The translations under genes and the position numbers were made by a program. Below, piece after piece: positions 1 to 48,937 of a stretch of DNA of 48,937 nt. Origin of the DNA: Oscillospiraceae bacterium (lineage in GTDB: Bacteria; Bacillota; Clostridia; Oscillospirales; Oscillospiraceae); assembly GCA_017502265.1 (NCBI GenBank), contig JAFVVI010000030.1, positions 1 to 48,937 of the forward strand, read 5' to 3'. Below the pieces are notes generated by a model. That model was not told the origin of the DNA and made no database searches. It saw only the letters and a program-made list of their open reading frames with translations. Within the stretch, counting starts at the first letter, position 1, and each line of letters opens with the position of its first letter.

Positions 1-593
1 CGGTTGGTATACGTGCACTAAAAGAGTTAGAACAAATCCTGCACAAAGCATATGTGCAGATTTTTAGCATGGAGCTATCTTCCGTGTTAAAAGAATTTAC
101 AGAAGTCTGTGAAAATCAAGGCATTAAGTCTGTAAAACCTTTTCTAGGTCTTTCAAAACAGATTGTACTTAGCTCTGGCGAAGAGTATAAACCCTCAAAC
201 GGTGAACGTGGTATTTTGTTACTACAGCAAAAGCTCGGGAAAGATGCCGATGCATACTTCCTAGACGAACCAGAGTTAGGTATGGGCAACTCCTACATAG
301 ATACGAATATACGTCCGTTAATCTCCGCACTTGCAAGAAGACACAAAGTTGTTGTAGTAGCCACGCACAATGCAAACATTGCAGTACGTACGTTGCCCTA
401 TACATCGATCTTCCGCGTACATGAAAATGGTGTCTATACGACCTATGTTGGCAATCCTTTTAATGATATGCTAGTCAATCTTGATGACCCAAGCGATGTC
501 CGTAGCTGGACTACGGAAAGTATGCATACATTGGAAGGCGGAGAAGAAGCTTTTTACGAAAGGAAGAATATTTATGAGTCAAAAAGTGATTGA
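1..593 (+). CDS. AAA/SMC-like ATPase, C-terminal part (5' end outside window)
   Basis: The reading frame is open from base 3 to the stop at 591-593, so this is the last 196 residues of a longer protein cut by the window edge; the GTG at 54 is only an internal codon. Visible motifs in order are an ABC-signature-like segment (PSNGERGILLL), a Walker B segment (DAYFLDEPELGMG) with the Asp-Glu pair, and an H-loop-like stretch (VVVVATHNANIAVRTLP). This order is the C-terminal half of an ABC/SMC-type ATPase head. The tail (TLEGGEEAFYERKNIY) resembles the end of TrlF/OLD-like AAA ATPases often found in bacterial defence loci; that assignment is from memory and tentative. A small gene overlaps its 3' end, suggesting a two-gene module. 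Confidence 0.8.
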   Translation, partial: VGIRALKELEQILHKAYVQIFSMELSSVLKEFTEVCENQGIKSVKPFLGLSKQIVLSSGEEYKPSNGERGILLLQQKLGKDADAYFLDEPELGMGNSYIDTNIRPLISALARRHKVVVVATHNANIAVRTLPYTSIFRVHENGVYTTYVGNPFNDMLVNLDDPSDVRSWTTESMHTLEGGEEAFYERKNIYESKSD

Positions 594-882
594 AGTCACA
601 CTAACTGTTTCATCTAATGTGGATGTTCTGATTTTCGGATTAGATGAGGAACACCCTGAGGCATACGTAGTAAATTTGAACAGCGCCAATAGTCAGAACG
701 AACTTAAAAATGTCTTTTCTCGACTTTTGCAAATGCTTCTATGCGAAGATATAGCCTTAAAATATATTATTGCTTCTGGCTATAATAAAGGACTCTATAA
801 AGATGTATGCAAAGAGTACATTGACGATCTAAATAGAGAATTGTTACAAGTAAAAGGGAATATAGATAAAGAAACCAACTAA
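574..882 (+). CDS. small partner protein of upstream ATPase, unknown function
   Basis: 102 residues, not recognised. I chose ATG 574 because an AGGAAG Shine-Dalgarno sequence lies at 561-566 and the protein then begins MSQKVIEVTLTVSS; the longer frame from 481 only repeats the ATPase coding strand in another phase. It overlaps the ATPase stop by 20 bases, so translation is probably coupled. The sequence is acidic, without signal peptide or membrane segment, with a predicted beta-rich N-terminus and a helical C-terminus. The tight overlap suggests a partner or regulator of the ATPase; no function is assigned. Confidence 0.65.
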   Translation: MSQKVIEVTLTVSSNVDVLIFGLDEEHPEAYVVNLNSANSQNELKNVFSRLLQMLLCEDIALKYIIASGYNKGLYKDVCKEYIDDLNRELLQVKGNIDKETN

Positions 883-1011
883 ATGCATCGTGAGGCATCA
901 GTATAACCTACCCTTCATTAAGACACTGTCAAGCACATACTTTTAAACAGCTATTTGCAATTTATATACGAGTTCAAATCACTCTCACTTCTCACTAATT
1001 AACCTTAAGTA

Positions 1012-1050
1012 ATAGGGCAGCCCTTATTTGGGGCTGCCCTTGGTTGTTAT
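1012..1050. terminator. bidirectional intrinsic terminator
   Basis: AGGGCAGCCC (1014-1023) pairs with GGGCTGCCCT (1031-1040) around a 7-base loop. It lies between two convergent genes, the small partner gene (plus) and the 102-residue gene (minus). Confidence 0.75.
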
Positions 1051-1052
1051 AC

Positions 1053-1361
1053 TTAGTTATTCAATTCTTGTGACAGGTATAGGCCGAGCTTGATACCATC
1101 AACAAAACCGGTTTGTTGGTGGCCACGGCAGAAACAACAGACGGCATATATCACCTCATCTTTCTCTCGTAATGTTTTGCCATTCACGGCTTCGTAAAGG
1201 TCCTCAAAGGCTTGCTTAATCTCCTCAGTGTCGCTATTACAGTTCTGATCGTAATATGCACCACAAAGAAAACCCAATACGCTATCAGCATCATCGCCAA
1301 AACTTGGTTGTGTGACAGTAAGTTTTGACTTCAGCGTTTTTACAAAATCATTCATTTTCAT
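1053..1361 (-). CDS. conserved hypothetical, 102 aa, downstream of fic-like gene
   Basis: 102-residue protein with no signal peptide or membrane span. The ATG at 1361 sits 9 bases after a GGAGG inside the end of the fic-like gene, and the two genes overlap by 14 bases, so they are translationally coupled. The segment FVDGIKLGLYLSQEL near the C-terminus resembles small proteins of clostridial mobile elements (DUF6809-like), but this is a weak recollection. Four cysteines are present, two of them in AVCCFC. Its position makes it a possible antitoxin-like or accessory partner of the Fic protein, although in known Fic toxin-antitoxin pairs the antitoxin carries an inhibitory Glu motif that I do not see here. 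Confidence 0.65.
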   Translation of the reverse strand: MKMNDFVKTLKSKLTVTQPSFGDDADSVLGFLCGAYYDQNCNSDTEEIKQAFEDLYEAVNGKTLREKDEVIYAVCCFCRGHQQTGFVDGIKLGLYLSQELNN

Positions 1362-2325
1362 CGTCGTCCGCCTCCTCTATATCACTTTCGCCCTCGCTGC
1401 TGCCATAATTTCTAAATCTAGCTTGCGGAGCGTCTCTTAGGTCTTCACGCCTTAGCTGACGAGCAAACCGCCCCTGTGCCTCTGCAACCACCTTAGCTAA
1501 GATCAAAGGATTTGTCGCCCATTTTGCGAGGCCATCGAGATATTGACTGCGGCGTTTATCGTCAATTATGAAAGGTGTCACGCCGTGACGGACACATTCC
1601 TTAAACATAATTAAGCGACCAACTCGTCCGTTGCCATCATCAAAAGGAACAATCTGTTCAAACTGGACATGGAAAGCGAGAATCTCTTCTAAGTCACTAC
1701 CTTTTCTACTTTCATACGACTGGATAAGCTTTTTTAGCATATCTCCAATTTTCTCTGCAGGTGGCATCGAACGATTACGCCTAACGCTACCTGCTTCGCG
1801 GTACACGCCAGGTGTAACCTGCCGTTTTCTATGATCCACCGTTCCAAACATCAGCAAATAGTGCAGCTGCATAATAAACTTATGGGACAGCGGCTCAGTC
1901 AAATGATCAATAATGTAATCGATGCATACGCAATGATTCATTGCTTCTACCATATCGGACACTTTGGTAGGTTCAAACAATTCACAGACCTTACCCTTTC
2001 TAAAAATCGACTCCACCTGATCCCGGGTAAGCCGGTTGCTTGCCATTCGACATGAGGAATAAGTGAAATTAATCTGTATGTAGTCATAAAAACCATGGTA
2101 GTTCTTCTTAGTTTTTTGCCGAATCAATTTCTTAGCCAAGGGTGAAATCACCGCTTTAGGGCGTTTGCTCACCATAGGCTTTGGCTTTTCAGCATCTTCT
2201 GGAATCAACCAAGTTCCGTTGTTATGCTTTGCTCCGGGAATGCGCTTTTGTCGGCAGTATTTGCGAGCGATGACCTCAGATACGCCCCACTTACTTGCTG
2301 CCTCTTTTACAGAAATATAGTCCAC
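1348..2325 (-). CDS. Fic-fold protein with N-terminal HTH; catalytic His and inhibitory Glu both replaced
   Basis: 325 residues. Residues 1-45 form an excisionase/MerR-like helix-turn-helix (YISVKEAASKWGVS, then GTWLIPEDAEKP). Residues about 80-290 are a Fic/DOC domain. The family core HxxFExIHPFxDGNGRxGR reads HVQFEQIVPFDDGNGRVGR here (H219 to R237), so Val226 replaces the catalytic His of HPFx(D/E)GN(G/K)R. The N-terminal inhibitory motif, normally (S/T)xxxE(G/N) just before N-x-L-T, reads YSSCRMASNRLT (89-100), so Ala95 replaces the inhibitory Glu. Fic enzymes usually AMPylate protein targets; this one is predicted unable to do canonical catalysis. The C-terminus is a long acidic tail. The start is GTG 2325 behind AAGGA. 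CGCGAAAC repeats lie just upstream. Confidence 0.88.
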   Translation of the reverse strand: MDYISVKEAASKWGVSEVIARKYCRQKRIPGAKHNNGTWLIPEDAEKPKPMVSKRPKAVISPLAKKLIRQKTKKNYHGFYDYIQINFTYSSCRMASNRLTRDQVESIFRKGKVCELFEPTKVSDMVEAMNHCVCIDYIIDHLTEPLSHKFIMQLHYLLMFGTVDHRKRQVTPGVYREAGSVRRNRSMPPAEKIGDMLKKLIQSYESRKGSDLEEILAFHVQFEQIVPFDDGNGRVGRLIMFKECVRHGVTPFIIDDKRRSQYLDGLAKWATNPLILAKVVAEAQGRFARQLRREDLRDAPQARFRNYGSSEGESDIEEADDDENE

Positions 2326-2351
2326 AAATCATTCATCCTTTCTCTTGGAGA

Positions 2352-2392
2352 CGCGAAACCCCGCGAAACACTTGGGTCTCCGCGAAACACTT
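2352..2392. repeat. three CGCGAAAC repeats upstream of fic-like gene
   Basis: CGCGAAAC occurs at 2352-2359, 2362-2369 and 2381-2388; the last two extend to CGCGAAACACTT (2362-2373 and 2381-2392), which are 19 bases apart. They lie 27-67 bases upstream of the GTG start, so they could be operator sites, possibly for the protein's own HTH domain. That role is inferred from position only. Confidence 0.5.
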
Positions 2393-2470
2393 TCGTAACG
2401 AATTCATAACGAAACAGGACGGACACAATGTACCAGATGGATGAAAGTTCAATTTTTTTGGGTAATAAAC

Positions 2471-2506
2471 GGACAGTATGGACAGAATAGACAGAATAAA
2501 CAGAAT
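2471..2506. repeat. four 9-bp iteron-like tandem repeats
   Basis: Four consecutive 9-mers, GGACAGTAT, GGACAGAAT, AGACAGAAT and AAACAGAAT, share (G/A)(G/A)ACAGAAT with exact 9-base spacing. No gene is supported on either strand here. The pattern resembles iterons of mobile-element replication or excision regions, but no initiator gene is adjacent. Confidence 0.6.
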
Positions 2507-2708
2507 ATTTTGAAGTCAATTTCCCATGGCATTCAAGAGGTCAGCGGTTTGATTCTGCTTGTTGTCACTGCAAATTCAGAGTCAACAAAAGGTTTGCTCG
2601 TATTTATCGCGAAAACCTTTGATTTCAAGACTTTTTGTATGTCTGTTCGAATATAAAATATCAAAATGGGCAAAGTATAATATCCCTGCCGGATGCAAGA
2701 AAAAAGCA

Positions 2709-2737
2709 TTGACATTTGGATATGTTTATATTATACT
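2709..2737 (+). promoter_or_regulatory. sigma-A promoter of tRNA-Asn
   Basis: Perfect -35 TTGACA (2709-2714), 17-base spacer, -10 TATACT (2732-2737); transcription would start about 5 bases before the mature tRNA. Confidence 0.85.
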
Positions 2738-2749
2738 ACTGACAGATAT

Positions 2750-2825
2750 TCCCCCTTAGCTCAGTCGGTAGAGCGACGGACTGTTAATCCGCAGGTCGTT
2801 GGTTCAAGTCCAACAGGGGGAGCCA
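2750..2825 (+). tRNA. tRNA-Asn (anticodon GTT)
   Basis: A full cloverleaf is visible: acceptor TCCCCCT (2750-2756) with AGGGGGA (2815-2821), D arm GCTC/GAGC, anticodon loop with GTT at 2783-2785, and T arm GGTTCAAGTCC. The discriminator is G2822 and CCA (2823-2825) is encoded. A terminator follows 2 bases later. The neighbouring asparaginase and the aspS-gatCAB operon also concern asparagine, so tRNA-Asn may be the substrate of that amidotransferase. Confidence 0.96.
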
Positions 2826-2827
2826 AA

Positions 2828-2864
2828 AAATAACAGATACCCATTTGGGTATCTGTTATTTTTT
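2828..2864 (+). terminator. intrinsic terminator of tRNA-Asn
   Basis: A 15-bp stem, 2828-2842 with 2847-2861 (core AACAGATACCC with GGGTATCTGTT), a 4-base ATTT loop and a T run. Confidence 0.9.
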
Positions 2865-2879
2865 ATTGCAGGTCACAGA

Positions 2880-3004
2880 TGGACTCGAACCCATAGCAGT
2901 GGAAGTGTCCGGTGGACACTTCCTGCAACCAGTGCAAACACTGGTTGCTACAGTAATTTGCTCCCAGCGGGAGCAAATGCATATCGAGTCCAACAGGGGG
3001 CGCC
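2880..3004 (+). repeat. tRNA-linked hairpin element A (T-arm inverted repeats plus three 10-bp hairpins)
   Basis: The element opens with TGGACTCGA (2880-2888), the reverse complement of a tRNA T-arm, and closes with TCGAGTCCA (2984-2992). The closing copy continues into ACAGGGGG and CGCC, so 2984-3004 matches the tRNA-Asn 3' end (2804-2824) at 19 of 21 positions. Inside are three perfect 10-bp hairpins: GGAAGTGTCC/GGACACTTCC (2901-2923, loop GGT), GCAACCAGTG/CACTGGTTGC (2925-2948, loop CAAA) and ATTTGCTCCC/GGGAGCAAAT (2956-2978, loop AGC). The whole can fold as a four-way junction. A related element follows tRNA-Val at 15286-15525. It is either a structured RNA or a tRNA-targeting mini-element; I recognise no described family. 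Confidence 0.75.
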
Positions 3005-3005
3005 C

Positions 3006-3033
3006 AAAAACACACCAAACGGTGTGTTTTTTT
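3006..3033 (+). terminator. intrinsic terminator after hairpin element A
   Basis: AAAAACACACC (3006-3016) pairs with GGTGTGTTTTT (3021-3031) around AAAC, followed by T's. A second terminator here implies that transcripts cross element A. Confidence 0.8.
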
Positions 3034-3078
3034 ATTTAATTTTAATCTATACTTATACACAAGTGTCCTTGGTTATTA

Positions 3079-3106
3079 TTGAAAAGACAAATTTTTTTGA
3101 TATAAT
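3079..3106 (+). promoter_or_regulatory. sigma-A promoter of transglutaminase-like gene
   Basis: TTGAAA (3079-3084), 16-base spacer, perfect TATAAT (3101-3106); it gives a leader of about 115 bases. Confidence 0.7.
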
Positions 3107-3228
3107 AAAAATGTATAAGGGCAGTGATTATATATTTGTGTGTTAAACTACTGTGTTGAAACTACAATACTATTTATTAGAGTAAAATTTCAAAAGTGCC
3201 TTTTGAATTTATTATGGAGGCAAACAAA

Positions 3229-4071
3229 ATGTCAATTAGATCAACAATAAAAAAATTGAACGAAATAAAGAAGGCATTCCGGGAATTGCAGATAGAGCGC
3301 AAAAATGAGAAAAGCATTACTGAAAGTTTTCTTAATTCTATATATTTGTTTTCTGATTATACAATGGGTGAGACGAATAATGAATATCAATTTACGCACG
3401 AGGAACAGCAATTAAATGCTTTTTGGAAATACGACTTAAGAAATATTGCCGGTAATGGCGACACTGTCAGCAAGGTACATCGTATTATGCAATGGATTAC
3501 CGATAACAGTATATACGATGGTAACAGCCCTCTTGGGCCGTCTTTACCCGACAAAATTTTGGAATACGGATTTGAGAACAAGCAGCCGATTAACTGCGCT
3601 AATCGTGCAATTATCTTTTCAGATGCTCTTGCAAAAATTGGTGTTTTCGCAATACCTGTATGGCTTGAACATCGCACCGAAAACGGCATAGTACATTGTC
3701 ATGTTATTGCTCAAGTTTGGTTGCAGGAATACGGGTGCTGGGGTGCCTATGACCCGTCATTTAATACAAGTTTTCAATACCAAGGGAAACCTGTTGATAT
3801 TCCATCTCTCGCTATGTTGGTACGTAGAAAAAGGAAGTTTCAGATAATCGATAATAAAAGTGGGAAAACCACGGATAAAGGACGCCTATGTACAGTTTTC
3901 GGGTTGATGGATATTTCAGTGTTTGCTGGTAATGCTTTCTCGAATAGAAATAAGTGGGACGAAAGATTGCATTTTGTTCCGGAAACATATAGGAAGCTTG
4001 CGGCCATACCAAATGAAAGAGTGATAGGTCTTGCCTCGTTCAACAAAGAACCGACAGGCAGAATTTATTAG
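3229..4071 (+). CDS. transglutaminase-like cysteine protease-fold protein
   Basis: 280 residues from ATG 3229, chosen over the GTG at 3196 because GGAGG (3216-3220) lies 8 bases upstream. Residues about 70-180 carry a transglutaminase-like core: Cys123 in PINCANRAIIFSDAL, His158 in GIVHCHVIAQVWL and Asp175 in WGAYDPSF, in the order and context of the Cys-His-Asp triad of that superfamily. There is no signal peptide or membrane span, so it is probably cytosolic. Bacterial members are proteases, peptide:N-glycanase-like enzymes or crosslinkers; the substrate cannot be read from the sequence. The gene is AT-rich compared with the core genes to the right, which suggests transfer. It is followed by a hairpin array and another AT-rich gene. 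Confidence 0.75.
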   Translation: MSIRSTIKKLNEIKKAFRELQIERKNEKSITESFLNSIYLFSDYTMGETNNEYQFTHEEQQLNAFWKYDLRNIAGNGDTVSKVHRIMQWITDNSIYDGNSPLGPSLPDKILEYGFENKQPINCANRAIIFSDALAKIGVFAIPVWLEHRTENGIVHCHVIAQVWLQEYGCWGAYDPSFNTSFQYQGKPVDIPSLAMLVRRKRKFQIIDNKSGKTTDKGRLCTVFGLMDISVFAGNAFSNRNKWDERLHFVPETYRKLAAIPNERVIGLASFNKEPTGRIY

Positions 4072-4098
4072 AACCGCAACAGAATAAAATTGTAAGAG

Positions 4099-4129
4099 AA
4101 TCCTCGGTTTTTGCCCAGTTCTTTTTCGG
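4099..4129 (+). repeat. 31-bp direct repeat, left copy
   Basis: The segment AATCCTCGGTTTTT, then GCCCAGTTCTTTTTCGG, recurs at 5062-5092 with 28 of 31 identical bases. Both copies sit shortly after a stop codon (27 and 13 bases) and flank a block holding the hairpin array and the HExxH gene. Confidence 0.75.
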
Positions 4130-4132
4130 ACA

Positions 4133-4262
4133 CAACATCGTTTTGCAACGCAGTTGCAAACATCATTTGACCGCAGGTCAACATCATTCCGCTTGCGGAC
4201 ACAAAACGATGTTGCCTTCGGCAAACAGTGTAGTGCTTCGCACAAATACAATGCTCCGCATT
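4133..4262. repeat. intergenic hairpin array (closing stem, three hairpins, then three more)
   Basis: CAACATCGTTTTG (4133-4145) is perfectly inverted at 4202-4214. Between the arms are three short-loop hairpins: TTTGCAAC/GTTGCAAA (4142-4160, loop GCA), TTGACC/GGTCAA (4167-4181, loop GCA) and TCCGC/GCGGA (4188-4199, loop TT). The spacer ACATCATT occurs twice between them. Three more follow: TTGCC/GGCAA (4212-4224), GTGC/GCAC (4233-4243) and AATGC/GCATT (4250-4262), all with 3-base loops. The outer arm and first hairpin overlap, so they may be alternative folds. The layout of one closing stem around three hairpins parallels element A. Confidence 0.7.
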
Positions 4263-4289
4263 GATTTATTACCGCTTTTATGCTATGAT
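4261..4289 (+). promoter_or_regulatory. promoter of HExxH gene
   Basis: TTGATT (4261-4266), 17-base spacer, TATGAT (4284-4289). The predicted start is about 20 bases upstream of the TTG codon and directly after the hairpin array. Confidence 0.6.
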
Positions 4290-4310
4290 AAACCCAAGGC
4301 GGTGAGTTGA

Positions 4311-5048
4311 TTGATTTGCACAGTAGTCAATACTAACAATAATTGGTTTGTGTGTAAAACTGAAGGTTATGAATACCTTATTGATTTACTGGATTTTCTT
4401 TTGATAGAATATGTAAGAATTTTTGGTGAAGATACACTGTATGCAGAGAAATGTCTCATTTACAACGATCCTGAAGCGGAGTGTCCAATGTTGATTATCA
4501 ACGCTATACCCATACAGATAAGATTGGCTCAATCTTCATTAAATTATTGGGCACAAACTATATTGCAACTTTCTCACGAATTATGTCATTATTGTATTAG
4601 GCAACGAAATGATAATAAGAATTACACTTTATCGTGGTTTGAGGAAATTGTGTGTGAAGCAATATCATTGTATTTTTTAAAATGGGCTGCTGATAATTGG
4701 AATAAATGCAAATTAAGCAGAATATCTAGTGATTTTGGTAGTAACATAAAGGTATACTTATCAAATGAATTAATAAAAATGGGGACAGATGAGTTTAAAA
4801 TATGTACCGATAGAGATCTTCTTAAAAAGTATGAAGAGAGTAAAGCTACCGACAGGGAAACACACAGAAATGAGCGGAATAAATTATTTTTCGAGATTGT
4901 TAAAAATCCTGAAGCGTGCAAGTGCTTTTGTGACTATCCACAATATTTGAATTGTGACAAACTTACTATTGATTTTAATAAATGGGTTAAAATGGAAAAT
5001 AATCAAGTTTTAAGATTTTTATCATCAATACAACCTGTTGTTGACTAA
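4311..5048 (+). CDS. HExxH metallopeptidase-like protein
   Basis: 245 residues, start TTG 4311; the rare start is supported by AAGGCGGTGA at 4296-4305, five bases upstream. Residues 86-116 read QLSHELCHYC, then SWFEEIVCEAISLYF, giving H89-E90-x-x-H93 and a downstream acidic cluster (E111, E112, E116). This is the layout of gluzincin-like zinc peptidases, in which the third ligand is a Glu on a following helix. There is no signal peptide, so a cytosolic role is likely. The C-terminal 100 residues are helical and unrecognised. It is strongly AT-rich with A/T-ending codons, unlike the core genes. It sits in a block flanked by 31-bp direct repeats. The zinc-peptidase call is by motif only. Confidence 0.65.
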   Translation: MICTVVNTNNNWFVCKTEGYEYLIDLLDFLLIEYVRIFGEDTLYAEKCLIYNDPEAECPMLIINAIPIQIRLAQSSLNYWAQTILQLSHELCHYCIRQRNDNKNYTLSWFEEIVCEAISLYFLKWAADNWNKCKLSRISSDFGSNIKVYLSNELIKMGTDEFKICTDRDLLKKYEESKATDRETHRNERNKLFFEIVKNPEACKCFCDYPQYLNCDKLTIDFNKWVKMENNQVLRFLSSIQPVVD

Positions 5049-5061
5049 AAATTATATAGAA

Positions 5062-5092
5062 AATCCTCGGTTTTTACTCAGTTCTTTTTTGG
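5062..5092 (+). repeat. 31-bp direct repeat, right copy
   Basis: Second copy of the repeat at 4099-4129, with 3 differences, 13 bases after the HExxH gene stop. Confidence 0.75.
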
Positions 5093-5103
5093 TCAGTAGA
5101 GCC

Positions 5104-5146
5104 AAAAATCCCGTTCACGCAAGTGAACGGGATTTTACTTTTTTGT
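5104..5146 (+). terminator. intrinsic terminator after HExxH gene
   Basis: A 14-bp perfect stem (5105-5118 with 5123-5136; core ATCCCGTTCAC), loop GCAA, then ACTTTTTT. Confidence 0.9.
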
Positions 5147-5159
5147 TATTTGCAATATC

Positions 5160-5188
5160 TTGCGCCGGTGCGCGCCCTATGATATAAT
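5160..5188 (+). promoter_or_regulatory. promoter of asparaginase gene
   Basis: TTGCGC (5160-5165), 17-base spacer, perfect TATAAT (5183-5188). Confidence 0.65.
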
Positions 5189-5229
5189 CCATTTAAGATA
5201 TTGTCATTCCCTCACTGGAGGTTTTCTCT

Positions 5230-6273
5230 ATGTATCACTACGAAAACAACAAGCCGAAGATCCTTGTCATTCTCACCGGCGGTACGATCTGCTCCTCCAC
5301 CAACGATGAAGGGCAGCGGTACTCCAATGCGGAAAATGTGAAAATCATCGGCCATTATCAGAAGAGCAACTCCCCTTTCAGCGGCAAAGTGGATTTTGAC
5401 AAAGAAATCCCCTTGGACACCCTCAGTGAGAATATGACCGTCGCAAGATGGAACACACTGCTGGAAGCCCTTAAGGCCGTAAACTACACCAATTATAAGG
5501 GTATTATTATCCTCCACGGCACGGACACTTTGGCCTACACCGCTTCCCTGCTGGCCATCACCTTAGCCGGCATGCCCATCCCCGTTTGTCTGGTATCCAG
5601 CCAGCTGCCTCTGGACAAGGAGGGCACCAACGGCCACGCAAATTTCCGGGCCGCCGTGGAGCTGATCATGAACGGCATCGCCCCCAATGTATATGCCGTA
5701 TACCGCAATAGCGACAATATTATCTACGCCCATTTTGGCGCCCAGCTGCTACAATGTAAAAATTACAGCGACGACTTTTTTAGCCGCGGTATGACGCCTG
5801 TCAGTGCAGAGAATGCCCGTTGGGAAGGTCTGCCTTTCCGCACAAACCATTTGTACCTACAGAAAATAGAGAAGCTTTCTTCCTGCGTGCTGAAGATCGT
5901 CCCCTATGTGGGCCTGGACTACAACGCCTTCCATTTGGAGGGCATCCGCGCCATTGTCCACGGCACATACCATTCCCAGTCCGTGTGCGTAGAGCGAAGC
6001 CAAGGCGCAGGCGAGTATAGCAGCGCTTCCATTTTGCAGTTGATCGACCGCTGCAACGAAAAAGACATTCCGGTATTTTTAGCGCCCTGCAGCCCGGAAG
6101 CTGCCAAATATGAATCCACCGGCGATGCGGTGGGACACGGCGCAGGTCACATTTGCAAAACCACCAACGAAATGGCCTATATAAAAGTGTTGGTAGGCTG
6201 CGCCCTCGGCCTTAATCAGCAGGCATTGGAAACCTTTGTGAACGAAGACATCAATAACGAGTGTATCTATTAA
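5230..6273 (+). CDS. ansA: L-asparaginase (type I-like)
   Basis: 347 residues; it hydrolyses L-asparagine to aspartate and ammonia. The two family threonine motifs are present: TGGTI near residue 13 (ILTGGTICSS) and HGTDTLAYTAS near residue 97. LVSSQLPLDKEGTNGHANFRAA matches the conserved segment after the second motif. There is no signal peptide, as in the cytoplasmic type I enzymes, although the length also fits related glutaminase-asparaginases. The start at ATG 5230 follows GGAGG (5217-5221) by 8 bases. The gene is convergent with the aspS-gatCAB operon, from which it is separated by one shared terminator, and lies near tRNA-Asn, so this region concentrates asparagine-related functions. 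Confidence 0.88.
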   Translation: MYHYENNKPKILVILTGGTICSSTNDEGQRYSNAENVKIIGHYQKSNSPFSGKVDFDKEIPLDTLSENMTVARWNTLLEALKAVNYTNYKGIIILHGTDTLAYTASLLAITLAGMPIPVCLVSSQLPLDKEGTNGHANFRAAVELIMNGIAPNVYAVYRNSDNIIYAHFGAQLLQCKNYSDDFFSRGMTPVSAENARWEGLPFRTNHLYLQKIEKLSSCVLKIVPYVGLDYNAFHLEGIRAIVHGTYHSQSVCVERSQGAGEYSSASILQLIDRCNEKDIPVFLAPCSPEAAKYESTGDAVGHGAGHICKTTNEMAYIKVLVGCALGLNQQALETFVNEDINNECIY

Positions 6274-6274
6274 G

Positions 6275-6316
6275 AAAACCCCCTTTTGCACCAAGTGCAA
6301 AAGGGGGTTCTTTTAT
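6275..6316. terminator. bidirectional terminator between ansA and gatB
   Basis: A 15-bp stem with core CCCCCTTTTGCAC (6277-6291) pairing to 6295-6309, 3-base loop, with A/T runs on both sides; it serves both convergent units. Confidence 0.88.
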
Positions 6317-6327
6317 CATTGGGACAA

Positions 6328-7764
6328 TTAGCCGTTAATGGTCTCCAGCAACACAGTACGGAGGACCTGGGGATCACAGTTGCCCTTCAGTTCCCGCATA
6401 CACTTGCCGAACAGGGCCATCAGCGCCTTTTCCTTGCCGCTCTTGAAGTCCTCCACGGACTTGGGATCTGCGGCAACAACAGCCTTGACCACAGCCTTAA
6501 TATTATCCGTATCATTGGAGATAATCAGACCGTTCTGCTCTGCATAGGTCAGGGGGTCGATATCCTCTTCAAACATAGCAGCCAGGATCTTCCGGCCGTT
6601 GGCGCTGCCCACCTTGCCGTCGGCCACCAAAGCAATCAGCTTACCCAGGGCCTTGCCGCTGATGGGCAGGGCGTCCACGGTCATTTGCTTCTTGTTAAGG
6701 ATCTTCATGCAGTCGGAGATCAGCCAGTTGGCCACTTCCTTGGCCCGGCCGCACTGGGCGGTGGCTTCCTCGAAGCAGTCGCACATCTGACGGCTCTGGA
6801 TCAGCTGGTCTGCATCATATTCGGTCAGGCCCAGCTCATTCACATAGCGCTCCTTCTTGACCTCGGGGAACTCCGGCAGAGAGGCCTTGATCCGGTCATA
6901 CCATTCGTCGTCAATGACGATGGGCATAATGTTGGGGTCAGGGAAATACCGGTAATCGCCGGCGGTCTCCTTGGTACGCATAGCGTAGCTCTTGCCCTTG
7001 ATATCGTCCCACCGGCGGGTCTCCTGCACCAGCTCGTCGGAGCCGGATTCGATGCAATCGATATGCCGGGCGGTTTCGTACTCAATGGCCCGGACGATGG
7101 CGGACAGAGAGTTCATATTCTTCATCTCAGTACGGACACCCAGCTTGGTGCTGCCCACAGGACGGACAGACAGATTCACATCGCAGCGCATAGAGCCCTG
7201 CTCCATACGGCAGCCGGAGACCTTTGCAAACCGCAGCAGGGAGCGCAGCCGCTCCAGATAGGCCACCACCTCTTCGGCGCTGGACAGGTCCGGCTGGCTG
7301 ACGATCTCGATCAGCGGAACGCTGGTACGGTTAAAGTCCACCAAGGAAGTATCGGTCCATTCATCGTGGACCAGCTTACCGGCGTCCTCCTCCATATGGA
7401 TCTGCTTGATGCGGATATCCTTAGGACCGTTGGCGGTCTGGATGGTCACAGTACCATTGACGCAGACGGGGGCAAACCACTGGGTGGTCTGGTAGGAGCA
7501 AGGCAGGTCCGGGTAATAATAGCTCTTTTTATCAAAGGTGGTCACGCGGTTGATATGACAGTTGAGCATCATACCGGCGGTCATACCCAGATCCACTGCG
7601 TGCTTGTTGACGATGGGCAGCATACCGGGCATACCGCAGCAGGCGGGGCAAACATGCTCGTTCTGCTCGCCGCCGAATTTTGCGGAGCAGGAGCAGAAGA
7701 TCTTGGACTCGGTGGCCATTTCCACATGGACCTCCAAGCCGATGACGGTTTCATACTTTTGCAT
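6328..7764 (-). CDS. gatB: Asp-tRNA(Asn)/Glu-tRNA(Gln) amidotransferase subunit B
   Basis: 478 residues, the normal length for GatB, the subunit that phosphorylates the mischarged aminoacyl-tRNA and uses ammonia to amidate it. Conserved features are visible: IGLEVHVEM at residue 9, PACCGMPGMLP, SYYYPDLPCSYQTTQ, IHMEEDAGKL, TSVPLIEIVSQPD and the C-terminal YqeY-like helical tRNA-binding domain. The start ATG 7764 overlaps the gatA stop by one base, behind GGAGGG. It is the last gene of the T-box controlled aspS-gatC-gatA-gatB operon. GatB looks intact although its partner GatA does not, so the kinase and transamidase steps may still work with free or externally supplied ammonia. Confidence 0.96.
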   Translation of the reverse strand: MQKYETVIGLEVHVEMATESKIFCSCSAKFGGEQNEHVCPACCGMPGMLPIVNKHAVDLGMTAGMMLNCHINRVTTFDKKSYYYPDLPCSYQTTQWFAPVCVNGTVTIQTANGPKDIRIKQIHMEEDAGKLVHDEWTDTSLVDFNRTSVPLIEIVSQPDLSSAEEVVAYLERLRSLLRFAKVSGCRMEQGSMRCDVNLSVRPVGSTKLGVRTEMKNMNSLSAIVRAIEYETARHIDCIESGSDELVQETRRWDDIKGKSYAMRTKETAGDYRYFPDPNIMPIVIDDEWYDRIKASLPEFPEVKKERYVNELGLTEYDADQLIQSRQMCDCFEEATAQCGRAKEVANWLISDCMKILNKKQMTVDALPISGKALGKLIALVADGKVGSANGRKILAAMFEEDIDPLTYAEQNGLIISNDTDNIKAVVKAVVAADPKSVEDFKSGKEKALMALFGKCMRELKGNCDPQVLRTVLLETING

Positions 7765-8948
7765 TATTTACCCTCCTTCCCGTAGCACTGGGCAACATCC
7801 AGCATACTGCTCTCAGAGAATGCCGGGCCAACCAGCTGGACGCCGCCGGCAATCACGGCAGGCAGGCCGGTAATGGATGCAGGGGCGGTAAAGAGCGCCT
7901 CCTGGCAGGCAAGATACTGATCAGCCTTTACATCCTCCACTGTATAGCGCTGCTTTGCGCAGGCCGGGAGCAGTACGCAGTCATATTTGGTAAACAGGTC
8001 CGCAAAGGCTTCTGCCACCACACGGCGGATACGCAGGGACTTGTCGTACATCTTTTCGTAATTGTTGGTAGACAGCACATCAGAGCCGAAGAGGATCATG
8101 GTCTTGAGCACATCACCGAAGGCCTCGGTGCGGCTACCCGTGTACAGTTCATCGATATTCGTGTAGTTGGGCGTACGGTAGCCGTACTTCACACCATCAT
8201 AGCGGGAGACATTGTTGCACAGCTCGGCGGCCATCAGCGCATTCCACGCGGTCTTTGCGGCAGACATGCATTCCACCTCTACCTTTTCGCAGGCAATGCC
8301 CTTGCTCTCCAGGAAAGCCTGGAAAGCGGCCACCTTTGCCTGGGTATCGGCATCGGCTGCTGCGGTAATATCGGCAAGGATCGCCACCTTTTTGATGTCC
8401 TTGGGCTGGGTGTACATACTCTGGGGCAGGCTGGTGCCGTCCTTTTCGTCATAGCCCGCCACGGCGGCAAGCACCTGCCGGCAGGTCTCAGCAGTAGTGG
8501 CAGCAACGCCCACGGTCTCGCCGGAGCAGGCTACGGGGATGGTGCCGAAGCGGGACACGGTGCCGTAGGTGGGCTTGACATAGTACTGGCCAGCCAGGGC
8601 GGCAGCCCGTCTGGGCGCACCGTTTACATCCATCTGCAAAGCGGCGCAGACTTCGCCCTTTTCCAGCAGCTCGTTGGCGGCATACACCAGAGTACCGTCT
8701 TCCTTGGCGCAGGCGCCAAAATAAGAGGTCTCGCCCAGCAGGTCAATGGCAAACTCGCCCACATTAGCCTTGCCGCCAATGGTATAACCGGCCTTCTGCA
8801 GCCGGGTTGCCACCTCAGCCTCGAACAGGCTCACATAGCCGTCCAGCATCTTGGAGCCGGCGGTGGTGGGCAAATCTTTCGTCAAAATCAGATCGTCCAG
8901 CGCCACGCGCTTTTCGCCGGCGCTACCTTCGTTAATCATCAGTTTCAT
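7764..8948 (-). CDS. gatA: GatA-like amidase subunit, shortened and lacking catalytic serines
   Basis: 394 residues from ATG 8948 (AAGGAG upstream), against about 480-490 for typical GatA. The N-terminal 55 residues or so are missing. The first conserved segment is present (DLILTKDLPTTAGSKML, Lys24 equivalent to the catalytic Lys of IKDN), and ETSYFG aligns with ENSAFG. The following Gly/Ser loop GGSSGGSA, which carries the cis-serine, is absent, replaced by about 20 unrelated residues. The nucleophile motif DTGGSIRQPA reads DVNGAPRRAA, so Ala111 replaces the serine. KPTYGTVSRFG and the rest of the fold are retained. The DNA codes GGT GCG CCC here, so the Ala is not a translation error. Operon context assigns it as GatA; glutaminase activity is predicted lost. 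Confidence 0.85.
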   Translation of the reverse strand: MKLMINEGSAGEKRVALDDLILTKDLPTTAGSKMLDGYVSLFEAEVATRLQKAGYTIGGKANVGEFAIDLLGETSYFGACAKEDGTLVYAANELLEKGEVCAALQMDVNGAPRRAAALAGQYYVKPTYGTVSRFGTIPVACSGETVGVAATTAETCRQVLAAVAGYDEKDGTSLPQSMYTQPKDIKKVAILADITAAADADTQAKVAAFQAFLESKGIACEKVEVECMSAAKTAWNALMAAELCNNVSRYDGVKYGYRTPNYTNIDELYTGSRTEAFGDVLKTMILFGSDVLSTNNYEKMYDKSLRIRRVVAEAFADLFTKYDCVLLPACAKQRYTVEDVKADQYLACQEALFTAPASITGLPAVIAGGVQLVGPAFSESSMLDVAQCYGKEGK

Positions 8949-8958
8949 ATAAAACTCC

Positions 8959-9240
8959 TTACTCCACCACACGGGGAACTTGCCAATAGCCGTCCATGGT
9001 CTCGGGAGCGCCCTTCTGCAGGTCCTCACGGGAGAACTTCTGCATAGCTACATCCTCACGGACTACGGTATTGATGGGCATCACATGCACCATACGCTCC
9101 ACGCTCTCAGTATCGATGGCGCTGAGCTTTTCAAGCTGGCTATGCTGCTGGTTCAAAAACGCCAGCACGGTTTCCTTTTGGGTGTCGGTAAGCTGCAGCT
9201 GGTTTTCCTTTTCCAGTCTGCGCAGTACTTCTTTATCCAT
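8959..9240 (-). CDS. gatC: amidotransferase subunit C
   Basis: 93 residues, the usual length of GatC, the small subunit that wraps around GatA and stabilises its contact with GatB. The sequence is divergent but keeps the helical N-terminus, the HVMPINTVVREDV segment and the family-typical C-terminus DGYWQVPRVVE. It lies between aspS (15 bases away) and gatA (10 bases away) on the same strand, within the T-box operon. Its conservation suggests that a complex is still assembled even though the GatA partner lacks catalytic residues. Confidence 0.9.
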   Translation of the reverse strand: MDKEVLRRLEKENQLQLTDTQKETVLAFLNQQHSQLEKLSAIDTESVERMVHVMPINTVVREDVAMQKFSREDLQKGAPETMDGYWQVPRVVE

Positions 9241-9255
9241 AAGCGGTTTCCTTTC

Positions 9256-11019
9256 TTAGTCCCGGACCTTGATGTGAACCTCACGGAGCTGCTGCTCGGT
9301 GACCTCGCCGGGGGCGCCCATCATCACATCCTGGGCATTGCCGTTCAGGGGGAATGCGATGACATCACGGATGGTATCCTCCTCGGCGATCAGCATCACC
9401 ATACGGTCAACACCGGGGGCCATACCTGCGTGGGGAGGCGCGCCGTAGGAGAATGCCGTATACAAAGCGCCGAACTTGGCCTTCACATCCTCCTCGCCGT
9501 AGCCGGCGATCTCAAAGGCCTTCTTCATAATGTTGGGGTTGTGGTTACGCACAGCGCCGGAGGACAGCTCCACGCCGTTGCAGACGATATCGTACTGGTA
9601 AGCAAAGATCTCCAGCGGATCCTTGTTCAGCAGGGCGTCCATACCGCCCTGGGGCATGGAGAAGGGGTTGTGGGTAAAGTCGATCTGGTTGGTCTCTTCG
9701 TTGCGCTCGTACATGGGGAAGTCCACGATATAGCAGAACTCGAAGCGGTCCTTGCGGATCAGGTCCAGTTCCTTGGCGATCCAGGTACGCATCTGGCCGG
9801 CCAAGTGGTTCACCACTGCAGGAGCATCGCTGATGAAGAACAAGGTCTCGCCGTCCTTAATGCCAACCAGCTCGGTCAGCTCGGCCTTCTCGGCTTCAGA
9901 CAGGAACTTGGCGATGGGACCCTTGTACTCGCCGCCCTCCAGGGTGATATAACCAACACCGAAGCGCATACCGATGCTTCTGGAGTAGGTGTCGATATCC
10001 TTTTCAAAGGCCTTCTTGCCGTCCTTCTTGGCCAGGTAGTTGGCAACGATACCACGAACCTGCTTGCCCTTGAAGGGAATGGTGCGGCCATTGATGGTCT
10101 CAAATTCGTGCGTGCCGAAGTACTCGGTCAGGTCCTGGATCTCCAGGGGGTTGCGCAGGTCGGGCTTGTCGGTACCGTAGCGCAGCATAGCTTCAGCGAA
10201 GGGAATGCGGCGGAAAGGAGGCTTGGAGACTTCCTTGTCGGTGAATTCCTTGAAGGTGTTGTAGATAACGGTTTCAGCGACCTCGAACACATCCTCCTGC
10301 GTAGCAAAGGACATCTCAAAGTCCAGCTGATAGAACTCGCCGGGAGAACGGTCCTGCCGGGCATCCTCGTCACGGAAGCAGGGGGCAATCTGGAAGTAGC
10401 GGTCAAAGCCGGAGGCCATCAGCAGCTGCTTGAACTGCTGGGGAGCCTGGGGCAAGGCATAGAACTTGCCCTTATGCTTCCGGCTGGGCACCAGATAGTC
10501 GCGGGCGCCCTCAGGGGAAGATGCGGTCAGAATGGGGGTCTGGATCTCCATAAAGCCCAGGGCCTCCATCTGCTTTCTCAGGAAAGAGATCACCTTGGCC
10601 CGCAGGACGATATTGCCGTGGATCTTGTCGTTCCGCAGGTCCAGGAAACGGTACTTCAGACGCACATCCTCACGGGTCTGGGTGGAAGCGCTGATATCAA
10701 AGGGCAGGGCCGGCAGGCTGGGTCCCAGGATCTCCACCCGGCTTACCCGGACTTCGATCATACCGGTCTGCAGCTTGGGGTTGACGGTCTCTTCGTCCCG
10801 CTTGCAGACTTCGCCCTCTGCCAGAATAACGGTTTCTTTGCCCACGCCTTCCATCAGAGATTCGTCGGACAGGACCACCTGGGTAATGCCGTAGTGATCC
10901 CGCAGGTCCACAAAAATGACGCCGCCGTGGTCACGGATGGTATCGACCCAGCCGGTGAGCTTGACGGTCTGGCCGATATGATCTGTGTTCAGTTCGTTAC
11001 AAGTGTGAGTTCTCAGCAT
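9256..11019 (-). CDS. aspS: aspartyl-tRNA synthetase, predicted non-discriminating
   Basis: 587 residues, class II bacterial AspRS: anticodon-binding OB fold at residues 1-105 (GWVDTIRDHGGVIFVDLRD), motif 1 and 2 segments (FLDLRNDKIHGNI, FRDEDARQDRSPGEFYQLD), the GAD insertion, and motif 3 GMAPGVDRMVML. I chose ATG 11019 over 11034 because GGAGG lies 8 bases before it and inside the longer frame. His31 in RDHGG is the residue associated with non-discriminating AspRS, which charges both tRNA-Asp and tRNA-Asn. That fits a GatCAB route to Asn-tRNA(Asn), with gatC, gatA and gatB directly downstream. Expression is controlled by a T-box leader. Confidence 0.96.
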   Translation of the reverse strand: MLRTHTCNELNTDHIGQTVKLTGWVDTIRDHGGVIFVDLRDHYGITQVVLSDESLMEGVGKETVILAEGEVCKRDEETVNPKLQTGMIEVRVSRVEILGPSLPALPFDISASTQTREDVRLKYRFLDLRNDKIHGNIVLRAKVISFLRKQMEALGFMEIQTPILTASSPEGARDYLVPSRKHKGKFYALPQAPQQFKQLLMASGFDRYFQIAPCFRDEDARQDRSPGEFYQLDFEMSFATQEDVFEVAETVIYNTFKEFTDKEVSKPPFRRIPFAEAMLRYGTDKPDLRNPLEIQDLTEYFGTHEFETINGRTIPFKGKQVRGIVANYLAKKDGKKAFEKDIDTYSRSIGMRFGVGYITLEGGEYKGPIAKFLSEAEKAELTELVGIKDGETLFFISDAPAVVNHLAGQMRTWIAKELDLIRKDRFEFCYIVDFPMYERNEETNQIDFTHNPFSMPQGGMDALLNKDPLEIFAYQYDIVCNGVELSSGAVRNHNPNIMKKAFEIAGYGEEDVKAKFGALYTAFSYGAPPHAGMAPGVDRMVMLIAEEDTIRDVIAFPLNGNAQDVMMGAPGEVTEQQLREVHIKVRD

Positions 11020-11072
11020 ACTATATTCCTCCATTAATCAATATCTTGTGATGTTTGGCTACGGTTATACAA

Positions 11073-11325
11073 AAACAAAAAAGACACCGTTCGCCCAAAT
11101 ATGGGACGAAAGGCATCTTCCGCGGTACCACCCAAATTGATCGCAAAGCGATCCACTCTTGTGCTTTAACGCAGCATAACGGGCGGGTCTACCTCCCCAA
11201 ATGGGGGCTCTTCCGCCGGCTCCGGAGTGTTCTTCTCGCAAGGGGCATTACTGTCTTCCCACCGCCGACAGCTCTCTTGGAATGCGATCCTCAGGATACT
11301 GGCTCCATCACAGCCATTTTTAACA
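11073..11325 (-). promoter_or_regulatory. T-box riboswitch leader of aspS-gatCAB
   Basis: On the minus strand the T-box bulge motif GGGTGGTACCGCGG lies at 11133-11120, preceded by about 190 bases of leader. It is followed by a terminator stem (AAGATGCCTTTCGTCCC against GGGCGAACGGTGTCTT) and a T run ending near 11073. T-boxes sense uncharged tRNA; by gene context this one should read tRNA-Asp or tRNA-Asn. I could not place the specifier codon with confidence. Confidence 0.92.
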
Positions 11326-11330
11326 GTGGG

Positions 11331-11359
11331 AGTATACCACATTCCGAGCCAAATGTCAA
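11331..11359 (-). promoter_or_regulatory. sigma-A promoter of the aspS T-box leader
   Basis: On the minus strand: TTGACA (11359-11354), 17-base spacer, TATACT (11336-11331). Confidence 0.88.
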
Positions 11360-11413
11360 CACAGAACCGCAAGGTTTTGGCCACCCAAAACACTTTATTT
11401 TTTCACTTTCCCA

Positions 11414-11442
11414 TAGATATTTCCAATATTTTGCTGTATAAT
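11414..11442 (+). promoter_or_regulatory. promoter of SDR gene
   Basis: TAGATA (11414-11419), 17-base spacer, perfect TATAAT (11437-11442); 27 bases upstream of the start codon. Confidence 0.6.
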
Positions 11443-11469
11443 GGGTACAAACCTACAGGGAGGGTCGGT

Positions 11470-12177
11470 ATGGAATTTCAAGATAAGGTAGTCGTCATCA
11501 CCGGCGGCGCCGGCGGGATCGGCAAATGTATCGCAGAGGAATTTGCAAAAAACGGCGCCCATGTGCGGGTAATCGACTGCATTGACGGCGAGCATTTCGT
11601 TGGCGACATCGGCAACAAGGACACATTGGAGGCCTTTGCCCAAAGTGTCATCGGGGAATTTGGCCGGGTGGATGTACTGGTCAACAACGCACCACCCCGT
11701 TTTATTGGCATTGACGCATGCTCCTACGAACAGTTTCAGCAGGCACTGGCCGTTGGAGTCACCGCGCCCTTTTATCTTGCAAAACGTTTCTCTGCGCACT
11801 TTGCCCCCGGAGCAAGTATCATCAATATCTCCTCCTCCCGGGATCGGATGAGCCAGCCCCAGAGCGAAAGCTACACTGCTGCCAAAGGCGGCATCTCGGC
11901 GCTGACCCACGCATTGGCCGTGAGCTTTGCCGGCCGGGTGCGGGTCAATTCTGTATCCCCCGGCTGGATCGATAACCAATATGCCGTTTACGAAGGCCCG
12001 GATGCCGTGCAGCAGCCTGCCGGCCGGGTGGGCAACCCTATGGATATCGCCAATATGGTACTGTTTCTGGCGTCGGAAAAGGCAGGTTTTATTACCGGCG
12101 AAGATATCTGCATAGACGGCGGACAGACCAAGCTGATGATCTACCACGGCGATCACGGCTGGACATTCACCCCATAA
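11470..12177 (+). CDS. short-chain dehydrogenase/reductase
   Basis: 235 residues, a classical SDR oxidoreductase with a Rossmann fold. Visible motifs are the nucleotide-binding TGGAGGIG (11-18), NNA (72-74), the catalytic serine region INISSS (119-123), and YTAAK (Tyr135, Lys139); SPGWID and the C-terminal GEDICIDGGQTK are also typical. The start at ATG 11470 follows GGGAGGG; the longer frame from 11227 runs through the divergent T-box leader and is not real. Cofactor preference cannot be called firmly: an acidic Asp36 after beta2 (RVIDC) suggests NAD(H). It is a single-gene unit with its own promoter and terminator. The substrate is unknown. Confidence 0.9.
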   Translation: MEFQDKVVVITGGAGGIGKCIAEEFAKNGAHVRVIDCIDGEHFVGDIGNKDTLEAFAQSVIGEFGRVDVLVNNAPPRFIGIDACSYEQFQQALAVGVTAPFYLAKRFSAHFAPGASIINISSSRDRMSQPQSESYTAAKGGISALTHALAVSFAGRVRVNSVSPGWIDNQYAVYEGPDAVQQPAGRVGNPMDIANMVLFLASEKAGFITGEDICIDGGQTKLMIYHGDHGWTFTP

Positions 12178-12182
12178 AGCAA

Positions 12183-12216
12183 AACCCCCCGGACTCCAAT
12201 GGAGTCCGGGGGTTAA
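12183..12216. terminator. bidirectional terminator
   Basis: CCCCCGGACTCC pairs with GGAGTCCGGGGG around AAT between the convergent SDR and membrane-protein genes. Confidence 0.85.
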
Positions 12217-12221
12217 CCGTC

Positions 12222-13637
12222 TTATTGTAGCTTTTCCGGTTTGTTCATCTGAAATTCAGCGAAGGCAAGCACCGCTGAATAGGTCAGCACAGGACCTACA
12301 TTGAAAAAGTGGCAATCCACAATGCTGGTCAAAAGCAGCGCAAGCACAGACAATCCTAAAAAGAGTTTCTCCGTGGAGAAATCCTTCACAAACAGACGGA
12401 TGGTCTGTACCCTGTGGAACAGGTAACCGGCAAGGCAGACCACTCCGCCGGTGGCCAGAAGCTGCACCAGAGTATTGTGCCACCGGGGCGGGAACAGCAT
12501 GGAGAAGGTATCCGCCGTTGCCCAGGCATAGGGCCAATAATCTACCGGGTAAAAAGATCCGCCAAACACAGGGAATTTCAAAAACTGCTTCATGCCCTCG
12601 CGGTAGTTCGTGATACGCTCCGGAGACTCCAAGCCTTCAGTTTGAAAATCGCTGAACAGCTGCTGAATCGGTTCCCAGCATCTTGCCACGGCAAATATCA
12701 GCAGAGCCAACACACCTATATGCATCCATATCTGCCGGCGGGCATTGCGGCTATGAACCAGAGAAAGAATGTAGCTAAGCGTAAAGATCACCGTACCAAA
12801 CAGGATCGAGCCTCTGGAACAGGTAAACAGCAAAATCACATAGAACAGCAGGGCCGACAGGTAGGCAAAACCACCATACCGTTTTCCTGTCAGCAGGAAG
12901 GATAACGGGATAATAATTGTCAACAGCGCGCCGATGCTATTGTAATGTCCCCAACCGGTAGCGATTTCCACCCGGGAGATCGCACCGTTGACGATTACCT
13001 CTTTGGCAGCATAGATATTCAGCATCTCTGCCACCAATATGTAACCCACGCAAATCGCTGTCCAGGGCAGATACTCTCTGGGTGCAAGCTCCCACTTGAC
13101 GGCGCCGCTGAGCAGAAAATAAAGACCGGCAACCGCCACTAACTGAATAAAGGAGAACAGCAAATTCCGCAGACCGTACTCCGACCACTGGCCGCTGGTC
13201 AAGCCGGAGATGGCATAGGTAATAGCCAAAACCAGCATGCCGGGCAACAGCGAACGCCTTTTATGCAAAAACTTCTTTCCGCCAAAGTCCGGGTCTGTCA
13301 CCAGTCGGTAAACCAGACTGACTGCCAACAGCACCAGCAAACTCCATAAAACAATACCTGCACCGGACAGAGAGAAGATAGAATCCTCTTCCAGTCCCGG
13401 ATTATTGCTTAAAGACGGAGAAATATAGCCACAGGCAAAGATCGGAAAAATGGGCAACATATCTCTGGCAAACAGGCAAATGTAGATACCCGTCAGAATA
13501 ATAACCGGATAGACATACGCTTCCCAACCCAGCACATTGCAAAACAAGGTCAGCATCCCCAGGCAGATAAAATACACCGGAGAATATAAAAATTGATTCA
13601 TCCACTCACACACCGGGGTGGAACGATTTAATCGCAC
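12222..13637 (-). CDS. O-antigen ligase/polymerase-like membrane protein
   Basis: 471 residues and about 10-12 predicted membrane spans. The central region (about 280-330) has the O-antigen ligase family pattern: hydrophobic helices with FTCSRGSILFGTVIF, and a periplasmic-type loop containing WHNTLVQLLATGG before the final helices. Members join or polymerise glycans outside the membrane; in Gram-positives they often make exopolysaccharide or teichoic-type polymers. I place the start at GTG 13637, seven bases after GGGAGG, rather than the GTG at 13643 that abuts it. No other polysaccharide genes are adjacent, so the polymer is unknown. It is a monocistronic unit with a strong promoter. Confidence 0.75.
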   Translation of the reverse strand: MRLNRSTPVCEWMNQFLYSPVYFICLGMLTLFCNVLGWEAYVYPVIILTGIYICLFARDMLPIFPIFACGYISPSLSNNPGLEEDSIFSLSGAGIVLWSLLVLLAVSLVYRLVTDPDFGGKKFLHKRRSLLPGMLVLAITYAISGLTSGQWSEYGLRNLLFSFIQLVAVAGLYFLLSGAVKWELAPREYLPWTAICVGYILVAEMLNIYAAKEVIVNGAISRVEIATGWGHYNSIGALLTIIIPLSFLLTGKRYGGFAYLSALLFYVILLFTCSRGSILFGTVIFTLSYILSLVHSRNARRQIWMHIGVLALLIFAVARCWEPIQQLFSDFQTEGLESPERITNYREGMKQFLKFPVFGGSFYPVDYWPYAWATADTFSMLFPPRWHNTLVQLLATGGVVCLAGYLFHRVQTIRLFVKDFSTEKLFLGLSVLALLLTSIVDCHFFNVGPVLTYSAVLAFAEFQMNKPEKLQ

Positions 13638-13679
13638 AAGCACACCTCCCTACCGGGAAAAATGTAAACACTCTAACGA

Positions 13680-13708
13680 ATTATAGCACAGAAAAACCAA
13701 ACGGTCAA
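13680..13708 (-). promoter_or_regulatory. sigma-A promoter of O-antigen-ligase-like gene
   Basis: On the minus strand: TTGACC (13708-13703), 17-base spacer, TATAAT (13685-13680). Confidence 0.82.
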
Positions 13709-13750
13709 GTTTTATCGTTTTTTACTTTTTTCTCTGATACCCTCACAAGC

Positions 13751-13784
13751 AAAAAACACCCCGGCGCGAAATGCGACGGGGTGT
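13751..13784 (-). terminator. intrinsic terminator after holin-like gene
   Basis: ACACCCCGTCGC pairs with GCGCCGGGGTGT (one mismatch), followed by TTTTTT on the minus strand. Confidence 0.8.
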
Positions 13785-13788
13785 AGGC

Positions 13789-14241
13789 TCATAGGCCGGC
13801 AGCGCCGGCCCGCTCATGCTGGGTGCCGAAATAAAAAGATACCACCATGGATACGATAATCATGACATTATCCGCCTGTATCTGCCCCCGCAGGGCCAGA
13901 ATCACAAATACGCTCACCACCAAAAAGGTAACGATGGTCTTTACCTTCAGCAGTTCCGCAATTTTCTTTGCAATCTCTTTCATTGCCATCACGCCCCCCC
14001 TTTCCAGGTCTGTGAGTCTGTGGTTGATCACCTTGATCTGCTCCTCCACCACAGGCATCCGCCGGGCAAATCCATTGTGCTCCCGAACTTCCCGGGTCAG
14101 GGCATCGATTTTGGTGTCGGTCACCGCCTGGGAGGTCTGGATGCTGGCCGCGGTCTTCCGGACAGTGGCAAAATTGGAAATCACTACCCCGGTCAGCGAC
14201 AGCACGCCGGAAATCAACGCCACAACAATTGCATCGCTCAT
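13789..14241 (-). CDS. phage holin/XhlA-like membrane protein (prophage remnant)
   Basis: 150 residues. There is a membrane segment at about 5-24 (VVALISGVLSLTGVVISNF), a central coiled region with many charged residues (30-95) and two more spans (103-120 and 125-140). This arrangement fits the small membrane proteins of phage lysis cassettes. Its ATG overlaps the stop of the endolysin fragment by four bases (ATGA), as in a phage lysis module where endolysin and holin are coupled. It is the last gene of a prophage deletion scar. The reading frame is intact, but with the endolysin truncated it is unlikely to serve in lysis. Confidence 0.7.
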   Translation of the reverse strand: MSDAIVVALISGVLSLTGVVISNFATVRKTAASIQTSQAVTDTKIDALTREVREHNGFARRMPVVEEQIKVINHRLTDLERGGVMAMKEIAKKIAELLKVKTIVTFLVVSVFVILALRGQIQADNVMIIVSMVVSFYFGTQHERAGAAGL

Positions 14242-14550
14242 TGGCCCTTCGCCTCCTGTTCCATACCCAGCAGCTTCTGCCAGGTCTTATGGCCGGCGGT
14301 AATTTCACCGTCTACCCAGCACCTGTTGTCCCGTTGGAACGCCTGCACGGCCGCAGAGAACATAACCCCGGCAACGCCGTCGGCATCGCCCACTTGGGTA
14401 TAACCCAGTGCATACAACCGCTTCTGCACAGGCTCTACAGCAGCATGTGTATAATTTTTATATGCAGACAAAGTTACTGTCTTGGACAGGGTTTCCGGTC
14501 CTGCAATGCCATCCACAGCGGCGCCGCAAGCTTTCTGCACATCTCGGACA
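14238..14550 (-). pseudogene. 3' fragment of phage endolysin (peptidoglycan-binding domains)
   Basis: The readable frame begins at the deletion join (about 14550) and ends at 14238. It encodes the end of one PG_binding_1 repeat (VQKACGAAVDGIAGPETLSKT) and a complete second one (AAVEPVQKRLYALGYTQV, then GVMFSAAVQAFQRDN), the usual C-terminal layout of phage amidase endolysins. The enzymatic N-terminus is missing: upstream the sequence becomes terminase in another frame. The GTG at 14540 could start a short protein, but the domain boundary shows this is a remnant. Its stop overlaps the holin-like start. Confidence 0.78.
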
Positions 14551-14773
14551 AACCGAAATGCTTGCCCAGCAGCTCCAGAGCCTTCATTTTATCATAGAAT
14601 TTTACCTTTACGCCGGCGCTTCCCTTTTCGATGGATGCGATGGCCGCGCCCTGCAAGGGCTTTAAGCCCAACTTCAGCGTCCCGTCGCTGTCCATATAGT
14701 CCGGCACCCGGGCAAAGGCAATGGCCGCCAATTCCTGCAAGACCCGTTCGGGAGAAATCTTTTTCCTGGCCAT
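14474..14773 (-). pseudogene. phage terminase small subunit, 5' part fused out of frame to endolysin
   Basis: ATG 14773 with GGAGGG upstream opens a 99-residue frame. The first 75 residues (MARKKISPERVL to LLGKHFGL) look like a terminase small subunit; KVKFYDKMKALELLGKHFGL is a familiar stretch from that family. The last 24 residues are endolysin DNA read in the wrong frame, so the join lies at about 14545-14550. A terminase small subunit opens a phage late region and endolysin/holin closes it, so one deletion removed nearly the whole prophage. Confidence 0.75.
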
Positions 14774-14794
14774 AAATCCCTCCTTCCAATAAAA

Positions 14795-14838
14795 CAAGCG
14801 AAGCATCGGACAGGTCTGGTTGCCCGATTGCTTCGCTG
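14795..14838 (-). terminator. hairpin upstream of terminase remnant
   Basis: AGCGAAGCAATCGG (minus strand) pairs with CCGATGCTTCGCT with one bulge, followed by TTGTTTTATT. It is probably the terminator of a lost upstream transcript. Confidence 0.55.
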
Positions 14839-14840
14839 GT

Positions 14841-15100
14841 TTTTCGGTTTTCTACTTTTGGCTCTATCAGTGTATCACGGTTTTCATTAGAAATCTTCCC
14901 AACCTTTTTGCAAGCTTACGCAAAGTACTTTTCTACTTTTATATATAAAAAGCGCTCCATTTTTCTCCGTTCCTGTATATCTTTACAACTTTTCTCCTTG
15001 TCTGTTCACATTTTATTCACATTCTTCCTGTGTTCCCATTTTCACAAGATCCTCCAGAATGCAGCCACCACACCCTATGCGCCCCTTTCCCTTTCACAAG
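14841..15100. other. intergenic stretch with no supported gene
   Basis: AT- and pyrimidine-rich. TTTTCTACTTTT occurs twice (near 14850 and 14929). I see no convincing promoter, RNA gene or coding frame on either strand. Confidence 0.5.
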
Positions 15101-15107
15101 AAAGGTG

Positions 15108-15135
15108 TTGACTTTTCCGTAATATGTGGTATAAT
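15108..15135 (+). promoter_or_regulatory. sigma-A promoter of tRNA-Val
   Basis: TTGACT (15108-15113), 16-base spacer, TATAAT (15130-15135); 16 bases before the mature tRNA. Confidence 0.85.
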
Positions 15136-15151
15136 CAATTCCGTTCCACAC

Positions 15152-15228
15152 GGAGGCTTAGCTCAGCTGGTTAGAGCGCCTGCTTCACACGCAGGAGGTC
15201 GATGGTTCGAGTCCATTAGTCTCCACCA
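15152..15228 (+). tRNA. tRNA-Val (anticodon CAC)
   Basis: Cloverleaf: acceptor GGAGGCT with AGTCTCC (one G-T pair), D stem GCTC/GAGC, anticodon stem CCTGC/GCAGG with loop TTCACAC (anticodon CAC), variable loop AGGTC and T arm GATGG/CCATT with loop TTCGAGT. Discriminator A15225; CCA encoded at 15226-15228. A terminator and hairpin element B follow. Confidence 0.95.
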
Positions 15229-15267
15229 AATAAAGCACCCCATCCAACCGGATGGGGTGCTTTATTT
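15228..15267 (+). terminator. intrinsic terminator of tRNA-Val
   Basis: An 18-bp stem (core AAAGCACCCCATCC, 15228-15245 with 15250-15267) around AACC. Confidence 0.88.
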
Positions 15268-15285
15268 GGTATTGGTATTTAGGCG

Positions 15286-15525
15286 AATGGACTCGAAAGG
15301 CGGCTCTTGGCAAGTGTCCGGTGGGGAGCGATGCGACCGCTGCCGGTGGCAGATGAAGGGAGCAGAGCGAGTGGCCGCGGTCGGTGTGCAACGCAGCCGC
15401 ACCGTCGGCAAGGCGCACACCGGGCACCGCAACAGGACTGTTGCTGTGACCAGTGCAAACACTGGTCACTACCTTAATTTTCTGCCATCGGGAGAAAATG
15501 CAAAGTCGAGTCCATTAGTCTCCAC
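15286..15525 (+). repeat. tRNA-linked hairpin element B
   Basis: Homologue of element A. It opens with AATGGACTCGA (15286-15296) and closes with the inverted copy TCGAGTCCATT (15506-15516). The end 15506-15525 is identical over 20 bases to the tRNA-Val 3' end (15207-15226). Shared with element A: AAGTGTCCGGTGG (15312-15324), ACCAGTGCAAACACTGGT (15449-15466), and an AT-rich hairpin (ATTTTCTGCC/GGGAGAAAAT, 15477-15499). Where element A has its first hairpin, B carries about 130 extra bases with CTGCC/GGCAG (15340-15352), CGGTGTGC/GCACACCG (15382-15422) and GCAACAG/CTGTTGC (15429-15444). Stems of the last two hairpins differ from A by paired changes. Confidence 0.75.
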
Positions 15526-15708
15526 TTTTATAATTAACGGCTCCAAAGGCATGCGGTCTGTTTATATGGTCGAGTAATTCGTTTTGCGGACGTTCTGTAA
15601 TGCCCCATCCTTTGCGGTTTTCTGTTAGTATAACATACCAAAAGGAAAGAAAAAGCATAGTTTCCTAAATTCTATTGAATTTTCGAGACAGGTATGGTAT
15701 CATAACCT

Positions 15709-15819
15709 TGCGACACAACTTTATACTTATACCCGGAATGGCGTGTTCTCTTTACCTTTTGGTAAAAGCACATGCCCGTTTTTCGTATGCCATTTTGGGT
15801 GTAGAAAAGTTGTGTCGCA
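15709..15819. repeat. MITE-like long inverted repeat
   Basis: A left arm of 34 bases (15709-15742, starting TGCGACACAACTTT) is inverted at 15789-15819 (ending AAAGTTGTGTCGCA) with an imperfect middle. The interior contains TTTACC/GGTAAA around TTTT. The whole is 111 bp with no coding capacity. It could be a miniature transposable element or a long leader hairpin of the lipoprotein gene. Confidence 0.65.
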
Positions 15820-15840
15820 GCAATCGGGGCTGTGTTTTTC

Positions 15841-15870
15841 AGTGCGCAGTTTCGGCTACGCACTTTTTAT
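15841..15870 (+). terminator. terminator-like hairpin upstream of lipoprotein gene
   Basis: AGTGCG-C-AG pairs with CT-A-CGCACT, followed by TTTTTATTTT. It lies only 25 bases before the lipoprotein ATG, so it may attenuate that gene or end the inverted-repeat transcript. Confidence 0.6.
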
Positions 15871-15893
15871 TTTACAGAAAGAAGGAACGCACT

Positions 15894-16397
15894 ATGAAAA
15901 AAGCATTATCCCTGATCTTGGCACTTGTGATGTGCCTGTCCCTGTGTGCTTGCGGTTCAGCTTCAAAAGGAAGTACATCAGCAGAAATAGAATTGACATT
16001 AGACAACTATCAAAAGTATCTGCAAGTTGATGTATCATGTAGCGCAAGCGGAGAAGGCGTTCGTTTTATGAATCCTATTCCCGGATATACAGGGCCTTGG
16101 TATCCGGAAATTTTGAGCATTGTTTCTACAAAAGGCGTTTCTACTAATTTCAATTACAATGATGTTGTCGTTGTAATTGAAATTTCAGGAACATATGACG
16201 ATTACCATGCATATGAAAATGCGCTAAATTCTAAAGATAACCCATTTGAAATGACCATAACTGTCGAGACTGATATTGCAGGAAATGGGAAAAATACAGA
16301 TATATTCAAACTTGCATATAAACTTGTTACGCGAAATGCTCTTATCAATTCAACATGGAAAGTTGTAAGCATTAGCGGGACTGTCACACCGGCATAA
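15894..16397 (+). CDS. small secreted lipoprotein, unknown function
   Basis: 167 residues from ATG 15894 (AGAAGGAA just upstream); the longer frame from 15675 crosses the inverted repeat and is rejected. A lipoprotein signal is clear: MKK, a hydrophobic core ALSLILALVMCLSLC, and the lipobox LCAC with acylated Cys20, followed by a Gly/Ser-rich linker. The mature part (about 145 residues) is predicted beta-rich, with FNYNDVVVVIEISGTY and a C-terminal WKVVSISGTVTPA, like a small extracytoplasmic beta-sandwich. I do not recognise a family. It is moderately AT-rich and lies among mobile remnants, which suggests acquired DNA. Confidence 0.8.
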   Translation: MKKALSLILALVMCLSLCACGSASKGSTSAEIELTLDNYQKYLQVDVSCSASGEGVRFMNPIPGYTGPWYPEILSIVSTKGVSTNFNYNDVVVVIEISGTYDDYHAYENALNSKDNPFEMTITVETDIAGNGKNTDIFKLAYKLVTRNALINSTWKVVSISGTVTPA

Positions 16398-16406
16398 TAA
16401 TTGCTA

Positions 16407-16437
16407 CAAAAAGGGCGGGATTACTCCCGCCCTTTTA
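16407..16437. terminator. intrinsic terminator after lipoprotein gene
   Basis: AAAAAGGGCGGGA pairs with TCCCGCCCTTTT around TTAC. Confidence 0.85.
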
Positions 16438-16590
16438 CCTTTCTAAAAGTCCAATGTATTTGTAAACGGTAGTACGGCTAATGTCGCACACTCTCGCCAA
16501 TTCGCTGATGTTCAGCTGCCCGTTTTTGTGGGCGGGATAGTGCCGCAGAAAAGTGTCTTCCCCCTTGCAAATCCGCAAATTTCTGCTATG
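16435..16590 (-). pseudogene. C-terminal remnant of serine recombinase/resolvase (HTH)
   Basis: Too short for a normal gene call. Read on the minus strand it gives ICKGEDTFLRHYPAHKNG, then QLNISELARVCDISRTTV and YKYIGLLER, then stop at 16437-16435. LNISELARVCDISRTTVYKYI is a resolvase-type helix-turn-helix of the kind found at the C-terminus of small serine recombinases. The catalytic domain is absent. The fragment abuts the -10 of sfsA, so it is a decayed end of an invertase or resolvase. Confidence 0.7.
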
Positions 16591-16597
16591 CTATACT
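16589..16597 (+). promoter_or_regulatory. extended -10 promoter of sfsA
   Basis: TGCTATACT (TGn plus TATACT) at 16589-16597. The TTGCAA at 16565 is too far for a standard spacer, so an extended -10 promoter is more likely. Confidence 0.5.
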
Positions 16598-16612
16598 CTA
16601 GGGAGGATGCCT

Positions 16613-17293
16613 ATGCACTATCAGAATATTGTACCGGGCAGATTCCTGTCCCGGCCCAACCGCTTTATCGCGCATATTGAAATCGATGGCCAAGCCCAGA
16701 TCTGCCATGTAAAGAACACCGGCAGGTGTAGAGAATTGCTGCCCCCCGGCGTGCAGGTCTGGTGTGAAAGATCTTCTAATCCCGCCCGGAAAACCCTTTA
16801 CGATCTGATCGCCGTGCAAAAGGGCCACCGTCTGATCAATATGGACTCCCAAGCCCCCAACGCCGCTGTTAAGGAATGGCTGGCCGCCGGCGGTCTGGGT
16901 AAAATTGAAAATTTAAAGCCGGAGAGCCGCTGCGGAGATTCCCGTTTTGACTTCTCCTTTACCAAGGACGGTGTCCCCTGCTTTTTAGAGGTTAAGGGCG
17001 TAACTTTGGAAACCGATGGCATATGCGCCTTTCCCGATGCCCCCACCACTCGGGGCACCAAGCATTTGCAGGAGCTGACAAAGCTTGCCCAAGCAGGCTA
17101 CGGGGCGTATGTTCTCTTCGTCATTCAAATGTCTGATGTAAAACATTTGCACCCCAACGATGCCACCGACCCGGCATTCGGGCAGGCGCTTCGGGATGCA
17201 GACCGGGCCGGTGTGCAGATTTTGGCCATGGATTGCACCGTAACCCCGGACTCGATGGCGCTGCGCGCCCCGGTGCCCGTGCAATTGCTGTAA
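16613..17293 (+). CDS. sfsA: SfsA family nuclease/DNA-binding protein
   Basis: 226 residues, the usual SfsA length. An N-terminal OB-like domain carries the conserved KNTGRCRELLPPG segment (residues about 35-47), and a C-terminal restriction-endonuclease-like fold carries RFDF and FLEVKGVTLE, whose Glu and Lys fit the PD-(D/E)xK pattern. SfsA was named for sugar fermentation stimulation in E. coli; its biochemical role is not settled and a nuclease activity is implied by the fold. The start at ATG 16613 follows GGGAGG by six bases; ATG 16607 abuts the Shine-Dalgarno. Single-gene unit. Confidence 0.93.
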   Translation: MHYQNIVPGRFLSRPNRFIAHIEIDGQAQICHVKNTGRCRELLPPGVQVWCERSSNPARKTLYDLIAVQKGHRLINMDSQAPNAAVKEWLAAGGLGKIENLKPESRCGDSRFDFSFTKDGVPCFLEVKGVTLETDGICAFPDAPTTRGTKHLQELTKLAQAGYGAYVLFVIQMSDVKHLHPNDATDPAFGQALRDADRAGVQILAMDCTVTPDSMALRAPVPVQLL

Positions 17294-17338
17294 AATTTTC
17301 GCATTTTCTCTGTATTTTTTTGTATTTAGTTCTGTACT

Positions 17339-17373
17339 TTGGCAGACAAATGTGCTATGCTTATGATAGCACA
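17339..17373 (+). promoter_or_regulatory. promoter with overlapping palindromic operator, ceramidase-like gene
   Basis: TTGGCA (17339-17344), 17-base spacer, TATGAT (17362-17367). A perfect inverted repeat TGTGCTAT (17351-17358) and ATAGCACA (17366-17373) with 7 bases between overlaps the -10, as expected for a repressor site. The regulator is unknown. Confidence 0.68.
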
Positions 17374-17405
17374 AATTCGGAACACCATTTCAGGAGGTAA
17401 TAAAA

Positions 17406-18725
17406 ATGTCTGAAAATTATGAATTCAAGTGCGGCGCCGGCAAAGCCGACATCACACCCCCCCTTGGCACCAAGCTTTATGGCTACGCGCCTGCCAGACC
17501 CGCTGAGTCTGTTGGCGATCCCATTGCAGCAACCGCTATCAAGGTGGTTTCCAATGTAGAAAGCGCCCTGCTGATCACCTGTGATATTGCTTCCCTTAAC
17601 CCGGAATTTGCCGTCCGTCTGCGGAAGCTGGCTGGTGACGCAGCCGGTGTTGCACCCGAAAATGTCATCATCAATGTCACCCACACTCACTCCGCTCCCA
17701 ACTGCAGCCTGAAGTCCGGCTGGGGCGAGGTGGAGATCGATTACATCGAGAACATCCTGTTCCCCGCTGTTGTAAAGGCTTCCGCAGAAGCTGCCGCCAC
17801 CTGCCGTCCTGCCTTGATGGGCATCGGCGAAACCGACAGTAATGTGAATATGAACCGCCGCGAACTGACCGAGGAAGGCGAGATCATTCTGGGCCAGAAC
17901 CCCTGGGGCCCCCGTGACCCCAAGATGACCGTCCTGTCCTTCAAGGACGAAGAGGGCAAAATCATCGCCAACTTCATCCACTTCGGCTGCCACGGCACTG
18001 CCTCCGGCCGTAACCCCGAGATCACCCGTGACTGGTACGGTGTTATGACCGATATGCTGGATGTGGAGACCGGCGGTATCTCCGCCTTCTTCCAGGGCTT
18101 TGAGGGCGACCTGGGTCCCAATTGCCCCAACGGCAAGACCACCCAGAACTACAAGGCTGCTATCCGCATCGGCGGCCAAGCCGGTATGGACGCTGTCCGC
18201 GCCTGGAAGAATATCAAGGAGTGGCGTCAGTTCCCCGTCAAGGTGCTGCACGATACCATCTCCATTCCCTTTGATCCCCTGGCTTCCAAGGAAAAGGCAG
18301 AAGAAGAGCTGGCCAAGCTGGGCACTTTGGAGCAAATCTATGCTGAGGACCGTCTGTTCGATGTCAATGACTACATCCACTGGACCAACGTTCTGAACGA
18401 GTACACCTCCGGCAACCCCATGAAGACCCACTTCACCTTCGAGCAGAGCATCGTGACCATCGGACCTGTGGCCATTCTCCCCGCTCCCTTTGAGGTTTTC
18501 TGCGAGATCGGTCTGCGTATCCGTAAGGGCAGTCCCTATCCCTACACCCTGAACCTGTGCAACACCCACGGCTGCTACGCATACCTGCCCACTCAGAGCG
18601 ACATTCCCCGTGGCGGTTACGAGGTCTGGCATTTCCTGCTGGCTATGCGTACCACCTACCCCCTGCCCCGCAATACCGACGATCATTGGGTTCAGCAGAA
18701 CCTGGCGATCCTCCGCAAGGGCTAA
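17406..18725 (+). CDS. neutral/alkaline ceramidase-like hydrolase (paralogue 1)
   Basis: 439 residues. The N-terminal pattern GAGKADITPPLGTKLYGYAP and the metal-site segment NVTHTHSAPN (His93 and His95) match the neutral/alkaline non-lysosomal ceramidase family, as do HFGCHGTASGRNPEITRDWYG and FFQGFEGDLGPN later in the chain. Known members are zinc enzymes that hydrolyse ceramide. This protein has no signal peptide and is shorter than the ~650-residue secreted enzymes because it lacks the C-terminal domain, so its substrate is probably different. Codon use is strongly biased, as in highly expressed genes. AGGAGGTAA precedes the start. A second member lies at 31648-32991. Confidence 0.85.
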   Translation: MSENYEFKCGAGKADITPPLGTKLYGYAPARPAESVGDPIAATAIKVVSNVESALLITCDIASLNPEFAVRLRKLAGDAAGVAPENVIINVTHTHSAPNCSLKSGWGEVEIDYIENILFPAVVKASAEAAATCRPALMGIGETDSNVNMNRRELTEEGEIILGQNPWGPRDPKMTVLSFKDEEGKIIANFIHFGCHGTASGRNPEITRDWYGVMTDMLDVETGGISAFFQGFEGDLGPNCPNGKTTQNYKAAIRIGGQAGMDAVRAWKNIKEWRQFPVKVLHDTISIPFDPLASKEKAEEELAKLGTLEQIYAEDRLFDVNDYIHWTNVLNEYTSGNPMKTHFTFEQSIVTIGPVAILPAPFEVFCEIGLRIRKGSPYPYTLNLCNTHGCYAYLPTQSDIPRGGYEVWHFLLAMRTTYPLPRNTDDHWVQQNLAILRKG

Positions 18726-18735
18726 TACAACAAAC

Positions 18736-18771
18736 AAAGACCAGGCGTGTTGCAACGCCTGGTCTTTTTAT
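18736..18771. terminator. intrinsic terminator after ceramidase-like gene
   Basis: AAAGACCAGGCGT (18736-18748) pairs with ACGCCTGGTCTTT (18755-18767); T run follows. Confidence 0.9.
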
Positions 18772-18794
18772 TTGCATTTTTGCAGAATGTGTTT

Positions 18795-20153
18795 TTACAC
18801 CAGCCGCTTGCGCACCCATTTGCCGCTGAGGAAATGGATCACATTCATCACAGAGCGGAACATCCAATCCGCCCACATGCCGATACACACGCTCATCAGA
18901 CCCAACTGGGGGAAAATGGCATTCAGAATATAGCTCAGCGCCACCCGGAAGCCGAACATGCTGGCAAGGCCAAGAACTGTGGTATAGCGAATATCACCGG
19001 CGGCGCGGAACGCTTGTATAGGCACAAACGAAAAGGAATACACAGATCCCATGGAAAGCACCGCATATACACCGGTATAATATGCGCAGACCTGCAATGC
19101 CTCCTGATTAAAATCAAACAACCGCACCAGCTGATGCCGCAGCAGGAATACGCCTCCAAACAGAAGATATGTCGCCACAGTCGCCGCGGTAAAAAGCTTT
19201 TTGGCGTTGGTTTTGGCCTGGGCCTCCTCTCCTGCGCCGATGCACTGGCCCACCACCGGCAGCAACACCGTACCAAAGCCGCCTACGATGACCCAGCCCA
19301 CATTGTTCAGCGTATTTGCAACGGAGTTTGCCGCAATCGTCACTGTACCGAAGGATGCCACCAGGCTGGAGAGCAAAATCTTACCGATGTGGAACATCGA
19401 GCCTTCCATACCGTTGGTAACGCCGGTCTTAAACACACGGCGGATCACATCCATATCCAGCCGGAATTTCAAAAGCCCTTCAAAATGCGCCGGCAGCGCC
19501 TTGTTGTGAGCCAGCCACATACCCACAGCCGCGTACACCATCCGGCTGACGGTGGTAGAGATCGCCGCGCCGGCCACGCCCAGGTGAAAACCGTAGATCA
19601 AAACCGCATTGCCGATCACATTGAGAATATTGTAAAGCACCGTGATGGTCACCGCCTGGCGGTTTTTGCCCATAGAGCGAAGGACGGCCGCGCTGGATGC
19701 GCCCATTGCAAAAAAAGGATAGCCCAGCAATGTAAACAAAAAGTAGGTGCTGGCATTTTGGAATACATCCGCATCGATATTTCCGTATACAAGTCGAAGC
19801 ACCCCTTCCCGGGCGCACAAAAGCAGCGTCATAAACACCAACGCCACAGCGGTGGAAAGATAAAGCAGCTGGTTTGCGCTAACGCTGGCATGGCGATAAT
19901 CCCGCTTACCCACATACTGAGAGGTGACCACGCTGCCGCCCACCGCCATGCCGGAAAAGGCAGAGATAAACAGAAGATTTACCGAATCCACCAGGGACAC
20001 AGCACTCACCGCTGCCTCACCGGCAGAGGAGACCATCGCCGAGTCCACCATACCCGCCACAATGGCAAGCAGCGCATCCAAAATAATTGGAATCGTCATA
20101 GTCACCAAGGCTTTATTGGTAAACATCAGCGGCCGTTTTTCGATTGCGTCCAT
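18795..20153 (-). CDS. MATE family efflux transporter
   Basis: 452 residues and about 12 membrane helices in two related halves, the MATE layout; these are cation-coupled exporters of drugs or metabolites. Characteristic segments are near the start (MTIPIILDALLAIVAGMVDSAM) and in the second half (GMEGSMFHIGKILLSSL). The start at ATG 20153 lies behind AGAGAGGT; the longer frame to 20336 reads through REP-like repeats. No regulator gene is adjacent, and the substrate cannot be predicted. It is a single gene convergent with the ceramidase-like gene. Confidence 0.92.
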   Translation of the reverse strand: MDAIEKRPLMFTNKALVTMTIPIILDALLAIVAGMVDSAMVSSAGEAAVSAVSLVDSVNLLFISAFSGMAVGGSVVTSQYVGKRDYRHASVSANQLLYLSTAVALVFMTLLLCAREGVLRLVYGNIDADVFQNASTYFLFTLLGYPFFAMGASSAAVLRSMGKNRQAVTITVLYNILNVIGNAVLIYGFHLGVAGAAISTTVSRMVYAAVGMWLAHNKALPAHFEGLLKFRLDMDVIRRVFKTGVTNGMEGSMFHIGKILLSSLVASFGTVTIAANSVANTLNNVGWVIVGGFGTVLLPVVGQCIGAGEEAQAKTNAKKLFTAATVATYLLFGGVFLLRHQLVRLFDFNQEALQVCAYYTGVYAVLSMGSVYSFSFVPIQAFRAAGDIRYTTVLGLASMFGFRVALSYILNAIFPQLGLMSVCIGMWADWMFRSVMNVIHFLSGKWVRKRLV

Positions 20154-20172
20154 AACAATAACCTCTCTTATG

Positions 20173-20312
20173 GTCATTTCGAGGGCGTTTGCGCCCGTGG
20201 GAATCCCCATCATCTCTCGGTCATTCCGAGCCAGTGCGCACACTGGCGTGGGAATCCCCATCTTATTGTAGGAGATTGCCACACCAGCCTGCGGGCTGGT
20301 TCGCAATGACAA
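20173..20312. repeat. three REP-like palindromic repeats
   Basis: Two units have the form GTCATT(T/C)CGAG, a stem-loop, then GTGGGAATCCCC (about 20173-20207 and 20220-20259; the second contains GCCAGTG/CACTGGC). A third in opposite orientation has the form GGAGATTGCCAC, ACCAGCC/GGCTGGT, then TCGCAATGAC (20271-20312). Related units occur near 47220 and 47458, so this is a dispersed genomic repeat. Confidence 0.75.
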
Positions 20313-20396
20313 CAGGTTCTTAGCCGTACGGTACATTCACCCGTATCATACTCCATTTGCCCGATTTGTCAACCTTTTTAGGGGAAAAACATCACC

Positions 20397-20439
20397 AAAA
20401 AACGCCCACCATTTTTGGCTAAAATGGTGGGCGTTTTTT

Positions 20440-20440
<1 letters not shown>
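20397..20440 (-). terminator. terminator of the ATP synthase operon
   Basis: ACGCCCACCATTTT pairs with AAAATGGTGGGCGT around a 5-base loop, with T runs on both strands. Confidence 0.9.
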
Positions 20441-22256
<1,816 letters not shown>

Positions 22257-23099
22257 TTATTGGGAGCCTGCCACGATCTCCGTGATCTCCTGGGTGATGG
22301 CAGCCTGCCGCGCCCGGTTGAACTGGAGGCTCAGGCCGTCGATCATCTCTTGGGCATTTTGGGTGGCCGCGTCCATAGCGGTACGCCGAGCCGCCTGCTC
22401 AGAAGCGCGACTCTGGCACAGCGCGCCGTACAGCACGCCGCCCAAATACTCCGGTACGATGGTTTCAAACACCGTTACACTGTCCGGCTCATAGGTGATC
22501 TGCCGACTTTCCCCCTGCATAGCCTGCCCTTTCTGCAAAGGCAGCAGCTGCAGACATTGGGGCTCTTGGGAGAGCACCGACCGAAACTGGGTATACACCA
22601 CATAAACCCTGTGGAATTCCCCCGCTAAAAAGCCTTTGCACAGGCGCTTTGCCACAGAAAAACAGTCACCGATGGACACACCCTCTGCCCAGGTGTAATT
22701 CTCCGTCAGGGAAGCCACACCGTGGGTCTTGCAATAGTCCGCGCCCTTTCTGCCCATAGGCAGCACCACAGGGTCCAGCCCCTCCGCCTGGGCAGTGAAC
22801 AATTTCATAACGTTACTGTTATAGCCGCCGGCCAATCCCCGGTCGCCGGAGATCACCACGAATGCCGCCTTCTTCCCGGGCTTGCCGGTGAGATAGGGAG
22901 AATCCAGCTGGGCATCGCTGCCCACAATATCCCAGATGACCTTATACAGGGTTTCAAAATACGGGCGGCAATCCGTTGCCTGCTGCTGGGCCTTGCGCAG
23001 CTTGGCAGATGCCACCATTTCCATAGCCCTGGTGATCTGCCGGGTGGATTCCATACTGCGGATCCGGGTCTTGATTTCCTTGGTAGAGACCCCTGCCAT
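22257..23099 (-). CDS. atpG: ATP synthase F1 gamma subunit
   Basis: 280 residues forming the rotor shaft. The N-terminal helix (KEIKTRIRSMESTRQITRAM) and the C-terminal helix (ARRTAMDAATQNAQEMIDGL, then LQFNRARQAAITQEITEIV) are the two conserved coiled-coil segments. I chose ATG 23099, just after the atpA stop (23101), over the GTG at 23108. The middle segment is divergent, as is usual for this subunit. Confidence 0.96.
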   Translation of the reverse strand: MAGVSTKEIKTRIRSMESTRQITRAMEMVASAKLRKAQQQATDCRPYFETLYKVIWDIVGSDAQLDSPYLTGKPGKKAAFVVISGDRGLAGGYNSNVMKLFTAQAEGLDPVVLPMGRKGADYCKTHGVASLTENYTWAEGVSIGDCFSVAKRLCKGFLAGEFHRVYVVYTQFRSVLSQEPQCLQLLPLQKGQAMQGESRQITYEPDSVTVFETIVPEYLGGVLYGALCQSRASEQAARRTAMDAATQNAQEMIDGLSLQFNRARQAAITQEITEIVAGSQ

Positions 23100-23100
23100 A

Positions 23101-24609
23101 TCAGCCACCCATTTCCGTCAGCAGCGCAGCGATGGCTTCCTTCAGCTGAGACTCGGTCTCTGCATCCAGCTTGCCGGTGGCGCGAATCGCAGTCAGCGCG
23201 CTTTCATACCGGGTATCCATCAATTCCTGCAGCCGGCGCTCAAATTCCGGCACCTGGGTCACAGAAATACCTGCCAGATAGCCGTTTACCACCGCATAGA
23301 GGATGCATACCTGATGGGCAACCTCCACAGGGGCATTGTTCTTCTGCTTCAGTACCGCCACGATCCGCTCGCCCAAAGCCAGTCTTGCCTTGGTATCCGC
23401 GTCCAGATCAGAGCCAAACTGCGCAAAGCTCTGCAGCTCCCGGTACTGGGAGTACAGCAGTTTCAGCGAGCCTGCCACCTGCTTCATAGCCTTGATCTGG
23501 GCAGCGCCGCCCACACGGGACACGGAAATGCCCGGGTTCACCGCAGGCATTACGCCGGCATTGAACAGCTCCGACTCCAAAAAGATCTGGCCGTCGGTAA
23601 TGGAGATCACATTGGTGGGGATATAAGCAGACACATCGCCTGCCTGGGTTTCGATAATGGGCAGCGCCGTCAGGCTGCCGCCGCCGTTTGCCTTAGACAT
23701 ATGGGCCGCCCGCTCCAAAAGCCGGGAATGGAGATAGAACACGTCGCCGGGATAGGCCTCCCGTCCGGGGGGACGGCGGATCAGCAGGGAGATGGCCCGG
23801 TAGGCCACCGCGTGCTTACTGAGGTCGTCATAAATTACCAGCACATCCTTACCCTGATGCATAAAATGCTCACCCATACTGCAGCCGGTGTAAGGGGCAA
23901 TGTACTGCATGGGCGCAAGCTCGGAGGCAGTAGCGGAGACCACGATGGTATAGTCCATCGCGCCGCCCAAGGTCAAAGAATTCACGATCTGAGCAACGGT
24001 AGACCGCTTCTGGCCGATGGCCACATAGATGCAGATCACATTCTTACCCTTCTGATTGAGGATCGTGTCGGTGGCAATGGTGGTCTTACCGGTCTGCCGG
24101 TCACCGATAATCAGCTCACGCTGACCCCGGCCGATGGGGATCATAGAGTCGATGGCCTTGATGCCGGTCTGCAAAGGCACAGAGACCGGCTCTCTGTCTA
24201 TAATACCCGGCGCCGGGCACTCGATGGGGCGGTAGCTCTCCGCTTCAATGGGGCCCTTGCCATCAATAGGCTCGCCCAACGCGTTGACCACGCGGCCGAT
24301 CAGCCCTGCGCCCACAGGCACAGACACCACCTTGCCGGTGCGCTTGACGGTATCGCCCTCTTTGATGCCGTTGTCATCACCCAAAACCACAACGGAGACG
24401 GTATCCTCCTCCAGATTCTGAGCCATGCCGTAGGCGCCGGTGGGGAATTCCACCAATTCGCCCGCCATACACTTGTCCAGTCCGGACACCTTGGCAATGT
24501 CGTCGCCGGTGAGGATCACAGTGCCAACCTCACTGGTCTGTAATTTGTTTTCGTAGTTCTTAATTTGACTACGGATAATTTTCGTAATTTCTTCCGGTCT
24601 TAATTCCAT
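23101..24609 (-). CDS. atpA: ATP synthase F1 alpha subunit
   Basis: 502 residues, the normal length. P-loop GDRQTGKT (about 169-176), the [24 protein letters not shown] block and the [20 protein letters not shown]-terminal region are clear. It forms the non-catalytic nucleotide sites and the crown that the delta subunit clamps. It starts 18 bases after the end of the split atpH. Confidence 0.98.
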
Positions 24610-24627
24610 AGTTTACCTACTTTCCAA

Positions 24628-25160
24628 CTAAAGTACGGTATTTTTTAAAGTTTTTTCAATTTCTTGCAGATAGCTGCGCACCGTACCGTCCACCTGCTGG
24701 CCGTCAAATTGCAGCCGGACACCGCCCAAAACGGCAGCATCCACCCTGCACATCAGCTCCACAGTCTTGCCGGTCATAGTTGTCAGCTTATCCTTTAACT
24801 TTGCCTTTTGGGCATCGGTCAGCGCCACAGCAGACACCGCCCGCACCTCCAGAATACCTTTATCCCTGTTATACTCCGCAGTATAGGCCTTGCAGCAATC
24901 AGGAAACTGGCGGATATAGCCCTTTTCGGTCAAAGCTTCAAAAAATTCAGTACATAGCCGTGAATCTTTCCGCCAAAATCCCGGTCCAGAATGTCAAGCC
25001 GCTCCTGCTTGGGAAGATCGTGGGAGGCCAGCAGCTTCAGATAATCCGGCTGCTCCTCAAAACATTCCGCCAGCACCTTCATCTGCTGGAGAATCCCTTC
25101 TTCCAAGCCCTCTTCCTTGGCCAGCAGATAAAGGCTCTGCCCATAAACCGTTCCGTTCAT
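24628..25160 (-). pseudogene. atpH: ATP synthase delta subunit, split by frameshift into 76 and 101 codons
   Basis: Delta (OSCP) is normally about 180 residues. Here the first frame (25160-24930) encodes 76 residues ending LNFLKL then TGA, and the second (24933-24628) encodes 101 residues beginning TEKGYIRQFPD. Together they cover one delta subunit. The break follows a run of six T (complement of 24940-24945): one extra T there, or a -1 slip on T-TTT-TTG, would give NF(L/F)EALTEKGYI, matching the family. The second frame has a TTG codon overlapping the first stop (TTGA), so reinitiation is also possible. The alternatives are mutation, sequence error, programmed frameshift or two polypeptides. 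Delta fixes the peripheral stalk to F1 and the rest of the operon is intact, so loss would be unexpected. Confidence 0.85.
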
Positions 25161-25657
25161 GCCTGCTCACCCAATTCTTCCAGGAACTTGTCCACCAGCT
25201 GCTTTTGGCGATCCGCATCCAGGGTTGCGCCCACCACCTTGCCGGCGATTTCCATAGCAAGAGAGGAAATTTCATCCTTGGCATCATTCAGAGCCTTTTT
25301 CTTCTCCCGGGCGATGTCCGCGGAGGCCTTTTCCCGGATGGCATCTGCCTCCAGGTTTGCCTGCCGGAGGATCTCCTCCTCCCGGTTCTTGCCCCGGAGC
25401 ATCGCCTCTTTTACCAGTGTTTCGCCGGTTTCCTGGGCATCCGCAAGACGGTCTTTATATTCCATTTCCAGAGCCAGCGCGTTTTCCTTGGCCGCATCTG
25501 CCTCTGCATACATGGTATCGATCTCTTTCTGGCGACTGTCAATCATATTCTTCACCGGCACAAAAAGAAACTTCTTGGCCACGAAGAACAGCAGCAGAAA
25601 ATTCAGCAGGATAAACAGCGCCGTCCAGATATTGATACCGATAAAGCTCTCAAACAC
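25157..25657 (-). CDS. atpF: ATP synthase Fo b subunit
   Basis: 166 residues: one N-terminal membrane helix (about 8-30) and a long charged helix rich in Ala, Glu and Lys that forms the peripheral stalk; the C-terminus KQLVDKFLEELGEQA contacts delta. It overlaps atpH by four bases, so delta synthesis is coupled to b. Confidence 0.96.
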   Translation of the reverse strand: MFESFIGINIWTALFILLNFLLLFFVAKKFLFVPVKNMIDSRQKEIDTMYAEADAAKENALALEMEYKDRLADAQETGETLVKEAMLRGKNREEEILRQANLEADAIREKASADIAREKKKALNDAKDEISSLAMEIAGKVVGATLDADRQKQLVDKFLEELGEQA

Positions 25658-25696
25658 AGTCCTTTGCTCCTTTCTATCCGGATTGCAGACAGAAAA

Positions 25697-25948
25697 TTAT
25701 ACGTTGGTAGCAAACAGGATCAGGAAGGAGATCAGCAACGCGTAAATACCGGTGGTCTCAGTGATAGCGCAGCCCAGGATCATATTGGTACGCAGGTTGT
25801 CGGCAGTCTCGGGCTGACGGGCCATGCCCTCCAGGGCGTGGGACACCGCATTACCTTCACCGATAGCCGGGCCGATAGCGCCGATACCCATACACAGACC
25901 TGCGCCGATAGCGCACATAGCCTTCAGAAAATAAGCATTGAATTCCAT
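25697..25948 (-). CDS. atpE: ATP synthase Fo c subunit, predicted Na+-type
   Basis: 83 residues in two membrane helices joined by the polar loop ARQPE. The ion-binding helix reads AITETTGIYALL: Glu64, Thr65, Thr66 and Tyr69 match the Glu-Ser/Thr-Thr-x-x-Tyr sodium signature. In helix 1, GPAIGEGNA puts Glu31 where many sodium enzymes have Gln, which matches the two-carboxylate site known from Fusobacterium nucleatum. Sodium coupling is inferred from these residues. Confidence 0.95.
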   Translation of the reverse strand: MEFNAYFLKAMCAIGAGLCMGIGAIGPAIGEGNAVSHALEGMARQPETADNLRTNMILGCAITETTGIYALLISFLILFATNV

Positions 25949-25980
25949 AATATAGTTCCTCCTAAAAGTTATTTATAAAT

Positions 25981-26871
25981 TTATTGCTCCTGCTTTGGCG
26001 GGCAGGCACCTGCGATATAGACCATACTCAGCAGGGTAAATACCAACGCCTGAACAAAGCCGGAAAACACATCAAAATACACACTCAGCAAAGCCGGAAC
26101 GCCCAACGCCAGCACCGGGACTCCGGAGAGGATACCGGCCGCCTGCAGCAAACCGAACAAGCCAAGCACAAAGGATACGGCAGCCAGAATTTTTACAATC
26201 AGCTTTTTCTTTTTGCTGCCCAGCAGCCACAGACCCACGCCTGCTGCCATCAGCGCTGCGCCCATCAGCCAGCCGGCAGATGCGATAGCGTTCAGCACCA
26301 ATGCCGACACCAAAGAAAACGCCGTATAGATAATAGAGGTAATCACACCGCCGCCGGCTACATTGCCGAAATGACGGAAGGCCATGCTCACCGGCTGGGC
26401 GATTTCCGACACGATATTCATCGGTGTCATCACCACGATAGGCTCGGTAAAGCCCTTGAGCCAGCCGAAAAAGCCGTTATTTTTGATGTTGTGGTACCAG
26501 ATCAGCGCCGTAACCATCAGAGACCAAGTAAGGGTACAGCTCAAATCCGCCGTCACTGACCGGAGGAAACCTGTCATACCGATCAGGCTTCCGAAAATAC
26601 TGCTTAGGAAAAGCGTACCCATAAAGGGTGCCCAATGGGCATTATGCTCTCCCATGGCGCTGACGGTGAGGTTATAGATCATACTCACGCCCTTTTCCAC
26701 CAGCACCTGTGTTCCCGAGGGGCGCTTTTGCAGGTTTTTCCCCAGCCGTATGCAGGCGATCACCAGCAGCGCCGTCACCACAAAAGAGGACACCGCCGTC
26801 TGGGTGATGGGAATCCCGCCGAATATGGGAAGGGTAAAATAGACAAATGCGCCGTCTACACTGACATTCAT
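25981..26871 (-). CDS. atpB: ATP synthase Fo a subunit
   Basis: 296 residues and several membrane helices. The conserved stator Arg is in AFRHFGNVAGG (about residue 167), and FVQALVFTLLSMVYIAG matches the last helix. Between them lies an unusual hydrophobic stretch of about 60 residues (ALMAAGVGLWLLGSKKKKLIVKIL onward), which makes the loop between the last helices longer than I expect. It overlaps the AtpI-like gene by four bases. Confidence 0.95.
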   Translation of the reverse strand: MNVSVDGAFVYFTLPIFGGIPITQTAVSSFVVTALLVIACIRLGKNLQKRPSGTQVLVEKGVSMIYNLTVSAMGEHNAHWAPFMGTLFLSSIFGSLIGMTGFLRSVTADLSCTLTWSLMVTALIWYHNIKNNGFFGWLKGFTEPIVVMTPMNIVSEIAQPVSMAFRHFGNVAGGGVITSIIYTAFSLVSALVLNAIASAGWLMGAALMAAGVGLWLLGSKKKKLIVKILAAVSFVLGLFGLLQAAGILSGVPVLALGVPALLSVYFDVFSGFVQALVFTLLSMVYIAGACPPKQEQ

Positions 26872-27275
26872 ACTGCTTTATCACCCGGCTTTCTTCTGAA
26901 AAATTCCGCTGCGGTCAGGGTAAACCGCACAAACACCAGTGGCACTACCAATGCGATGGGATTGCACAGTCCGCTTTTGGCAAAAGCAAACAGTACACCA
27001 AACAGCGCCACCATACGCAGAACATACGAGCCTTTGACAGTAGCCTGTCCACCCGCTACATTCTGTTTTTCCGCTTTATCGGCAGCGGCGTTGACACCGA
27101 TGGCCATAGCCAAAAAATTGCCTGTGGCCGCCAACGCGCCCACAACGCCACCCAGCAGAACGCCGGTGTCATACTTGCCCAGCAGGGCAAAAATGCCGAT
27201 CATCGCCGCCGTACCGATCAATTCCCCCAGCGCGACAATTCCCGTCTGCCGGAGAACGAATTTTCTGATATCCAT
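26868..27275 (-). CDS. AtpI-like membrane protein of ATP synthase operon
   Basis: 135 residues, four predicted membrane helices (18-38, 45-65, 85-103, 108-125) in the pattern of ATP synthase subunit I, proposed to help c-ring assembly or Mg/Na supply. ATG 27275 follows GAGG by nine bases. The stop overlaps atpB (ATGA). The sequence is divergent; the call rests on topology and position. Confidence 0.75.
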   Translation of the reverse strand: MDIRKFVLRQTGIVALGELIGTAAMIGIFALLGKYDTGVLLGGVVGALAATGNFLAMAIGVNAAADKAEKQNVAGGQATVKGSYVLRMVALFGVLFAFAKSGLCNPIALVVPLVFVRFTLTAAEFFRRKPGDKAV

Positions 27276-27286
27276 TTGCAATAACC

Positions 27287-27538
27287 TCAATCGTGTTCCC
27301 CATAGGAGACTGGGGGCTTTTTTCCTTGGTCCTTACTCATTTGGGCCAGCGCCTTCAGGCTGCGGCAAAATCCGTCAATGGCAAACAGTAATCCCAAACC
27401 AATGCCCACGAACAAAACCCACAGGCCTAAACCGAAGCGATTCCGCAGCCACACAGCCAGCAGCACAAACCCCGCCAGGGGTACGGCAGTACTCAATCCC
27501 AGCTGGGTCAGCCAGGCCAAAAGGTGCAAATCCTTCAT
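27287..27538 (-). CDS. AtpZ/AtpI-type small membrane protein, first gene of ATP synthase operon
   Basis: 83 residues with two membrane helices (about 14-32 and 36-55) and a short polar C-terminus, as in the AtpZ family that precedes atpI-atpB in many bacteria. It begins 30 bases downstream of the operon -10 and ends 12 bases before the AtpI-like start. Confidence 0.7.
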   Translation of the reverse strand: MKDLHLLAWLTQLGLSTAVPLAGFVLLAVWLRNRFGLGLWVLFVGIGLGLLFAIDGFCRSLKALAQMSKDQGKKPPVSYGEHD

Positions 27539-27567
27539 ATACGCATACCCCCACTATAATTTTTATT

Positions 27568-27595
27568 ATTATACCAGATTTTCCAGAATATGCAA
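27568..27595 (-). promoter_or_regulatory. sigma-A promoter of the ATP synthase operon
   Basis: On the minus strand: TTGCAT (27595-27590), 16-base spacer, perfect TATAAT (27573-27568). Confidence 0.78.
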
Positions 27596-27710
27596 TATCC
27601 CAAAGGGCACTGCGCACCGGAATTTTACAAAGTTTTTACAAAACCTCTTTTCAATTGCCCGAAAATATTGTAAACTGATAGTAATACTATTTACTACAGG
27701 AGAATCCGCC

Positions 27711-29927
27711 GTGAGTCAGCAGGAATTGGAAATTTTACAGGGCACTGTCAGCGCCGTTGTCTTTCAGAATTACGACAACGGCTATGCCGTGCTGCGCCTG
27801 CAGGTAGAAAGCGGCGAGAACATAACGGTGGTGGGCACCATTCCCCTGCCGGCCGTGGGCGAACGGCTGATGGTTACCGGCAAATGGAGCAGCCACGCCA
27901 GCTATGGCCGTCAGTTCGAGGCGGAATTTCTGGAACGGCTGATGCCCCAGACTGCCGTGGACATCGTCACCTATCTTTCCAGCCGGATCATCAAGGGCAT
28001 CGGCCCCCGGCTGGCCGCCCGAATCGTCAGCAAATTCGGCGATCAAACTCTGGTGGTCATGGAACGGGAGCCGGAACGGCTCTCGGAAGTCAGCGGTATC
28101 TCCGACCGCATGGCCCAGCAAATCGGCGAGGCCTTCCGCCTGCAGGTGGGTATGCGCCACTTAATGGAATTCTTCACCCTCCACCATCTACCTGCAGATT
28201 TGGCGATGAAAACCTACAAGCGCTACGGCGAAAGCGCCATTGATCTACTGTACGACGATCCGTACCTGCTGATGGACGAGGAGCTGGAAGCTCCCTTTGC
28301 CGCGGTGGATCGGTTTGCCATTGATCTGGGCGTTTCCGCAGAAGACCCCCGGCGGGTGGAGGCCGGCATTCTTTTTGAACTGCGGTATAATCTCACCGCC
28401 GGCCATAGCTTTTTGCCTGCCGATAAGCTCATCGCCGCCACCGCCCAGCTGCTGGATGTGGACAGCGACACCGTGACCCAGAGCGCCCAGCGGCTGCTAA
28501 AAGCGGGTCAATTAGCGCAGGATCACCTGGCAGGCATCGATATTCTCTATCTGCCTGCCCTTTACCGGGCGGAGACCTACTGTGCCCGGCGGCTGCTGGC
28601 CCACGGTGCAGCCCGATATCCCACCCCGGCATTTTTCGCTAAAAAATTGCGGGCCGCGGCCCAAGGCAGCGCCTTGGAATACTCCGCCCAGCAGGAGCTT
28701 GCCCTGCAGGAGGCGGCCACATCCGGTCTTTTGCTGATTACCGGCGGCCCGGGCACCGGCAAGACCACCACCTTGAACGGCATTTTATCCCTGCTTGAAC
28801 AGATGGGACTCAAATGCGTCCTGTGCGCCCCCACCGGGCGGGCAGCCAAACGGCTGACGGAAGTCACCGGCCGGGATGCCTCCACCATTCACCGGCTTTT
28901 GGGCGCAGGCATTGACCCCCATACCGGCAAGCTGATCTTCACAAAAGACGAATCCGACCCTCTGCAGGCCGATGCGGTCATCGTGGACGAGATGTCCATG
29001 GTGGATGTAACCCTTTTGGGCAGCCTCCTGCAAGCTGTGCCCCAGTCCGCCCGGCTGATTTTGGTTGGCGACCCTGACCAGCTGCCGCCGGTAGGACCGG
29101 GTTTTCCCTTCAGCGATATGCTCCGCAGCAATATGCTGCCCACCGTCCGGCTGACGGAGATCTTCCGCCAGGCCCGGCAGAGCCTCATTGTTATGAACGC
29201 CCATAGAATCAACCAGGGAGAACCTCCGGTGCTGGACGATGTGAAGAACGATTTCTTTTTCCTGTCCGGCCAGTCGGAGGAGCACACCGCACAGACCATC
29301 GTGGACCTGTGCGCCCGGCGGCTGCCCCAGAATATGGGCATTCCCGCAGACCAGATCCAGGTCCTCTGCCCCACCAAGAAAGGCCCTGCCGGCACAGTAG
29401 CCCTGAACAAGTTGCTGCAGGCCAGCCTGAATCCCCCTACCCAGGACAAGCAGGAGCATAAAATGGGCGAGATCATCTTCCGGGAGGGCGACCGGGTGAT
29501 GCAGATCCGCAACAACTACGATATTATGTGGAAAAAATCCGATGGCAGCCAGGTTGGCGAGGGTATTTTCAACGGCGATGTGGGCATTATCAAACGAATC
29601 GACAAGCAGCTGGAAATGCTGACAGTCCTGTTCGATGACCGGGAGGCCGACTACGATTTTACCCAGCTGAATGAAATAGAGCCCGCATACGCCATGACTG
29701 TCCACAAATCCCAGGGCAGCGAATACCGGGCGGTGGTGCTTTCCGCATGGAATGCATCCAATTACCTACTCAGCCGCAGCATTCTCTACACCGCCGTTAC
29801 CCGGGCAAGAGAGCTGCTCATCATAGCCGGCCGCAAGGAAACGGTATACACTATGACCCAAAACGCCAAAACCGGCCGCCGCTACACCGGCTTGAAGCTG
29901 CGGCTGCAGCAGCGGGAGGCCCTATGA
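27711..29927 (+). CDS. recD2: RecD2-type DNA helicase
   Basis: 738 residues from GTG 27711, 6 bases after the AGGAGA Shine-Dalgarno; the longer frame to 27378 runs antisense through the ATP operon. An N-terminal OB-like domain is followed by helix-hairpin-helix repeats (IIKGIGPRLAARIVSKFG, VSGISDRMAQQIG), then a superfamily 1 motor: Walker A GGPGTGKTTT (about residue 346), DEMSMVD Walker B, GDPDQLPPVGPG and the C-terminal YAMTVHKSQGSEY motif. RecD2 is a 5'-3' helicase found in bacteria without RecBC and acts in repair and replication-fork processing. It overlaps comF by four bases. Confidence 0.95.
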   Translation: MSQQELEILQGTVSAVVFQNYDNGYAVLRLQVESGENITVVGTIPLPAVGERLMVTGKWSSHASYGRQFEAEFLERLMPQTAVDIVTYLSSRIIKGIGPRLAARIVSKFGDQTLVVMEREPERLSEVSGISDRMAQQIGEAFRLQVGMRHLMEFFTLHHLPADLAMKTYKRYGESAIDLLYDDPYLLMDEELEAPFAAVDRFAIDLGVSAEDPRRVEAGILFELRYNLTAGHSFLPADKLIAATAQLLDVDSDTVTQSAQRLLKAGQLAQDHLAGIDILYLPALYRAETYCARRLLAHGAARYPTPAFFAKKLRAAAQGSALEYSAQQELALQEAATSGLLLITGGPGTGKTTTLNGILSLLEQMGLKCVLCAPTGRAAKRLTEVTGRDASTIHRLLGAGIDPHTGKLIFTKDESDPLQADAVIVDEMSMVDVTLLGSLLQAVPQSARLILVGDPDQLPPVGPGFPFSDMLRSNMLPTVRLTEIFRQARQSLIVMNAHRINQGEPPVLDDVKNDFFFLSGQSEEHTAQTIVDLCARRLPQNMGIPADQIQVLCPTKKGPAGTVALNKLLQASLNPPTQDKQEHKMGEIIFREGDRVMQIRNNYDIMWKKSDGSQVGEGIFNGDVGIIKRIDKQLEMLTVLFDDREADYDFTQLNEIEPAYAMTVHKSQGSEYRAVVLSAWNASNYLLSRSILYTAVTRARELLIIAGRKETVYTMTQNAKTGRRYTGLKLRLQQREAL

Positions 29928-30577
29928 TCCTCCGTTGGCTGTTCAAACTTCTCTTTCCACCCAAATGCATTTTGTGCCGGTCTTTACTTGCCAAAGAAGA
30001 GACAGATTTCTGCGCGGATTGTCAAAGAAACGCGCCGGAATGCGAAAAATCCTATTTCCGCTTTTCTTTTCTTGCAGGTTGGACCGCGGTGTGGTATTAT
30101 AAGGATACCGTCCGGGGAAGTATTCTCCGTTACAAATTCGGTGGCCGCAGACACTATGCCCCGGCCTACGGGCGCAGGCTTGCCATGAAACTGCAAAAAG
30201 ATGGTATGGATACCTTTGATATTCTGACCTTCGTGCCTATCGCGCCACTGCGGAAACTGTCCCGGGGCTACGATCAGGTGGAACTGCTGGCCAACGCCGT
30301 AGGCGCTGAACTGGGCGTTACCCCCTGCCGGACCCTCCGCAAGATCCGCAACACCCCACCCCAATCGGGGATCAAAGACCCCGCCCGGCGGCGGGCCAAT
30401 GTACTGGGCGCTTATGTTGCCCTGTCGCCGCAACAGCTCCGCGGCAAGCGGATCTTACTGCTGGACGACATTATTACTACCGGCGCTACCGCCTCGGAGT
30501 GCGCCAGAGTGCTGCTGACCGCCGGCGCCAAAGAAGTATACTGTGCCGCGTTAGCGGTGAAGAATCCTAAGAAATAG
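29924..30577 (+). CDS. comF: ComF family phosphoribosyltransferase-like protein
   Basis: 217 residues. The N-terminus has a zinc-binding CxxC pair set (CILC and CADC, residues about 15-33), then the phosphoribosyltransferase-like domain ending in ILLLDDIITTGATASECA, the PRPP-binding loop. ComF helps transformation in naturally competent bacteria, but it is common in Clostridia with no known competence. ATGA overlap with recD2 indicates coupling between DNA processing genes. Confidence 0.9.
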   Translation: MILRWLFKLLFPPKCILCRSLLAKEETDFCADCQRNAPECEKSYFRFSFLAGWTAVWYYKDTVRGSILRYKFGGRRHYAPAYGRRLAMKLQKDGMDTFDILTFVPIAPLRKLSRGYDQVELLANAVGAELGVTPCRTLRKIRNTPPQSGIKDPARRRANVLGAYVALSPQQLRGKRILLLDDIITTGATASECARVLLTAGAKEVYCAALAVKNPKK

Positions 30578-30589
30578 CAGGTGAACCGT

Positions 30590-31633
30590 ATGCGTATTCA
30601 ACTCGTATCCCGTGACCTGGGTGTGGACCTGGGCACCTCCAATGTACTGATCTATACCGCCGACGAGGGTATCACCACCCGCGAGCCTGCGGTGGTGGCT
30701 GTGGACAGAAACACCGGCAAGGCCTTGCAGATCGGCGCGGCCGCCCGGAATATGCTGGGCCGCACACCAGGCAATGTGGTGGCTATGCACCCGCTGCAGG
30801 ACGGTGTAATCGCCGACCACGACCTGACGGTGAAAATGCTCCAGAAGTTCTTCCAGAAGAAGGACATATCCACCCTGTTCACCCCCAAGCCCAGAGTGAT
30901 CGTCAGTGTTCCCAGCTCTGTGACCCAGATGGACGAACGGGCTGTTATCAACGCCGCCATGGAAGCCGGCGCCCGCCGTGTTTACCTGATTGAAGAGCCG
31001 TTGGCAGCTGCCTTGGGCGCCGGTCTGGATATCAGCGATCCCAAGGGCCATCTGGTGGTGGATATCGGCGGCGGCACTACCGACATTGCCGTACTCACCA
31101 TGAACGGCGTAGCCAGTTCCTCCTCCATTAAGCTGGCCGGCAATCACTTTGACGAGGTAATCGCCCGCTACATCCGCGGCAAGCACCATATTATCATCGG
31201 TCCGTCCACCGCTGAAGACATCAAGATCCGCATTGGCTCCGTCACCCCCAAGGGCCAGGAGGAAACCATGCAGGTCAAGGGCCGGGATGCTAAGTCCGGT
31301 ATGCCCCGGGACGTGATCGTCACCTCCACAGAGATCTGTAACCTGCTGAACAGATCCGCTCAGCGAATTGCAGACGAGGTGCTGGCTGTGCTGGAAGAGA
31401 CGCCCCCGGAACTGGTGGGCGACATTGCCGACACCGGCATTATGCTCACCGGCGGCAGTAGCCTGCTTTGGGGTATGGACACCCTGCTGCAGAATCGGAT
31501 CGGTATCCCCTGCACCGTGGCAGACGATCCCGCCGCCTGCGTGGCCCTGGGCTGCGGCAAAAGTCTTGCCTGGATCACCCGTATGTCTGAAGGCCCCATC
31601 AATCTGGCCCGTAAGCGCCTGATGCGGGGTTAA
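30590..31633 (+). CDS. mbl: MreB/Mbl family actin-like cell-shape protein
   Basis: 347 residues, actin/Hsp70-fold ATPase. Phosphate-1 DLGVDLGTSNVLIY, phosphate-2 HLVVDIGGGTTDIAVL and adenosine motif GIMLTGGSSLLWGMD are all present. It polymerises under the membrane and guides cell-wall synthesis. ATG 30590 was preferred over GTG 30581 because AGGTGA overlaps the latter. It is not linked to mreC/mreD, which is typical of an mbl-type extra copy; MreB versus Mbl cannot be settled by eye. It lies in a run with comF and the next ceramidase-like gene (14-base gap). Confidence 0.9.
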   Translation: MRIQLVSRDLGVDLGTSNVLIYTADEGITTREPAVVAVDRNTGKALQIGAAARNMLGRTPGNVVAMHPLQDGVIADHDLTVKMLQKFFQKKDISTLFTPKPRVIVSVPSSVTQMDERAVINAAMEAGARRVYLIEEPLAAALGAGLDISDPKGHLVVDIGGGTTDIAVLTMNGVASSSSIKLAGNHFDEVIARYIRGKHHIIIGPSTAEDIKIRIGSVTPKGQEETMQVKGRDAKSGMPRDVIVTSTEICNLLNRSAQRIADEVLAVLEETPPELVGDIADTGIMLTGGSSLLWGMDTLLQNRIGIPCTVADDPAACVALGCGKSLAWITRMSEGPINLARKRLMRG

Positions 31634-31647
31634 TAGGAGATAACATT

Positions 31648-32991
31648 ATGAACACATTACAAGCTGGTTTCAGCCGCGTAAACATCACCCCCATGCTGGG
31701 TATCGCTATGGCAGGCTATTTTGTTGAACGCAAAGCTGACGGAGTATTGGACGAGCTGGAAATCAACGCCCTGGCCGTGGCCTGCGGCGAAAATAAGGCT
31801 GTGCTTATCAGCGTGGATCACTGCGGTATTGTCAAAGAAGTGCTGAATCCCATGCGCCAACACATCTGCGATGTGACCGGTCTGCCCTGGGAGGCCATTT
31901 ATATCCACGCCACCCACACCCACACCGGCCCCTATCTGAATCCCGACCCCACTGATCCTCTGGAGATTGAATACGCCCAGACCGTCAAGCACAAGATCGC
32001 CGACGCTGCCAAAATGGCCCTGGACGATCTAAAGCCCGCCAAGATGGGTTACGGCATCGGCCATGCCCCCAATATTGCTTTTGTCCGCCGTTACCGTATG
32101 AAGGATGGCTCCATTCGCACCAACCCCGGTGTGGAAAATCCAGACATTGTCGCCCCCGTTGGCGATGTGGACGAGCGGGTCAACGTACTGCGCTTTGACC
32201 GGGAGGGCGGCGAGAGTATCGCCCTGGTGAATTTCGGCAACCACCCGGATGTGGTGGGCGGCTGCAAGATTTCTGCCGACTGGCCCGGCTTTACCCGTAA
32301 GACTGTGGAAAAGGTGCTGGACAACACCCGCTGCCTGTTCTTCAACGGCGCGCAGGGTGATGTAAACCATGTCAATGTCCACCCCACCGGCGGCTACTTA
32401 AACGATATGTTTATGGACTTCGACGATGTGGCCCGGGGCCACAAGCACTCGGAGTATCTCGGCCGGGTGGTCACTGCCGGCGTGCTGCAGACCTGGGATA
32501 AGGTCAAATATGTAGATGTGGACTCTGTGCGGTATATGCAAAAAATGCTGGATGTCCCCTCCAATATGCCCGACCCTGCCGAGATGGCAGAAGCCCACAG
32601 AATTCACCAGTTGCATCTTTCCGGCAAGGACAGCGAGCTACCCTACACCGGTATGATGCTCACCACCGTAGTGGCCAGAGCCAGACGCATGGTGCGGCTG
32701 GAGCATGGCCCCGAATCCTTCCGGATGCCCCTCAGTGGCTTGGCTATCGGCCCGGTAGTATTTGTAGGTATCCCCGGCGAACCCTTCACCGGTGTTGGCC
32801 GCGGACTGAAGGAAGCGCCCGGTTGGGAGCTGGTTCTGCCCACCTGTAACACCAACGCCAAGGAAGGTTACTTCCCTATGCTGGAATGCTATCAGGAAGG
32901 CGGCTATGAGGCCGGCACTTCCAACTATAAAGCCGGCGTAGCAGAGATCCTCATAGAGGAAGGCCTTTCCATGCTGGAAGCATTGAAATAA
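31648..32991 (+). CDS. neutral/alkaline ceramidase-like hydrolase (paralogue 2)
   Basis: 447 residues. QAGFSRVNITPMLGIAMAGYF at the start, the metal-site HATHTHTGPYLNPD (89-101), NFGNHPDVVGGCKISADWPG, and FFNGAQGDVNHVN match the ceramidase-family N-terminal domain; the FNGAQGDVN segment and SADWPG are closer to the family consensus than in paralogue 1. There is no signal peptide and no C-terminal domain. The gene follows mbl by 14 bases and precedes an aldo/keto reductase by 14 bases, so it is probably co-transcribed with them. Strong codon bias suggests high expression. The substrate is unknown. Confidence 0.85.
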   Translation: MNTLQAGFSRVNITPMLGIAMAGYFVERKADGVLDELEINALAVACGENKAVLISVDHCGIVKEVLNPMRQHICDVTGLPWEAIYIHATHTHTGPYLNPDPTDPLEIEYAQTVKHKIADAAKMALDDLKPAKMGYGIGHAPNIAFVRRYRMKDGSIRTNPGVENPDIVAPVGDVDERVNVLRFDREGGESIALVNFGNHPDVVGGCKISADWPGFTRKTVEKVLDNTRCLFFNGAQGDVNHVNVHPTGGYLNDMFMDFDDVARGHKHSEYLGRVVTAGVLQTWDKVKYVDVDSVRYMQKMLDVPSNMPDPAEMAEAHRIHQLHLSGKDSELPYTGMMLTTVVARARRMVRLEHGPESFRMPLSGLAIGPVVFVGIPGEPFTGVGRGLKEAPGWELVLPTCNTNAKEGYFPMLECYQEGGYEAGTSNYKAGVAEILIEEGLSMLEALK

Positions 32992-33005
32992 CAACGGAGG
33001 TATCT

Positions 33006-34097
33006 ATGAACAAGCTGGGTTTCGGTTTGATGCGCCTGCCCAAACTGGGTGATTCCTATGACTGGGATGCCGTCAGTGAAATGGTGGATGCTTTTATGGC
33101 CGGCGGTGGCAACTATTTTGACACCTGCTATACCTATCTGGATGGCAACAGCGATATCGCTGTCAAAAAATGCATAGCGGATCGGAAAGACCGATCCTCC
33201 TTCCGTGTGGCAGAAAAGCTCCCCGGCTATTCCTGCAAAAGCGACGAAGACCTGCAGCGGTGTTTTGATGAATCCCGCGCCCGGTGCGGTGTAGAATACT
33301 TCGATGTGCTGCTGCTCCACTGCCTCACCATCCGCAACTATGCCATCGCCCAGCAGTATGACCAGTTCCGTTTCCTGCAGGAAAAGAAAGCTGCCGGCCT
33401 TGCCAAGCGCATTGGCTTTTCCTATCACGGCAACGCCGCCCTGCTGGACGAGATCCTCACCGCCCACCCGGAGGTGGATGTGGTGCTGCTGCAAATCAAT
33501 TACTTAGACTGGGAGGCCGCGGCCATCGAATCCGGCAAATGCTGCGAAACCTGCCGCAAGCACGGCAAAAGCATCCTTGCCATGGAGCCGGTAAAGGGCG
33601 GTACACTGGCCCAGCTGCCGGAAGAAGCCGAAAAGCTGCTGCGTTCCGTCCACCCGGATTGGACCCCTGCGGATTGGGCGCTGCGGTTTGTCCAGTCCCT
33701 GCCGGATGTGGAGATCGTTTTAAGTGGCATGAGCGCCCTTAGCCAGGTAGAGGCCAACATCAAGCCCTTCCAGCCGCTAACAGAGGACGAAGTATCCCTT
33801 TTGATGCAGGTTCGGGACATAATTGAAAAGGACACCGCCATCGCCTGCACCGGCTGCGGCTACTGTGTCCCCCACTGCCCCAAGCACATTCCCATCAACC
33901 AAATCATCAAGATGTACAACGAATTTTCCCGCGCTCCCAGCGACATCTGGAAGGTCAAAGCGGCTTACAGACACCTGACCCTTTCAGAGGGAAAGGCCTC
34001 GGACTGCATCGGCTGCCGCACCTGCGAAAAATACTGCCCCCAAAACCTGCCCATTGCGGAGCATATCAAAACAATTTCCGAAAAATTTGACAAATAA
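33006..34097 (+). CDS. aldo/keto reductase with C-terminal 4Fe-4S ferredoxin domains
   Basis: 363 residues. Residues 1-265 are an aldo/keto reductase barrel (GFGLMRLP, NYFDTCYTYLDGNSD with the catalytic Asp-Tyr region, and LLLHCLT). Residues 275-363 carry two cluster motifs: CTGCGYCVPHCPKHI and CIGCRTCEKYCPQNL. This fusion is common in anaerobes and probably takes electrons from ferredoxin-type carriers; the substrate is unknown. The start follows GGAGG. It ends the recD2-to-AKR run at a terminator. Confidence 0.92.
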   Translation: MNKLGFGLMRLPKLGDSYDWDAVSEMVDAFMAGGGNYFDTCYTYLDGNSDIAVKKCIADRKDRSSFRVAEKLPGYSCKSDEDLQRCFDESRARCGVEYFDVLLLHCLTIRNYAIAQQYDQFRFLQEKKAAGLAKRIGFSYHGNAALLDEILTAHPEVDVVLLQINYLDWEAAAIESGKCCETCRKHGKSILAMEPVKGGTLAQLPEEAEKLLRSVHPDWTPADWALRFVQSLPDVEIVLSGMSALSQVEANIKPFQPLTEDEVSLLMQVRDIIEKDTAIACTGCGYCVPHCPKHIPINQIIKMYNEFSRAPSDIWKVKAAYRHLTLSEGKASDCIGCRTCEKYCPQNLPIAEHIKTISEKFDK

Positions 34098-34132
34098 CAA
34101 GCGGCGTGACTTTCGTCACGCCGCTCAATTTA
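34098..34132. terminator. bidirectional terminator
   Basis: AGCGGCGTGAC (34100-34110) pairs with GTCACGCCGCT (34115-34125) around TTTC, between convergent genes. Confidence 0.88.
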
Positions 34133-34133
34133 T

Positions 34134-34961
34134 TTATGTGGTAGTATAACCACAGGTGTCACATTCGCATTCCTTGTCGCAGCCGGAGGGAGCAAAAGCC
34201 TGCTCTGGGAAGGGGATCTTGGAGAACAGTTCGCAGGGATCCTCGGCGCAGCCGGGACTGTCGCAGCACTCCTTGGTGGGAATGCTGTAATCCAGGAACG
34301 GCACTACCAGCTGGGCATCCCGCTCCAGACGGATGATGGAGAACTGTCCCAAGGTCACCAGCAGCCGCCGCTGCTCGCCGCAAAGCACCAATTCTTCATC
34401 GAAGCAGCCGCAAATGCCCTCGGGAATCTGCTGGACGGCCGTCTCCCGGGGACAGTGGCACACATCCACTACCTTGGAGCTGAGGACCATGGGATCCAAC
34501 ACCTCTACCACAGCGGTGGGCCGGTTTACGCTGGCAACCGTCACGCCGTCCGGGCCACCCAGACGGGTATCGCTTGTGAAGATGTGGGCGCGGCTATCCT
34601 CGCCACACAGCACCGCCCGCTTGGAGAACACCGCCACGCCGTGCAAGGTCACAGGCCGGCAAGCGCCCACCACCGCATCGGCAAGGACCCGGTAATAGAA
34701 GGTCGCCTCCACGCAATAATGGTTGCGATCAAAGGCCACAGGCTCCACATCTATATAAGTATACAGCAGTTCTGTACACCGCACCTTTGCCCCCGCGCAG
34801 CCGTCCAAAATGTTCTGAGACCCTCTGGTTAAATAAACCCGCAGATCTTCGATGCAATCTTTATCCCGGCAGCTGTCGGTGATCTTTCGGGTGTGAATGG
34901 AAAGAGCCTGCTGCAGATCGTTGAGATCGCAGGGGACACTTCCCGGACAATTCTCACGCAT
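34134..34961 (-). CDS. Cys-rich conserved clostridial protein, unknown function
   Basis: 275 residues from ATG 34961, preceded by GGGAGGT; the longer frame to 35042 is not supported. There are about 20 cysteines, clustered at the N-terminus (CPGSVPC, CRDKDC), in the middle (CGCFDEELVLCG) and at the C-terminus (CCDSPGCAEDPC, CDKECECDTCGY). Two beta-rich repeats of similar pattern (YTYIDVEPVAFDRNHYCVEATFYYRV; RRLLVTLGQFSIIRLERDAQLVVPF) are visible. I recall homologues in many spore-forming Clostridia annotated as hypothetical; a coat or exosporium role is possible but not shown. No signal peptide. Confidence 0.75.
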   Translation of the reverse strand: MRENCPGSVPCDLNDLQQALSIHTRKITDSCRDKDCIEDLRVYLTRGSQNILDGCAGAKVRCTELLYTYIDVEPVAFDRNHYCVEATFYYRVLADAVVGACRPVTLHGVAVFSKRAVLCGEDSRAHIFTSDTRLGGPDGVTVASVNRPTAVVEVLDPMVLSSKVVDVCHCPRETAVQQIPEGICGCFDEELVLCGEQRRLLVTLGQFSIIRLERDAQLVVPFLDYSIPTKECCDSPGCAEDPCELFSKIPFPEQAFAPSGCDKECECDTCGYTTT

Positions 34962-35076
34962 AGTAATTACCTCCCGATAGAATTTGGAGAATAAGCTATT
35001 GCTTATGGGACAGTTTATGCACCCCCAAGACCCCCGGTGCAAAAAAATCGGTCATTTTTTAGAAATCGCAAAAATT

Positions 35077-35127
35077 ATACTTTATTTTGTGTTTGCCTCT
35101 TGCAAAAAACACAATATGTAGTATAAT
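35077..35127 (+). promoter_or_regulatory. nrdD promoter with two NrdR boxes
   Basis: Two 16-base sites match the NrdR box ACACWATATNTWGTGT: ATACTTTATTTTGTGT (35077-35092) and ACACAATATGTAGTAT (35109-35124), exactly 32 bases apart (three helical turns). The promoter TTGCAA (35100-35105), 16-base spacer, TATAAT (35122-35127) lies among them, with the second box overlapping the -10. NrdR should therefore repress nrdD. Confidence 0.85.
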
Positions 35128-35168
35128 AGGGAATACAATCGTAATTTGTAGACTAAGGAGGAATGGAT

Positions 35169-37367
35169 ATGAAGATCATCAAACGAAACGGCGCAGAAGT
35201 TACCTTCGATGCCGCCAAGATCGAAACCGCTATTACCAAGGCCAACAATGCCGTGGAAGAAAATGTCCGCATGACCCCCCTGCAGATCAGCCGCATCACC
35301 GAGCATGTGCAGATCAGCTGCGAGCAGATGGGCCGCAGTCCCTCTGTGGAGGAGATCCAGGACCTGGTAGAAAAGGCCATCATGGCCCATGGCGCTTATG
35401 AAGTAGCCAAGTGCTACATCACCTACCGCTACACCCGCAGTCTCCTGCGGCAGGCCAACACCACCGACGACCGCATCCTGACCCTCATCGAAAGCAATAA
35501 CGAAGAGGTCAAGCAGGAAAATGCCAACAAAAACCCCACCATCAACGCCGTCCAGCGAGACTATATGGCAGGCGAGGTATCAAAGGATATCACCAGCCGC
35601 ATTTTGCTGCCCAAGGAGATCGTGGATGCCCACAACGCCGGCATCATCCACTTCCACGATTCGGACTACTATGCCCAGCATATGCACAACTGCGACCTTG
35701 TGAACCTGGATGATATGCTGCAAAACGGCACAGTGATCTCCGGCACACTGATTGAAAAGCCCCACTCTTTCTCCACCGCCTGCAACATCGCCACCCAGAT
35801 CATCGCCCAGGTGGCCTCCAACCAGTACGGCGGTCAGTCCATTTCCCTCACCCACCTTGCCCCCTTCGTGCAGATCAGCCGTGAGAAGATCCGCAAGGCC
35901 GTAGAAAAGGAAATGCAAGAACTGAACATCTCCCTCTCCGAGGAGGCTATTTCCAAGCTGGTGGAATCCCGGCTGCGGGACGAGGTCAGCAAGGGCGTGC
36001 AGACCATTCAGTATCAGGTCATCACCCTGATGACCACCAACGGTCAGGCCCCCTTTATCACCGTGTTTATGTATCTGAACGAGGCCCGGAACGAGCAGGA
36101 GAAGAAGGACCTTGCCCTCATAATCGAAGAAATGCTTCGTCAGCGCTACGAGGGCGTCAAGAACGAAAAGGGTGTGTGGATCACCCCCGCCTTCCCCAAG
36201 CTGATTTATGTACTGGAAGATGATAACATCACCGAGGACTCTCCCTACTGGTATCTGACTCGCCTTGCCGCCCAGGTCACCGCCAAGCGGATGGTGCCGG
36301 ACTACATCAGCGAGAAGATGATGCTGGAACTGAAGGGCGATGTGTATGTGTGTATGGGCTGCCGCTCCTTCCTGACCCCCGACCGGTTCACAGAAAGCGG
36401 TGTGGGCAACATCGCCAACGCCGGCAATTACGAGCCGGGTAAGCGAAAGTACTACGGCCGGTTCAATCAAGGCGTGGTCACCATCAATCTGGTGGATGTG
36501 GCCCTGTCCTCCGGCCGTGATATGGACAAGTTCTGGCAGATCTTCAACGAGCGGCTGGACCTGTGCTACCGGGCCCTGCTGTGCCGCCACGAACGGCTCA
36601 AGGGCACGCTGTCCGATGCCGCCCCCATTTTGTGGCAGCACGGCGCGCTGGCCCGTTTGGAAAAGGGCGAGCCCATCGATAAGCTGCTCTACGGCGGATA
36701 CTCCACCATTTCTTTGGGCTACGCAGGCCTTTACGAGTGCGTCAAATATATGACCGGCCGCTCCCACACCGACCCGGAGGCAAAGCCCTTCGCCCTGCAG
36801 GTGATGCAGCATATGAACGATGCCTGCAAGGGTTGGAAAGCCAAGCACAATGTTGACTTCTCCCTCTACGGCACACCTCTGGAATCCACCACCTATAAGT
36901 TCGCCAAGTGCCTGCAGCAGCGCTTCGGCAAGATCCCCGGCATCACCGACAAGAGCTATATTACCAACTCCTACCATGTCCATGTGGCCGAGGAGATCGA
37001 CGCTTTTACCAAGCTGCGGTTTGAATCCGAGTTCCAGCAGCTCTCCCCCGGCGGCGCCATCAGCTATGTGGAAGTGCCCAATATGCAGCAGAACATTGAC
37101 GCGGTGCTGGAAGTGATGAAGTTCATTTACGACAACATTATGTACGCCGAGCTGAACACCAAGAGCGACTACTGCCAGTGCTGCGGCTTTGACGGCGAGA
37201 TTGAAATCAAGGAAGACGACGGCAAGCTAATTTGGGTCTGCCCCCAGTGCGGCAACACCGACCAGAGCAAAATGAACGTAGCCCGCCGGACCTGCGGCTA
37301 CATCGGCACCCAGTATTGGAATCAAGGCCGTACCCAGGAGATCAAAGATCGCGTCCTGCACCTGTAA
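35169..37367 (+). CDS. nrdD: anaerobic (class III) ribonucleoside-triphosphate reductase
   Basis: 732 residues. An ATP-cone domain (about 1-90, KIIKRNGAEVTFDAAKIETAI) senses ATP/dATP. The ten-strand barrel follows, with zinc-binding CQCCG and CPQCG (about 660-695) and the C-terminal glycyl radical site RTCGYIGTQYWNQGR. It reduces ribonucleotides without oxygen, using a glycine radical made by NrdG. ATG 35169 is preferred over 35163 because AGGAGG (35156-35161) abuts the latter. A terminator follows directly and no nrdG activase is next to it, so the activase gene must lie elsewhere. Confidence 0.97.
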   Translation: MKIIKRNGAEVTFDAAKIETAITKANNAVEENVRMTPLQISRITEHVQISCEQMGRSPSVEEIQDLVEKAIMAHGAYEVAKCYITYRYTRSLLRQANTTDDRILTLIESNNEEVKQENANKNPTINAVQRDYMAGEVSKDITSRILLPKEIVDAHNAGIIHFHDSDYYAQHMHNCDLVNLDDMLQNGTVISGTLIEKPHSFSTACNIATQIIAQVASNQYGGQSISLTHLAPFVQISREKIRKAVEKEMQELNISLSEEAISKLVESRLRDEVSKGVQTIQYQVITLMTTNGQAPFITVFMYLNEARNEQEKKDLALIIEEMLRQRYEGVKNEKGVWITPAFPKLIYVLEDDNITEDSPYWYLTRLAAQVTAKRMVPDYISEKMMLELKGDVYVCMGCRSFLTPDRFTESGVGNIANAGNYEPGKRKYYGRFNQGVVTINLVDVALSSGRDMDKFWQIFNERLDLCYRALLCRHERLKGTLSDAAPILWQHGALARLEKGEPIDKLLYGGYSTISLGYAGLYECVKYMTGRSHTDPEAKPFALQVMQHMNDACKGWKAKHNVDFSLYGTPLESTTYKFAKCLQQRFGKIPGITDKSYITNSYHVHVAEEIDAFTKLRFESEFQQLSPGGAISYVEVPNMQQNIDAVLEVMKFIYDNIMYAELNTKSDYCQCCGFDGEIEIKEDDGKLIWVCPQCGNTDQSKMNVARRTCGYIGTQYWNQGRTQEIKDRVLHL

Positions 37368-37375
37368 TATTTCGC

Positions 37376-37410
37376 AAAAAAGACCTGCCCCCAAAGGGCA
37401 GGTCTTTTGC
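37376..37410. terminator. bidirectional terminator after nrdD
   Basis: AAAGACCTGCCC pairs with GGGCAGGTCTTT around CCAAA; shared by the convergent flavodiiron gene. Confidence 0.88.
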
Positions 37411-37418
37411 TTTATCAA

Positions 37419-39212
37419 TTATCCCAAAGGCTCAAAGTCGGCAGCGCCGTGCTTACACAGGGGGCAGACCAGATCATCGGGCAGCTCCTCGCCCTCATGC
37501 ACCCAGCCGCAGATCTTGCACACGAAGCCCTTCTTCTCTGCGTCGGGCTTGGGCTTTACATTCTGCATATAGTAGGTGTAGGTCATGGTCTCCGCCTTGC
37601 TCAGGTTGGCGCACTGGACCACATCGCAGATGAACATCACATGGGTACCCAGATCCATCTGGTTGATCACCTTGCAGCTGATGAAAGCATTGGCATACTT
37701 ATCCAAGAACAGCAGACCGTTGCTTGCCCGCTGGGCGTGGTCGAAGTCGGCAAACTTATCGGTGTCCCGGCCGGAGTGGAAGCCAAACCGCTCAAAGATG
37801 GCAAAGGGCGCATCCTGGGACAGGGTAGAAATGTTCAGCTTGCCGGTCTTGGCAATCACATCGCAGGAGTAGTTGAGTTTGTTGACAGTTACCGCCACCC
37901 GGTTGGGGGTATTGGTCACCTGGGTCACTGTGTTGACGATAAGGCCGTTATCCTTGTTGCCATCGTTGGTGGTAACCACATACAGGCCGTAGCCGATGTT
38001 GAACAGTGCGGTGGGGTCCACGAAATCGTCCTGCACCGTAACTTCCATATAGGAAGCCGCCAGCTCGTCAGCCAGACGACCAATTTCCTTCACATTCTCG
38101 TCGCTCATAGCGGACATAATTGTCACATTGTTTTCGGCGTAGGTAATGTTCTTGGATTTGGCCAGTTTTTCCTTCATCACTTTGATAGCCGTGGGCGACC
38201 AGGAACCGTTTTCGATCATGGCCACAGTGCGGTTCTGGAAGTTCCGCTCGGTGAGCTTATCCAGATAGGTGCGCATATAGGGGAACACATCGGCGTTATA
38301 GGTAGTGGTAGCCAGCACCAGCTTATCGTAACGGAAGGCATCGGACACGGCCAGAGCCATATCGCACCGGGCCAGATCGTGCACCACCACATTGGGCACT
38401 TCCCGCTTCCGCAGCTCCAGCGCCAGCAGCTCAGCAGCCTCCTTGGTATGGCCGTAAATGGAGGTGTAAGCAATCACGATACCCTCGGTCTCCGGGGTGT
38501 AGCTGGACCACAGATCGTAGAGTTTATTGTAGTGGCCGAGGTTCTCGGTGAGCACCGGGCCGTGGAGGGGGCAAATGATCTGAATATCCAGAGTAGCAGC
38601 CACCTTCAGAATATTCTGCACCTGCTTGCCGTACTTACCCACAATGCCGATAAAGTACCGGCGGGCCTCGTCATCCCAAGGCTCAGTAATATCCAGCGCG
38701 CCAAACTTACCGAAGCCGTCAGCAGAGAACAGCACCTTATCATAGCTATCATAAGTCATCATAACCTCGGGCCAGTGGACCATGGGTGCAAAGGCAAAGG
38801 TCAGGGTGTGCTTACCCAAAGACAGCGTGCCAAAATTCTCCACTGTCAGCTGATTGCGCATGGTCAGTTTGGGAAAGAACTGGCCGATCATCTGAAAGGT
38901 CTTCACATTGGCAACTACCGTAACCTGGGGATATGTATTGACAAAGGCCTCAATGGAGGCTGCGTGGTCCGGCTCCATATGCTGCACCACCAGATAATCC
39001 GGCTGCCGGCCGGCAAGAGCCTTTTCAATATTCTTCAGCCATTCACCGGTCTTGCTGGCATCGATGGTGTCCATCACGGCCACCTTCTCGTCCAGAATTA
39101 CATAAGAATTGTAGGCCATGCCGTTGGGGACAACATACTGACCCTCAAACAGATCTACCTCATGGTCATTGGCGCCTACATATAAAATTGTATCCGTTAC
39201 TTTTCTGAGCAT
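37419..39212 (-). CDS. flavodiiron protein fused to flavin reductase and rubredoxin domains
   Basis: 597 residues in four modules. A metallo-beta-lactamase-like diiron domain (1-250) has ligands H78-x-E80-x-D82-H83, His146, Asp165 and His217. A flavodoxin domain (about 255-395) starts IVIAYTSIYGHTKEAAE. A flavin-reductase-like domain (about 410-555) contains NGLIVNTVTQVTNTPNRVAVTVNK. A C-terminal rubredoxin (560-597) has CKICGWVHEGE and CPLCK. Such proteins reduce oxygen to water or NO to N2O and protect anaerobes. Fusing reductase and rubredoxin makes a nearly self-contained electron chain. It is divergent from a ZIP transporter, with a palindromic operator between. Confidence 0.95.
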   Translation of the reverse strand: MLRKVTDTILYVGANDHEVDLFEGQYVVPNGMAYNSYVILDEKVAVMDTIDASKTGEWLKNIEKALAGRQPDYLVVQHMEPDHAASIEAFVNTYPQVTVVANVKTFQMIGQFFPKLTMRNQLTVENFGTLSLGKHTLTFAFAPMVHWPEVMMTYDSYDKVLFSADGFGKFGALDITEPWDDEARRYFIGIVGKYGKQVQNILKVAATLDIQIICPLHGPVLTENLGHYNKLYDLWSSYTPETEGIVIAYTSIYGHTKEAAELLALELRKREVPNVVVHDLARCDMALAVSDAFRYDKLVLATTTYNADVFPYMRTYLDKLTERNFQNRTVAMIENGSWSPTAIKVMKEKLAKSKNITYAENNVTIMSAMSDENVKEIGRLADELAASYMEVTVQDDFVDPTALFNIGYGLYVVTTNDGNKDNGLIVNTVTQVTNTPNRVAVTVNKLNYSCDVIAKTGKLNISTLSQDAPFAIFERFGFHSGRDTDKFADFDHAQRASNGLLFLDKYANAFISCKVINQMDLGTHVMFICDVVQCANLSKAETMTYTYYMQNVKPKPDAEKKGFVCKICGWVHEGEELPDDLVCPLCKHGAADFEPLG

Positions 39213-39259
39213 TTGGGATTTCCTCCTGTTTTTAGCCGATCGGCCTGATTTCTGATATT

Positions 39260-39288
39260 ATCATAACAGAAATTCCATCATTTGTCAA
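39260..39288 (-). promoter_or_regulatory. sigma-A promoter of flavodiiron gene
   Basis: On the minus strand: TTGACA (39288-39283), 17-base spacer, TATGAT (39265-39260). The -35 lies two bases from the palindrome at 39291. Confidence 0.82.
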
Positions 39289-39290
39289 TA

Positions 39291-39311
39291 TAAGAATGAT
39301 TCTTATTCTTA
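39291..39311. promoter_or_regulatory. 7-1-7 palindrome, Fur/PerR-type operator
   Basis: TAAGAAT-G-ATTCTTA (39291-39305) is a perfect 7-1-7 inverted repeat, extended by another TTCTTA (39306-39311). The geometry is that of Fur, PerR and Zur boxes. It sits between the divergent -35 elements of the flavodiiron and ZIP genes, so one metal- or peroxide-responsive regulator could control both. Confidence 0.7.
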
Positions 39312-39320
39312 AAATATTTC

Positions 39321-39348
39321 TTGACAAAATTACCCTTTATTATATAGA
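39321..39348 (+). promoter_or_regulatory. promoter of ZIP transporter gene
   Basis: TTGACA (39321-39326), 16-base spacer, TATAGA (39343-39348). Confidence 0.65.
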
Positions 39349-39376
39349 ATAACAGTGAGAAAAAGGAGGTATCCTT

Positions 39377-40135
39377 ATGGAGCTTGTTTTACTGACAGCC
39401 TTGGGCGTTGGCGGTGCAACTGTTTTCGGCACCGTCCTTGGCTTTATTTTCAAAAAAATATCCCACCGCTTCAGCGACATTGTGCTGTCCTTTGCTGCCG
39501 GCGTGATGCTGGCAGCGGCGGTGATCGGTTTGATTTTGCCCTCGCTGGAGCACGGCGGAAAGCTTGGTATTCTTTATACCGTGGCCGGTGTGTTTGCTGG
39601 CGCGCTGTGTGTCAACGTCTTTGACCGCATCGTTCCCCATCTCCACCGACTCACCGGCGCCGACCAGGAGCAGCACCCGGCGGACACTGCAAAGCTGAAC
39701 AAAGTGCTTCTGTTCGTCACCGCCATCGCCATTCACAACCTGCCGGAGGGCATCGCTGCCGGTGTCAGCTTCGGCTCTGGAGATAACGCTGCCGCGCTGA
39801 CCGTGGCCGGCGGTATTGCATTACAAAATATCCCCGAGGGTATGGTCATCGTAGGCCCGATGCTGGCGGCAGGCATGAAGCCGGGCAGAACTTTTTTAAT
39901 TGCAGCCGCCACCGGTGTGGTGGAGGTACTGGGTACATTGTTAGGTTACTTTGCTGTTACCCTGTCTACAGCCATCCTGCCCTTTGCCCTGGCCTTTGCC
40001 GGCGGTACCATGCTCTATGTCATCAGCGACGAAATGATCCCCGAGACCCACGCCCACGGCAGCGAACGGGGCGCCACCTATTCCCTGCTGGTAGGCTTCT
40101 GCCTGATGCTGGTATTCGATGTGCTGCTAAATTAG
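39377..40135 (+). CDS. ZIP family divalent metal transporter
   Basis: 252 residues, eight membrane helices. The metal-site helix 4 motif AIAIHNLPEGIAAG and the helix 5 motif GIALQNIPEGMVI are typical of bacterial ZIP proteins; a short His-containing loop (HLHRLTGADQEQHPAD) lies between helices 3 and 4. ZIPs import zinc, iron or manganese. AAGGAGGT precedes ATG 39377. The shared operator with the flavodiiron gene hints at iron or manganese. Confidence 0.92.
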   Translation: MELVLLTALGVGGATVFGTVLGFIFKKISHRFSDIVLSFAAGVMLAAAVIGLILPSLEHGGKLGILYTVAGVFAGALCVNVFDRIVPHLHRLTGADQEQHPADTAKLNKVLLFVTAIAIHNLPEGIAAGVSFGSGDNAAALTVAGGIALQNIPEGMVIVGPMLAAGMKPGRTFLIAAATGVVEVLGTLLGYFAVTLSTAILPFALAFAGGTMLYVISDEMIPETHAHGSERGATYSLLVGFCLMLVFDVLLN

Positions 40136-40146
40136 TTTTTCAAAAT

Positions 40147-40180
40147 AATACGCCTGTCAAAACGACAGGCGTATCTTTTT
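40147..40180. terminator. bidirectional terminator
   Basis: ATACGCCTGTC (40148-40158) pairs with GACAGGCGTAT (40164-40174); T run follows. Confidence 0.85.
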
Positions 40181-40871
40181 ACAGTTTTTGATTATCCAAC
40201 AGGCTCTCCAATTCAGAAAGCGCTTTGATTTCATAATTCGGACGCAGATCTCCCGGACAAGGTTTGCCATAACTGTTTACCCAGCAGGTTAGAATCCCCG
40301 CCTGCTTGCCGCCCAGAATATCCGAGCTGAGACTGTCCCCCACGATCATGGCTTTTGCCCGGTCAAAACCGGGGATTCGGGCGAAACATCGATTAAAATA
40401 TTCTATATCCGGCTTATTCACGCCAATCTCCTGGGAGATAAAAATCCCCTGGAAGAAACGGGCGATATCCGCGCTTTCTATACGGCCGGCCTGCACATGG
40501 GATGTGCCGTTGCTGGCTAAGTACAGCTTATATTTCCGGCTTAAGGCCTCCACCGCCTCCCGGGCGCCGGGGAGAAAATAATGGCCCGTACCTAAATTCT
40601 TTTCATAGGCTCTGGCGCACTGCGCCGGCTCTACGGCGATGCCGTATTCGGCAAACAGATCTCCGAAACGGTCCACCAAAAGGGCCTCCCGGGTCACCTC
40701 TTTCCGCTCCAGCCGCTCCCAATATCCCTTATTGATCAAATGATACCGGGCCAGCACTTCCTGTTCCGGCTCCAAACCGAAGGACTGCAAGGTTTTGGCC
40801 AAAGCGATGCGCTCCGCCTTTTGAAAGTCCAAAATGGTATCATCCAAATCTAAAAACAGAAATTCGATCAT
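40179..40871 (-). CDS. HAD hydrolase, YjjG-like nucleotidase
   Basis: 230 residues. HAD motif I FLDLDDTILDF (7-17), motif II LASNGTS, motif III Lys in GVNKPD and motif IV VGDSLSSDILGG. The length, helical cap and ASNGTSHVQAGR segment match the YjjG group, which dephosphorylates nucleoside monophosphates, including non-canonical pyrimidines. ATG overlaps the rsmA stop by four bases, so the two are coupled. Confidence 0.9.
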   Translation of the reverse strand: MIEFLFLDLDDTILDFQKAERIALAKTLQSFGLEPEQEVLARYHLINKGYWERLERKEVTREALLVDRFGDLFAEYGIAVEPAQCARAYEKNLGTGHYFLPGAREAVEALSRKYKLYLASNGTSHVQAGRIESADIARFFQGIFISQEIGVNKPDIEYFNRCFARIPGFDRAKAMIVGDSLSSDILGGKQAGILTCWVNSYGKPCPGDLRPNYEIKALSELESLLDNQKL

Positions 40872-41734
40872 TGCTGCTTTCTCCTGTAGATGGCATTGGC
40901 AAGGGCGGCAAACTGGGCAATATCCAGCGTCTCGCCCCGGACATTCTCAGAAAAGCCACACGCTGCAATGACCTCTCCTGCCCCCTCCTTGCCCAATTCC
41001 GGGAAACCGGCGGCCAGACCGTTCTGCAACTTTTTCCGCCGCATAGCAAAGCTTGCCCGCACCGTACGGAAGAAAGTAGCCTTATCCAAAATCTCCCAAG
41101 GCAGACACTTCCGAACCTTCAGCATAATCACCGCGGAGGTCACCTTAGGTTGGGGCAGGAAGCAATGGGCGGGCACATCAAAAAGGATCTCCGGCTCACC
41201 GTAAAACTGACAGAACACCGTAAAGGCGCTGTAGTCCGCTGTGCCGGGCTTTGCGGCGATCCGTTGCGCAACTTCCTTCTGGACCATAACAGTCACTGCA
41301 TCAAAGCACTCCGCCTCCAGTAAAGCGGTGAGAATGGGCGAGGTAATATAGTATGGCAGGTTGGCGCAGGCCACAGGCTTCAAGCCGGCAAATTTCTCTG
41401 CCACCAGCTTGGCAACATCCTGCTTCAGCACATCGTCCCAGATGATCTCCAGATTGTCAAACTCCCCAACGGTCTGATTTAAAATCGGCTCCAGCCGCTT
41501 ATCCAGCTCCACCGCGCAGACCTTCCCAGCCCGCAAGGCAAGCTGCTGGGTCAGTGGGCCGATGCCCGGACCGATCTCCAGCACACCGGTATGCTTATCC
41601 ACCCCGGATCGCTCCGCGATCTGCTCCGGGACCCACCGGGCGATGAGGAAATTCTGGCCCTTTGCTTTGGAAAAGTGGAAGCCGTGCTCCGCAAGCAGAG
41701 GCTTCATCACCTGAATGTCACATACATCGATCAT
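40868..41734 (-). CDS. rsmA: 16S rRNA dimethyladenosine transferase
   Basis: 288 residues. It dimethylates two adjacent adenosines near the 3' end of 16S rRNA. S-adenosylmethionine motif VLEIGPGIGPLT (about 46-57) and the catalytic ANLPYYITSPI (NLPY) motif are present; HFSKAKGQNFL at the N-terminus is characteristic. It lies 58 bases after a YabE-like gene, the same neighbourhood as in Bacillus (yabE-rnmV-ksgA), although rnmV is missing here. Confidence 0.96.
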   Translation of the reverse strand: MIDVCDIQVMKPLLAEHGFHFSKAKGQNFLIARWVPEQIAERSGVDKHTGVLEIGPGIGPLTQQLALRAGKVCAVELDKRLEPILNQTVGEFDNLEIIWDDVLKQDVAKLVAEKFAGLKPVACANLPYYITSPILTALLEAECFDAVTVMVQKEVAQRIAAKPGTADYSAFTVFCQFYGEPEILFDVPAHCFLPQPKVTSAVIMLKVRKCLPWEILDKATFFRTVRASFAMRRKKLQNGLAAGFPELGKEGAGEVIAACGFSENVRGETLDIAQFAALANAIYRRKQQ

Positions 41735-41792
41735 AAAAAAACCGCCTTTCTCCTGCTATCATAGCAGAAAAAAGGCGGATTTGCAATGTAAA

Positions 41793-42869
41793 TTAACCGA
41801 TTTTCCAGTTGGCATCGCCCAGGATGTATACAGTGCAGTCTCTCACACCGAACTGGAAGCACTGCTCCTTGGACTCCATATACAGGTCCAGACGCTTGTT
41901 CTGAATGGCGCCACCGCAGTCTTCCGCGGTGCTCAGACCATAGATAAAGCTGCCATCCTTAGAAACGATAAACATACGGGTGCCGTAGGGAATCACAGAG
42001 GGGTCCACAGCCACAACGCCCCACTTGACCCGGGTGCCGTTGGCAGTGATCTCGTCACAGCCGGCATCGGTATGGGTATAGGCAGTTGCTGTGAAAGTAT
42101 CCTTGCGGATATAGGTCAGCACCTCGCCGGTGGGCAGCACGATAAAGCCATCACCGATCAAAGGCTGATCGGACACCTGGCCAACCTTTTCACCGGTACC
42201 CACGGCCACAATACGGGTCACAGGTTCCACAGTGACAGTTTCCTGATAGACATTGCGCTGAATCTCCTTGCCATTGGCATACACCACATTGGCAGCGCAA
42301 AGCTTCTGACCGGACTTACCGGCCACCAGGACCTTCTCCTCGCCCAAAGGCAGCGTGGGATCCTCACAATAGGTGGTCTCAAAGGGGATCTCAGTGGTGT
42401 AGCTCTCGGTGGTCTGCACCTTATGGTCCACCTTTACCTCCATACCATCATAGGTAACGGTATCCAGGGGCATAGAGGCCGCCACAGAGTCATCTACAAC
42501 AATTCCCATACGGACAAACAAAGCATCCAGGCGTTCGCCATAGCTGCTCACATTCAAGGTGTTGCCGCCGCAATACACAGTCACTGTCTGCGCCCGCTGC
42601 ACCTTGATCTCAGAAACACCGTCAACAGATTCGGTTGTATATATATCATCTGCAGACAGATTCACACCGGCCTCCTGCAGTACCTTGGCAGGATCGGAGG
42701 CATATGTGGTATGCACCTTTACGGCATCGCCGTCGGTGATCACATAGGTGGTCTCTGCTTGCGCCGTCTGGGAAAGGGAACCTACCAGGCATACCACAAC
42801 CAGCAGCACGGCTACGATTTTAAAGAAATGATTTTTTTTGCGCAGTACAAAGGGCGTGAACAAATCCAT
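41793..42869 (-). CDS. YabE-like cell-wall protein with DUF348, G5 and 3D domains
   Basis: 358 residues. An N-terminal membrane anchor or signal (about 16-38, FFKIVAVLLVVVCLVGSL), two ubiquitin-like DUF348 units (45-90 and 95-150), a G5-type domain (about 155-240, ending VTRIVAVGTGEKV), and a C-terminal 3D domain (260-358) with TAYTHTDAGCDEITANGTRV, VAVDPSVIPYGTRMFI and STAEDCGGAIQNKRLDLYM carrying the conserved aspartates. The 3D domain is the double-psi barrel found in MltA-like lytic enzymes and stationary-phase/resuscitation factors, so a peptidoglycan-cleaving role outside the cell is likely. It has its own promoter, and AAAGGAGGTT precedes ATG. Confidence 0.9.
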   Translation of the reverse strand: MDLFTPFVLRKKNHFFKIVAVLLVVVCLVGSLSQTAQAETTYVITDGDAVKVHTTYASDPAKVLQEAGVNLSADDIYTTESVDGVSEIKVQRAQTVTVYCGGNTLNVSSYGERLDALFVRMGIVVDDSVAASMPLDTVTYDGMEVKVDHKVQTTESYTTEIPFETTYCEDPTLPLGEEKVLVAGKSGQKLCAANVVYANGKEIQRNVYQETVTVEPVTRIVAVGTGEKVGQVSDQPLIGDGFIVLPTGEVLTYIRKDTFTATAYTHTDAGCDEITANGTRVKWGVVAVDPSVIPYGTRMFIVSKDGSFIYGLSTAEDCGGAIQNKRLDLYMESKEQCFQFGVRDCTVYILGDANWKIG

Positions 42870-42966
42870 ATGTAGGAACCTCCTTTCTCAAATTCTGCAA
42901 TCACACCACATAAAGTGGTATCAAAAAGTTACAAAGAAATACAATCCCATAAAGGATTGCAGAGTC

Positions 42967-42994
42967 ATTATAACAAAAAATTAGAAAAAGTCAA
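42967..42994 (-). promoter_or_regulatory. sigma-A promoter of yabE-like gene
   Basis: On the minus strand: TTGACT (42994-42989), 16-base spacer, TATAAT (42972-42967). The leader of about 90 bases contains two small hairpins (CAATCC/GGATTG and ACCACTTTATGTGGT). Confidence 0.78.
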
Positions 42995-43290
42995 GCATTT
43001 CCGCAAAAAAGCGCCAATTCGACAACTTTTTAGAAAATTATTTTGTAATAATTATGTCAACTTCTTGTCAATTTCTCGTATATTTTCGTGATTTCGACCA
43101 CAACATATAGTAGAAATGGTTACATTTTTTGTCATTTTACCAATTATTATGTAACCAATGCCAAAATCAACCAATTGGCAGATTATGGTAAACCATTTTC
43201 GTCATTATTTTACACCCCCTCCTCCCCACAGAGACAAAAATACGCCCCTGCAGAACACAACTCCTCCACTACAGCCTGTAACCATTGGGA
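42995..43290. other. intergenic stretch with no supported gene
   Basis: AT-rich, with short frames on the plus strand only that lack ribosome-binding sites and domain features. I see no repeat or RNA structure. Confidence 0.5.
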
Positions 43291-43319
43291 TTGACAAGGG
43301 CAAGAAGCTGTGGTATAGT
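43291..43319 (+). promoter_or_regulatory. sigma-A promoter of the thrS T-box leader
   Basis: TTGACA (43291-43296), 17-base spacer, TATAGT (43314-43319). Confidence 0.85.
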
Positions 43320-43325
43320 TATTTT

Positions 43326-43570
43326 TGTAAAAAGCAACGACGAAGACATGCGCGCCCATTGGAATTCTCAGAGAGAGACCTGTCTGGTGAAAGGGTCTTG
43401 AATATCCCCGGGAGCGATACCACTTCTGAGCTGTATGCGCGGAAATGCCATACCGGGTGCGCCCGTTAAAGCGTCAATGAGTGACGGCTTTTGCCGTAAC
43501 CAGGGTGGAACCGTGGAATACATTTGTATCCCACCCCTGATCTTTCAGGGGGTGGGTATTTTTTATACCT
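43326..43570 (+). promoter_or_regulatory. T-box riboswitch leader of thrS
   Basis: Leader order fits a T-box: AGAGAGA and GGTGAAAG in stem I, a specifier region GATACCACTTC containing ACC (Thr codon, 43419-43421), the bulge motif AGGGTGGAACCGTGG (43502-43516), then a terminator CCCACCCCTGA with TCAGGGGGTGGG and TTTTTT. Uncharged tRNA-Thr should promote read-through. Confidence 0.93.
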
Positions 43571-43596
43571 TTCCCCACACATAAGGAGGAAAAACA

Positions 43597-45393
43597 ATGA
43601 GCGAAGAAAACCTGTACACCTTTGAAAACCCCGAATACCGCAAAACCTTCTGGCACACCAGCTCCCATGTAATGGCCCAAGCCGTCAAGCGCCTGTGGCC
43701 GGAGGTCAAACTAGCCATCGGACCTGCCATCGACGAAGGCTGGTACTATGACTTTGATGCCCCCTTCTCCTTCACCCCCGAGCATCTGACCCAGATTGAA
43801 GGCGAGATGAAGAAGATCATCAAGGAGCGCATTCGCTTAGAGCGCACCGAAAAGCCCCGCGCCGACGCCATTGCATATATGGAGTCTATGCAGGAGCCTT
43901 ACAAAGTAGAACTGATTGAGGATCTGCCGGAGGATGCCGTCATTTCCTTCTACACCCAGGGCGAATTTACCGACCTGTGCGCCGGTCCTCATCTGGACCA
44001 TACCGGCCGCCTGCGTCACAACGGCTTCAAGCTGACCAAGTCCTGCGGCGCTTACTGGCGTGGCGATTCCAGCCGCAAGATGCTCCAGAGAATTTACGGC
44101 ATCGGCTTCCCCACCAAGGACGAGCTGGATGCTTACCTGGAAGCCCAGGCAGAGGCTTTGAAGCGTGACCACAACAAGCTGGGCCGGGAGCTGGAATTCT
44201 TCACCACCGTGGAAGAGATCGGCCAGGGCCTGCCCATCCTGCTTCCCAAGGGCGCAAGAGTCATTCAGACCCTGCAGCGCTGGATCGAGGACGAGGAACA
44301 GAAGCGCGGCTACCTGCTGACCAAGACCCCTCTGATGGCTAAGTCCGATCTGTATAAGATCTCCGGCCACTGGGATCATTACCTGGATGGTATGTTTGTT
44401 TTGGGCGATCCGCAGGACGAAACCAAGGAGTGCTTCGCTCTGCGGCCTATGACCTGCCCCTTCCAGTATCAGGTCTATCTGAACCGGGCCCGTTCCTACC
44501 GTGACCTGCCCATGCGCTTGGGCGAGACCTCTACCCTGTTCCGCAACGAGGACTCTGGCGAAATGCACGGTCTGATCCGTGTCCGTCAGTTCACCATTTC
44601 CGAGGGTCACCTGGTCCTCCGCCCCGAGCAGCTGGAAGAGGAGTTCAAGGGCTGCCTGGAGCTGGCAAAGTACTGCCTGGAAACCGTTGGCATGCTGGAA
44701 AACTGCACCTTCCGCTTCAGCCAGTGGGATCCTGCCCGCGCCGGCATCAAGTACGAGGGTACTGCCGAGCAATGGGAAGAGGCACAGAAGGTTATGGGCA
44801 ACATTCTGGACAATCTGGGTGTTGAATACACCATCGGCATCGACGAGGCCGCATTCTATGGTCCCAAGCTGGATATTCAGTATAAGAATGTGTTCGGCAA
44901 GGAAGACACCATCGTTACCATTCAGATCGATATGCTGCTGGCCCAGAAGTTCGGTATGGAATACACCGATGCCGACGGCCAGAAGAAGACCCCCTATATT
45001 ATTCACCGCACCTCCCTTGGCTGCTACGAGCGTACCCTGGCCTACCTGATCGAGCGGTACGCAGGCGCGCTGCCTCTGTGGATGATGCCCACCCAGGTTA
45101 TGGTGATGCCCATCACTGACCGGGCCCACGAGCATGCCAAAGAGCTGGCTGCCAAACTGAACGCTGTGAACATCCACGCCGAGACCGACTGCCGCAGCGA
45201 AAAGCTGGGCTACAAGATCCGGGAAGCGCAGCTGCAGAAAATCCCCTATATGCTGGTCATCGGCGACCGGGATATGGAAAACGGCACTGTTTCCGTCCGT
45301 ACCCGCAAGGGCGAGGATCTGGGCGCAATGACTCCCGACGAGTTCACCGCCAAGTGCCTGATGGAAATTGCCACCAAGAGCAAGGATGTTTAA
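43597..45393 (+). CDS. thrS: threonyl-tRNA synthetase lacking the N-terminal TGS domain
   Basis: 598 residues, against about 640 in common bacterial ThrRS. It starts almost directly with the N2 editing domain (HTSSHVMAQ as the HxxxH pair, and CAGPH), so the ~60-residue TGS/N1 domain is missing. The class II core follows: motif 2 RLGETSTLFRNEDSGEMHGLIRVRQF, FALRPMTCPF (zinc-site Cys) and motif 3 HRTSLGCYERTLAYLIE; then the anticodon-binding domain (about 490-598). The start at ATG 43597 follows AAGGAGGA. No in-frame extension exists because the T-box terminator lies just upstream, so the short N-terminus is genuine. Confidence 0.97.
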   Translation: MSEENLYTFENPEYRKTFWHTSSHVMAQAVKRLWPEVKLAIGPAIDEGWYYDFDAPFSFTPEHLTQIEGEMKKIIKERIRLERTEKPRADAIAYMESMQEPYKVELIEDLPEDAVISFYTQGEFTDLCAGPHLDHTGRLRHNGFKLTKSCGAYWRGDSSRKMLQRIYGIGFPTKDELDAYLEAQAEALKRDHNKLGRELEFFTTVEEIGQGLPILLPKGARVIQTLQRWIEDEEQKRGYLLTKTPLMAKSDLYKISGHWDHYLDGMFVLGDPQDETKECFALRPMTCPFQYQVYLNRARSYRDLPMRLGETSTLFRNEDSGEMHGLIRVRQFTISEGHLVLRPEQLEEEFKGCLELAKYCLETVGMLENCTFRFSQWDPARAGIKYEGTAEQWEEAQKVMGNILDNLGVEYTIGIDEAAFYGPKLDIQYKNVFGKEDTIVTIQIDMLLAQKFGMEYTDADGQKKTPYIIHRTSLGCYERTLAYLIERYAGALPLWMMPTQVMVMPITDRAHEHAKELAAKLNAVNIHAETDCRSEKLGYKIREAQLQKIPYMLVIGDRDMENGTVSVRTRKGEDLGAMTPDEFTAKCLMEIATKSKDV

Positions 45394-45397
45394 AAAG

Positions 45398-45432
45398 AAG
45401 GGTGTGTTGCAAACGCAACACACCCTTTTTAT
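45398..45432 (+). terminator. intrinsic terminator of thrS
   Basis: AGGGTGTGTTGC pairs with GCAACACACCCT around AAAC, then T's. Confidence 0.9.
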
Positions 45433-45454
45433 GCTTTTCAACTTATTCTTTTTA

Positions 45455-45463
45455 TGTTATAAT
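45455..45463 (+). promoter_or_regulatory. extended -10 promoter of LiaF-like gene
   Basis: TGTTATAAT (TGn plus TATAAT) at 45455-45463; the -35 region is weak. Confidence 0.6.
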
Positions 45464-45503
45464 ATGTGTGACAACCTAAAAAAATACAACTGGAGGTGCT
45501 GAT

Positions 45504-45833
45504 ATGAAAAAATCCAACTCTATGCTTGCCGGTGCCGTGTTTGGCGGACGCGACTGTAAATGTGATGGCCGCGTATTTGAAGGCGGAAATCTCATCGCCA
45601 TTTTTGGTGGTGTAGAATGCGATCTAAAAAACGCTATTATTGAAAAGGACTGCACTATTCGAGCAACCGCTATTTTCGGTGGTATTGACATTGTCATACC
45701 TGAGGGTGTGAATGTTATGGTCAGCTCCATCAGTATTTTTGGCGGTGTTTTCAATCTAACCACACCCCGGCCGGAAGGTCCTACCCTCTACATAAAGTGC
45801 TTTAGTATGTTTGGCGGTGTGGATATTATGTAA
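45504..45833 (+). CDS. LiaF C-terminal-like beta-solenoid protein
   Basis: 109 residues made almost wholly of repeats with FGG at the turn: VFGGRD, IFGGVE, IFGGID, IFGGVF, MFGGVD, spaced about 18-26 residues. This is the pattern of the LiaF C-terminal (cell-wall-active antibiotic response) domain. The membrane helices of full LiaF are absent, so this is a soluble stand-alone form. LiaF represses the LiaRS envelope-stress system in Bacillus; no liaRS genes are near. GGAGGTGCTGAT precedes ATG. Single-gene unit. Confidence 0.82.
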   Translation: MKKSNSMLAGAVFGGRDCKCDGRVFEGGNLIAIFGGVECDLKNAIIEKDCTIRATAIFGGIDIVIPEGVNVMVSSISIFGGVFNLTTPRPEGPTLYIKCFSMFGGVDIM

Positions 45834-45847
45834 TTTCAACACAACTT

Positions 45848-45885
45848 AAAGAGAGCGTATCGCATTTGCGATACGCTCTCTTTGT
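45848..45885 (+). terminator. intrinsic terminator of LiaF-like gene
   Basis: A 17-bp perfect stem (core GAGAGCGTATCGCA with TGCGATACGCTCTC) with a 2-base loop, then TTTG. Confidence 0.85.
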
Positions 45886-45891
45886 TTGTAT

Positions 45892-45962
45892 GTAGGGCGG
45901 GGGCTTGCTCCCGCCGAAAAACCCAGCAAGCCATTAGCGGCAGGGGTAAACCCCCGCCCTAC
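45892..45962. repeat. GC-rich palindromic intergenic repeat
   Basis: GTAGGGCGGGGG at the left is inverted as CCCCCGCCCTAC at the right; an inner hairpin GGCGGG/CCCGCC lies in the left half. This form is common as a dispersed repeat in gut Clostridia. Confidence 0.65.
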
Positions 45963-45994
45963 CATTATTTAATTAGACATTTATCAAATCACTA

Positions 45995-46023
45995 TTGACA
46001 AGGAGTGATTAGATGTATATAAT
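45995..46023 (+). promoter_or_regulatory. consensus sigma-A promoter of unknown gene plus ArsR-type regulator
   Basis: TTGACA (45995-46000), 17-base spacer, TATAAT (46018-46023): both hexamers perfect. Confidence 0.88.
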
Positions 46024-46061
46024 ATCACTGTAGCTACAAATCCTACGAAAGGAGTATCCCT

Positions 46062-46571
46062 ATGACTTATCTTGAAATCGACAGCGCCATCATTGACGTT
46101 GTCCATAAAGTTTGTAACGAGTGCAAAACAAGATTGGATACCATTCCGAAAGAGAACACAACAGAACGAAAAGCTGTTCAGCTTGAATACGGTATGTATA
46201 CTTTTTGCGGCAATGCCGGAGCATTATTTAATATGGAACGTGATCGAGCAAAAGTAGTGCACGGAAGACAGTACTATTGTTTGAACGAGGTATTGCACAA
46301 GTATCCTGTGATAAATAGCGCATACAGAGCGCTTAACAGCGAAGATAAATTACGATTTATTGCAGCGCTGCAAGCAGAACTGTTTATCCGCGAACAATGG
46401 TTAGACAAGAAAGAAGCTGAGCTTGCTGCAGCCACCGCTGCCGGTGACGCGAAGAGTGTTTTTGAATTAACGATCCAGCTGGGTGCTGTGAAGAATATGT
46501 TTGCCGCTTGGGAACAGTGGCGTATAGAGAACAATATCTTTCCACATATGTTTGAAGGTGATTGTGCATGA
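46062..46571 (+). CDS. unknown protein, 169 aa, paired with ArsR-type regulator
   Basis: 169 residues, not recognised. It is mostly helical, without signal peptide or membrane span. Residues 5-30 and 105-160 look like amphipathic helices; FCGNAGALFNMERDRAK and YCLNEVLHKYPVINSAYRAL are distinctive middle segments. Four cysteines are present. AAGGAGTATCCCT precedes ATG 46062. The stop overlaps the regulator start by four bases, and both share a consensus promoter, so it may be a ligand-binding or effector partner of the regulator. Base composition is more AT-rich than core genes. Confidence 0.7.
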   Translation: MTYLEIDSAIIDVVHKVCNECKTRLDTIPKENTTERKAVQLEYGMYTFCGNAGALFNMERDRAKVVHGRQYYCLNEVLHKYPVINSAYRALNSEDKLRFIAALQAELFIREQWLDKKEAELAAATAAGDAKSVFELTIQLGAVKNMFAAWEQWRIENNIFPHMFEGDCA

Positions 46572-47098
46572 AAGAAAAACTCCAGCTTTTGAAGGTGCTG
46601 GCCGACGAAACGCGGCTCGCCATTCTCAACATTCTGCTCCGCGAGGATTGTTATGTGGAGAAAATCGCCTGCGAGCTTTCTCTGACACCGGCAACCATCT
46701 GCTACCATCTGAAGAAATTGGAATCGGCAGGTGTGGTCAACTGCTCCCGGTCGCAGTTTTATATTATCTATTCTCTGAACCGGGAGATTTTTGACAATCC
46801 CCTTTATGAACTGATAAAGACAGACGCCCATGCTATAGACGGCGAGGAAAAGTACGAAAACGAGGTCCTGGCCCATTTCTTCAAGTACGGAAAGCTGACC
46901 CAAATTCCTACCCAAAGAAAAAAGCGGGAAATCATACTGCGCAAGATTGCCCAGGAATTTAAAACCGGGCGCAGATACACCGAAAATGAGGTTAACGAGA
47001 TCATTCACCGTTTCCACGACGACCATTGCACCATCCGCCGGGAACTGGTGGCCTGCGGCATTATGCTGCGGGAAAATGCAGTTTATTGGCTAAAGTAA
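46568..47098 (+). CDS. ArsR-type transcriptional regulator with DUF2087 domain
   Basis: 176 residues from ATG 46568, overlapping the upstream gene (ATGA). Residues 3-75 form an ArsR winged helix: LKVLADETRLAILNIL, VEKIACELSLTPATICYHLKKLESAGVV. Residues about 95-176 match the DUF2087 type: FFKYGKLTQIPTQRKKREIIL, FKTGRRYTENEVNEIIHRFHDDHCTIRRELVACGIMLR. Such proteins are common in Firmicutes with unknown ligands. No metal-site cysteine pair is obvious, so metal sensing is doubtful. Confidence 0.88.
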   Translation: MKEKLQLLKVLADETRLAILNILLREDCYVEKIACELSLTPATICYHLKKLESAGVVNCSRSQFYIIYSLNREIFDNPLYELIKTDAHAIDGEEKYENEVLAHFFKYGKLTQIPTQRKKREIILRKIAQEFKTGRRYTENEVNEIIHRFHDDHCTIRRELVACGIMLRENAVYWLK

Positions 47099-47112
47099 CA
47101 TACCCCTTTCCT

Positions 47113-47162
47113 ATGGGTGCCGGCAATCCCCTGTTCCACACAGGCTTGCCGGCACCTTTTAA
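47113..47162 (+). terminator. intrinsic terminator after ArsR-type gene
   Basis: GGTGCCGGCAA pairs with TTGCCGGCACC around a 19-base loop; TTTT follows. Confidence 0.75.
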
Positions 47163-47218
47163 CGCGCGGTAGGGACCGGCATCCCCAACGGTCTTATTCC
47201 GCGTTCATAGTGTGTACC

Positions 47219-47502
47219 GGGAGATTGCCACGGGCGCAAGCCGCCCTCGCGATGGCAAAGAAGGTGCCACTACCGAGGGGATTCCAAAGGGGAAGCGGTG
47301 GAGCAGGTATTTGCGGTATATTTTCTTCCGCATTCCCCTTTGGTCGTGGGAAGGGTCCGGGAAACCTACGAAACGTTTCCCGGCGGCGCTTTGCATACTT
47401 TCTCGCCGCGGAGAAAGTATGAACATCCTTCGTCGCAGGCGAATCACATTCTACCAGGAGATTGCCACACCAGTGACATCGGTCGCTGGTTCGCAATGAC
47501 AA
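47219..47502. repeat. intergenic hairpin-repeat block flanked by REP-like units
   Basis: GGGAGATTGCCAC units stand at both ends (47219-47256 and 47458-47502); the right one matches the unit at 20271-20312. Between them are three long hairpins: CCAAAGGGGAA paired with TTCCCCTTTGG (47284-47343), CCGGGAAAC paired with GTTTCCCGG (about 47357-47383), and CATACTTTCTC paired with GAGAAAGTATG (47394-47421). No coding frame is convincing. Confidence 0.7.
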
Positions 47503-47519
47503 TAAGGTAATTTTCAATT

Positions 47520-47556
47520 AAAAAGAGCGTACTGCTTGCACAGTACGCTCTTTTAT
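47520..47556 (-). terminator. terminator of rpoA-rplQ operon
   Basis: AAAAGAGCGTACTG pairs with CAGTACGCTCTTTT around a 6-base loop. Confidence 0.9.
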
Positions 47557-47572
47557 CTTTTGTTATCTGGGA

Positions 47573-47914
47573 TTAAACCAGCTCGATGATTGCCATCTCA
47601 GCAGCGTCGCCGCGGCGAGCGCCGGTACGGGTCACTCTGGTGTAGCCGCCGTTACGGTCAGCATACTTAGGAGCGATCTCGTCAAACAGCTTCTTAGCCA
47701 CATCTTCCTTGGTGATGAAAGCCAGTGCTCTGCGGTAGTTGGCCAGACCGGCCTTCTTACCCAGAGTAATCATCTTTTCCACAACGGGCTGAACTTCCTT
47801 CGCGCGGTAGAAGGTGGTCTCGATCTTGCCGTTAGCCAGCAGATCGGTCACCTGCTGACGCAGCAGTGCTTTTCTCTGTGCACTGGTCTTGCCCAGTTTA
47901 CGAGTACCAAACAT
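47573..47914 (-). CDS. rplQ: 50S ribosomal protein L17
   Basis: 113 residues, full length for L17: [22 protein letters not shown] at the start, [20 protein letters not shown] in the middle and [24 protein letters not shown] at the end. It lies 24 bases after rpoA and closes the ribosomal alpha operon. Confidence 0.98.
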
Positions 47915-47938
47915 AAGTCGTTTCCTCCTGACTCAGAA

Positions 47939-48898
47939 TTAGTTGTTGCTGCCGGAATCCTCGCTGGCCAGGGACAAGCCCATCATTTCCAGCTTCTTCT
48001 GCACCTCGTCCAGAGACTTCTTACCCATGTTCCGCACCTTCATCATATCCTCACCGGTCTTGCTGATCAGATCAGCCACGGTGTTGATGTTAGCGCGCTT
48101 CAGGCAGTTGAAGCTACGGACGGACAGATCCAGCTCGTCAATGGTCATTGCCAGCTTGGTATCGGGGCGATCAGCAGACTTCTCCACAACAGTGGAGCCG
48201 GCGCCCACATTGTCAGACAGGTTGGTAAACACTGTCAGATGGTCGGACAGAATCTTTGCGCCCAGGGACACAGCGTCCTTGGCGGAAATGGTAGAATCGG
48301 TCCAGACCTCCAGGGTCAGCTTATCGAAGTCAGTCTTATCGCCAACGCGAGTAGGCTCCACCGTGTAATTCACCTTTTTCACAGGGGAATAGATGGAGTC
48401 AATGGGAATCACACCGATCACAGTCTGGGCGGTCTTGTTCCGATCAGACGGCACATAACCGCGGCCCTGAGACAGGGTGATCTCCATATTAAAAGTAGCG
48501 CCTTCACCCAGAGTGCAGATATGCAACTCGGGGTTCAAAATCTCAACCTCACCGTCAGCCTTGATGTCACCGGCGGTAACTTCACAGGGACCCACTGCGT
48601 CAATATACACAGTCTTGGGCTCCTGGCTGTGAAGCTTCATGATCATCCGCTTCACATTCAGAACGATCTCGGTCACATCCTCGGTGACACCGGGGATGGT
48701 GGAGAACTCGTGCTGTACACCTGCGATCTTCACGGAAGTAGCTGCGTAGCCGGGAAGGCTAGAGAGCATAATCCGACGCAGGGAGTTACCCAGGGTCATA
48801 CCGTAGCCACGCTCCAGAGGCTCCACGACATATTTGCCGTAGGAAGGATCCTCGGGGGTGTCCAGGCAAGTAATGCGAGGCTTTTCAATTTCAACCAT
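47939..48898 (-). CDS. rpoA: RNA polymerase alpha subunit
   Basis: 319 residues. The N-terminal dimerisation domain ([20 protein letters not shown], about 29-48) and the C-terminal DNA- and activator-binding domain ([24 protein letters not shown], about 250-310) are both present, so the gene is complete. GGAGG lies just upstream of ATG 48898 (48909-48913 on the plus strand). Upstream genes of the operon, usually rpsD, lie beyond the window. Confidence 0.98.
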
Positions 48899-48937
48899 AG
48901 AATCTTACCCTCCTTATTAAGTGCGCGGGGTGTAGAA

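What the first reader, a model, noticed from the sequence alone, without database searches (positions are those of the whole stretch)
2880..3004. tRNA-linked element whose terminal inverted repeats equal the tRNA T-arm and which encloses three perfect hairpins
Directly after the tRNA-Asn terminator, TGGACTCGA and its inverted copy TCGAGTCCA bound three 10-bp hairpins with 3-4 base loops, and the right end repeats the tRNA-Asn 3' end (19 of 21 bases). The unit can fold as a four-way junction like an enlarged tRNA and is followed by its own terminator. Possible roles: structured RNA co-transcribed with the tRNA, a decoy for tRNA-processing enzymes, or a mini-element that targets T-arm sequences. 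I know of no described family with this design.
Basis: partly seen in the sequence, partly recalled or inferred. Interest (0 to 1): 0.78.

Follow-up and report, generated by a model that had tools for sequence, protein, structure and literature searches.

The report
Mobile hairpin copying its tRNA's ends
Behind many transfer-RNA genes of a group of gut bacteria sits a short piece of DNA with two or three hairpins whose two ends repeat part of whichever tRNA gene it stands behind; it likely spreads from one tRNA gene to the next and would have its ends rewritten to fit each new one.

Summary
The same 90-120 bp unit occurs in 86 of 101 sampled genomes of the window's genus and at 10 places in its own genome. 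Of 130 distinct copies, 87 start within 70 nt of the 3' end of a same-strand tRNA or tmRNA gene. The hairpin stems covary strongly but almost never use G-U pairs: 1.2%, against 7.3% in tRNAs of fetched loci. That favours DNA hairpins over a functional RNA. In 131 copies the right end repeats tRNA positions 56-69 or further, and the left end is the reverse complement of positions 56-63 of that same tRNA. Within one genome, closely similar interiors stand behind different tRNAs with both ends changed. One locus shows the empty site in a relative. I read it as a non-autonomous mobile element, likely moved as folded single-stranded DNA by a recombinase in trans; that enzyme was not found. Islands and defence genes lie between some copies.

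The parts
2750..2825 (+). tRNA-Asn (GTT), the gene behind which copy A stands; C56 = 2805, CCA = 2823-2825
   Evidence: ARAGORN, Rfam, sequence
2825..2864 (+). hairpin H: perfect 19-bp terminator-like palindrome that appears to come with the element
   Evidence: by eye, tmRNA loci with a copy have hairpins of one look here (CNCC.. / ..GGNG), loci without a copy have unlike ones except L217
2880..2887 (+). left arm: reverse complement of positions 56-63 of the adjacent tRNA (inverted T-loop/T-stem)
   Evidence: in this copy off by one base at position 57
2901..2923 (+). hairpin 1, 10-bp stem, loop GGT
2925..2948 (+). hairpin 2, 10-bp stem, CCAGTG..CACTGG
2956..2978 (+). hairpin 3, 10-bp stem (absent in part of the family)
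2985..3005 (+). right end: direct copy of the tRNA 3' end from C56 to the CCA position (18 of 21)
   Evidence: family-wide
3006..3031 (+). terminator behind the right copy, in the place of the native tRNA terminator
   Evidence: same position as the terminator in the empty site of a relative at another tRNA
15152..15228 (+). tRNA-Val (CAC) of copy B
15288..15525 (+). copy B: left arm 15288-15295, composite interior (type-2 start AAAGGCGGCTCTTGG, about 100 bp extra, then type-1 hairpins 2 and 3), right copy 15507-15525

Best explanation
The unit is one copy of a family of 90-120 bp DNA elements that stand directly behind tRNA and tmRNA genes and carry at both ends a copy of part of that gene's own T-arm; it is likely a non-autonomous mobile element that moves as folded single-stranded DNA. 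Shown: the anatomy is tRNA(..T55|C56..CCA) - hairpin H - [63'..56'] - interior of two or three hairpins - [C56..CCA] - terminator. Shown: one covariance model of the interior matches behind 29 kinds of tRNA and behind tmRNA, while the ends follow the tRNA at hand. Shown: at one locus a relative has the same tRNA and the same next gene without the insert. Inferred: in folded single-stranded form the two arms pair into a short duplex equal to the T-arm half of the tRNA gene, and a recombinase supplied in trans joins this fold to the tRNA gene at the T55|C56 step. That leaves a whole tRNA gene on the left and the displaced 3' end on the right. Inferred: tRNA-targeting islands then use the tRNA and the right copy as landing sites, so that cargo accumulates between copies. 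Not explained: how the left arm comes to match a new tRNA.
For: Distribution: 86 of 101 genus genomes have a copy (24 of 28 good ones), up to 21 per genome. Placement of 130 distinct copies: 87 within 70 nt behind a same-strand tRNA/tmRNA end, 19 later units behind another copy, 10 at a contig edge, 14 without a recognised tRNA. Covariation in 105 copies: 97.4% of cells paired, 513 double-sided changes against 131 in shuffles (the alignment is fitted to the structure). DNA-like pairing: G-U 37 of 3030 standard pairs, against 131 of 1797 in 82 tRNAs of fetched loci. Ends follow the adjacent tRNA: right 0.89-0.99 identical at 56-69, left 0.89-0.99 at 56-63, then a sharp drop (131 of 196 copies; offsets there were chosen for best match); own tRNA beats permuted tRNAs, 0 of 2000 reaching it (97 copies). 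Ends follow the tRNA rather than each other: of 600 cells, 563 all agree, 21 left-only and 13 right-only departures, 2 all different, 1 where both ends agree against the tRNA. Retargeting: nearest interior lies in the same genome at another tRNA for 24 of 90, against 4.6 expected; of 211 same-genome different-tRNA pairs, 11 are 85% or more alike inside and 10 of these differ in both arms. Empty site at tRNA-Ser(TGA): L308 against L309. Transfer: the same 1.7-kb unit with a DUF4417 gene, 94.6% identical, behind tRNA-Leu(GAG) in one record and in a tRNA-Arg(CCG) array in another.
Against: No recombinase was identified. The integron integrase model is over its cut-off in 0 of 101 genomes. Large serine recombinases often end beside a copy (21 of 30 loci by eye; 17 of 30 by model), but tRNA-Val(GAC) genes in general are followed by a copy in 15 of 28 loci with readable flank (18 by eye), so this is no clear sign of a mobiliser; other tRNAs were not used as a base rate. 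A folded site recombining with a tRNA would not by itself rewrite both arms for a new tRNA. The interior tree also carries a tRNA signal (57 changes of tRNA label against a mean of 72 in shuffles; for the genome label 57 against 70), so part of the spread is inheritance at the same tRNA. Only one clean empty site was found. Strict pairing could also come from repair of imperfect palindromes during replication.
Confidence: 0.5

Rival explanations
1. The unit is a structured RNA, co-transcribed by read-through from the tRNA promoter; its arms pair into a tRNA-like acceptor/T stem ending in CCA and act in tRNA maturation or regulation.
For: Strong covariation, z -8.88 fold, the strand of the tRNA in 87 of 130 copies and no copy found only beside a tRNA in another orientation, right copies often keep CCA.
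Against: G-U pairs are about six times rarer than in tRNAs of fetched loci; a terminator-like hairpin precedes it; 15 of 30 tmRNA loci had no model match (at least two of these end at the tmRNA); copies stand behind unrelated genes in arrays; no Rfam family.
Confidence: 0.13
2. The units are attachment-site remains of ordinary tRNA-targeting islands (serine or tyrosine integrase): the right copy is the displaced tRNA 3' end and the hairpins belong to the islands' own attP region.
For: Displaced 3' fragments mark tRNA islands (Islander, PMC4383910, abstract seen in the listing). Serine-recombinase genes end at ..ACCA next to copies in 21 of 30 loci by eye. L205 has a truncated tyrosine recombinase inside the array.
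Against: Adjacency is not clearly above the base rate (15 of 28 loci). In G108 a serine-recombinase gene ends at ACCA without the hairpin unit behind it. One interior model serves 29 tRNA kinds and tmRNA, whereas island integrases are as a rule specific (recalled). Known att sites carry no inverted arm that changes with the tRNA (recalled).
Confidence: 0.22
3. The units are host-kept landing pads or decoys: a second tRNA 3' end with its own terminator that draws integrating islands away from the tRNA gene.
For: At tRNA-Val(GAC)-type ends the right copy is followed by sequence like the left end of the serine-recombinase islands (L339, L340, L342 = L399, L365; by eye). Defence and other cargo lies between copies.
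Against: Does not explain the covarying hairpins, the 8-nt inverted arm, or spread between tRNAs. Islands also insert at the tRNA itself (L398, L400).
Confidence: 0.1

Closest known systems
Integron gene cassettes and attC sites
   Same: Recombination site that would work as a folded single strand; complementary arms; some arrays of cargo followed by the hairpin site (L037, L200).
   Different: No integron integrase over cut-off in 101 genus genomes. The anchor is a tRNA or tmRNA gene, not attI. Arms copy the tRNA. Two or three separate hairpins instead of one imperfect one. Most units stand directly behind the tRNA without cargo.
tRNA-targeted genomic islands (Islander type)
   Same: Insert at the tRNA 3' part; tRNA regenerated; displaced 3' end marks the far side.
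   Different: About 180 bp in all, no integrase, one interior family at 29 tRNA kinds and tmRNA, extra inverted 8-nt arm and hairpins.
Bacterial MITEs and small dispersed repeats (BOX, RUP, REP; papers seen only as listings; REP recalled)
   Same: Short, non-autonomous, hairpin-forming, many copies per genome.
   Different: Ends are not fixed terminal repeats but follow the neighbouring tRNA; the target is a tRNA or tmRNA 3' end (one apparent 5S rRNA case); no matching transposase found.

Membership tests
Integron cassette / attC | integron integrase (TIGR02249) in the genome | tested here: not met
   0 of 101 genus genomes over the curated cut-off (weaker matches in 100 of 101 are other tyrosine recombinases)
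Integron cassette / attC | conserved R boxes (GTTRRRY/RYYYAAC, recalled) at the site ends | tested here: not met
   by reading alignment A2: ends follow the tRNA, no such boxes
Integron cassette / attC | site defined by folded-strand pairing rather than sequence | tested here: inconclusive
   hairpins covary with almost no G-U, which fits; use as a recombination site was not tested, and the arms do not covary with each other independently of the tRNA
Integron cassette / attC | single-strand cleavage and replicative resolution | not testable with these tools
   needs biochemistry
tRNA-targeted genomic island | regenerated tRNA plus displaced 3' fragment | tested here: met
tRNA-targeted genomic island | carries an integrase gene | tested here: not met
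   the unit is about 180 bp without a gene
MITE | fixed terminal inverted repeats shared with an autonomous transposon | tested here: not met
   arms change with the tRNA; no match to window 2826-3035 in 50,697 phage and 72,556 plasmid records; no transposon with these ends met, but none was searched for in the genomes
REP/REPIN with RAYT transposase | GTAG-hairpin and a RAYT gene (recalled) | not tested
   no RAYT search was run
known RNA families (Rfam 15) | match over gathering score | tested here: not met
   only two tRNAs and a T-box in the window; weak matches below cut-off only for 2740-3100

The most novel reading that the evidence does not exclude
A mobile DNA element that writes its own ends from its target: whenever it settles behind a new tRNA or tmRNA gene it takes up that gene's T-arm, inverted on one side and direct on the other, so that one hairpin core can use every tRNA gene of the genome as a home and turns each into the anchor of an integron-like array of cargo and defence genes.
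Probability: 0.35. Interest if true: 0.92.

Novelty: new variant of a known kind. Interest (0 to 1): 0.78.

Why it matters
Mobile elements known to me bring fixed ends and choose a matching target. Here the core is constant and the ends are custom-made for 29 kinds of tRNA gene and for tmRNA. If retargeting with end rewriting is real, it is an unfamiliar way to spread through all tRNA genes. It would also give this genus, in which no integron integrase was found in 101 genomes, an integron-like cassette system anchored on tRNA genes; one array holds a HaeIII-type restriction-modification system with a Shedu gene. The question is directly testable by looking for excised forms and by strand-transfer assays.

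Tried and rejected
Serine recombinase as the mobiliser: found beside copies in 21 of 30 loci by eye (17 of 30 by model; 30 of the 37 matches listed were fetched). The base rate at tRNA-Val(GAC) is 15 of 28 loci with readable flank (18 by eye). I counted this by locus from the print; the script's own tally of 16, 14 and 3 counts tandem genes apart. Not adopted. In the same comparison I first took the sequence TACATGAAAAATCC at tRNA-Val(GAC) for the native terminator and a second empty site. One search showed it to look like the left end of the serine-recombinase islands, so it was not counted.

Tyrosine recombinases of the own genome: three of four stand at other tRNA genes, as ordinary islands do. 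A prophage integrase next to a copy (L245) sits behind a tRNA-Lys half, so the prophage seems to have entered beside a resident copy. Phage and plasmid collections gave no match. The left arm as a direct copy of the 5' T-stem strand was rejected by reading: it follows the 3' strand (for example AAGGGACTCGAA at tRNA-Arg in L022). Arms kept equal by compensatory change were rejected. Further empty sites were looked for among tmRNA and tRNA-Val(GAC) flanks without a clean pair. A reverse-transcribed snap-back copy of the tRNA end was considered for the long palindromes (L020, L022, L028) and not tested.

One search used 97 of 106 with an upstream tRNA. One search used 131 of 196. Searches used 88 of 105 rows for the tree. 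One search covered 10 proteins; the HTH gene of L042 was named; the SDR label of the L151 cargo and the M14-peptidase label of L308/L309 are from reading alone (the L151 coordinates failed). L336 and L337 were not examined.

Full report
OBSERVATION. Behind tRNA-Asn (2750-2825) and a perfect 19-bp terminator-like hairpin (2825-2864) lie TGGACTCGA (2880-2888), three perfect 10-bp hairpins (2901-2923, 2925-2948, 2956-2978), TCGAGTCCA (2984-2992) running on as a copy of the tRNA-Asn 3' end, and a second terminator (3006-3031). As one strand it folds at -81.7 kcal/mol, z -8.88. Rfam has nothing for it at gathering score; at the permissive threshold there are only weak matches below their families' cut-offs.

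A FAMILY. A DNA search of the own genome found further copies, which stand behind tRNA-Arg(ACG), tmRNA, tRNA-Lys and tRNA-Val, and one without a tRNA in reach. An alignment of 22 copies gave 31 base pairs, 20 of them with changes on both sides, and a covariance model R1. R1 finds 9 places in the own genome at E below 1e-4 and one more at tRNA-Lys (L047). In the genus it finds 86 of 101 genomes, 24 of the 28 best ones, with up to 21 copies. In the order it finds 7 of 295 genomes, five of them outside the genus with weaker, shorter relatives of a second type. Of nine such loci read, seven stand within 62 nt behind a tRNA, one (L323) is a unit of a tandem behind tRNA-Ser, and one (L321) follows a tRNA 3' half at a contig edge. 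An exact scan for hairpin 1 over named genomes gave 104 stretches; of the 80 titles listed, 71 name Oscillospiraceae or other Clostridia or Bacillota MAGs and 9 name unrelated bacteria.

PLACEMENT. Of 130 distinct copies, 87 start within 70 nt behind a same-strand tRNA or tmRNA gene, 19 are later units behind another copy, 10 lie at a contig edge and 14 have no recognised tRNA; no copy fell in the class of those found only beside a tRNA in another orientation within 150 nt. Of the 14, four (L052, L095, L141, L143) follow the 3' half of a tRNA, as after island insertion, and two (L157, L179) follow a serine-recombinase ORF (by eye). In one search the 131 copies stand behind 29 kinds of tRNA (by anticodon) and tmRNA. 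Fifteen of 30 fetched tmRNA loci have a copy; at least two of the other fifteen end at the tmRNA.

DNA RATHER THAN RNA. In 105 aligned copies 97.4% of cells are paired, with 513 double-sided changes against 131 in shuffles, and the signal falls away when the partners are slid. Yet G-U pairs make up 37 of 3030 standard pairs (1.2%), fewer than the 79 plain mismatches, against 131 of 1797 (7.3%) in 82 distinct tRNAs of fetched loci. A functional RNA would tolerate G-U. DNA hairpins, or repair of palindromes in DNA, would not.

THE ENDS BELONG TO THE tRNA. Per position over 131 copies, the right copy matches the adjacent tRNA at 0.89-0.99 from 56 to 69 and falls to 0.63 at the last base of the CCA. 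The left inverted arm matches at 0.97-0.99 from 56 to 61, 0.93 and 0.89 at 62 and 63, 0.60 at 64, 0.52 at 65 and chance or less beyond (there the offset of each end was chosen for best match over ten bases). The match is to the own tRNA and not to tRNAs in general: right 6.54 of 7 against 4.05, left 5.80 against 3.98, 0 of 2000 permutations for both (97 copies, no such choice of offset). In 75 copies and 8 positions, both ends and the tRNA agree in 563 of 600 cells; the left end alone departs in 21, the right alone in 13, both together against the tRNA in 1, all three differ in 2. The one joint departure is position 57 of the window's own copy. So ends are copies of the tRNA that decay separately; they are not kept paired by compensatory change, unlike the hairpins between them.

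RETARGETING AND INSERTION. Interiors (ends excluded) have their nearest relative in the same genome at a different tRNA in 24 of 90 cases (4.6 expected), at the same tRNA in another genome in 17 (3.8 expected), and at a different tRNA in another genome in 49 (81.6 expected). Of 211 same-genome pairs at different tRNAs, eleven are 85% or more alike inside, and ten of these differ in both arms. In G090 the copies behind Arg(ACG), Ser(GCT, 260 nt away) and Lys(TTT) are 89-94% alike with GGGACTCG..CGAGTCCC, GGGATTTG..CAAATCCC and GAGATTCG..CGAATCTC. A tree of 88 interiors needs 57 changes of tRNA label (100 shuffles: 68-77), which leaves many switches even though some inheritance by tRNA is plain. 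At tRNA-Ser(TGA), followed by the same gene (read as an M14-type peptidase, 47% identical), G076 has CCA directly followed by its terminator; G000 has hairpin H, arm, hairpins and a second C56..CCA in between, then a terminator and homologous DNA.

CARGO AND ISLANDS. Some units repeat with cargo between them: G008 tRNA-Tyr, three units with ORFs of 195 and 199 aa, then 159 aa, between them (no Pfam match); G008 tRNA-Arg(CCG), two units around two C5 methyltransferases, a HaeIII-type endonuclease and a Shedu SduA protein. A 1.7-kb unit with a DUF4417 gene is 94.6% identical behind tRNA-Leu(GAG) in L117 and in a tRNA-Arg(CCG) array in L130, where it keeps its Leu-type right end. In G099 and G108 about 20 kb lie between tRNA-Val(GAC) and a serine-recombinase gene that ends at ..ACCA. 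In G099 this ACCA is followed by a copy whose own right ACCA is followed by sequence like the left end of another such island (by eye). The right copy thus seems to serve as an island landing site.

MECHANISM. Most likely, inferred: a folded single strand in which the arms pair to an 8-bp duplex equal to tRNA positions 56-63 is exchanged with the tRNA gene at T55|C56 by a recombinase in trans. The product order, whole tRNA - (cargo or H) - inverted arm - hairpins - displaced 3' end, is what such an exchange gives, as in integrons. What this does not give is new arms at a new tRNA. Possible sources are conversion by the tRNA after insertion, or copying of the target end during strand displacement through the palindrome H; neither was tested. 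No integron integrase was found, and the serine recombinase beside copies is not clearly above base rate.

NOVELTY. Eight literature searches over the open PMC library listed no paper that by title or abstract start is about such an element; I read listings only and opened no paper. The library lacks most subscription journals. I rate it a new variant of a known kind (tiny, non-autonomous, tRNA-targeted mobile DNA), with the end rewriting as the part without a counterpart known to me.

Noticed in passing
L041 (G022:C5) 7000-7467: Two hairpin-1 matches (22-23 bp; no match to model R1) stand beside what reads like a 5S rRNA gene at a contig end, with stretches resembling its inverted 3' end; targets may include 5S rRNA.
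   Followed up: no
L200 (G008:C44) 2358-7042: HaeIII-type restriction-modification genes and a Shedu SduA gene lie between two copies behind tRNA-Arg(CCG).
   Followed up: partly
L319-L332, window 15288-15345: A second type of the element (TCGAAAGGCGGCTCTTGG..AACCGCCGTGG) occurs behind tRNAs in other families of the order, in tandem in L323; window copy B starts as this type and ends as the first.
   Followed up: partly
L346, L349, L350, L352, L363, L364, L366: A third type (roughly AAAGGGCGGCC..GTCCGGTGGAC..AGCCCGTGGGAGAGTCC) follows serine-recombinase genes.
   Followed up: no
L044 3110-4702 (minus), L179: The serine-recombinase reading frame runs through the CCACCA junction into hairpin H and the element, as if its own stop codon had been left behind at insertion.
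   Followed up: no
L245 (IMGVR_UViG_3300032167_005259): A prophage seems to have entered a tRNA-Lys by its 3' half just upstream of a resident copy; a DDE transposase gene lies between this copy and a second one with ends of another tRNA type.
   Followed up: partly
window 11099-11320 (minus): T-box leader.
   Followed up: no
window 1348-2325 (minus), 3196-4071, 4311-5048: Fic-domain gene before the tRNA-Asn and a transglutaminase-like gene plus an unnamed gene behind copy A, possibly array cargo; no further copy of the tRNA-Asn end lies downstream in the window.
   Followed up: partly
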